Of a DNA stretch of 30,285 nt, positions 1 to 30,285 are shown piece by piece. Positions within the stretch are counted from its first letter, which is position 1. Every line of letters begins with the position of its first letter. The notes below the pieces were generated by a model. The model was not told the origin of the DNA. It was given only the letters and a program-made list of their open reading frames with translations, and searched no databases. A program made the translations under genes and the position numbers. The stretch is taken from the IMG/VR virus record IMGVR_UViG_3300025082_000044, positions 1 to 30,285 of that record; one strand, 5' to 3'. The stretch is from a virus.

Positions 1-1089
1 GCGGTCGCTCCGGCAACGGCTTTCGAATACGCGCTGACCGTCCGCGACCTTGCTTTGCGCCGCGGACTGATCGCCGTAGGCGAGGACTTGCTCGCCCGGG
101 CCTATTCGGGCGAGGCCGGGGCCGCCGGCATCGTCGCGGCCACCGAGGAACAACTCGCCGCGCTGGCCGATGCGCCGGAAACGGGCGCTCAAGCTCTCGC
201 CGCGACGATGCCCGCATCCCTGGAGGCCGTCGAGGCGGCGAGTCGTGGCGACGGACCCGACGCGGTCAAAACCGGACTCGTCGGCCTGGACAAGATCATC
301 GGCGGACTCGCGGCGCCGGACTTGGTTGTACTCGCCGGCCGCCCGGCGATGGGTAAAACGGCGCTGGCCGTGACCATCGCGCACCATGTTGCCCGGACTG
401 GCAAGCCGGTGGCCTTTTTCTCGCTCGAAATGTCGGCCCACCAGTTAAACTTGCGGTTATTGAGCATGGCGACAGGAATCGATCTGGAACGCCTGCGCTC
501 TGGCGAGGTCGGCGCCGAGGAATTGCCCAGACTCCACGCCGCCGCCGCCACGCTCGCGGACCTGCCTCTGTATATCGACGATACCGCCGCGCCCACCGCC
601 GCCGATATCCGCTCGCGGGCAAGGCGCATCAAGCGCAAGCACGGCATCAGCCTGGTCGTTATCGACTATCTGCAATTGCTCAGGCCGCCAGACCGCTACG
701 CCGGCCAGCGAGTCCATGAGGTGGCCGAGATGTCGGCCAGCATGAAAGGCATGGCGAAAGACCTGGACGCGCCTGTCATTCTGCTGTCTCAGCTATCCCG
801 CGCCGTTGAGGCCAGGGACGACCACCGGCCCAGGCTGTCGGATTTGCGCGACTCCGGGTCCATCGAGCAGGACGCTGACATCGTCGGCTTTATTTTCCGT
901 GAGGAATATTATCTACGACAGGCCGAGCCGCAGACAGGATCGAGGCAGCACGAGGATTGGCTGGCCGATCTTGCGAGTGCGAAAAATAAGGCCACGGTTA
1001 TCGTGGCCAAACAGCGCCAGGGGCCGACGGGCAGGGTGGACCTGCACTGGGACGCGTCTTGCACAAGATTTGGAAATTTTGCGAGGTGA
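1..1089 (+). CDS. dnaB: DnaB-type replicative helicase, 5' end outside the window
   Basis: Replicative DNA helicase that unwinds the fork during phage replication. The reading frame is open to the left edge and the first codons (AFEYALTVRDLALRRGLI) already match the DnaB N-terminal helical domain, so the start lies upstream and the TTG at 55 is not the true start. The RecA-like core is complete: Walker A GRPAMGKT at about 337-360, FFSLEMS after it, the Walker B region LVVIDYLQLL near 655-680, LSQLSRAVEAR, and DLRDSGSIEQDADIV. The arginine-finger region AKQRQGPTG precedes the C-terminus. The next gene starts 3 bases after the stop, which suggests one replication operon. What is seen is the motif series; the role is established for the family. 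It could be a host-like helicase, but the context is phage. Confidence 0.93.
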   Translation, partial: AVAPATAFEYALTVRDLALRRGLIAVGEDLLARAYSGEAGAAGIVAATEEQLAALADAPETGAQALAATMPASLEAVEAASRGDGPDAVKTGLVGLDKIIGGLAAPDLVVLAGRPAMGKTALAVTIAHHVARTGKPVAFFSLEMSAHQLNLRLLSMATGIDLERLRSGEVGAEELPRLHAAAATLADLPLYIDDTAAPTAADIRSRARRIKRKHGISLVVIDYLQLLRPPDRYAGQRVHEVAEMSASMKGMAKDLDAPVILLSQLSRAVEARDDHRPRLSDLRDSGSIEQDADIVGFIFREEYYLRQAEPQTGSRQHEDWLADLASAKNKATVIVAKQRQGPTGRVDLHWDASCTRFGNFAR

Positions 1090-1092
1090 AAC

Positions 1093-1986
1093 ATGGCGAG
1101 AATTAGAACGATCAAGCCCGAGTACTGGACCAGCGTCCAGGTCGTCGAGTGTTCCATGCCGGCGAGGCTGCTATTCATCGGACTCTGGAATTTCGCGGAC
1201 GACGCGGGCCGCATTAGAGACGTGCCGCGTCAAATCAAGATGAAAATTTTCCCTGGCGACGACCTACCGGCGGATGACGTTCACGGATTGCTCACTGAGC
1301 TATCACGCAATAGCCTGATCCACCGTTACACCGTTGATAATAAAGGATATATCCAGATTACAGGCTGGCACCACCAGAAGATAAACCGGCCGAATCCGAC
1401 AAATATCCCCGCCAATCCCGGAGCGATCAGTGAGCAAACACCCCCGGAAGGGAAGGTAAGGGAAGGGAAGGGAAGGGAAGAAAAAGAAAGCCTAACGGCT
1501 TTCCCAAAAGAAAGGCCGAATCCGACAAGCGTTCCCGCCAATCCCGGAAAGCCAAGGTCAGGAATATTGGCCAAGCGAGAGACTCGCATCGCCAACGGCT
1601 GGACCCTGCCCGAGGCCTGGCGAGTATGGGCCAGGCAAGAGCACCCGGCCGTGGACCTTGCCCGGCAAGCCGATCAATTCCGCGATCATTGGCTGGCGAA
1701 GGCCGGGAAGGACGGCGCAAAACTCGATTGGTTTGCCACGTGGCGCAACTGGGTCCGGCGGGCCGAAGAGTACCGCGCGAAAAGTCCCGGCCGCGCTGAA
1801 GACATTTCCTTGGCCGATAGGAACGATGCGAACTGGCGGAAACGCGCCGCAGCGGCGGCAAAGTGTGGGATGGCGACGGGCTGGCCGGAAGAGGTCTATG
1901 GCCCGCGACCAGGCCAGCCCGGCTGCGAGATGCCAGCGGACATTGTCGCGGAATATGGGCTGGCGCCGGTGGGAGGCGACGCATGA
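1093..1986 (+). CDS. Phage replication initiator / helicase-loader-like protein
   Basis: 297 residues, starting at ATG after GAGGTG. The N-terminus (MARIRTIKPEYWTS, then LLFIGLWNFADDAGR and FPGDDL) is the winged-helix-like domain common at the start of phage replication proteins encoded next to DnaB. A low-complexity linker (residues about 98-155) has two copies of RPNPTxxPANPG flanking a Lys/Glu/Gly/Arg-rich stretch. The C-terminal part (about 170-225, with WARQEHPAVDLARQADQF, DWFATWRNWVRRA) resembles the DnaT/loader C-terminal domain that binds ssDNA and helicase. Position directly after the helicase fits a lambda O/P-like job: origin recognition plus helicase loading. Repeats and a G-rich tract in the linker DNA may be the origin (separate entries). 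The family is recognised by pattern only; the exact role is inferred. Confidence 0.75.
   Translation: MARIRTIKPEYWTSVQVVECSMPARLLFIGLWNFADDAGRIRDVPRQIKMKIFPGDDLPADDVHGLLTELSRNSLIHRYTVDNKGYIQITGWHHQKINRPNPTNIPANPGAISEQTPPEGKVREGKGREEKESLTAFPKERPNPTSVPANPGKPRSGILAKRETRIANGWTLPEAWRVWARQEHPAVDLARQADQFRDHWLAKAGKDGAKLDWFATWRNWVRRAEEYRAKSPGRAEDISLADRNDANWRKRAAAAAKCGMATGWPEEVYGPRPGQPGCEMPADIVAEYGLAPVGGDA
1388..1422 (+). repeat. Direct repeat copy 1 in initiator linker
   Basis: A 35-bp unit whose outer 15 bases on each side (GGCCGAATCCGACAA and CCCGCCAATCCCGGA) recur exactly at 1514-1548; only the central five bases vary. The copies are 126 bp apart and in the same reading frame, encoding RPNPTxxPANPG. 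An AT-rich stretch (about 1333-1360) lies just upstream. Iteron-like placement inside an initiator gene recalls the lambda origin in O; that function is inference. Confidence 0.8.
1460..1477 (+). repeat. Tandem GGGAA tract, canonical G-quadruplex motif
   Basis: Four GGG runs separated by AA occur in 18 bases (GGGAAGGGAAGGGAAGGG), with a further GGG at 1450-1452, inside a purine-only stretch reaching 1490. This satisfies the usual G3-loop rule for a G-quadruplex on the + strand. It encodes the Arg/Glu/Gly/Lys-rich linker of the initiator-like gene and lies between the two 35-bp repeats. Confidence 0.85.
1514..1548 (+). repeat. Direct repeat copy 2 in initiator linker
   Basis: Second copy of the 35-bp unit of 1388-1422, 31 of 35 bases identical, all differences in the central five positions. 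Together the two copies bracket the purine-rich tract. Confidence 0.8.
1795..1830 (+). repeat. 36-bp direct repeat, copy 1
   Basis: Starts GCTGAAGACATTTCCTTGG and recurs at 2009-2044 with 34 of 36 bases identical. This copy is read as AEDISLADRNDA in the initiator-like gene; the second is read in a different frame in the next gene. Conservation is therefore at the DNA level rather than the protein level. Confidence 0.85.
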
Positions 1987-2243
1987 AAGCGAAGGAACGA
2001 GACCTCATGCTGAAGACATTTCCTTGGCCGAGAGAAACGATGCGCACCGTCCTCGACAGGGCTTCCGCGAAACGAGCATTCGAGGAGCATTCGCGGGCGG
2101 CGGGGACGCCCGCCCCCGCCCAGGGGCGAGCGGATGAAAATGTCCAGGGTTCTGATCGCCTGGATGAATTTGCAGCCCACGGCGCCGCTACCCCCGGAGA
2201 ACGGTTGCGGCTGCTGGCGTTGGCGGCGCGGCATTGCCGGTGA
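1983..2243 (+). CDS. Small hypothetical replication-module protein
   Basis: 86 residues beginning MKAKERDLMLKTFPW. The ATG overlaps the stop of the preceding gene (ATGA) and is preceded by GGGAGG at a suitable distance, typical of translational coupling, which is the main support. The protein is Ala/Arg-rich with no motif I recognise. Codons about 10-20 lie in the second copy of a 36-bp DNA repeat that is read in another frame in the upstream gene. A role in replication is suggested only by position. Base composition is very GC-rich, so a chance open frame remains possible. Confidence 0.5.
   Translation: MKAKERDLMLKTFPWPRETMRTVLDRASAKRAFEEHSRAAGTPAPAQGRADENVQGSDRLDEFAAHGAATPGERLRLLALAARHCR
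2009..2044 (+). repeat. 36-bp direct repeat, copy 2
   Basis: Second copy of 1795-1830, two mismatches, 214 bp downstream, here read as LKTFPWPRETMR in the 86-residue gene. Two more candidate origin-type repeats lie upstream at 1388 and 1514. Confidence 0.85.
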
Positions 2244-2503
2244 GGCCGGCGGAGAGGTGTTCGCGCGAGATTCATGCGGGAGGCGGCGGCCAAGGAACAC
2301 GAAAGGGCGGGCCCGGGCGACGCCCGCGCCCACAGGACTCGGGGGCGGACTTCCAGGGGCCGCGCCGGCCGGTCCCTCACAACAAGGCTCCCTGCCCAGG
2401 CGGCGCCCTCGATGGCATGTTAACCCGCCAAGGGAGCCGCGCCGGCCCAACCGCCTACCCGCCTGTGGTTCGGGAAGTCGCACCAGGAAAATGGGAGTCG
2501 CCA
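2244..2503 (+). other. GC-rich interval without a confident gene
   Basis: About 260 bases between the small gene and the likely start of the next. The frame of the downstream gene stays open back to a GTG at 2240 overlapping the previous stop, but its translation is Pro/Gly/Arg-rich and unlike a folded protein. A short frame starting at ATG near 2274 (MREAAAKEHERAG) is an alternative. The stretch has local inverted repeats (CGGGCGaCGCCCG) and ends in a 13-bp tandem repeat (AATGGGAGTCGC, about 2490-2514). No function is assigned. Confidence 0.4.
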
Positions 2504-3016
2504 ATGGGAGTCGCGAAACCGGGATGGAGGACGAAAAAAGCAAGGCGCCGCCGTCCACGCCGAACCACGCCGATCAAGATTGGGCCGACGCTGGAATATC
2601 TCGCCAAGCGCCTGGCGCTGGCGGCGGGGACAAGAGGGGCGGACGCATACGACAGATGTGGTTATCCGCTTGGCTGGCTCTTGGCGCATAAGCACATCAC
2701 ACGTGAAGAGCACGACCGTGGCATCGAATACGCCCGCCTGCACTACGCCGCCGTTGGCAAGCCATTCCCAAAAACACTCGCCATCGAGAAAGAGTGGCCA
2801 GAACGCACGGAACGCTCGGACGAGGATGAAGAGCGTATCGAGCGGCGATACCGGCGAGCCCGTGAGGCCCTGCTCAGGGAAGGCCAAGTTGTCGCCGTCG
2901 CCGTCGAGGCCGCCGCCGTCCGCGAGGACATGAGCGCGGTCCTAGACAAAACCCTTCGCCCAGCCATCAAGCACGGCCTCAGAGTCTTGGCACAAAACAC
3001 CACATGGGGCCGGTGA
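2504..3016 (+). CDS. Conserved phage protein upstream of the late promoter; position of a Q-type antiterminator
   Basis: 170 residues from ATG 2504 with GGGAG six bases upstream; the frame is open further left (GTG 2240, ATG 2417) but that part looks non-coding. The N-terminus is strongly basic (RTKKARRRRPRRTTP). The middle (DRCGYPLGWLLAHKHITREEHDRGIEYARLHYAAVGKP) is well-behaved helical sequence resembling uncharacterised alphaproteobacterial phage proteins. The C-terminal half is Glu/Arg/Ala-rich and likely helical. It is the last gene before a strong promoter followed at once by a terminator, the place occupied by antiterminator Q in lambdoid phages. That role is inferred from position; I see no sequence signature of a known Q family. 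Confidence 0.7.
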   Translation: MGVAKPGWRTKKARRRRPRRTTPIKIGPTLEYLAKRLALAAGTRGADAYDRCGYPLGWLLAHKHITREEHDRGIEYARLHYAAVGKPFPKTLAIEKEWPERTERSDEDEERIERRYRRAREALLREGQVVAVAVEAAAVREDMSAVLDKTLRPAIKHGLRVLAQNTTWGR

Positions 3017-3037
3017 AAGCGGGGTGAGCACAAAATA

Positions 3038-3066
3038 TTGACATTCCGGCCGGTTATGTATAAAAC
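3038..3066 (+). promoter_or_regulatory. Candidate late sigma70 promoter
   Basis: Perfect -35 TTGACA at 3038-3043. Candidate -10 hexamers are TATAAA (3059-3064, spacer 15) or TAAAAC (3061-3066, spacer 17). It lies in the gap between the replication genes and the first late gene, pointing into the 20-kb virion operon. Transcription would start near 3071-3073. Confidence 0.65.
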
Positions 3067-3080
3067 ACTCTGCATGTATG

Positions 3081-3116
3081 GGGTCGTGCGATCTGAGTGA
3101 TCGCCCGGCCCTTTTT
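3081..3116 (+). terminator. Intrinsic terminator directly downstream of the late promoter
   Basis: A 13-bp stem with one mismatch (3081-3093 with 3099-3111; inner arms GCGATC/GATCGC) and loop TGAGT is followed by TTTTT. It would end transcripts from the promoter at 3038 after about 40-45 nt, so expression of the late operon would need read-through or antitermination. Confidence 0.75.
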
Positions 3117-3143
3117 GCGTGGGGCGAGCGGGGGGCATCGCCT

Positions 3144-3548
3144 ATGCCAGGAAGCAAAATCCGCACCCCGGCAAATGAGATAATTTTGCGGGACATGTGG
3201 GCAAAAAAAAGTGATGTCCAGGCTATCGCTCGCGCTGTCAACGCCTCGTCGGATTCAATTCATCGGTGGCTCCACGACCTGGGTCTGAAGCACATTGAGT
3301 CGGGCAGCAATCTCGCGGGGACCAAGCGGCCGGCAAATGACCCAGAGCGAGCGCCACGAAAGTGCCTTCAGTGCGGCGCGATGTTCCGCTCCGAATGGAT
3401 TGGTAACCGTCGGTGCTTAGGCTGCAAAGACCGGGACGAGGACGACCAGGCAGAGGTCGTGCTTGCGTTGGATCAAGCGGGCCGCCGGCAGGCCGAGGTC
3501 GTGCTTGCGCTTGACCCCCTATCGGGACGCGGCGAGTGGGTGGCGTGA
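3144..3548 (+). CDS. HTH plus zinc-ribbon regulator, first gene of the late operon
   Basis: 134 residues from ATG 3144 (the in-frame ATG at 3078 lies inside the promoter/terminator leader and is unlikely). An N-terminal helix-turn-helix is visible in IARAVNASSDSIHRWLHDLGLK. A zinc-ribbon knuckle follows: KCLQCGAMF ... GNRRCLGCK, four cysteines as CxxC/CxxC. The C-terminus has a 14-residue tandem repeat (QAEVVLALD twice). A clear paralogue lies at 25905-26237 on the other strand with the same HTH, the same CxxC ... GNRRCxGC layout and the same NEII/MW start. DNA or RNA-polymerase binding and a part in late transcription control are inferred from domains and position. The next gene overlaps its stop (GTGA). 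Confidence 0.75.
   Translation: MPGSKIRTPANEIILRDMWAKKSDVQAIARAVNASSDSIHRWLHDLGLKHIESGSNLAGTKRPANDPERAPRKCLQCGAMFRSEWIGNRRCLGCKDRDEDDQAEVVLALDQAGRRQAEVVLALDPLSGRGEWVA
3447..3515 (+). repeat. Two copies of a 27-bp unit, 42-bp period
   Basis: CAGGCAGAGGTCGTGCTTGC at 3447 recurs at 3489 with few changes, in frame, encoding QAEVVLALD twice at the end of the HTH/zinc-ribbon protein. The second paralogue of this gene lacks it. Confidence 0.8.
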
Positions 3549-4045
3549 CTGAGGAGACTAGGCGGGTGTGTTTCGGTGGAAGCGATGTTCCAACAGGGCC
3601 GCCGGCTGGTCCTCTAACGCAGAAGTTGACGCGCTACGGCGGCGATCAATCAGGGCGGGTGATTAAGTCCCTTCCCGGCGGCGTGGAATACAGGGAATCA
3701 TGGCCGTCAGAGGTTGAGTTTTTCCGTAAAAATCCAAAGGTTGCGGGAATGGCGGCTGAAGACAATAAAGTCATCCTGAACCCGTATTCTAATTTGAATG
3801 AAGACCAAAAAAATGCAGTGTTGCTGAACGAAGCGGCGAGGGTGGTAATGCGGCGCCCTGGCCTGGGGCCGACCTTCGGGTTGACCGATCAGCAAAAAGC
3901 CCAGTTCCAGGGATATGGTGCTGGCGAGGATATCCGGGCCACAGTTGCTGCGAGGATTCTATCCAACGACTCTTCTGCGGGAACCCCGACACAAGAGCAG
4001 CAGGATTTTGTTAAGAGGCTAGCTGCGGAGATGGGTCTAAAATGA
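3545..4045 (+). CDS. Conserved phage protein of unknown function
   Basis: 166 residues if it begins at GTG 3545, which overlaps the preceding stop (GTGA); a GTG three codons earlier is an alternative. Centre and C-terminus read as a compact domain: NPKVAGMAAEDNKVILNPYS, then NEAARVVMR, then IRATVAARILSNDSSAGTPT. Similar proteins occur in phage genomes near terminase genes, but I know of no assigned function. Its stop overlaps the ATG of the methylase (ATGA), so expression is probably coupled. It has no membrane segment, cysteine motif or catalytic motif I can name. Confidence 0.7.
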   Translation: MTEETRRVCFGGSDVPTGPPAGPLTQKLTRYGGDQSGRVIKSLPGGVEYRESWPSEVEFFRKNPKVAGMAAEDNKVILNPYSNLNEDQKNAVLLNEAARVVMRRPGLGPTFGLTDQQKAQFQGYGAGEDIRATVAARILSNDSSAGTPTQEQQDFVKRLAAEMGLK

Positions 4046-5274
4046 AGGTAGCTCTTACGCCGGTCGGCCAGGTCGTGCCGTATGCTCGGAACCCGCGCAA
4101 GAACGATGCCGCCGTTGCCAAGGTGGCAGCAAGCATTAAGGAATTTGGTTTCCGCCAACCCATCGTGGTTGATGAGGAAATGGTGGTCATCGCCGGCCAC
4201 ACCCGCCTCTTGGCAGCGCGGCAGCTTGGTGTAGCCAAGGTTCCGGTCCACATCGCAGAGGGATTGACCGATACCCAGGCCAAAGCCTACCGCCTCGCGG
4301 ACAACCGCACCGGCCAGGACGCCGAGTGGGACATGGACTTGCTCGGCCTGGAAATGCGGGACTTGGACGCAGAAGGGTTCGACCTCGATCTTACCGGATT
4401 CGGGGAAATGGAACTACAGTCGTTAATGGCTGACAAAACCGAAGGATTGACCGACCCCGACGAAGTCCCCCCGGTTCCCGACGATCCGGTGACAAAGCCG
4501 GGGGACACATGGATACTCGGCAAGCACCGCCTACGCTGCGGCGATAGTACAAGCGCTGATGATGTTAGCGCATTGCTGGTGGACGTAGAGCCGCACCTTA
4601 TGGTGACGGACCCGCCGTATGGGGTGGAATACGACGCGGATTGGCGTAACAAGGCAAAACGGGCCGATGGGACGCCTATCGGAGCCAGCGCGATTGGCAC
4701 TGTAGCCAACGACGGCGTGGCCGATTGGCGGGAAGCCTGGGCGCTGTTTCCCGGTGATGTGGCCTATGTGTGGCACGGTGGACTTCACGCTGGAACGGTA
4801 GCCGATAGCCTTGCAGCCAACGGCTTTATTGCGCGGTCTCAAATTATATGGGCGAAGAACGTGATGGTGATGTCGAGGGGGGATTACCATTGGCAACATG
4901 AGCCTTGCTGGTATGCGGTAAAGAAAGGGTCGAGGGGGTACTACGATGGGGGACGCAAACAGACGACACTCTGGAATATAGACAAACCGTCAAAGTCCGA
5001 AACAGGCCACAGCACACAAAAACCCGTCGAGTGCATGAAGCGCCCCATCGAGAACAACAGCAGCCCCGGCCAAGCGGTATATGATCCATTCCTTGGCAGT
5101 GGCACGACGGTGATTGCGGCAGAGATGACGGGCCGGCAATGCCTGGGCCTGGAGATTGCCCCGGCCTACTGCGATGTGATCGTAAAGCGGTGGCAGGGCT
5201 TCACCGGAGAGCAAGCAAAGCTAGAGGGTAGTGGAGATTTATTCCCCACTATAAAAAATGCAAATGCCGCGTAA
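4042..5274 (+). CDS. ParB-domain / DNA methyltransferase fusion
   Basis: 410 residues. Residues 1-110 form a ParB/Spo0J-like N-terminal domain (IKEFGFRQPIVVDEE, IAGHTRLLAARQLG, RLADNRT). The rest is a beta-class S-adenosylmethionine DNA methyltransferase: catalytic DPPY at 190-193, then a C-terminal SAM-binding block YDPFLGSGTT at 347-356 with GLEI after it. DPPY preceding FxGxG defines the beta order, which includes N6-adenine and N4-cytosine enzymes. Such fusions are common in phages and probably protect phage DNA from restriction or mark it for packaging; the target site cannot be read from sequence. No cognate nuclease is nearby, so this is an orphan. It overlaps both neighbours (ATGA start; small terminase starts inside its 3' end). 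Confidence 0.9.
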   Translation: MKVALTPVGQVVPYARNPRKNDAAVAKVAASIKEFGFRQPIVVDEEMVVIAGHTRLLAARQLGVAKVPVHIAEGLTDTQAKAYRLADNRTGQDAEWDMDLLGLEMRDLDAEGFDLDLTGFGEMELQSLMADKTEGLTDPDEVPPVPDDPVTKPGDTWILGKHRLRCGDSTSADDVSALLVDVEPHLMVTDPPYGVEYDADWRNKAKRADGTPIGASAIGTVANDGVADWREAWALFPGDVAYVWHGGLHAGTVADSLAANGFIARSQIIWAKNVMVMSRGDYHWQHEPCWYAVKKGSRGYYDGGRKQTTLWNIDKPSKSETGHSTQKPVECMKRPIENNSSPGQAVYDPFLGSGTTVIAAEMTGRQCLGLEIAPAYCDVIVKRWQGFTGEQAKLEGSGDLFPTIKNANAA

Positions 5275-5608
5275 TGGAGCGCCGACGTTCAAGCCCACCG
5301 ACGACGAGCGCAAGCTGGTCGAGCAGATGAGTGCCGTTGGAATCCCGCAGGAGTCCATCTGCCAGGTGGTCCGGGACGGCATCGACGACAAGACCCTGCG
5401 AAAGCACTTCCGCAAGGAACTGGATACGGCGGCGCCCAAGGCGAACGCCAATGTAGCCGGCATGTTATACAACAAGGCCTTGGGCGGCGACATAGCGGCG
5501 TGCATCTGGTGGACAAAAGCCCGCATGAAGTGGGCGGAAAAACGTGAACTCGAACACGCCGGCAAGGACGGCGGGCCGATCATTCTATGGGGCAGCAAGC
5601 CAGGATAG
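5258..5608 (+). CDS. terS: Small terminase subunit (TerS-like)
   Basis: 116 residues from ATG 5258 (ATG 5264 is equally possible; no clear ribosome site, both inside the methylase 3' end). An N-terminal helix-turn-helix region (ERKLVEQMSAVGIPQESICQVVRDGIDDKTLRKHF) is followed by NVAGMLYNKALGGDIAACIWWTKARMKWAE, a pattern typical of small terminases that recognise the pac/cos site and load the large subunit. It overlaps the large terminase by 22 bases, the usual terS-terL arrangement. The assignment rests on pattern and on this neighbour. Confidence 0.8.
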   Translation: MQMPRNGAPTFKPTDDERKLVEQMSAVGIPQESICQVVRDGIDDKTLRKHFRKELDTAAPKANANVAGMLYNKALGGDIAACIWWTKARMKWAEKRELEHAGKDGGPIILWGSKPG

Positions 5609-6840
5609 GGGCCGCCGCTGCGGCCTTCGATGACTTCATGCGGCCAAGCCGCTACAAGGCGCTGTATGGCGGCCGAGGTTCGGCAAAGTCGCACTTCTTC
5701 GCCGAGGCGATGGTCGCCAACGCGGCGCAGAACGAGGGCTTCCGAGCCGTTTGCATCCGGGAAGTGCAGAAGTCGCTCAAAGAGAGCGCCAAGCGTCTGA
5801 TTGAAGACAAGATAGAACGGCTCGGGTTTGGCTCAGCATTCAAGGTGCTGAACGACCAGATAATCACGCCAGGCGGTGGGGCCATAATCTTCCAGGGGAT
5901 GCAGGACCACACGGCGGAAAGCATAAAATCTCTATTCGGCGCAAACGTGGCCTGGGTCGAGGAATCGCAGACATTATCCGCGAAGTCCCTGGAATTGCTC
6001 AGACCGACGATCCGCGCCGAGGGCTCGGAATTATGGTTCTCTTGGAACCCTCGCAGCGCCGCCGACCCGGTTGACGTGTTCTTTCGTGGGCCAACCCCGC
6101 CAGAGAATGCCATTATTCTTAGCATCAATTACGACCAGAACAAGTTCTTCCCCGCCGAGTTGGAGGCGGAGCGCCAATACGACCAGGAACACCGCCGCGA
6201 ACGTTACGGGCATGTCTGGCTCGGTGAATATGAGCCGATGGCCGTCGGCGCCATCTGGGATCGCCTGACGTTGCACCAGGGCCGCAGGGCCGAAGCCCCG
6301 GACCTTGAGAGGATCGTGGTCGCTGTAGACCCGGCGGTATCCGCCGAGACGGGGGCCGACGACCACGGGATCATCGTGGCCGCCGCCGGCGCAGATCAGC
6401 GGGGTTACGTTCTCGAAGACGCGACCACCAAGGGCTCGCCTCGACAGTGGGCGGTTCGGGCCGTGGCGATGTTCGACCGTCACGAGGCCGACGCCATTGT
6501 GATCGAGGTCAACCAGGGCGGCGACATGGTCAGGCATACGCTTGAGAGTGTCCGCCCCGGCCTGCCCATCGTCGAGGTGAGGGCAACCCGCGGCAAGCAC
6601 GTCAGGGCGGAACCGATTTCAGCCTTGTACGCACTGGGCCGGATTTCCCACGTCGGGAGTTTTCCGGCGCTGGAAGATCAAATGTGCCGCATGACTGCGG
6701 CGGGATACGAGGGCGAGGGAAGCCCGGACAGGGTCGATGCGCTGGTCTGGGCCATGACAGAGCTGTTCCCGGCGCTGACTGCGCAAGCAGCCAGAGAAGT
6801 GCAGATCGAGCCGCTGGGAGAAGGCGGCTGGATGGCATAG
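5587..6840 (+). CDS. terL: Large terminase subunit
   Basis: Packaging motor ATPase and headful/cos nuclease, 417 residues. ATPase motifs: Walker A-like GGRGSAKS at 28-35, Walker B VAWVEESQT at 121-129, coupling region WFSWNPRS near 150-157. The C-terminal RNase H-fold nuclease has acidic residues in VAVDPAVS (Asp248), VIEVNQGG (Glu307) and DRVDALVWA (Asp384). Organisation resembles the PBSX-type large terminases. The ATG lies inside terS. It works with TerS and the portal encoded next, at the prohead vertex. Nothing appears broken. Confidence 0.94.
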   Translation: MGQQARIGAAAAAFDDFMRPSRYKALYGGRGSAKSHFFAEAMVANAAQNEGFRAVCIREVQKSLKESAKRLIEDKIERLGFGSAFKVLNDQIITPGGGAIIFQGMQDHTAESIKSLFGANVAWVEESQTLSAKSLELLRPTIRAEGSELWFSWNPRSAADPVDVFFRGPTPPENAIILSINYDQNKFFPAELEAERQYDQEHRRERYGHVWLGEYEPMAVGAIWDRLTLHQGRRAEAPDLERIVVAVDPAVSAETGADDHGIIVAAAGADQRGYVLEDATTKGSPRQWAVRAVAMFDRHEADAIVIEVNQGGDMVRHTLESVRPGLPIVEVRATRGKHVRAEPISALYALGRISHVGSFPALEDQMCRMTAAGYEGEGSPDRVDALVWAMTELFPALTAQAAREVQIEPLGEGGWMA

Positions 6841-6922
6841 AGCCGGACGGGGCCGCGAAAGGTTTCCTTCCCCCTTACCCCCCCCCCTTGTCAGTGGCTA
6901 GGTCGCGGGGGCTGCTGGCGCT

Positions 6923-6948
6923 AATTTATGCCGTTTTTGGCATTAATT
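6923..6948 (+). promoter_or_regulatory. AT-rich inverted repeat upstream of portal
   Basis: Arms 6923-6932 and 6939-6948 pair in nine of ten positions around ATGCC/GGCAT with a GTTTTT loop. It lies in a 120-base gap that also contains a run of ten C residues (6878-6887). An operator, RNA-stability hairpin or weak terminator are all possible. The next gene starts 13 bases downstream. Confidence 0.5.
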
Positions 6949-6960
6949 CTTAGGAATCCA

Positions 6961-8856
6961 ATGGCAGACGACATCATCAAGACGGCGCTGGAGCAGTTTC
7001 GTGAATCCCAGGACGGTTCTGACTATAACCGCGTGGCGGCGCAGGATGACATCCGGTTTGCCCGCATGTCCGACCAGTGGCCGAGGAAGGTCCGCGAACA
7101 GCGCGTTGAGGAGGGCCGTCCCTGCCTCACGATCAACAAATTGCCGTCATTTATCCGCCAGGTCGTCAACGACGCCCGACAAAATAAGCCGGGGATCGGT
7201 GTGCATCCAGTTGACAGCGGCGCCGACGTTGCCACGGCGGAGGTGATCGGCGGGCTGGTGCGTTCCATCGAGCGTGGCTCGAACGCGGAAATCGCTTACG
7301 ACACCGCCATTGATCATGCGGTTACGGGCGGCTTTGGGTTCTTCCGTATCGGCATCGACTACGCCCATGACGATACATTTGACATGGAGTGCCAGATCCA
7401 GCGGGTGCCGAACCCGCTCATGGTGCATTGGGACATCAGTTCAACGGAGTTCGATGCGTCGGATTGGGCGTATGCCTTCGTTTCGGATTTCTTGTCCGAG
7501 GACCAGTTTCGCGCGCGATACCCGAAGGCTGATCCTGTTTCTTGGGAGGGCGGGCTGAACGAGGATGCGGTGAACTGGACGGAAGAGTCCAAGCTGCGGC
7601 TGGCTGAATACTGGCTGCGCACCGAGGAATCACGCAATCTGATCATGTTGTCGAATGGCGACACCGTGCGCGAGGACATGCTGCCGAAGATGGCGGCTGA
7701 GTTCTTCGCCGCCGGTGCGTTCGAGCTGGGCGGCATGGTGGACGATGAGCAGCTGGTCCGCAATTTTCTGAGCGCCGCCGGGTTGCAACAAAGGGCGATC
7801 CGCGAGGTGCGGGCGCACAAGGTCAAGCGCCGCATCATCAATGGCCAGGAAGTCTTGGAGGAAGAAGACTGGCCCGGCTCCGCGATCCCCATTTGCCCCG
7901 TCTGGGGCGACGAGGTCATCATTGATGGCAAACGCCATTTTCTTTCGATGATCCGAGACGCCAAAGACCCGCAGACGATGTTTAATTTCTGGCGTTCGGC
8001 CACCACGGAATTGGTGGCCTTAGCACCCCGCGCCCCGTGGTTAATCGAGGAAGGCGCGATCCCGAAGGGCCAGCAGGGCGTGTGGCAGACGGCCAACACG
8101 CGGTCCCACGCTTATCTGCCATACGCCAAGGGCCATAACATGCCGAAACGGGAGACGTTCGCCGGGGTGCCGGCCGGCGCACTACAAGAATCGTTGAATG
8201 CAAACGATGACATGAAATCCATCCTGGGAATCTACGACGCCTCTCTCGGCGCTCGGTCGAATGAAACCAGCGGCAGGGCGATCTTGGCCCGACAGCGGGA
8301 GTCGGACGTTTCCAACTTCCATTTCATCGACAACTTGAACCGTGCCATCAGATACGCCGGCAGGTGCCTGGTTGATATCATCCCGGCTGTTTATTCAACC
8401 CGCTCAAGCATTCGGATTCTAGGCGAGGACATGAAGGACAAGGTTGCCCGATTGGCCGGGGAGAACCCCGATGCCGAGGGCGGTCTGTACAACCTCGCCG
8501 TGGGAAAATATGACGTGACGGTCCGAAGCGGACCCTCGTATTCGACGCAGCGCGAGGAAACCCGTGAGACTCTGATCGAGATAATGCGTGCTGTCCCGGA
8601 TGCCGCCGCACTGCTTGGCGATGTGTTGCTCGATCATATGGATTTCGTCGGGGCGGACAAGGTGTCCAAGCGGTTGCAATTGCTGCTGCCGCTACAGATA
8701 CAGCAGGCTGAGGGCATCGCCCCGCCGCCACAGACACAGCAGGCGGGGGGCATCGCCCCGCCGCAACCGATGCCGGCTGAACCCGGCATGCCAGGACCAG
8801 CCCCGCAAAATGCGGGGCTTTTTGGTGGAGGTCCAGACGAAGAAGCGCCGCTGTGA
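6961..8856 (+). CDS. P22-type portal protein
   Basis: 631 residues from ATG 6961, after AGGAA; an ATG at 6928 lies inside the inverted repeat and is not preferred. It forms the dodecameric ring through which DNA enters and leaves. Typical P22-like portal blocks: YNRVAAQDDIRFARMSDQWP, EGRPCLTINKLPSFIRQVVND, then VTGGFGFFRIGIDY, FDASDWAYAF and SGRAILARQRESDVSNFHF. Somewhat shorter than P22 gp1 (about 725). The C-terminus is Pro/Gln/Gly-rich with a 12-residue tandem repeat (QQAxGIAPP). An intrinsic terminator is embedded in its last codons and the stop codon sits in the loop of a perfect hairpin. Confidence 0.9.
   Translation: MADDIIKTALEQFRESQDGSDYNRVAAQDDIRFARMSDQWPRKVREQRVEEGRPCLTINKLPSFIRQVVNDARQNKPGIGVHPVDSGADVATAEVIGGLVRSIERGSNAEIAYDTAIDHAVTGGFGFFRIGIDYAHDDTFDMECQIQRVPNPLMVHWDISSTEFDASDWAYAFVSDFLSEDQFRARYPKADPVSWEGGLNEDAVNWTEESKLRLAEYWLRTEESRNLIMLSNGDTVREDMLPKMAAEFFAAGAFELGGMVDDEQLVRNFLSAAGLQQRAIREVRAHKVKRRIINGQEVLEEEDWPGSAIPICPVWGDEVIIDGKRHFLSMIRDAKDPQTMFNFWRSATTELVALAPRAPWLIEEGAIPKGQQGVWQTANTRSHAYLPYAKGHNMPKRETFAGVPAGALQESLNANDDMKSILGIYDASLGARSNETSGRAILARQRESDVSNFHFIDNLNRAIRYAGRCLVDIIPAVYSTRSSIRILGEDMKDKVARLAGENPDAEGGLYNLAVGKYDVTVRSGPSYSTQREETRETLIEIMRAVPDAAALLGDVLLDHMDFVGADKVSKRLQLLLPLQIQQAEGIAPPPQTQQAGGIAPPQPMPAEPGMPGPAPQNAGLFGGGPDEEAPL
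8695..8766 (+). repeat. 36-bp tandem repeat in portal 3' end
   Basis: Two adjacent in-frame units (8695-8730 and 8731-8766) encode QIQQAEGIAPPP and QTQQAGGIAPPQ. They expand the disordered Pro/Gln tail of the portal. Confidence 0.85.
8799..8823 (+). terminator. Intrinsic terminator inside the portal coding region
   Basis: Perfect 9-bp stem AGCCCCGCA / TGCGGGGCT with an AAA loop, running straight into TTTTT (8819-8823). It lies 33 bases before the portal stop codon. A second perfect hairpin (ATGCCGG/CCGGCAT, 8770-8789) is immediately upstream. Partial termination here would lower scaffold and coat transcription relative to portal unless antiterminated. Confidence 0.75.
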
Positions 8857-8864
8857 AGCGGCGC
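8845..8864 (+). promoter_or_regulatory. GNRA-capped hairpin over the portal stop codon
   Basis: GCGCCGCT gtga AGCGGCGC is a perfect 8-bp stem with a GUGA (GNRA) tetraloop, the loop containing the portal TGA. No T run follows, so mRNA processing, stability or translational control is more likely than termination. A similar loop and the same downstream leader occur before the coat gene. Confidence 0.6.
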
Positions 8865-8886
8865 GACCCCTTAGAAGGAAAACACA

Positions 8887-9816
8887 ATGGATGAATCAAC
8901 CGCCCCTGCGGGGGGAGTTGAAGCCGAGCCGCTGACCGAGGAAGCCGAAGCACCTGCGAAGGAGGTGGAGGAAAAGCCGGAAGGCGAAGCCCCTGGAAAA
9001 GCCGAGGACAACGAAGAGTCCGAGGGCGAAGATGGGGAAGACACCGACGAAGAGATTGAGGAAATAGAATTTAACTTCGGCGGGAATCAGCTGCGGGTGC
9101 CGAAAGACGCGATTCCAGAAGAACTTGCCAGCAAGGTTGACGAGTTTACCAGAGGAACGTGGTCCGACTATACCCGCAAATCCCAGGAGGTCGCTGAGAA
9201 GACGAAGCAGGTTGAAGCGCGGGAAAGCGCAGTCAACATGCTCTCGACCATGCACGGCGAGGCCCTGGACAGCTATTCGCAAGGCTTGCGTTTACGCGAC
9301 GACATACAGCAGCTCAGTGGAATCGACATCGGCGCACTCTGGCAGTCCGACCCGGACCAGGCCCGGCGCGTTTCGGATGCGATATCACAAAAGCAGGCGG
9401 AGTTCTCGAATGTCGTCGCCCGTGTGCAGCAGCAAGAGCAGGCCCTCGGCCAAGCGCAGAACGAGGAATCCGCAAAACGCATTGCTGCGGGCAAGGTGCA
9501 GATCGAGCAACGCATAAGGGGCTTTGAGGCCAAGGCGCCGGAAGTGATCGACTACGTCACCAAAAATTACGGCATAGACACCAAGAGCGCCGAAAATTGG
9601 GGGGCGAATCCTGCCGGGGCCATAATGGCGTACAAAGCCATGTTGTATGATCGAATGCAGGCCAAGGCCAAACCGAAGGCCACGAAACCGAGTGCGCCGA
9701 ATCCCGTCAAGCCCTTGAAGGGCAAGGGCGGCAAATCATCCAAGAATCCTGACGATATGACGACGGACGAATGGGTGAATTGGCGTGAAAATCAAATACG
9801 GAGGAAATCGGCCTAG
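8887..9816 (+). CDS. Scaffolding protein
   Basis: 309 residues, starting at ATG after AAGGAA. The N-terminal 60 residues are very acidic (runs of Glu/Asp), residues about 95-215 are predicted coiled coil (KSQEVAEKTKQVEARESAV, QQQEQALGQAQNEESAK), and the C-terminus is strongly basic (KAKPKATKPS, KGKGGKSSK). A charged helical protein between portal and coat with a basic tail that can bind coat matches phage scaffold proteins, which direct prohead assembly and then leave. Assignment relies on position and composition; sequence identity between scaffolds is usually poor. Confidence 0.8.
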   Translation: MDESTAPAGGVEAEPLTEEAEAPAKEVEEKPEGEAPGKAEDNEESEGEDGEDTDEEIEEIEFNFGGNQLRVPKDAIPEELASKVDEFTRGTWSDYTRKSQEVAEKTKQVEARESAVNMLSTMHGEALDSYSQGLRLRDDIQQLSGIDIGALWQSDPDQARRVSDAISQKQAEFSNVVARVQQQEQALGQAQNEESAKRIAAGKVQIEQRIRGFEAKAPEVIDYVTKNYGIDTKSAENWGANPAGAIMAYKAMLYDRMQAKAKPKATKPSAPNPVKPLKGKGGKSSKNPDDMTTDEWVNWRENQIRRKSA

Positions 9817-9825
9817 CAGCCACCA

Positions 9826-9839
9826 GCGTCGTGAGACGC
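9826..9839 (+). promoter_or_regulatory. GNRA-capped hairpin before coat gene
   Basis: GCGTC gtga GACGC, five pairs with the same GUGA tetraloop as 8845-8864, followed by CCCTTAGATGGAAACAG and the coat ATG. The leader of the scaffold gene has the matching CCCTTAGAAGGAAAACA. The two leaders look duplicated. Confidence 0.55.
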
Positions 9840-9867
9840 CGGCCCTCCCTTAGATGGAAACAGAACA

Positions 9868-11076
9868 ATGGCGAATACCATTCTGACTCCGACTGCGGTT
9901 ACGCGGGAATCCCTGCGTATTCTGCATCAAAAGCTGAACTTCGTCGGCACTATCAATCGTCAATACGACGATTCCTATGCCGTTGAGGGCGCAAAAATCG
10001 GCGACAGCCTGAAAATTCGGCTGCCGAACGAGTACACCGTCCGCACGGGCGCCACGTTGAACGCCCAGGACATTTCAGAAACCAGCGTCACCTTGCAGGT
10101 TGCCACGCAAAAAGGCGTGGACGTGAATTTCACTTCCAAGGAACTCACGATGGACCTGGACGGCTTCTCGAAACGCATTCTTGAGCCGGCCATGTCGGTT
10201 CTGGCTGCCAACATCGAGTCGGACGCAATGGTCATGTACAAAGACGTCTGGAACGAGGTTTCGGATGTTGGCGCGGCCGGCACTTTCGCAGACGTTTTGA
10301 ACGTCAAGAAAAAGCTGACCGACAGCCTGGCCCCGTTGGGTGATCGCACCTTCAATCTCGACACTCAGTCGAGCGTGGACATCATCACCGACACCAAGAG
10401 TCTGTTTCAGGATTCCGGCCAGATTGCCAAGCAGTATAAAGAAGGCAAGCTGGGCCGGGTTGCTGGGTTCGACTTCTACGAAAACACCCTCTGGCCGACC
10501 CACACCACGGGGTCGGATGATGGCACCGGCGACCACAAGGTCAACGGCGCCAACCAGACGGGCGCTTCCATCACGCACGACTCGGCAGGTTCCGGCACCC
10601 TGCTTACGGGTGACGTTATCAGCTTTGCCGGCTGCAACCGCGTCCATCCAGAGACCAAGGCTGATACGGGTATCCTGATGAAGTTCGTCGTGACTTCGGA
10701 CATGACGGCGACCGCTACGACGGTCGCCATTAGTCCGTCGATTGTCACTTCCGGCGCGACGCAGAACGTGTCTGCTTCCCCGACCACAACGGGGGCAATC
10801 TGGAAGCGGGAATCCGATGACAGCACGGCCATCGGGGCTTCGGCTGACTACCTCATCGGCATGGCTTACCACAAGGACGCTTTTGCGTTCGCCACCGCCG
10901 ATCTTCTCAAGCCGAGTGGCGTTGACTTCTGCGCCCGTGAGGTCATGGACGGTATCTCAATGCGGATCGTCCGCGACTACGACATCAACAATGACAAGCT
11001 GCCTTGCCGTATCGACGTTTTGTATGGCTACAAGACGCTACGCGCTCCGTTGGCTTGTCGCCTGGGGCTTAACTAG
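9868..11076 (+). CDS. Major capsid (coat) protein, P22 gp5-like
   Basis: 402 residues, close to P22 coat (430). The start MANTILTPTAVTRESLRILH, then FVGTINRQYDD, IGDSLKIRLPNEYTVRTG and VDVNFTSKELTMDLDGF, is the characteristic beginning of P22-type coat proteins with the HK97 fold. The central insertion (about 205-315, Thr/Ser/Gly-rich) would correspond to an added domain. It follows the scaffold in the expected order. Expression is probably the highest in the operon; hairpins before it and after it (11100-11127) could stabilise or separate its message. Confidence 0.93.
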   Translation: MANTILTPTAVTRESLRILHQKLNFVGTINRQYDDSYAVEGAKIGDSLKIRLPNEYTVRTGATLNAQDISETSVTLQVATQKGVDVNFTSKELTMDLDGFSKRILEPAMSVLAANIESDAMVMYKDVWNEVSDVGAAGTFADVLNVKKKLTDSLAPLGDRTFNLDTQSSVDIITDTKSLFQDSGQIAKQYKEGKLGRVAGFDFYENTLWPTHTTGSDDGTGDHKVNGANQTGASITHDSAGSGTLLTGDVISFAGCNRVHPETKADTGILMKFVVTSDMTATATTVAISPSIVTSGATQNVSASPTTTGAIWKRESDDSTAIGASADYLIGMAYHKDAFAFATADLLKPSGVDFCAREVMDGISMRIVRDYDINNDKLPCRIDVLYGYKTLRAPLACRLGLN

Positions 11077-11099
11077 TCGCTTTGGGTTTAATTGATAAC

Positions 11100-11127
11100 G
11101 AGAGAGGGGCATGAGCGCCCCTTTCTC
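11100..11127 (+). terminator. Hairpin after the coat gene
   Basis: An 11-bp stem (GAGAGAGGGGC with GCCCCTTTCTC, one G-T pair) and six-base loop. Only a weak T tract follows, so it may be a stabilising 3' hairpin or a leaky terminator. Confidence 0.5.
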
Positions 11128-11146
11128 ATTCTGAAGGAGAAGTGAA

Positions 11147-11362
11147 ATGTCTGTCACCTATCTAGGAGACAACAACCCGGACGGAGCTTGCTTTGGTTTG
11201 TCGGCGACGGAAAAGATTGCCTTCTTCGGTGCGACCCCGGTCGTTCAGCAAGCCATGACGGCGGTTGCTACCGTTACGGCGACCACGGCCTTGAACGAAC
11301 TGAAAATCGACCGCGTTATCGCGGCACTGGCGACTCTTGGTCTGACGACCACGGGCGGATAA
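11147..11362 (+). CDS. Small capsid-associated protein (head fibre/decoration-like)
   Basis: 71 residues, ATG after GAAGGAGAAG (strong ribosome site). The sequence has TEKIAFFGATPVVQQAMTAV, a pattern shared by small proteins often annotated as phage head-fibre or decoration proteins, usually encoded next to coat. The C-terminus (ALNELKIDRVIAALATLGL) is helical, compatible with trimer formation. It is isolated between two hairpins, suggesting its message level is tuned separately from coat. The family recall is moderate; whether it decorates the head is inferred. Confidence 0.6.
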   Translation: MSVTYLGDNNPDGACFGLSATEKIAFFGATPVVQQAMTAVATVTATTALNELKIDRVIAALATLGLTTTGG

Positions 11363-11368
11363 CTGACG

Positions 11369-11400
11369 AAGGGGGAGCCTTCGGGTTCCCCCTTTATCTT
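11369..11400 (+). terminator. Intrinsic terminator after the decoration-like gene
   Basis: Stem AAGGGGGA (11369-11376) with TCCCCCTT (11387-11394), inner CC/GG pairs, then TTATCTTT. Read-through would be needed for the glycosyltransferase and tail genes. Confidence 0.65.
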
Positions 11401-11407
11401 TCAATAA

Positions 11408-12679
11408 ATGTCCTATTTATTCCAAGACGTCGGGCCGAAAGCCGCCGGTCAAAAGGTCTGTTTGGCAACTACGGCGTATGACAACCCGGACGCCAGTTAT
11501 ACTTTTTCTATTGGACGCAGCCGCGAGGCGTTAAGCGAGGCCGGCATTCAAACGGCGTATTTCCTGCTGGCCGGCAACTGCCACGTTGATGACGCACGCA
11601 ACACCATCATTCAGGAATTTCTCGCCTCAGACTGCACGGACCTTGTTTTCCTTGACGCGGATGTGTCCTGGAAGCCGAGGCAGCTCGTAAGGCTTTGCCA
11701 AAACGACAAGGATTTAGTGGGTGGTGTTTATCCCTTCCGGCGCGGGGACAAGCGCGGCGACATGCCGGTCAGGATGCTGGCCGGCGCGGAGGTCAAGGAC
11801 GGGCTTCTGGAAGTCGAAGGGCTGCCCACGGGCTTCCTGCGGATAAAAAGACACGTTCTTGAAACACTGGTCAGGGACGTTCCCCACTTCACCAAAAACG
11901 GCGCCCGTGTTCCGATTTTATTCGAGCGCACGTTCGATGGTGTGGACCGCTGGGGCGGGGATTTGAATTTCTGCAACAGGTGGCGGGCCACGGGCGGGAA
12001 AATCTACGCCGATGTTGAGATGCGCCTTGGCCACACGGCAAAGATCATTTTGAACGACAGCCTGGGCGCGGTCATGCGCCGCCGGGCGGGGGTTACGCTC
12101 AAACATATCTGCGACAAAATCAAAGCCGGGCAGGAAACCGTTCACGACATGACGGAGGCCCGCGAATACGTTGGCAACGAGTACGGCGCATTGGAGGATG
12201 TCTTGATGATGTCCGTCAGGCTGGTGCGCCAAGCGACCGGTCCGATTATCGAAACAGGCTCCGGGTTAACAACCGTTCTGATGGCGGCAGCGACCAAGAA
12301 CACCGTTTATTGCCTGGAACACCACGCCCTCCATGCGGCGCAGTTGAAGCAACTAGCGGCAGAAGCAGGAGTAGGAAACATCGGGCTGTGCGAATGCCGG
12401 ATGAAGGACCGCTGGTATGATCCAAACGACATGGACGGCTTGCCGGAACACTTTTCCGTTGGCCTCAACGACGGCCCGCCCCGCACGGTGGGGTCGCGCA
12501 TGGGTTTTTATGAGTATTTTGGAGGGCGCGTGGACACGATCATCGTGGACGACGCGGACGACGCGGCATATGCCGACGAACTGACCATCTGGGCCGATTC
12601 CGAGAACCGAACCATCACGTTTATTGAACCAAGAGCAGCACTGATCCACAAAGGAAACACACATGAAGAGATGCTTTAA
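11408..12679 (+). CDS. Glycosyltransferase / methyltransferase-like fusion
   Basis: 423 residues. Residues about 15-225 form a GT-A glycosyltransferase: HVDDARNTIIQEFL, the metal-binding LVFLDADVSW (DAD at 83-85), GGVYPF, LPTGFLRIKR and WGGDLNFCNRW. Residues about 260-415 look like a Rossmann-fold methyltransferase: PIIETGSGLTT (glycine loop about 282-286), VYCLEHH strand, IGLCEC, and DTIIVDDADD. Phage head operons often carry the first part alone; the fusion is less usual. Substrates are unknown: virion protein or host surface sugar are both possible. The ATG has no strong ribosome site after the terminator at 11369, and the following small gene begins inside its 3' end. Confidence 0.8.
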   Translation: MSYLFQDVGPKAAGQKVCLATTAYDNPDASYTFSIGRSREALSEAGIQTAYFLLAGNCHVDDARNTIIQEFLASDCTDLVFLDADVSWKPRQLVRLCQNDKDLVGGVYPFRRGDKRGDMPVRMLAGAEVKDGLLEVEGLPTGFLRIKRHVLETLVRDVPHFTKNGARVPILFERTFDGVDRWGGDLNFCNRWRATGGKIYADVEMRLGHTAKIILNDSLGAVMRRRAGVTLKHICDKIKAGQETVHDMTEAREYVGNEYGALEDVLMMSVRLVRQATGPIIETGSGLTTVLMAAATKNTVYCLEHHALHAAQLKQLAAEAGVGNIGLCECRMKDRWYDPNDMDGLPEHFSVGLNDGPPRTVGSRMGFYEYFGGRVDTIIVDDADDAAYADELTIWADSENRTITFIEPRAALIHKGNTHEEML

Positions 12680-12869
12680 GGCGCGCGGCCCGGCCGTTGT
12701 TGAAAAGAAGTGGATCGAGGACGGCGGGGACATGCCGGAAGGCTGGTTCGCCACTCCCGCTGATGCGATGGCGAAGTGGAAACCTAAGAAAAAGGCTAGG
12801 AAAAAAACCACGCCGGAACCTGAGCCCGAGAAAGAGTCCAAGTCGCCGCGCGGGCTGAGACCCGCATAG
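12663..12869 (+). CDS. Small basic hypothetical protein
   Basis: 68 residues, overlapping the 3' end of the glycosyltransferase gene by 17 bases. The N-terminus (MKRCFKARGPAVVEKKWIEDGGDMPEGWFATPADA) resembles small phage proteins in which a GW-containing patch precedes a tail. The C-terminus is a run of Lys/Arg then Pro/Glu (KPKKKARKKTTPEPEPEKE), unstructured. A GTG-starting connector gene follows 8 bases later. I do not recognise a function. Confidence 0.6.
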   Translation: MKRCFKARGPAVVEKKWIEDGGDMPEGWFATPADAMAKWKPKKKARKKTTPEPEPEKESKSPRGLRPA

Positions 12870-12877
12870 GTGGGGCC

Positions 12878-13588
12878 GTGACCTTACTCACAATCTGCCA
12901 GAACGCCGCCGACGAAACCAAGGGCCCGCGCCCGGCGTCTGTCCACGGCAATGCAGCACCCGAGGCGCAGGAATTGCTCCGCCTGGCCAACAAGGTCGGG
13001 ACACACCTGATGCGATCCACTGTGTGGCAGGTGTTGCGGGAGGAGAAGACTTTCACGGCGCTAGCCCAGGAAACGCAAACCAGCATCATCCCAGCGGATT
13101 TCGACCGCTTTATCCCAGAGACGTTTTGGGACCGCACGAATGGGGCGCTGGTGACTGGGCCGATTGGACCCGTCGAATGGCAGGGCCTGAAGGCGGCCAG
13201 CTACGCCGGGCGCCCGAAGTTCGCCCATCGTGGCGGTAACATTCTGGCGGTGCCTGCGTTCGACGGCGGGGAAACCCTGGCGTTCGAGTACGTCTCGAAA
13301 AACTGGGTGGACACGAATGGAGACGGCTCGGGGAACGCGAGCGCATGGGCGGCGGACGCCAACACTTCTATCCTTGACGAGGAATTAATGACGCTCGGCG
13401 TTGTGTACGAGTTCCTGGCGGCGAACGGTCTGCCGGTAAACATGGCCGCGTTCGCTTACGAAACCCGCTTTGCGCTGATGATCGAGAACGACCAGCCGAG
13501 CGAGAGCATTCTTGTGGCTGGGGACATATTCGGTGGCGGCAGGCACTTTGGCGGCGCTCCGACCGGCAATGTGCCCGACGCGGTCTAA
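12878..13588 (+). CDS. Head-tail connector / adaptor protein
   Basis: 236 residues from GTG 12878 with AGGTGGGG upstream. The sequence (MTLLTICQNAADE, ELLRLANKVGTHLMRSTVWQVLREEKTFT, FDRFIPETFWDRTNGALVTGPIGPVEWQGLKA, RGGNILAVPAF, LAFEYVSKNW) matches a family found in short-tailed phages between capsid and tail genes, acting as portal-binding adaptor like P22 gp4 or T7 gp11 by position. It would form a ring below the portal and hold packaged DNA. Family recognition is good; equivalence to gp4 is inferred. Confidence 0.75.
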   Translation: MTLLTICQNAADETKGPRPASVHGNAAPEAQELLRLANKVGTHLMRSTVWQVLREEKTFTALAQETQTSIIPADFDRFIPETFWDRTNGALVTGPIGPVEWQGLKAASYAGRPKFAHRGGNILAVPAFDGGETLAFEYVSKNWVDTNGDGSGNASAWAADANTSILDEELMTLGVVYEFLAANGLPVNMAAFAYETRFALMIENDQPSESILVAGDIFGGGRHFGGAPTGNVPDAV

Positions 13589-13604
13589 GTGGAAGGGGTT
13601 GACT

Positions 13605-13961
13605 GTGGGAGAATTAGCTGACCGATTGCTAACGCCGCCTTTTAATGAAGAGGAATTCCAGAAAGGCATTCGCGCGACGGATTGGTACAACGAATACATC
13701 CAGCAGTATGGCGAAGGGCCAGACCTTCGTCCGATGTCTGATGACCCGCGAAAAGGGCCGAATTACGACTATAGGGCCGCCTGGGCAAGAGGTGTCCGAC
13801 CTAACTACAGGGACCCAAATGACGGGCAATTACATTGGGCCAGTTCAGCCGGTGGGCAAATGCTCAAATCAGAGAGTCATCCTACCTTCTGGAAAGAAGG
13901 CTTCATGCGCCGACATGGTGTTAATCCCGACTCACTTGGTTTCGTCGGGGTGAAGAAATGA
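13605..13961 (+). CDS. Conserved phage virion-module protein
   Basis: 118 residues from GTG 13605, with GGAAGGGG eight bases before; TTG 13599 is the alternative, and the longer frame from 13512 lies within the previous gene. The C-terminal part (YDYRAAWARGVRPNYRDPNDGQLHWAS, HPTFWKEGFM) matches small proteins common in podovirus tail modules, all of unknown function. Its stop overlaps the next ATG (ATGA). Confidence 0.65.
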   Translation: MGELADRLLTPPFNEEEFQKGIRATDWYNEYIQQYGEGPDLRPMSDDPRKGPNYDYRAAWARGVRPNYRDPNDGQLHWASSAGGQMLKSESHPTFWKEGFMRRHGVNPDSLGFVGVKK

Positions 13962-15472
13962 AGGCACCTTCCAAGTCGAAATCGCTGCCGCCGCCGGTTG
14001 GTGGCTGGGATACCCGCGAGGCTCTTGCGGACATGCCGATCAAGAATGCGGTGATTTTGGATAATTGGTTTCCATCGACCGACAAGGTGACGTTGCGTCG
14101 GGGGCATTCGTCCCACGCCACCGGGATGAGCGGGACAGTCGAAAGCCTGATCGAATATGTACCTCTGACCGGTTCGGGCAAGCTCTTCGCCGCCAATGCT
14201 GGCAACATATACGACGTATCCAGCGCGGGCGCGGTTGGCGGCGCCGTTGTTTCCGGGCAGACCAACAACCGCTGGCAATATGTCAACATGGGAACAGGCG
14301 GCGGGCAGTTCGTCAGGCTGTTCAACGGCGCCGACACGCCGCAGCTTTACAACGGCTCGGCCTGGGCGACCACGGCCATCACCGGCCCAACAGCCGCGAA
14401 CTTGATCTGGGGCAACCTGCATCAACGCCGGCTGTGGTGCGGGGAGAAGGATAGCCTCTCGGCGTGGTATCTGGGCGTCAACTCTATAAGCGGCGCGGCG
14501 ACCGAGTTTCCTCTTGCCGGCATCGCCTCATTGGGCGGTTACATCATGGCGATGGGGACGTGGACGCGGGACGCGGGCGACGGGCAAGACGACGTAGGGG
14601 TGTTTCTGACTTCCGAGGGCGAGGCGATTGTCTATTCCGGGACGGATCCCTCCGCTGCGGCGACGTGGGGCTTGGTTGGCGTCTTCCGCATCGGCAAGCC
14701 CATAGGCCGCCGATGCATGATAAAGGCCGGCGCTGATCTGGTCATGGTCACCCAGGACGGTTTTGTCACGGCTGCGACAATTCTCAGCGTGGACAGGGCG
14801 CAGACCGAAAGAGTGGCGCTTTCGGCGCAGATCAACAAGGCGGTAAACGATGCGGTGCGGGATTATGGCTCGGTTTTTGGGTGGGAGCCGTACATCTACA
14901 CCAAGGGTACGATGTTGATTTTCAACGTACCCAAGACGACGGTGATCGCTTATCAATACGTGTTCAATACGATCACCGGGGCGCCGTGCCGGTTCACCGG
15001 CGTCAATGCCTACTGCTGGGGCTCGCTGAACGACAACGCCTATTTCGGCGGCGCGGACGGGGTTGTCTATAAATTCGACACCGGGAACAATGACAACGGC
15101 ACCAGCATCAACGGTGACGCATTGCAGGCGTTCAGCTATTTTGGATCGCCTGGGACGAACAAGGCCTTCAAGCTGGTAGAGCCGATTTTCGAGTCTGTGG
15201 CCAACCCAGAAGCGGCGTTGGACCTGAATACGGATTTCCAGATCAAGGCCCCGACAGGCGTGTCCGTGCCGAGTCCGACGGCGGCGGCCAAGTGGGGCGT
15301 GGCCAAGTGGGGCGTCGGTGTTTGGGGCGGCGCCAATCAGATTTATCGTGGCTGGCGGGGTACTCGAGGCATCGGCCGGGCGGCGTCGTTGCGGGTGCGA
15401 GTGAGCACAACTTCGGCTCGACCGTCGTGGGTGGCGTCGAACTTTATTTATGTGTCGGGCGGGCAGATTTGA
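13958..15472 (+). CDS. Tail/DNA-stabilisation protein, beta-propeller type
   Basis: 504 residues. The start (PPPVGGWDTREALADMPIKNAVILDNWFPSTDKVTLRRG) is the hallmark of a widespread podovirus structural family that follows the connector and is often compared to P22 gp10. The body has repeated beta segments (LFAANAGNIYDVSSAG, VRLFNGADTPQLYNGSAW, NAYFGGADGVVYKFDTG) suggesting a propeller. The C-terminus has KWGVAKWGVGVWGG, a short internal duplication. It probably forms part of the tail nozzle below the adaptor. Overlaps both neighbours by 4 bases. Confidence 0.75.
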   Translation: MKAPSKSKSLPPPVGGWDTREALADMPIKNAVILDNWFPSTDKVTLRRGHSSHATGMSGTVESLIEYVPLTGSGKLFAANAGNIYDVSSAGAVGGAVVSGQTNNRWQYVNMGTGGGQFVRLFNGADTPQLYNGSAWATTAITGPTAANLIWGNLHQRRLWCGEKDSLSAWYLGVNSISGAATEFPLAGIASLGGYIMAMGTWTRDAGDGQDDVGVFLTSEGEAIVYSGTDPSAAATWGLVGVFRIGKPIGRRCMIKAGADLVMVTQDGFVTAATILSVDRAQTERVALSAQINKAVNDAVRDYGSVFGWEPYIYTKGTMLIFNVPKTTVIAYQYVFNTITGAPCRFTGVNAYCWGSLNDNAYFGGADGVVYKFDTGNNDNGTSINGDALQAFSYFGSPGTNKAFKLVEPIFESVANPEAALDLNTDFQIKAPTGVSVPSPTAAAKWGVAKWGVGVWGGANQIYRGWRGTRGIGRAASLRVRVSTTSARPSWVASNFIYVSGGQI

Positions 15473-15912
15473 TAGTCCGGCAGGCCGTTATTTCGGAGGC
15501 GCACGAACATTACGACATGCTGGTCGAGAGCTTCTGGAAAGAACAGAGCTTCCACGGGCTGAAATTCCCGGTCAACCCGGAAAAGGTTGACGCCTATATC
15601 CGGGCCTACATCGAGAACGGTGTCGTTCTCTCGGCTTACGACGATGGGCTGGTCGGGTCTTTCGCCATCAAGGTGCAGGGGATGTGGTGGTCGGATGTTC
15701 CGGTCGCCAAAGACGGCTGGTTCTACGTTCGCAAGGAAGGCCGCCCGAAGGCAAGTCTGGCCCTGTTGGAAGCCGTTAAGGACAGATTTAAGGACATGCC
15801 GCTGTTTGTGGGCGTGTTCAATACCGACGACCAGGACCGAAAAGACAAGTTTTTCACCCGCAAAGGATTCCGCCGCGTGGGCGGCTGGTACGTAAATCAA
15901 GGAGACAAATAA
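15469..15912 (+). CDS. GNAT-like acetyltransferase
   Basis: 147 residues from TTG 15469, which overlaps the previous stop (TTGA). Features of the GNAT fold: N-terminal strand-helix (IVRQAVISEAHEHYDMLVESF), central strands (GVVLSAYDDGLVGSFAIKV), and the C-terminal KFFTRKGFRRVGGWYV. The usual R/QxxGxG/A acetyl-CoA loop is not clear: the equivalent stretch is RPKASLALLEAVKDRF. Such proteins are commonly encoded among podovirus tail genes; substrate unknown. The fold assignment is moderate. Confidence 0.65.
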   Translation: MIVRQAVISEAHEHYDMLVESFWKEQSFHGLKFPVNPEKVDAYIRAYIENGVVLSAYDDGLVGSFAIKVQGMWWSDVPVAKDGWFYVRKEGRPKASLALLEAVKDRFKDMPLFVGVFNTDDQDRKDKFFTRKGFRRVGGWYVNQGDK

Positions 15913-16809
15913 ATGTGTTGTGACGACGACGACCCTCCCCCGGCCCCACGAGCCCCGGACCCGTATGCAACAGCGGCGGCGCAATCTGCGGCGACCAAGG
16001 AGTCCGCCATCGCGCAGGCGCACATGAACCAGATGAACCAAATCACGCCACGCGGCAAGCTGGAATACGCCTTCCGGGGGCTTGCCTCGGACGATACGCC
16101 ACAATACCAGGTGACGCAGACTCTTTCGCCGGCAGAACAGACAAAGTTGGACCTGACCGACCAAGCGGCTTTTAAATATGGCGACATAGCCAACACACAG
16201 CTAGACGCGGTCCAGGGCAAGTTGTCCACGCCGGTTTCCTTTGCTGGCCTTGGTGCGCCGCCGACGGTGAACGAGGCGACACGTCTGGCGACCAGAGACG
16301 CCATCATGGCCCGCCTCAACCCGGAACTGGACAGGCGCCGCGCCGCCCTGGATACCCGCCTGGCTAACCGGGGATTCGCTATCGGCTCGGAGGCTTACGA
16401 CACGGCGATTGACGAGGACAACCGGCTTCGCACCGACGCACTCTTGGCGGCGGACGTGCAGGCTGGCAACGAGGCGGCCCGCATGTACGGCCTGGAGGCC
16501 GCCGGGCGTGACCGCGCCATCAGCGAGATGCTGCAAGAACGCCAAGTCCCGCTGAATGAGATGGCGACGATGATGTCAGGCGTTCCCGTTCAGTCGCCAT
16601 CGTTTGTTCCCGTTCCGCAAACGCAGATCGCGGCGCCTGATCTTATGGGCGCCACATATGCGTCCTACACGGGCCAGCAAGACGCATATGGACAGCAACT
16701 CAACCGCGACCTTCAAGCGCGAAACGCCATGGTGGGCGGGCTGTTTGGCCTGGGATCGGCCGCCCTGGGTGGGGCTGGCATGGCCCAGAGAGGCAAAGGG
16801 CTCTGGTAG
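15913..16809 (+). CDS. Internal virion / ejection protein candidate
   Basis: 298 residues, starting right after the GNAT stop with AAGGAGA upstream. It begins MCCDDDDPPPAPRAPDPYATAAAQ, then long Ala/Gln/Arg-rich helices (ARLNPELDRRRAALDTRLANRGFAIGSEAYDTA) and ends in a Gly/Ala-rich hydrophobic segment (VGGLFGLGSAALGGAGMA). This layout is typical of structural proteins after the tail nozzle in short-tailed phages, thought to be injected or to sit at the tail base. The two adjacent cysteines and acidic run at the start are seen in relatives. The role is inferred. Confidence 0.65.
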   Translation: MCCDDDDPPPAPRAPDPYATAAAQSAATKESAIAQAHMNQMNQITPRGKLEYAFRGLASDDTPQYQVTQTLSPAEQTKLDLTDQAAFKYGDIANTQLDAVQGKLSTPVSFAGLGAPPTVNEATRLATRDAIMARLNPELDRRRAALDTRLANRGFAIGSEAYDTAIDEDNRLRTDALLAADVQAGNEAARMYGLEAAGRDRAISEMLQERQVPLNEMATMMSGVPVQSPSFVPVPQTQIAAPDLMGATYASYTGQQDAYGQQLNRDLQARNAMVGGLFGLGSAALGGAGMAQRGKGLW

Positions 16810-16843
16810 TGAGCGGCGGAATATTTTGGGAGGCAGGTGAAAA

Positions 16844-18160
16844 ATGAAAATCAGACTTCCCGGCGAGGACTTGATTGACCCGCGCCGGAGGATGGCGATG
16901 CGGTATCTGACGGAGGCCGGCGACACTTCTCCTGTCCAGCACTGGTCCCAGGGGGCAACGCGGCTTGTGAAGGCCCTGATGGGCAATTATTTGCAGGGCC
17001 AGGCGGATGAGGACCAGGCCGCCGCTTGGGATAAAGCGGTCGAAGGATACAACACGAAGCAGTGGGTCAATCCCGATACGGGGGCGCCTACGATTCCACG
17101 GGGCGGACATAGGCCAATCAAAGAGATGCCCACGTATGATCTCTATTCAGGCCGCTCGCCCGACGACCCCCTGGCGCACGTCGCGGCCCCTTCGACCTTT
17201 TCCGGTAACGTTCCTGGTGAGATGGTGCCGACAGGCCCGGCGGGCGGTTTTGCGGGCGCTCGGGCGGCATTGTCACAACCTGACATGAGAGGGAACCTTG
17301 CCGCCGGGCGGCTGTCGCGGCGGCTATTCTTTAAACAAATGGAACAACAGGAGGCTTTAGCGGCTGAGAACCGGGGGCTGGAAAACGCGCAGACCCTGAA
17401 AAGGTCGCCGGGGGCGCCAGTTTCTGGGAGGGATGTGCCGTTCCCCCCCGGTGTTCAAACGCAGAAGATCAGCGTAGCCGCAGCCAAGCCCCCCACAGGA
17501 TATACGTTCTCACCGGACGGCAAAGGCTTGGTTGCCATCCCTGGTGGTCCCGCTGACAGGCCCGCGGTTTCCCACGGCCAACAGGCAGCTGACCGCGAGT
17601 TCGGCAAGGAATACGCCAAGTTCGTTGCCGGCGGCGGCTTTGCGGACGCTGAAAAGAATTTAGGCCAGTTGCGCGAGGTAAAGAGCTTGTTAGATAAAAT
17701 CGTCAAAGGCGAGTCCAGTGAAAACCTGTCCGGGCCTGTCCTTGGACGGGTGCCGGATTTTGTGAAGGCGTTTACCCACCCGGAGGCGATTGGCGCCAGG
17801 GATCGCGTGGAAGAGGTCATTCAGCGCAACCTCCGGCTCATCTTGGGTGGGCAGTTCTCCGAGAAGGAAGGCAAAATGCTGATCGCCCGTGCGTACAACC
17901 CCAGCCTCGAGGAAGCGGAGAATGCAGCCCGTCTCGGCAGACTTGTCAAGGCAATGGAGCGCGGCTTTGAAGCGAAGAAGAGCGCCGCTCGGTATTTCGA
18001 GGAAAAAGGTACTCTCGCTGGCTACAAGGGGGTGACGAGCGTTAGTATGGATGAATTGGTAAATGCGATAGAACCCGCTGCCAAGCCCGCCGCCAAACCC
18101 GACACAGGCGAGTGGGGGATAAGGGAGATAAAAAAGTCAACTAAAAAGACTCCCGACTGA
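16844..18160 (+). CDS. Large helical virion protein, probable ejection protein
   Basis: 438 residues, ATG after GGGAGGCAGG. No catalytic motif is seen. N-terminal half is Gly/Pro-rich; residues about 245-400 are charged helices (EFGKEYAKFVAGGG, NLGQLREVKSLLDKIVKG, EEVIQRNLRLILGGQFSEKEGKMLIARAYNP). The last stretch resembles a conserved block in phage proteins of this position (GGQFTEKEG...RAYNP). It overlaps the following ejection-type gene by one base. It probably is one of a set of internal proteins delivered with DNA, as P22 gp7/gp20/gp16. Confidence 0.6.
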   Translation: MKIRLPGEDLIDPRRRMAMRYLTEAGDTSPVQHWSQGATRLVKALMGNYLQGQADEDQAAAWDKAVEGYNTKQWVNPDTGAPTIPRGGHRPIKEMPTYDLYSGRSPDDPLAHVAAPSTFSGNVPGEMVPTGPAGGFAGARAALSQPDMRGNLAAGRLSRRLFFKQMEQQEALAAENRGLENAQTLKRSPGAPVSGRDVPFPPGVQTQKISVAAAKPPTGYTFSPDGKGLVAIPGGPADRPAVSHGQQAADREFGKEYAKFVAGGGFADAEKNLGQLREVKSLLDKIVKGESSENLSGPVLGRVPDFVKAFTHPEAIGARDRVEEVIQRNLRLILGGQFSEKEGKMLIARAYNPSLEEAENAARLGRLVKAMERGFEAKKSAARYFEEKGTLAGYKGVTSVSMDELVNAIEPAAKPAAKPDTGEWGIREIKKSTKKTPD

Positions 18161-20160
18161 TGGCGACGTTTGAAATCAAATCGCCCAGCGGTGAAACTTT
18201 TGAAGTCACGGCACCCGACGATGCCAGTAAAGAGGACGTTCTTGCCTACGCGCAAAGTCAAATGAACGCCGAATCCGGCCAACAGGAGCAACCGGCGGAA
18301 CTTCCCGGCGACAGTGTTCTGCCCGGTAACCTGCGGAATATTGCGAATAACATGCTCATGGGCTTCGGTAGCGAGGTGGCTGGTGGCATGTCTGCGTTGT
18401 ATGGGGCCGGGCGTCAGGCTCTTGCGGGCAACTATGATAAAATCCTCCCCACGATGTCCGGAATGTACGAAGCTGGAGAGGCGGAAGCTCGGCGCCGTGA
18501 AAAGAAATTCGCACAGGAAAATCCCGGACAGGCTCTCACAGGTGCGATAGTTGGCGGGGTGGCTTCTCCCGCATCAATCGTGCTGGGGCCGTACATGGCA
18601 GGGGCGCGTGGTGCGGGCATGTTGCCACGCATGGGCCGGGCGGGCGCAGGGGGCGGACTCATCGGCGGAATGTTTGGCGCGGGCCATGCCGACCCTGGGG
18701 AAAGAATGGAGGGCGCGGCCAAGGGGGCGGCGTTTGGGGCCGGGACTGGTCCGTTGGCGGTTCCGGCGGTGGACATGGTGGCGGCAGGGGCGCGGGCTCT
18801 TGCGAACCAGACCATCAACAGGATGCCGTTCCGGCAAGCGGGTGCGGCCGAAAGGAAGGTAGCGGAAGCATTGACACGAGATGGGTGGACTCCCGACCAA
18901 GCAGCGGCACGGGTCCAGCAGTTTGGTCCCGAAGCGGCTTTAATGGATGCCGGGCCTAATACTCGCGCTTTAATGGCGCAGGCCTACCAGACGCCGGGCG
19001 AGGGCAAGGCAATGTTGGATACTTTCCTGACAAAGCGCCAAGAGGGCGTTCGGAGTGCGGACAAGGTTCTGCGTGGCGGGCAGGTGAACAGAGTGACGGA
19101 AAGCATTGACGATCTTGTTCCTGAAAATTATTACGCGGCACAGGAGGCGACGATCAAGGCGCGGAAGGGTTATGGCAGCGCATATGATGTGGCGCGGGGC
19201 GGTGATGATTTTGTGGACGTTGCTCCCGTTCTTGCTGAATTGGATGCCGAAATCATGCGCTCCAAGGGCGGCATTAAGACAGGGCTGCAAAGGGTGCGGG
19301 ATTTGTTGGTTGATGATAAAGGCCAACCGGAAATTGCTATCGACACTTTGCACCAAGCCAAACTGGCGGTGGATGATCTTATGACCGGGGAGGGTCGTTC
19401 ATCTATCGGCAATGTCGCCAAGGGGCGGATTAGAGAATACCAAAACAAACTGTTGGATGCCATCGAAGCGTCGGGGGAAAGCGGCGCGGCTTATCGTGCG
19501 GGACGGCAGGGGACGGCCGGGGAATGGGCCAAGCAGGAGGCGCTTGAAAAAGGCTCACGGTTCATGTCGAAGTCCGAGTTTTCAGACCCCCAGGCGATCC
19601 GCCAGGCTGTCGAGAAAATGACCCCGGAAGAAAAGCATATGTTCCGCGTGGGCGCGGCGCAGGCGATTAAAGCGAAACTGGAAAGCCTTGTCACCAGAGC
19701 GGATGCCACGAAGAAGATAATGGACATTCCCGCATTGGAGCAGAAGATTCGGCTTGCTTTCGGTGACGATGATTTATTCCGGCAGTACATATCTCGCCTT
19801 GAAGGCGAAAAGGAAATGTTCAAATCCTACGCAGCAGCAAAGGGCAACTCGGCAACGGCGGAACGCCTTGCCGCAATGGAAGAGGCAAAGGCTGATCCTG
19901 GCCGCATTGTTCAAGGCATCCAGCAAATGGCATCGGTAAATCCTCTTGATTGGGTGCGAGGCGGGGTCAATCTCGTCGGCGGAGCCAAGGATCGCCTTGC
20001 CATGCCAGCCCCGCAGTCGGGCTGGCTTGCCGAGATGTTAACCAGGCCCACGGCGGAAAACCTCAATAGAGCCTATCAGCAAACGACGGCGAACGATGCG
20101 CGTCGGCGGTCTTTAGCGGCACTGCTGGCAAGGGCGGGGGCTATAACCAGCAGTCGCTAG
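18160..20160 (+). CDS. Large ejection/internal virion protein with glycine-rich membrane-active segments
   Basis: 666 residues. Residues 1-35 are a small domain often seen at the N-terminus of phage internal proteins (FEIKSPSGETFEVTAPDDAS, EDVLAYAQ). Three Gly/Ala-rich hydrophobic segments follow (about 60-90, 124-157, 160-176), suited to crossing or perturbing a membrane. The rest is long helices (ERKVAEALTRDGWTPDQAAARVQQFGPEAALMDAGPNTRAL). That block is found in many phage virion proteins. No transglycosylase or protease motif is obvious. It likely helps DNA cross the envelope. Its stop meets a minus-strand small gene. Confidence 0.65.
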   Translation: MATFEIKSPSGETFEVTAPDDASKEDVLAYAQSQMNAESGQQEQPAELPGDSVLPGNLRNIANNMLMGFGSEVAGGMSALYGAGRQALAGNYDKILPTMSGMYEAGEAEARRREKKFAQENPGQALTGAIVGGVASPASIVLGPYMAGARGAGMLPRMGRAGAGGGLIGGMFGAGHADPGERMEGAAKGAAFGAGTGPLAVPAVDMVAAGARALANQTINRMPFRQAGAAERKVAEALTRDGWTPDQAAARVQQFGPEAALMDAGPNTRALMAQAYQTPGEGKAMLDTFLTKRQEGVRSADKVLRGGQVNRVTESIDDLVPENYYAAQEATIKARKGYGSAYDVARGGDDFVDVAPVLAELDAEIMRSKGGIKTGLQRVRDLLVDDKGQPEIAIDTLHQAKLAVDDLMTGEGRSSIGNVAKGRIREYQNKLLDAIEASGESGAAYRAGRQGTAGEWAKQEALEKGSRFMSKSEFSDPQAIRQAVEKMTPEEKHMFRVGAAQAIKAKLESLVTRADATKKIMDIPALEQKIRLAFGDDDLFRQYISRLEGEKEMFKSYAAAKGNSATAERLAAMEEAKADPGRIVQGIQQMASVNPLDWVRGGVNLVGGAKDRLAMPAPQSGWLAEMLTRPTAENLNRAYQQTTANDARRRSLAALLARAGAITSSR

Positions 20161-20330
20161 GGCCATCGACCGTGCTTAAGGCGGTAATAAGATAAGAAAA
20201 ACAGCATTCCCACGAAGAATCCAAACGCGAACCCCGGCCCCGACCACCTGAACGCCACAAAAGCAGCGGTCAGAATAGCGACCACGATCAGGTTCAGCAG
20301 GAAGACAATAGCGTTTTCCATGACCACCAT
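20157..20330 (-). CDS. Small two-helix membrane protein on the opposite strand
   Basis: 57 residues from ATG 20330 (GGAG five bases upstream on this strand; ATG 20321 is also possible). The product has two hydrophobic segments, ENAIVFLLNLIVVAILTAAF and GPGFAFGFFVGMLFFLSYY, and a basic end RLKHGRW. The frame fills nearly the whole 217-base gap between two late genes and touches the upstream gene's stop. This fit and the clean membrane profile support a real gene; a holin/antiholin-like or superinfection protein is conceivable. No homologue is recalled. Confidence 0.5.
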   Translation of the reverse strand: MVVMENAIVFLLNLIVVAILTAAFVAFRWSGPGFAFGFFVGMLFFLSYYRLKHGRWP

Positions 20331-20335
20331 CATAC

Positions 20336-20355
20336 TCCGCTTCGGCGGGTTTTTT
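20336..20355 (+). terminator. Short UUCG-capped terminator before tail fibre
   Basis: CCGC ttcg GCGG with a flanking T-G pair, then six Ts. It lies 22 bases before the fibre ATG, dividing the ejection genes from the host-recognition genes. Stem is short, so efficiency may be modest. Confidence 0.55.
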
Positions 20356-20377
20356 AATAGAAGAATGGAGCGAGCAA

Positions 20378-21688
20378 ATGGCCCGTGACGGAAGCGGCAC
20401 ATTCAACCGGGCGGAGTCGGACTACGTCTATGACACGGTGATTGACGAGAGTGCAGTCAACACCGAAATGGACGACGTTGCAGCCGCGCTGACAGCCTCG
20501 ATTGCAAAAGACGGACAGACCAACCCGGCCGCCAACCTGCCGATGGCGACATACCGCCACACGGGCGTCGGCAACGCCACTGCGAGAACGGACTACGCGG
20601 CGGTGGGCCAGGCTCAGGACGGCTCGTTCGTCTGGTGCGGCACGGCGGGGGGGGCGGCGGACGCTATCACTCTGACGCCATCCCCTGCCATCACCGCTTA
20701 CGCCGCAGGGCAAAAATTCCGCTGGAAAGCCAGCGCGAATGGCAACACGGGTGCCGCGACGGTTGCCATTTCCGGGTTGACCACGAAGGCGCTTGAACTC
20801 AACGACGCGGCTCTAGTCGCAGGCAACCATGCCGCTAATAAATATTATGAGGGCCTATACGACGGCACGGCATTTCAGATCACCCGTCAGTCAGTAGCCT
20901 CGACCGGCATGGCCAACGTAGTCGAAGACGCCTCGCCGCAATTAGGCGGTGCGCTCGACCCGAATAGTCAGTTTATCGGGATGGACAAGGGCGGCGACAT
21001 TGCTTCTGCCAGCCCGTTGGTAATCGACACGGATGGCGACTACTTCGACGTGACCGGCACAACTGGTTTCGCCGCAATGACTGTCGCGGCCAACCGACAT
21101 TTCTTTTTGCAGTTCGATGCCGCGCTGACGATGACGCATCATGCGACGAACCTGGACCTTCCCGGCGAAGCAAATATCACCACAGTAGCAGGGGATGTCG
21201 CTGAGTTCTTCTCAACGGGGTCAAACACTGTCCAGTGTGTCAACTACATAAAAGCTGATGGCACGGCAGTGGTGGCAAGTGTTGTTGATGACACTACGCC
21301 GCAATTAGGCGGTGCGCTCGACGGCCAGGACAATATCGTTAGTGAAATAAACCTCAAGGATTACGGCGAGATAACGAATGCCCTCGGTGATCTAGCGGGC
21401 GGCACGGACGACATAGACCTGACTGCGGGCAATGTCGTAACTGCCACTGTCTCGACCAGCACCGAGACTTTTACATTTTCCAACCCCACGGCATCAGATG
21501 AAGGGTGTTCTTTTACCCTCATCCTTACCAACGGCGGCTCGCAGACCGTGAATTGGCCGGCGAGTGTGGATTGGGCAGGTGGAGAAGCGCCGTCGCTGAC
21601 CGCTTCTGGGGTTGATATTCTGGTTTTCTTAACGGTGGACGGCGGCACTATTTGGCACGGGGCCATCGCCAGCACGGATAGTTCGTAA
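20378..21688 (+). CDS. Tail fibre / receptor-binding protein
   Basis: 436 residues, ATG after GGAGCGAGCAA. The N-terminus (MARDGSGTFNRAESDYVYDTVIDESAVNTEMDDVAAALTASIAKDG) is the attachment region of many podovirus fibres. The body is beta-rich, Thr/Gly/Ala-rich, and has two copies of PQLGGALD (about 188 and 308), a motif common in phage fibres. It should bind the host surface. The second copy and its continuation GQDNIVS are repeated, in inverted DNA orientation, in the small gene at 24316-24605. The next gene starts in the overlapping TAATG. Confidence 0.8.
   Translation: MARDGSGTFNRAESDYVYDTVIDESAVNTEMDDVAAALTASIAKDGQTNPAANLPMATYRHTGVGNATARTDYAAVGQAQDGSFVWCGTAGGAADAITLTPSPAITAYAAGQKFRWKASANGNTGAATVAISGLTTKALELNDAALVAGNHAANKYYEGLYDGTAFQITRQSVASTGMANVVEDASPQLGGALDPNSQFIGMDKGGDIASASPLVIDTDGDYFDVTGTTGFAAMTVAANRHFFLQFDAALTMTHHATNLDLPGEANITTVAGDVAEFFSTGSNTVQCVNYIKADGTAVVASVVDDTTPQLGGALDGQDNIVSEINLKDYGEITNALGDLAGGTDDIDLTAGNVVTATVSTSTETFTFSNPTASDEGCSFTLILTNGGSQTVNWPASVDWAGGEAPSLTASGVDILVFLTVDGGTIWHGAIASTDSS
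20934..20959 (+). repeat. 26-bp direct repeat in tail fibre, copy 1
   Basis: CGCCGCAATTAGGCGGTGCG continuing to CTCGAC; identical at 21297-21322, in the same frame, encoding PQLGGALD. Confidence 0.9.
21297..21322 (+). repeat. 26-bp direct repeat in tail fibre, copy 2
   Basis: Second exact copy of 20934-20959. From 21302 it forms part of the longer segment that recurs inverted at 24537-24578. Confidence 0.9.
21302..21343 (+). repeat. Dispersed inverted repeat, tail-fibre copy
   Basis: 42 bases, matching the complement of 24537-24578 at 40 of 42 positions, the first 29 exactly. Both copies encode QLGGALDGQDNIVS in frame in their own genes. The segment between the two copies is about 3.2 kb and holds the fibre 3' end, lectin-like gene, lysis genes and the small minus-strand block. 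Confidence 0.9.
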
Positions 21689-22401
21689 TGCTGGCCCCTC
21701 GAAGAATGATGATGGCGGCCGCCGGGGCGAGTGTTGGCGCGACAATTCCTGATCCAAATACTGAACTTGTTCATCATTGGCGGGCAGACTTAGGTATAAC
21801 TGTGGCAACTGGCGTCTCTGCGTGGCTGGATCAAGTGGGTTCGGCGGATTGGGCGCAAGGGACGGGGTCGGCACAACCACTATATTCTGCTTCAGATGTT
21901 GGGTTTAATAATCAAGCAATTTTAAACTTTGATGCTGGCAATGATCAATGGATGACATGCACGATCAGTGCAGTAGTTCAGCCTCTTCATATCTTCATGG
22001 CTTTGTCAATTGTGTCTTGGCGGGATGGAGATTTAATTTTATGTCAACCTAGTGGACCAACTATAGAAATGTCAGGGTCTGCCTATGATCTTAAACAAGA
22101 AGCTGGTACAGCTTCAACTAACATAGTTGACCATCGCGCACCATCGGCTTTTCTTCTTCAAAGTGCGTTTGATGGGGCTTCTTCTTTTCAAGCTCGTAAT
22201 GATGGTGCTCATGAAGATGCAGGAGACCCTGGTGCTGACGATTATTCTGCGGCTACATTTGCTATTGGGGCACTTACGGGCGGCCCCCCAAATGCCGCGA
22301 ACATGAAAGTAGCAGAAGTAGCCATTTATTCTGCTTTCCAAGCTGGTGCCGATGAGACAACTATAGAAGATTATTTCAATACCCGTTATTCGCTTTGGTA
22401 G
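21688..22401 (+). CDS. LamG/concanavalin-like receptor-binding protein
   Basis: 237 residues, start overlapping the fibre stop (TAATG). The pattern VHHWRADLGITVATGVSAWLDQVGSADW, NNQAILNFDAGNDQWMTC, HIFMALSIV and AEVAIYSAFQ...YFNTRYSLW is that of a lectin/glucanase jelly-roll domain of the LamG type used for sugar binding in phage tail proteins. Codon use is strongly AT-biased compared with its neighbours (for example 21880-22380), suggesting recent acquisition, as expected for host-range genes. It probably acts with or on the fibre. A perfect TAGGAGGT ribosome site after it starts the next gene. Confidence 0.65.
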   Translation: MLAPRRMMMAAAGASVGATIPDPNTELVHHWRADLGITVATGVSAWLDQVGSADWAQGTGSAQPLYSASDVGFNNQAILNFDAGNDQWMTCTISAVVQPLHIFMALSIVSWRDGDLILCQPSGPTIEMSGSAYDLKQEAGTASTNIVDHRAPSAFLLQSAFDGASSFQARNDGAHEDAGDPGADDYSAATFAIGALTGGPPNAANMKVAEVAIYSAFQAGADETTIEDYFNTRYSLW

Positions 22402-22410
22402 GAGGTATTC

Positions 22411-22983
22411 ATGACTGATTATTGTCACCAGACCGATGGTTTTATCGACGAAGGGCGGAAGCCTTTACCGAGAGCGTGGCGCAACATCAGTGGCCTCGAC
22501 AAGGCATCCACCGGCGAACTCAAGTCCTGGGGTTGGCTCCCAATAGTCTACGTCAATGAGGCTTACACCCCGGTCACCCAAGTCCGCACCGGTCCGACTG
22601 GCTGCAATATCGGCGATGCCGTGCCAGTGGGGGCGGATGAAGTGACGGGCGTGTATGCTCTGCGCGATAAAACGCAGCAGGAAGTGGACGTTGACAGAGA
22701 GCAGGCCGTTATCCGCATCAAGGCGGAAGCAGGCAGGCGCATCTTGTTGATCGTGCCGGAATGGAAACAACGCAATTTGTTATCAGAGGCCGTGGTTTTG
22801 CTCGACAAGGGCCGGGCGCAGTGGACGCCCGAAGAAGTGGCGATGTGGGCTGTCGGAGAGGTGATGTGGCTGCAAGCCAAGGCGATTAGGGCCAAGTCTG
22901 ACGAGCTGGAATCTCAAGTGGCCACCATGTCGGCGGAAGGTCTGGCTTTATTTGACACATCCAAAGACGCCGTCTGGGAATAG
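22411..22983 (+). CDS. Tail fibre assembly / chaperone-like protein
   Basis: 190 residues, ATG after AGGAGGT. The N-terminal part (LPRAWRNISGLDKASTGELKSWGWLPI) and the C-terminal helical part (DREQAVIRIKAEAGRRILLIVPEWKQRNLLSEAV) match a very common phage family encoded after fibre genes. The C-terminal block is shared by many fibre-adjacent proteins. Its role in folding or attaching the fibre is an inference from location. No membrane or catalytic feature is seen. Confidence 0.65.
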   Translation: MTDYCHQTDGFIDEGRKPLPRAWRNISGLDKASTGELKSWGWLPIVYVNEAYTPVTQVRTGPTGCNIGDAVPVGADEVTGVYALRDKTQQEVDVDREQAVIRIKAEAGRRILLIVPEWKQRNLLSEAVVLLDKGRAQWTPEEVAMWAVGEVMWLQAKAIRAKSDELESQVATMSAEGLALFDTSKDAVWE

Positions 22984-22987
22984 TTGA

Positions 22988-23176
22988 ATGACCGACCCGC
23001 AGCAAATAGCCAAGGCCGTCGGCGACGTGGCGATGGGCGCGGGCATTGCATCGTCGCCCTGGTGGTTGGTGCCTTTGCAAGACGGCCTCAACGTCATCGC
23101 GGTCGCTGCGGGTGTAATGCTTGCGATAATCCGAATCGCCATATCAATCCGCGAATGGCGAACCCCGAAAGAATAG
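22988..23176 (+). CDS. Holin candidate
   Basis: 62 residues beginning MTDPQQIAKAVGDVAMG. There is a hydrophobic patch SSPWWLVPLQ and a clear transmembrane helix LNVIAVAAGVMLAIIRIAIS, followed by a basic tail IREWRTPKE. Size, topology, and position immediately before the endolysin fit a holin that permeabilises the inner membrane for lysozyme release. Sequence alone cannot separate a holin from an antiholin. An overlapping frame from ATG 22984 is Arg-rich and was set aside. Confidence 0.65.
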   Translation: MTDPQQIAKAVGDVAMGAGIASSPWWLVPLQDGLNVIAVAAGVMLAIIRIAISIREWRTPKE

Positions 23177-23180
23177 TGTG

Positions 23181-23747
23181 ATGGCCGGTTTTTATTGCTT
23201 CGATGCCGCAATTGAAACGGTGTTGTTGCATGAGGGTTTCGACCGATTCACCGACGACAAAGCTGATCCCGGCGGGCCTACCCGCTGGGGGATCTCGCTG
23301 CGGTTTTTACAGACCCTCGGAGATGATGACGGCGACGGCTGGCTTGATGGTGACCTGGATCATGACGGCGATGTCGATATCGAGGACATCCGCTCGATGA
23401 CGCGCCTTCACGCCGCGGAACTTTACCGGTGCCAATTCTGGGATCGATACAGATACGGTCAATTGCCCCAGAGCCGGGTTCGCGTCAAGGTTTTCGACCT
23501 CGCCGTCAACATGGGTCCGCGTAACGCGCACAAGGTTCTGCAACGGGCCTGCCGGGCTTGCGGCCATGACATTGCCGACGACGGTATTCTCGGCCCGATT
23601 ACCCGGGAAACAGCCAACGCTTGCCTGCAAGAGACTCTACTGGCCGCCTGCCGGTCAGAAGCCGCCGGCCATTACCGCAGTCTCGTTCTGCGCCGTCCGG
23701 CATTCGGCAAATATATCGCGGGCTGGCTCAACCGGGCCTATTCCTGA
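23181..23747 (+). CDS. GH108-type endolysin (muramidase)
   Basis: 188 residues from ATG 23181 (GTG 23178 also in frame). Peptidoglycan hydrolase for lysis. The GH108 signature HEGFDRFTDDKADPGGPTRWGIS contains the catalytic glutamate (Glu18). An Asp/Gly-rich insert, DDDGDGWLDGDLDHDGDVDIEDI, has the DxDxDG spacing of a dockerin/EF-hand calcium site. The C-terminal half (VFDLAVNMG, DDGILGPITRETANACL) corresponds to the peptidoglycan-binding domain normally paired with GH108. No signal peptide, so it depends on the holin. It converges with the XRE gene, the coding ends overlapping by 10 bases. Confidence 0.9.
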   Translation: MAGFYCFDAAIETVLLHEGFDRFTDDKADPGGPTRWGISLRFLQTLGDDDGDGWLDGDLDHDGDVDIEDIRSMTRLHAAELYRCQFWDRYRYGQLPQSRVRVKVFDLAVNMGPRNAHKVLQRACRACGHDIADDGILGPITRETANACLQETLLAACRSEAAGHYRSLVLRRPAFGKYIAGWLNRAYS

Positions 23748-23992
23748 CCCCCCTTGCGGTTTCGACCGCGGGGCGCGGGGCCTCTTCGGAGGCCCTTGCT
23801 TAATTGATCGGGGCTTGTGGTCCCGGTCGCCAGCATGTACCGGACGGCGATGATGGCCGGCCCCGGAATGTCACGCTCGCCGGATTGCCAGCGGCGGATT
23901 GTGCGGCCATCGGAAACCCGCAGGGCGCGGGCCATACCCTGGGCGCTGAGGCCCAAGGCGTGGCGGGCGGCCTTAAATTCGGCGCGGGTCAT
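23738..23992 (-). CDS. XRE-type helix-turn-helix regulator
   Basis: 84 residues from ATG 23992, six bases after GGAA; an ATG two codons earlier (23998) is possible. The HTH is clear: FKAARHALGLSAQGMARALRVSDGRTIRRWQSGERDIPGPAIIAVRYML, typical of small repressors. The C-terminus is basic. A 22-bp element containing TTGACA (24022-24043) lies 30-40 bases upstream and recurs before the gene at 24605. With a normal spacer the transcript would start at or next to the ATG, so it may be leaderless. It could be a local repressor for this block; whether it is the phage immunity repressor cannot be said. Confidence 0.75.
   Translation of the reverse strand: MTRAEFKAARHALGLSAQGMARALRVSDGRTIRRWQSGERDIPGPAIIAVRYMLATGTTSPDQLSKGLRRGPAPRGRNRKGGQE
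23752..23800 (+). terminator. Tandem UUCG-capped hairpins ending the late operon
   Basis: First stem 23752-23773 (GCGGT/ACCGC core, nine pairs including two T-G). Second stem GGGCCTC/GAGGCCC at 23778-23795, perfect. Both have UUCG loops; TTGCTTAATT follows the second. They lie inside the 3' end of the opposite-strand XRE gene, so they act for + strand transcripts. Confidence 0.65.
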
Positions 23993-24021
23993 ATTCATTT
24001 CCAGTACTCGGGTTTGATCGT

Positions 24022-24043
24022 TATCTGTCAACAAGAATCTGCT
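24022..24043 (-). promoter_or_regulatory. 22-bp promoter-type repeat, copy 1
   Basis: On the minus strand it reads AGCAGATTCTTGTTGACAGATA with a consensus -35 TTGACA (24031-24026). An identical copy occurs at 24676-24697. No good -10 is seen at 17 bases here, so it may be weak, activated, or only an operator for the XRE gene. Confidence 0.6.
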
Positions 24044-24053
24044 TCCTATGGCT

Positions 24054-24269
24054 TCATCCCTTCGGGTAGGTTTGTTCCCAGCCGTTCGCGGTCTTTTCCC
24101 AAACTTCGGCAACGTGTTCATGTTCAAAACCATCAATGATGCTGGCGCCGGCGCGGTCCGCATAGGCTTTGGCTTTGGCCAAGGTGGAGAAATCCTGGTC
24201 AACATATTCCATGTCTGCGCCGGGCCCGGAGACGTCCTGTTCATGGACAAGGTAATTTAATTTTTGCAT
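24054..24269 (-). CDS. Small conserved phage protein
   Basis: 71 residues from ATG 24269, preceded by AGGAGT at the ideal distance. The frame is open upstream into the previous gene without a stop, but the strong ribosome site marks this as a separate start. The end SIIDGFEHEHVAEVWEKTANGWEQT and AKAKAYADRAG resemble small phage proteins of unknown function. It lies between the frameshifted gene 24316-24605 and the XRE gene on the same strand, apparently one short operon. Confidence 0.7.
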   Translation of the reverse strand: MQKLNYLVHEQDVSGPGADMEYVDQDFSTLAKAKAYADRAGASIIDGFEHEHVAEVWEKTANGWEQTYPKG

Positions 24270-24315
24270 GTGATTTACTCCTGGTTGCTGGTTGACTGAG
24301 GCTAGGCTAGAAAGT

Positions 24316-24605
24316 CTAGTGGAACGTAGCGCGGGGATCATCGTAGCACCCCTCACCCAGATTAATCCGTCGTCCTCGCGGGCGATCTCGCGGGCTTCGT
24401 TCACCGTTAAGCCCTTGCGAGCATCTTCGGTGGGGTCGGCAAATTTATTCAGCAATAGGTCGTTTTCTTCCGCATATTCGATAGCAGCGTGGCCTACCAA
24501 AAAGCCGTTGATGACCCGCAGGAGTCCATCTGCCAGACTGACGATATTATCCTGGCCGTCGAGCGCACCGCCTAATTGATGCTTTGATGCGGTTTCTTTT
24601 TTCAT
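24316..24605 (-). pseudogene. Small phage gene with tail-fibre-derived 5' part and apparent frameshift
   Basis: Starts at ATG 24605 (MKKETASKH), then QLGGALDGQDNIVS, which is encoded by the 42-bp copy of the tail-fibre segment. The rest (LADGLLRVINGFLVGHAAIEYAEENDLLLNKFADPTEDARKGLTV plus REIAREDDGLIWV) reads as a compact helical protein. As written, the frame does not stop and continues into the 71-residue gene. Adding one base to the four-C run at 24349-24352 gives the ending RGCYDDPRATFH and a TAG at 24316, before the next ribosome site. That indicates a natural frameshift or a homopolymer error. The in-frame product as given would be 184 residues. Function unknown. Confidence 0.55.
24537..24578 (-). 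repeat. Dispersed inverted repeat, minus-strand copy
   Basis: Complement matches tail-fibre bases 21302-21343 at 40 of 42 positions. Here it supplies residues 10-23 of the small minus-strand gene. Confidence 0.9.
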
Positions 24606-24656
24606 GGTCTTGTTTTCCCTTTTCCAGGCGGGCACCGTTGCCCTGTTGATGACTGC

Positions 24657-24685
24657 ATCATGGGACCAACGGTCCTATCTGTCAA
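24657..24685 (-). promoter_or_regulatory. Minus-strand sigma70 promoter with palindromic operator
   Basis: -35 TTGACA (24685-24680), 17-base spacer, -10 CATGAT (24662-24657). The spacer contains the palindrome GGACCgttGGTCC (24675-24663), a likely repressor site placed where bound protein would block polymerase. It drives the block 24605-23738. Confidence 0.65.
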
Positions 24686-24697
24686 CAAGAATCTGCT
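24676..24697 (-). repeat. 22-bp promoter-type repeat, copy 2
   Basis: Exact copy of 24022-24043; includes the -35 of the promoter above. The repeats bracket the two small genes, so recombination between them could delete the block. Confidence 0.85.
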
Positions 24698-24735
24698 GTT
24701 TTCTCACTTTTTTTCCGTAACCGCGCCATGAGCCG

Positions 24736-24906
24736 ATGGACAAAATACCTCTGCCACCAGACTCGAAATATTGGTCGGTGGCAGACGTAGAGCGGTGGCT
24801 GAGATGGGCCACGTGGGAGAGGTGGGCCACAGTGGCAGTGGTCTGCGCGGTTGTCCCTTTCATGACTGCGTTTCTGATTTTTTCCATCATGATTTTGGGC
24901 AAATAA
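24736..24906 (+). CDS. 56-residue membrane protein, first gene of the lipase cassette
   Basis: ATG 24736 to TAA 24906. The product begins MDKIPLPPDSKYWSVADVERW and has an amphipathic Trp-rich part (VERWLRWATWERWA) followed by a long hydrophobic helix (VAVVCAVVPFMTAFLIFSIMIL) and GK. This is a single-span membrane protein with a tryptophan-rich interfacial segment. The next gene starts 10 bases later with AAAGGA, and the third overlaps that by 4, so the three form an operon. No strong ribosome site precedes the ATG. It could be a lysis accessory, spanin-like factor or membrane partner for the lipase; none is proven. Confidence 0.6.
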   Translation: MDKIPLPPDSKYWSVADVERWLRWATWERWATVAVVCAVVPFMTAFLIFSIMILGK

Positions 24907-24916
24907 AGGACTCGAT

Positions 24917-25252
24917 ATGTCAATAATGAGCGACACGCTTGACGCCCTCGCTGCGGAAGAAGATGCCAGGACGCTGACCGTCCAGCAGTACGAGGCGGCG
25001 CGGAAGGAGTGGGAAGAAATAGACGCCCGATACGCGGCGTTGCGCCCCGCAGCCTCGGAAAATGATGTGGTGGCGCGGGTGGTGAGCATGGTCCGCCGCT
25101 ATGGGCCCAAGGCCGCTGCGGTATTCGGCGGGCCTGCCGCTGGCGCGGGGGCGGCTGCGTTTGTCGCTGACGAGGGCGGATTTAGCGATGCCCTGGGCTG
25201 GACGCACCTCATCGGCCAGCTTTTTGGTGTGGTGGCGGGCGACTCGCCATGA
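24917..25252 (+). CDS. Hypothetical protein in lipase cassette
   Basis: 111 residues, ATG after AAAGGACTCGAT. The N-terminal 45 residues are charged helix (LAAEEDARTLTVQQYEAARKEWEEIDARYAAL), probably coiled coil; then VARVVSMVRRYGPKAAAVFGGPAAGAGAAAFVAD, a Gly/Ala-rich hydrophobic stretch that may enter a membrane. The C-terminus is mildly hydrophobic. Its stop overlaps the lipase ATG (ATGA). Translational coupling suggests it works with the lipase, as a chaperone, anchor or inhibitor. I recognise no family. Confidence 0.65.
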   Translation: MSIMSDTLDALAAEEDARTLTVQQYEAARKEWEEIDARYAALRPAASENDVVARVVSMVRRYGPKAAAVFGGPAAGAGAAAFVADEGGFSDALGWTHLIGQLFGVVAGDSP

Positions 25253-25896
25253 GTGGCCTCGCTCACACCTGCGCGGTTCTGTCGCGCCTGGCATATTCGG
25301 ACGATCTGACCCTCGGGCTGATCGGACAGACATGGATCGCAAGATTTGACCGGGGCGGGACGCAAGCCTTCATCTCGACCGATACCGGCGGCCGCTTGTA
25401 CCTGGCATTTCGCGGCACGGAAGAACCTGCTGATATCAAGGCCGATCTCAAATATGCGAAGGTCGATTACCCAGGCGGCGGGCGTGTCCACGCGGGTTTT
25501 TTGGAAGCATTCGGGCGAATCCATGGCGATGTGCAGGAGGTGCTAGACGAGCATCGGGACCGGACATGGATATTCACCGGCCATTCCCTGGGCGCGGCGC
25601 TGGCACTGTTGGCGGCGGCAAGGTGGAAACCGTCGGCAGCTTATCTTTACGGCTGCCCTCGAGTCGGTAATTTGGCATTCGTTGCCACGGTGAGTTGCTC
25701 TGTGTACAGATTTGAAAACAGGGGCGACATCGTCACCAAGCTGCCGCCGCCGACCTCGCCTATGCAAATCTGGCGCTCACTGAGACAAGGTCGTCGGCCA
25801 TCCTTGTACCGCCACGCCGGCAAGCGCGTCCGGCTCTCCGGCTTTGGCCTCGGCCATCGGGTGGCATATTACGAGGCCGCGACGGCGGAGATGTAA
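25249..25896 (+). CDS. Class 3 lipase (alpha/beta hydrolase)
   Basis: 215 residues. Motifs of lipase class 3: oxyanion segment LAFRGTEE (about 52-58), VHAGFLEAF before the nucleophile, and FTGHSLGAALALL with nucleophile Ser113. CPRVGN follows at about 136-141, then Asp160 in ENRGDIV and His203 in GHRVAYY. All triad positions are present, so it should be an active lipid or ester hydrolase. No signal peptide is visible. It ends the three-gene cassette downstream of holin and endolysin. Possible jobs: attacking the outer membrane at lysis in place of a spanin, or a lysogenic-conversion or exclusion function. The family is well supported; the role is inferred. Confidence 0.85.
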   Translation: MSGLAHTCAVLSRLAYSDDLTLGLIGQTWIARFDRGGTQAFISTDTGGRLYLAFRGTEEPADIKADLKYAKVDYPGGGRVHAGFLEAFGRIHGDVQEVLDEHRDRTWIFTGHSLGAALALLAAARWKPSAAYLYGCPRVGNLAFVATVSCSVYRFENRGDIVTKLPPPTSPMQIWRSLRQGRRPSLYRHAGKRVRLSGFGLGHRVAYYEAATAEM

Positions 25897-25904
25897 CGTG
25901 GCGG

Positions 25905-26237
25905 CTACAATTCAAATATGCCAGCCCCCCCCCTATAAATCTCTAATTCCTTACAGCCTTTGCACCGACGGTTGCCTGCCCCCGAGGACGGAAACATTTC
26001 AAGGCATGTTAGGCACTTCCTTTGGACCGTTTCCACTGGCTCTTTTCTATGAACATATGGTGCGCAGCCGTTCCTCCGCTTCTTTTCTTTTAGCCCCAGG
26101 GCGTGCAACCAATTATATACTGTATCTGGCGACGCATTAATCGCCCTCGCTATATCCACGATAGTTCGCTCGTCTTTCCACATACTACGTATGATTATTT
26201 CATTTCGCGGTGTGCGAATGCGGTTGGGCCAAGGCAT
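25905..26237 (-). CDS. HTH plus zinc-ribbon regulator, paralogue of the 3144 gene
   Basis: 110 residues from ATG 26237 with AGGAATCAAA upstream. HTH in IARAINASPDTVYNWLHALGLK; zinc knuckle KCLTCLEMF ... GNRRCKGCK, with the same spacing as the gene at 3144. The first residues (RIRTPRNEIIIRSMW) align with that gene too (KIRTPANEIILRDMW). This copy lacks the C-terminal repeat of the other. It is the last gene of the leftward block and converges on the lipase gene. Two related regulators in opposite transcription units could compete for the same sites. Confidence 0.75.
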   Translation of the reverse strand: MPWPNRIRTPRNEIIIRSMWKDERTIVDIARAINASPDTVYNWLHALGLKEKKRRNGCAPYVHRKEPVETVQRKCLTCLEMFPSSGAGNRRCKGCKELEIYRGGAGIFEL

Positions 26238-26264
26238 TTTGATTCCTGACGCGGATGCCTGTTG

Positions 26265-26696
26265 CTAGGTCGTCGGCGGGCCAACCATCGAATACACCTC
26301 ATCCAGTAGGGCCTTTTGGTCCATGCCAGGCACCACATCGGTGATGAGGAAATCGACGGCGCGAGAAAAAAAGGCGTCGAAAGCCGTTTGATCCATAGCA
26401 GCAAACGAAATGCTTAGCGGCACCTGGTAAGTGCCGGTCTTGAGGACGATAACCTTGGTATGGCCGATGGCGATTTTCAGCGCGTCGAGCAGGTCATCGA
26501 CGCGGCGAAAATGCTCTTGATGGTCAAAGACTAGATTCAGCAGAGCGAAAAACAGCATGTGGTGGCGCAGGTTGCGCGGCCGCCTGATGTCGGCCTGGAC
26601 ATGCTCGCCGTGCCGAACCCTGGCGATTGATTCCTCGGCCTTCGGATCAGCAGGCGCCAGCTTGCCGAATTCTTTGCGGAAGATGCCGCGAGCCAT
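26265..26696 (-). CDS. DUF1367-type phage protein
   Basis: 143 residues from ATG 26696, preceded by GAGGGGGG. The block RRPRNLRHHMLFFALLNLVFDHQEHFRRVDDLLDALKIAIGH, then SISFAAMDQTAFDAFFSRAVDFL, is typical of the DUF1367 family in phage early or nin-like regions. Function is not established; neighbours in other phages are recombination and Holliday-junction genes. As sequenced the frame is continuous with the upstream RHH gene, but the ribosome site and family start support an independent start. A short gap leads to the HTH/zinc-ribbon gene. Confidence 0.8.
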   Translation of the reverse strand: MARGIFRKEFGKLAPADPKAEESIARVRHGEHVQADIRRPRNLRHHMLFFALLNLVFDHQEHFRRVDDLLDALKIAIGHTKVIVLKTGTYQVPLSISFAAMDQTAFDAFFSRAVDFLITDVVPGMDQKALLDEVYSMVGPPTT

Positions 26697-27101
26697 CACG
26701 CTGCCCCCCTCATCACCTTGGCGCGGATTTCCGGGTCCACGCTGTCCATCGCCAGCACAGCGGGCTTCGATGATCCCGGCGGCGCCGGCCAACAGCTTGA
26801 AAATCTCAAACTGCTCACGTCCACCAAATTCAAGGCCTATTTCTTTGACAATACCTCGGAGTTTCCGGTCAGAGACAGGGACTGTCTCAAGAACCTCCAC
26901 CTCGTGCTTGACATCTTCTTTGAGGAAAGACGCTTCAAGCCGGGACTCGATTTCCTGGCTTAAAGAACGTTTATTTTCCTCTGCCACCTTTTCCAGTCTT
27001 CCCCTAATTTCAGGAGTTGGCCGAAATCCCATGGCGGCCCGGCGCCGCTCCTTATCCGGAAGGGGGGGCCGCCCACGTTTTTTCTGCTTCTGCTCTGGCA
27101 T
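26696..27101 (-). pseudogene. Ribbon-helix-helix (Arc-like) gene with inserted xis segment and apparent frameshift
   Basis: Starts at ATG 27101 after GAGAAGG. KKRGRPPLPDKERR then AAMGFRPTPEIRGRLEKVAEENKRSLSQEIESRLEASF is an Arc/RHH DNA-binding domain. Next comes EVLETVPVSDRKLRGIVKEIGLE, encoded by a 69-bp near-copy of the excisionase gene, and then EQFEIFKLLAGAAGIIEA. As written, the frame then runs without a stop into the DUF1367 gene (278 codons in all). Removing one base from the GGG at 26762-26764 instead gives AAVLAMDSVDPEIRAKVMRGAA and a TGA overlapping the next ATG, which looks like the ancestral end. It may be a chimeric, partly decayed regulator, or the shift may be a sequencing error. 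Confidence 0.6.
26829..26897 (-). repeat. 69-bp dispersed repeat, copy in the RHH gene
   Basis: Matches 28810-28878 at 68 of 69 bases in the same orientation and the same reading frame (EVLETVPVSDRKLRxIVKEI). Source and direction of copying cannot be read directly, but the sequence is native-looking in the excisionase. Confidence 0.93.
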
Positions 27102-27118
27102 TCCAAAACCTTCTCAAG

Positions 27119-27526
27119 TTATCCGTCTTGGTCGTCGGCCGCGTTCCGTCCGTCTTCCCCGGCTTGGCTTCCACCGGCCTTCCGTTCATGCATATGTGCG
27201 CGCCGTCTAGGCGTAGTGATGCCAAAGTTGTCGGCACCGGCATCCCATGCCTTGAGCGCGGCGACGCGCCGGGCGAGGGCTTCCGTATGTCCATGGCCTT
27301 CCGTGTTTCTGAATGTTTTCGGGTTGGCGTGCCAAGCACTCCACTCACCTTCCCAGCGCAATACTTGCCATATATTTTCCCAGGGGAGCTGGTCGTCAAC
27401 GGAGGTGGTGTAGCGCGGGTAACGCCGGTGTTTGGCAGGTTCCGCGTAAACGGCTCTATATATCTCAATGTCCTGCTCTTCCGAGCCTTCCGGCGCCGCC
27501 GCCAGCTTTGCGAGCAAACCTTTCAT
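27119..27526 (-). CDS. Small conserved phage protein
   Basis: 135 residues from ATG 27526 with AGGAG upstream (the frame is open to 27634 but that part crosses the att region). LLAKLAAAPEGSEEQDIEIYRAVYAEP begins a pattern (YTTSVDD, then WSAWHANP, GHGHTEALARRVAALKAWDAG) common in small phage proteins of unknown function in early regions. It ends 17 bases before the RHH start. It is the first gene after the att segment reading leftward. Confidence 0.7.
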   Translation of the reverse strand: MKGLLAKLAAAPEGSEEQDIEIYRAVYAEPAKHRRYPRYTTSVDDQLPWENIWQVLRWEGEWSAWHANPKTFRNTEGHGHTEALARRVAALKAWDAGADNFGITTPRRRAHMHERKAGGSQAGEDGRNAADDQDG

Positions 27527-27727
27527 TCCACCGGCTCCTGTTGCCTGCCGGGGTGTTATTCCTGTTATTTTCCGGCTAGGCATTAGGAACACCCAGCGAA
27601 CGCGGAAAATTCCTCCCGCGTATATTCCGCACAAAATACGTTATGTTGCTGCCGCGTTCTGCAATCGTACAGCAGGTCGCGGGAAATGCGAACATCCCCG
27701 GAAGTGGCGGAATACTAGGGGGTTGGA

Positions 27728-27777
27728 TGGTGCCGCCGCACAGATTCGAACTGTGGACCCCGTCCTTACCAAGAACG
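27728..27777 (-). other. Phage attachment site core: 3' part of tRNA-Thr(GGU)
   Basis: Read on the minus strand this is tRNA positions 27-76. Anticodon arm CGTTC-TTGGTAA-GGACG (anticodon GGT), five-base variable loop, T arm CACAG-TTCGAAT-CTGTG, acceptor strand CGGCGGC, discriminator A and CCA. The D arm and 5' acceptor strand are absent, so it is not a complete tRNA gene. It lies 17 bases past the integrase stop. Phages using tyrosine integrases often carry such a segment to restore the tRNA after integration. The 27-62 side arms (27527-27727) contain several GGAAT-type motifs but no assignable integrase arm sites. Confidence 0.85.
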
Positions 27778-27793
27778 TGTTGAGCATTGAAAT

Positions 27794-28741
27794 TCATAGC
27801 TTGTTCACCACCTTCCGCACTCTTTCCACGCGCTTTGTGGTGTAGCGCATGGCGCTCTTGGGGTCTTTCCACCCGCCCGCGTCCATCAAGTCCCGAAGGC
27901 TGGCCCCCTTTTCCATAACCAGATCGGCAAAGGTGTGGCGACCTATGTGCGGATGAAAGTAAACGCCGGTTTTCTCGCTGAGTTCCTTGATGAGTTTTCG
28001 CGGCCCCCAGCGTGTTTTCCAGCGGAACCATTTGCCGTCGTCGCGTTCTGGCAGGGAAGCCAGTGCCACGACAACTCTCTCATGTAGTGGTCGCCAGTGC
28101 TGGTCGTTCGTTTTGGTCTGCTCGAAACAGGCAATGCCTTTCTGCAGGTCCGTGCGTTCCCTGGTCAAGCCGATGGCCTCCGAAATGCGCGGGCCTGAAT
28201 AGAAGAGCAGGGTCAGCAGCGCCTTCAGGTCGGCGTCGTCGGCGTTCTCAATCAGGATATCACGCTGTTTCGCCGTGAGGCTCTGGTGGCGCGGTTTCTT
28301 GAGCCTGGGCCGCTTGATAGGCACGTTCACGCCAGAGTGCCTAAGAGCCGCTTGCAAGGGCGTATAGACGTATTTATTCCAGGTCGCGTTGGAGAGGCCT
28401 GGATAAAGCGCCTGGGCGCACTCGTCAAAATCTGCTTGCCGAAGGCCAGCGACAGGGCGCTGGCCGATCATGCCGCGTATCTTGAGCAACAGCCTCTCGT
28501 CCCGGAGCGACGGACGGCGGAAGGCGATGTAATTGGCTATGACGCTGGACACGGTTTCCTCGCTTCCGCCAAGGACGTAATGTTCATACCATTCCCGCTC
28601 TCTTTGCTCCGCGAAGCGGCAAGCAAGGCGCGGGTCTGTCGTCCCCGTGCTGATTTCAGACCTTCGCCCTTTGACGGAAATTGTTGCGTAATAGACCTTG
28701 TTCCCGTGCCGGGTTCCTGGCTTGTGGAGTTTGAACGACAT
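27794..28741 (-). CDS. int: Tyrosine-type integrase
   Basis: 315 residues from ATG 28741. N-terminal core-binding domain (TVSSVIANYIAF to LQAALRHSG), then the catalytic domain: Arg185 in YSGPRISEAIG, Lys210 in QTKTND, His265-x-x-Arg268 in PHIGRHTFADL, Trp291 in GGWKD and nucleophile Tyr300 in AMRYTTK. All residues are present. It catalyses site-specific integration at tRNA-Thr, judged from the adjacent att core. The excisionase gene overlaps its first 205 bases in another frame. Confidence 0.93.
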   Translation of the reverse strand: MSFKLHKPGTRHGNKVYYATISVKGRRSEISTGTTDPRLACRFAEQREREWYEHYVLGGSEETVSSVIANYIAFRRPSLRDERLLLKIRGMIGQRPVAGLRQADFDECAQALYPGLSNATWNKYVYTPLQAALRHSGVNVPIKRPRLKKPRHQSLTAKQRDILIENADDADLKALLTLLFYSGPRISEAIGLTRERTDLQKGIACFEQTKTNDQHWRPLHERVVVALASLPERDDGKWFRWKTRWGPRKLIKELSEKTGVYFHPHIGRHTFADLVMEKGASLRDLMDAGGWKDPKSAMRYTTKRVERVRKVVNKL

Positions 28742-28908
28742 GCGATCCTTCCCTGGATTTCTGTCACTTGCGAGAGGGTGAAAGCATACTTCCCGCAACC
28801 GGGCGCCGGTTCAAGGCCTATTTCTTTGACAATATCTCGGAGTTTCCGGTCAGAGACAGGGACTGTCTCAAGAACCTCTGGCAGCGTGTACAGGCGCGGC
28901 AGGGTCAT
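28537..28908 (-). CDS. xis: Excisionase-like HTH protein, long overlap with int
   Basis: 123 residues from ATG 28908 with AGGAAG upstream. The N-terminal MerR/AlpA-type winged HTH is MTLPRLYTLPEVLETVPVSDRKLRDIVKEIGLEP, then GCGKYAFTLSQVTEIQ. Position just upstream of int supports an excisionase that bends DNA at att for excision. The only in-frame stop is at 28537, so the C-terminal 68 codons overlap int in another frame; this part is Ser/Thr/Arg-rich and likely disordered. A 69-bp piece of the HTH recurs in the RHH gene. Confidence 0.75.
   Translation of the reverse strand: MTLPRLYTLPEVLETVPVSDRKLRDIVKEIGLEPAPGCGKYAFTLSQVTEIQGRIACRSNSTSQEPGTGTRSITQQFPSKGEGLKSARGRQTRALLAASRSKESGNGMNITSLAEARKPCPAS
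28810..28878 (-). repeat. 69-bp dispersed repeat, copy in xis
   Basis: Partner of 26829-26897, one mismatch. It encodes the recognition region of the excisionase HTH. Confidence 0.93.
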
Positions 28909-28917
28909 GCGGCTTCC

Positions 28918-29349
28918 TTAGAACGGGATGTCGTCGTCGGCAGACTGTGGGCCAGGGTCGGGTGCCGTCACAGCCGCTTGTGGGGTGCCGCTGTTCGGCT
29001 TGTCGCCGCCGAGCATGGTCAACGCGCCGCGAAACCGCTGCAAGACCACCTCGGTGGAATAGCGCTCGTTGCCGTCGTCGCCGGTCCATTTGCGGGTTCG
29101 CAAGGCGCCCTCGACATAGACCTTGGCGCCCTTGCGCAGGTACTGTTCGGCGATACCCCCCAAATGGTCGTTGAAGATGACGACCCGGTGCCACTCGGTC
29201 TTTTCGCGCTTCTCGCCGGTCTGCTTGTCCTTCCAAGACTCCGACGTGGCGAGGGAGATGTTGACGATCTTGGTGCCGTCCTGAGAATAGCGGACCTCGG
29301 GATCGCGCCCGAGGTTGCCGACGAGAATAACCTTGTTAACGCTGCTCAT
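28918..29349 (-). CDS. ssb: Single-stranded DNA-binding protein
   Basis: 143 residues. OB-fold start [25 protein letters not shown], then [37 protein letters not shown]; the disordered tail ends in DDDIPF, the partner-binding tip of bacterial SSB. It coats ssDNA during replication and recombination. It overlaps the nuclease gene by 4 bases and is followed 9 bases later by xis. Slightly shorter than E. coli SSB (about 178) because of a short linker. No anomaly. Confidence 0.95.
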
Positions 29350-29966
29350 ACCAATTTCTCCAATTCCACTATTTTCGCATCCATCTCGGCCAGGAAATCC
29401 CGAACCAGGCCCTCAAGCTCTGCGATCCGCTCGTCATCGCGCTCGATACGCTGTACGAACAATTGCAGGGCCGGTGGCAGCCGGGGATCGAACGAGACAT
29501 AGTCGCACCACTTCCGATCCGTACAAGCGAGTTGCCATTGGACTTGAGTCAGATATTTTTTTGGCGTGGTGCCGCCGAGCAAAGTTGAGATGTGGGTTGC
29601 GGTGTTCGGACACTTCACCTCGGCCAGTCCGTCCTCTCCGATAAGGCGATCCGGCGAAGCCCCGGCTTTGTCAATTGTCGGGTGGACGACAAAGCCGATC
29701 TTTTCCGTCTCGGTGTCGGTGTAAAATTCATATGCGGCGACCGCCTGTGGCTCGGTATCCGTCCCCCGGACCATAGCGGCATTGCTGTAAGTCTCTGCCG
29801 GGTTGCCGGTGAGGCGTTCCGCGATCAACTGCGCCTGATAGTTGGCGCGGCTGGCGCCCCAGCCGGTTTTCGTCTTGGCGATAACGTTGGCAACACGCGA
29901 AGCCGTCACGCGGCCGCAGCGGGCTTGAAACCAAGCGTCACTTCCCTGGATAAGTTCCTCGGTCAA
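29346..29966 (-). CDS. YqaJ / lambda-exonuclease-type recombination nuclease
   Basis: 206 residues. The PD-(D/E)XK nuclease core is visible: [14 protein letters not shown] (about 68-80), [20 protein letters not shown] with Asp106, Glu116 and Lys118, and [11 protein letters not shown]. This is the 5'-3' exonuclease type that pairs with an annealing protein to recombine DNA ends. The partner ERF-type gene is directly upstream with a 4-base overlap, and ssb follows, making a complete recombination module. C-terminal coiled coil from about 175. Confidence 0.9.
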
Positions 29967-30285
29967 TCGCCGTCTCCGTTTTTCTTCTTCTTTTTGGCGA
30001 GGGCATTTATCGCCTCGCCGTACTTGTCGGCACTAATCCCATCTACTGAGGCCACGTCCATATATTTGAGGAACCGTGGCATATCGGCCTCGGTTTCCCG
30101 CAATAGCTTTATGATGGTGTCTTTCTGCTGGGCGGTGATTAGGTCGCCGTTGCCGCCCACGGGCTTGCCTGCCTTGCTGTCGTTCTTCACCGAGGCGTTG
30201 CCGTCATCATCCTCGGGCGCGATGCCTACAGCGGCCATGAGGCCATATCTCCGAGCATAGGTCAGTGCGGAACCAAGGCCCTGCA
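29963..30285 (-). CDS. erf: ERF-family single-strand annealing protein, 5' end outside the window
   Basis: The frame is open to the window end. The visible part begins QGLGSALTYARRYGLMAAVGIAPEDDDGNAS, the signature of the ERF family core, followed by a linker and a C-terminal helical domain: ITAQQKDTIIKLLRETEADMPRFLKYMDVASVDGI, then KYGEAINAL and a lysine run. ERF proteins anneal complementary strands in phage recombination. The ATG at 30238 is internal to the conserved block and is not the start. It precedes the nuclease gene with ATGA-type overlap. Confidence 0.85.
   Translation of the reverse strand, partial: QGLGSALTYARRYGLMAAVGIAPEDDDGNASVKNDSKAGKPVGGNGDLITAQQKDTIIKLLRETEADMPRFLKYMDVASVDGISADKYGEAINALAKKKKKNGDGD

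Follow-up and report, generated by a model that had tools for sequence, protein, structure and literature searches.

Can a phage lipase encoded near the lysis genes take part in the removal of the outer membrane, and could it even stand in for spanins? This question is raised by the virus record IMGVR_UViG_3300025082_000044, which we analyzed over its whole length of 30,285 nt (the window; the record is linear and possibly a fragment). In a survey of phages with Gram-negative hosts 91 of 677 (about 13%) had no recognisable spanin and 31 of these carried an orphan lipoprotein, lipases being unmentioned there (PMC6139136), and the way in which spanin-less phages break the outer membrane was called an open question in 2026 (PMC12819732). 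An earlier reading of the letters of the window, the sequence-only reading, had proposed that a lipase and a membrane partner, forming a cassette with a third gene, make up an alternative outer-membrane disruption system. Our analysis partly supports this interpretation.

The lysis region and its surroundings

The gene content of the window is podovirus-like (DnaB, terminase, portal protein phrog_156 and major head protein), and the lipase cassette is sited between the late and the early regions. All three plus-strand ORFs of the sequence-only reading are present and tightly coupled (Table 1), with a gap of +10 nt between the 56-codon ORF and the gene of the protein which we call GA and of -4 nt between GA and the lipase, the stop codon of GA overlapping the lipase start in the sequence ATGA. 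Its description of the neighbourhood holds as well: the holin-like gene and the endolysin gene lie upstream, the latter about 1.5 kb from the lipase, and two minus-strand ORFs come in between. The true start of the HTH regulator is probably located inside the ORF given in the table. Other phage loci and records are referred to by their survey labels (L002, L081 and so on; G007/L083 denotes one relative).

Table 1. Position of the lysis genes, the intervening minus-strand ORFs and the lipase cassette in the window
Feature	Position	Strand	Remarks
Holin-like 62-aa membrane protein	22988..23176	+	directly 5' of endolysin; called from position, size and hydropathy; 62-aa counterpart upstream of the L002 endolysin
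Endolysin, Glyco_hydro_108 (GH108) and PG_binding_3	23178..23747	+	homologue in L002 89% identical
HTH regulator ORF	23738..24250	-	between endolysin and cassette; phrog_14076 1.4e-6, HTH_31 0.0033
193-aa ORF	24054..24635	-	splits endolysin from cassette; no family match; promoter-like site 24685-24657
Trp-rich 56-codon ORF with a single hydrophobic segment toward the C-terminus (about residues 29-47)	24736..24906	+	putative gene
GA protein of 111 aa, all-helical by prediction, no lipoprotein	24917..25252	+	homologues in L002, L081, L082
Class 3 lipase, 215 aa, without signal peptide	25249..25896	+	PF01764, phrog_21992, alignments, AlphaFold2/Foldseek

An exact direct repeat of 22 nt (24022-24043 and 24676-24697) with a minus-strand TTGACA inside precedes both minus-strand genes and could be their shared operator or promoter. 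The segment 24515-24697 is a patchwork of short copies of other parts of the record, among them an exact 22-nt copy (24515-24536, identical to 5344-5365) and an inverted copy of part of the tail-fibre gene (24541-24578, 97% identical to 21302-21339); shuffled records yield about one repeat of at least 16 nt each. The patchwork may stem either from template switching or from an assembly artefact. Downstream of the cassette a 278-aa minus-strand protein (26265-27101) combines an Arc-like N-terminus with a NinB-like C-terminus, and within its gene positions 26829-26897 are a 98.6% copy of 28810-28878, located in a small minus-strand ORF. A 504-aa protein of the tail region (13958-15472) matches phrog_5107 'amidase' at 1e-126 and is possibly a second, virion-linked cell-wall enzyme.

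The lipase and its neighbours in the cassette

An intact class 3 lipase with the triad Ser113, Asp160 and His203 had been read from the sequence, and family score, alignment and fold model all agree with this assignment. Against PF01764 (Lipase_3) the protein reaches 79 bits (4.2e-22) with a cut-off of 22, and it matches phrog_21992 'esterase/lipase' at 6.9e-25. The nucleophile elbow GHSLG, of the GxSxG type, holds Ser113; in an alignment of 24-25 members Ser113 and Asp160 are invariant and His203 is nearly invariant. The AlphaFold2 model (pLDDT 91) has the fold of the fungal class 3 lipases and its best Foldseek matches are the lipases of Rhizomucor miehei (E 3e-13) and Rhizopus; a model segment of low confidence (about residues 57-70) occupies the position of the lid. 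Both by sequence and by structure the neighbours are fungal class 3 lipases, with plant phospholipase A1 being more distant. The window lipase is intact by these measures, and lipolytic activity is predicted for it. As judged from hydropathy, no surveyed phage lipase, the window's included, has a hydrophobic N-terminus or a signal peptide. Single-sequence scans of viral contigs revealed no relatives of the lipase or of GA, so that alignment scans were needed; bacterial genomes gave only weak lipase matches of 30-32%, in Olsenella/Atopobium.

Outside the window GA has homologues (35-42% identity) in L002, L081 and L082/L083, which represent three phage types. In L081 it lies directly 5' of a lipase which is 58% identical to that of the window. 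In L082/L083 a holin-like gene is followed by a DUF-type gene, an M15 peptidase, the lipase and GA, the lipase (49% identical to the window's) beginning one base after the stop codon of the M15 peptidase. The pair of GA and lipase thus recurs in two phages besides that of the window, and either gene may come first. In L002 GA comes right after the endolysin and the next gene encodes a DUF1353 protein, which occupies the place of the lipase in the window; Lipase_3 is absent across this whole record. We therefore regard GA as a protein of the lysis region which is often, not always, found with a lipase. GA belongs to no Pfam family, and homologues were found neither in bacterial genomes nor in reference phages. 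Its AlphaFold2 model is of low confidence and too weak for a structure search, and no clear transmembrane segment is seen in its hydropathy profile.

The 56-codon ORF is unproven as a genuine gene. A plus-strand ORF of this length arises about 26% of the time in a 281-nt stretch of such composition, which is within chance; no strong ribosome-binding site is visible, and homologues are absent from the reference phages and from the fetched loci. Its transmembrane segment is followed by a short tail. By eye neither this ORF nor GA is obviously a short cationic amphipathic peptide of the disruptin type. The stretch after the endolysin of L002 (6561-7485) holds, besides the GA homologue and the DUF1353 protein, a 56-aa C-terminally anchored membrane ORF; homology between this ORF and that of the window was rejected, since the score was not above that of shuffles.

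The three genes had been taken as one fixed system whose members should co-occur in related phages. This holds for GA and lipase but not for the membrane partner, the 56-aa ORF being without relatives. Because this ORF is not conserved and GA is separable from the lipase, as in L002, we rejected the idea of a conserved three-gene unit.

Endolysins and lipoproteins beside phage lipases

The lipase loci from the scans together with the window form 34 clusters at 70% identity, 33 without the window, and endolysin families were searched across the whole records of these loci. Of the 16 records with a detected endolysin, 10 have this gene on the lipase strand and at most 2 kb away, with 2.3 expected (P about 1e-6). 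The window is omitted from this count, as is L015, to which its endolysin had led us, and the length-based expectation is a rough one because phage genes are not randomly placed. The lipase is adjacent or nearly so to the endolysin or holin in L082, L086, L088 and L099, and in L080 a glucosaminidase is located about 0.8 kb upstream; neither an adjacent endolysin nor a lipoprotein was seen in the clusters L085, L092, L095, L097 and L129. That the lipase belongs with the lysis genes is therefore borne out, by the contact with the M15 peptidase in L082/L083 as well as by unrelated phage lipases standing beside endolysins above expectation.

A membrane protein of 112 aa which weakly matches the EF-hand is encoded between the lipase and the GH24 lysozyme in the IMG/VR phages L111 (4709-5047) and L160 (5768-6106) and is possibly a holin. 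Relatives infect Shewanella, Burkholderia and Xanthomonas. Two phage records of 47,902 bp with identical lipases, OK094664.1 and OP650936.1, were deposited with the hosts Shewanella baltica and Tenericutes bacterium, respectively, and one of these labels may be wrong.

The surroundings of the lipase bear on the explanation that the genes form a lysogenic conversion or superinfection-exclusion cassette, whose genes, placed at the border of the late region, would alter the envelope of the lysogen. The end of the late region is a usual place of conversion genes, and it is here that the lipase is found in the window and in QDWS-type prophages, beside minus-strand early genes or an integrase; the block with the minus-strand regulator also parts the cassette from the endolysin. 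However, in the phages L088, L086, L111, L160, L099 and L083 the lipase is flanked by holin-like and endolysin genes or adjoins them, the enzyme has no export signal, a scan found no plus-strand promoter-like site upstream of the cassette, and the G+C content of the GA and lipase genes is not deviant. All in all we consider conversion or exclusion unlikely.

A lipoprotein is the second frequent neighbour of phage lipases. Called by a lipobox scan and not by SignalP, its gene directly abuts the lipase in 17 of the 33 clusters; on the same strand there are 17 lipoproteins in 24.6 kb near the lipase compared with 4 in 203 kb elsewhere, and as a control an adjacent lipoprotein is present at 7 of 37 lipase-free GH108 endolysins. 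The lipase-linked lipoproteins, with gaps to the lipase of -71 to +34 nt, make up about ten families, for example YC..P (L086, L088, L099, L105 and L108), CG.REYSFEVP (L111, L118 and L160) and C.VVQPTL (L061, L063 and L079). They never have an Asp at position +2 after the lipidated Cys, and sorting to the outer membrane is therefore predicted by the E. coli rule. In the clade of the window GA takes the place of the lipoprotein.

In vB_Sb_QDWS (whole genome) and BgManors32 (59.0 of 59.8 kb) no credible lipoprotein is present except the one linked to the lipase, and the same applies to four IMG/VR records, not all of which were read to the last base; other lipobox matches there were set aside by eye, as their strands or frames look non-coding. 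Within 800 bp of this lone lipoprotein no i-spanin candidate, meaning a type II membrane ORF, was found in the two phages and the four records, so that no spanin pair is visible in them. Among open-access papers we found none on phage lipase-lipoprotein pairs and none on QDWS or BgManors32 that discusses the lipase.

Instead of being an outer-membrane anchor the lipoprotein might confer immunity to a lipase toxin or activate it, in the style of the T6SS Tle/Tli pairs; in the window GA would play this part in the cytosol. Phospholipases of the T6SS with a related fold do pair with lipoprotein immunity proteins, of which Tli3 is an outer-membrane lipoprotein (PMC9860674) and the Tli of E. cloacae neutralises and also activates its lipase (PMC11470151). 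Many phage relatives have an adjacent lipoprotein; the window lipase has no such partner beside it. Yet the phage lipases are without a delivery domain, immunity would hardly benefit lytic-type phages, and GA is also present without a lipase in L002, and we hold this explanation to be very improbable.

Spanins and a possible lysis role of the lipase

The window contains no credible lipoprotein in any frame; a few loose lipobox matches lie antisense to other genes. Consequently no o-spanin and no u-spanin were found in the 30.3 kb record, and the earlier statement that a spanin pair is not recognisable is confirmed for all frames. An outer-membrane lipoprotein is missing from the lysis region, as is a lipoprotein with a C-terminal transmembrane segment, and neither the 56-aa ORF nor GA has the N-terminal transmembrane segment and the periplasmic coiled coil of an i-spanin. 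In G007/L083, the closest relative with full context, a lipoprotein is located 458 bp from a membrane-anchored coiled-coil ORF, and the two could be a separated spanin pair. Lipase_3 was found in none of 12 phages of the published spanin-less list and in none of 31 other records with a GH108 endolysin, so the lipase is not a general answer for spanin-less phages.

Possibly the enzyme is an accessory of lysis and no outer-membrane disruptor: once the cell has lysed it would clear away extracellular polymer, storage lipid or the debris of membranes, as a lipase-class enzyme of the Bacillus phage PhiNIT1 acts on extracellular polymer after lysis (cited in PMC12173070), and an ordinary spanin would be encoded in a missing part of the genome. 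The linear and possibly fragmentary record and the combination of a lipase with a spanin-like pair in G007/L083 would agree with this. Spanins are, however, normally sited near the lysis genes, and the set of these in the window is complete. The two cultured phages, one covered wholly and the other to 99%, have no credible lipoprotein besides that linked to the lipase. We judge a purely accessory role to be improbable.

The chances seem to us evenly divided that the lipase is a late lysis enzyme which stays in the cytosol until its release, attacks membrane phospholipids and helps in the removal of the outer membrane. Made without an export signal, it would be confined to the cytoplasm as long as the holin has not opened the inner membrane, and would exit together with the endolysin; for an enzyme without export signal which is coded with the lysis genes, release by the holin is the simplest assumption. 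It would then hydrolyse membrane phospholipids, most usefully in the inner leaflet of the outer membrane, and thereby let the virions escape. A phospholipid substrate is likely because of the lipase family, and the outer membrane is the proposed target because it is the barrier without another visible gene in the window. GA would be an accessory of the lysis module, probably a membrane-associated or lipase-binding helper or regulator, and the 56-aa ORF, if real, an optional membrane accessory; in other phages the lipoprotein could hold its lipase close to the outer membrane, or else confer immunity or activate the enzyme. Holin release, phospholipid substrate, outer-membrane action and any substitution for spanins are inferred, for a host presumed to be Gram-negative. 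The conserved triad, the confident fold, the recurrence of GA with the lipase, the linkage to endolysins and lipoproteins, the lack of a signal peptide and the absence of a lipoprotein from the window argue for this reading; GA in place of the lipoprotein in the window clade, the possible spanins of G007/L083, the minus-strand block before the cassette, the lack of Lipase_3 in the spanin-less phages and the lipase clusters without endolysin or lipoprotein neighbours argue against it.

A more far-reaching proposal is that of an undescribed lysis module of Gram-negative phages, in which a cytosolic class 3 lipase and an outer-membrane lipoprotein (GA in the window clade) take over outer-membrane disruption from the spanins; some of the phages that were counted as spanin-less and have an orphan lipoprotein would in that case be of the lipase type. 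We regard this tentative proposal as rather unlikely, and the replacement of spanins by the lipase is unproven. In the cultured phages vB_Sb_QDWS and BgManors32 the lipase beside a lone lipoprotein is a concrete candidate for outer-membrane breakage without spanins, and such lipases could also supply enzymes that aid endolysins against Gram-negative bacteria. The negative outcome is useful too, the lipase being rare and absent from the 12 known spanin-less phages examined.

Among known systems phrog_21992 'esterase/lipase' offers a direct sequence match, but its category is 'other' and no lysis role is assigned to it. The T6SS Tle effectors and their Tli lipoproteins share the lipase fold and the pairing with a lipoprotein, whereas the phage lipases stand in a lysis context without a secretion apparatus. 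The mycobacteriophage LysB, a mycolylarabinogalactan esterase, is likewise a lipolytic alpha/beta-hydrolase; its gene accompanies the lysis genes and its target is the outermost barrier, as proposed for the window lipase. The LysB-type placement of a lipolytic gene beside endolysin and holin is seen at about 1.5 kb in the window and closer in L082, L086, L088 and L099. In contrast to LysB, the window protein has only Lipase_3 and generic hydrolase matches in Pfam and none to the LysB/cutinase family, the relatives infect Shewanella, Burkholderia and Xanthomonas, and the substrate would not be mycolate.

The GDSL lipase in the lysis cassette of a Pseudomonas Nickievirus, proposed to perturb the outer membrane, is also encoded next to holin and endolysin, and its phage has a Gram-negative host; unlike the window lipase it has a GDSL/SGNH fold and a carbohydrate-binding domain, no lipoprotein partner has been reported, and it was tested only as an engineered fusion (PMC12173070). 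Compared with the two-component and unimolecular spanins (Rz/Rz1, T1 gp11; PMC6139136) the window has no lipoprotein and the partner is an enzyme and not a periplasm-spanning coiled coil; what the lipase would have in common with them is the place of a third lysis function after holin and endolysin and, in many lipase phages, the lipoprotein partner.
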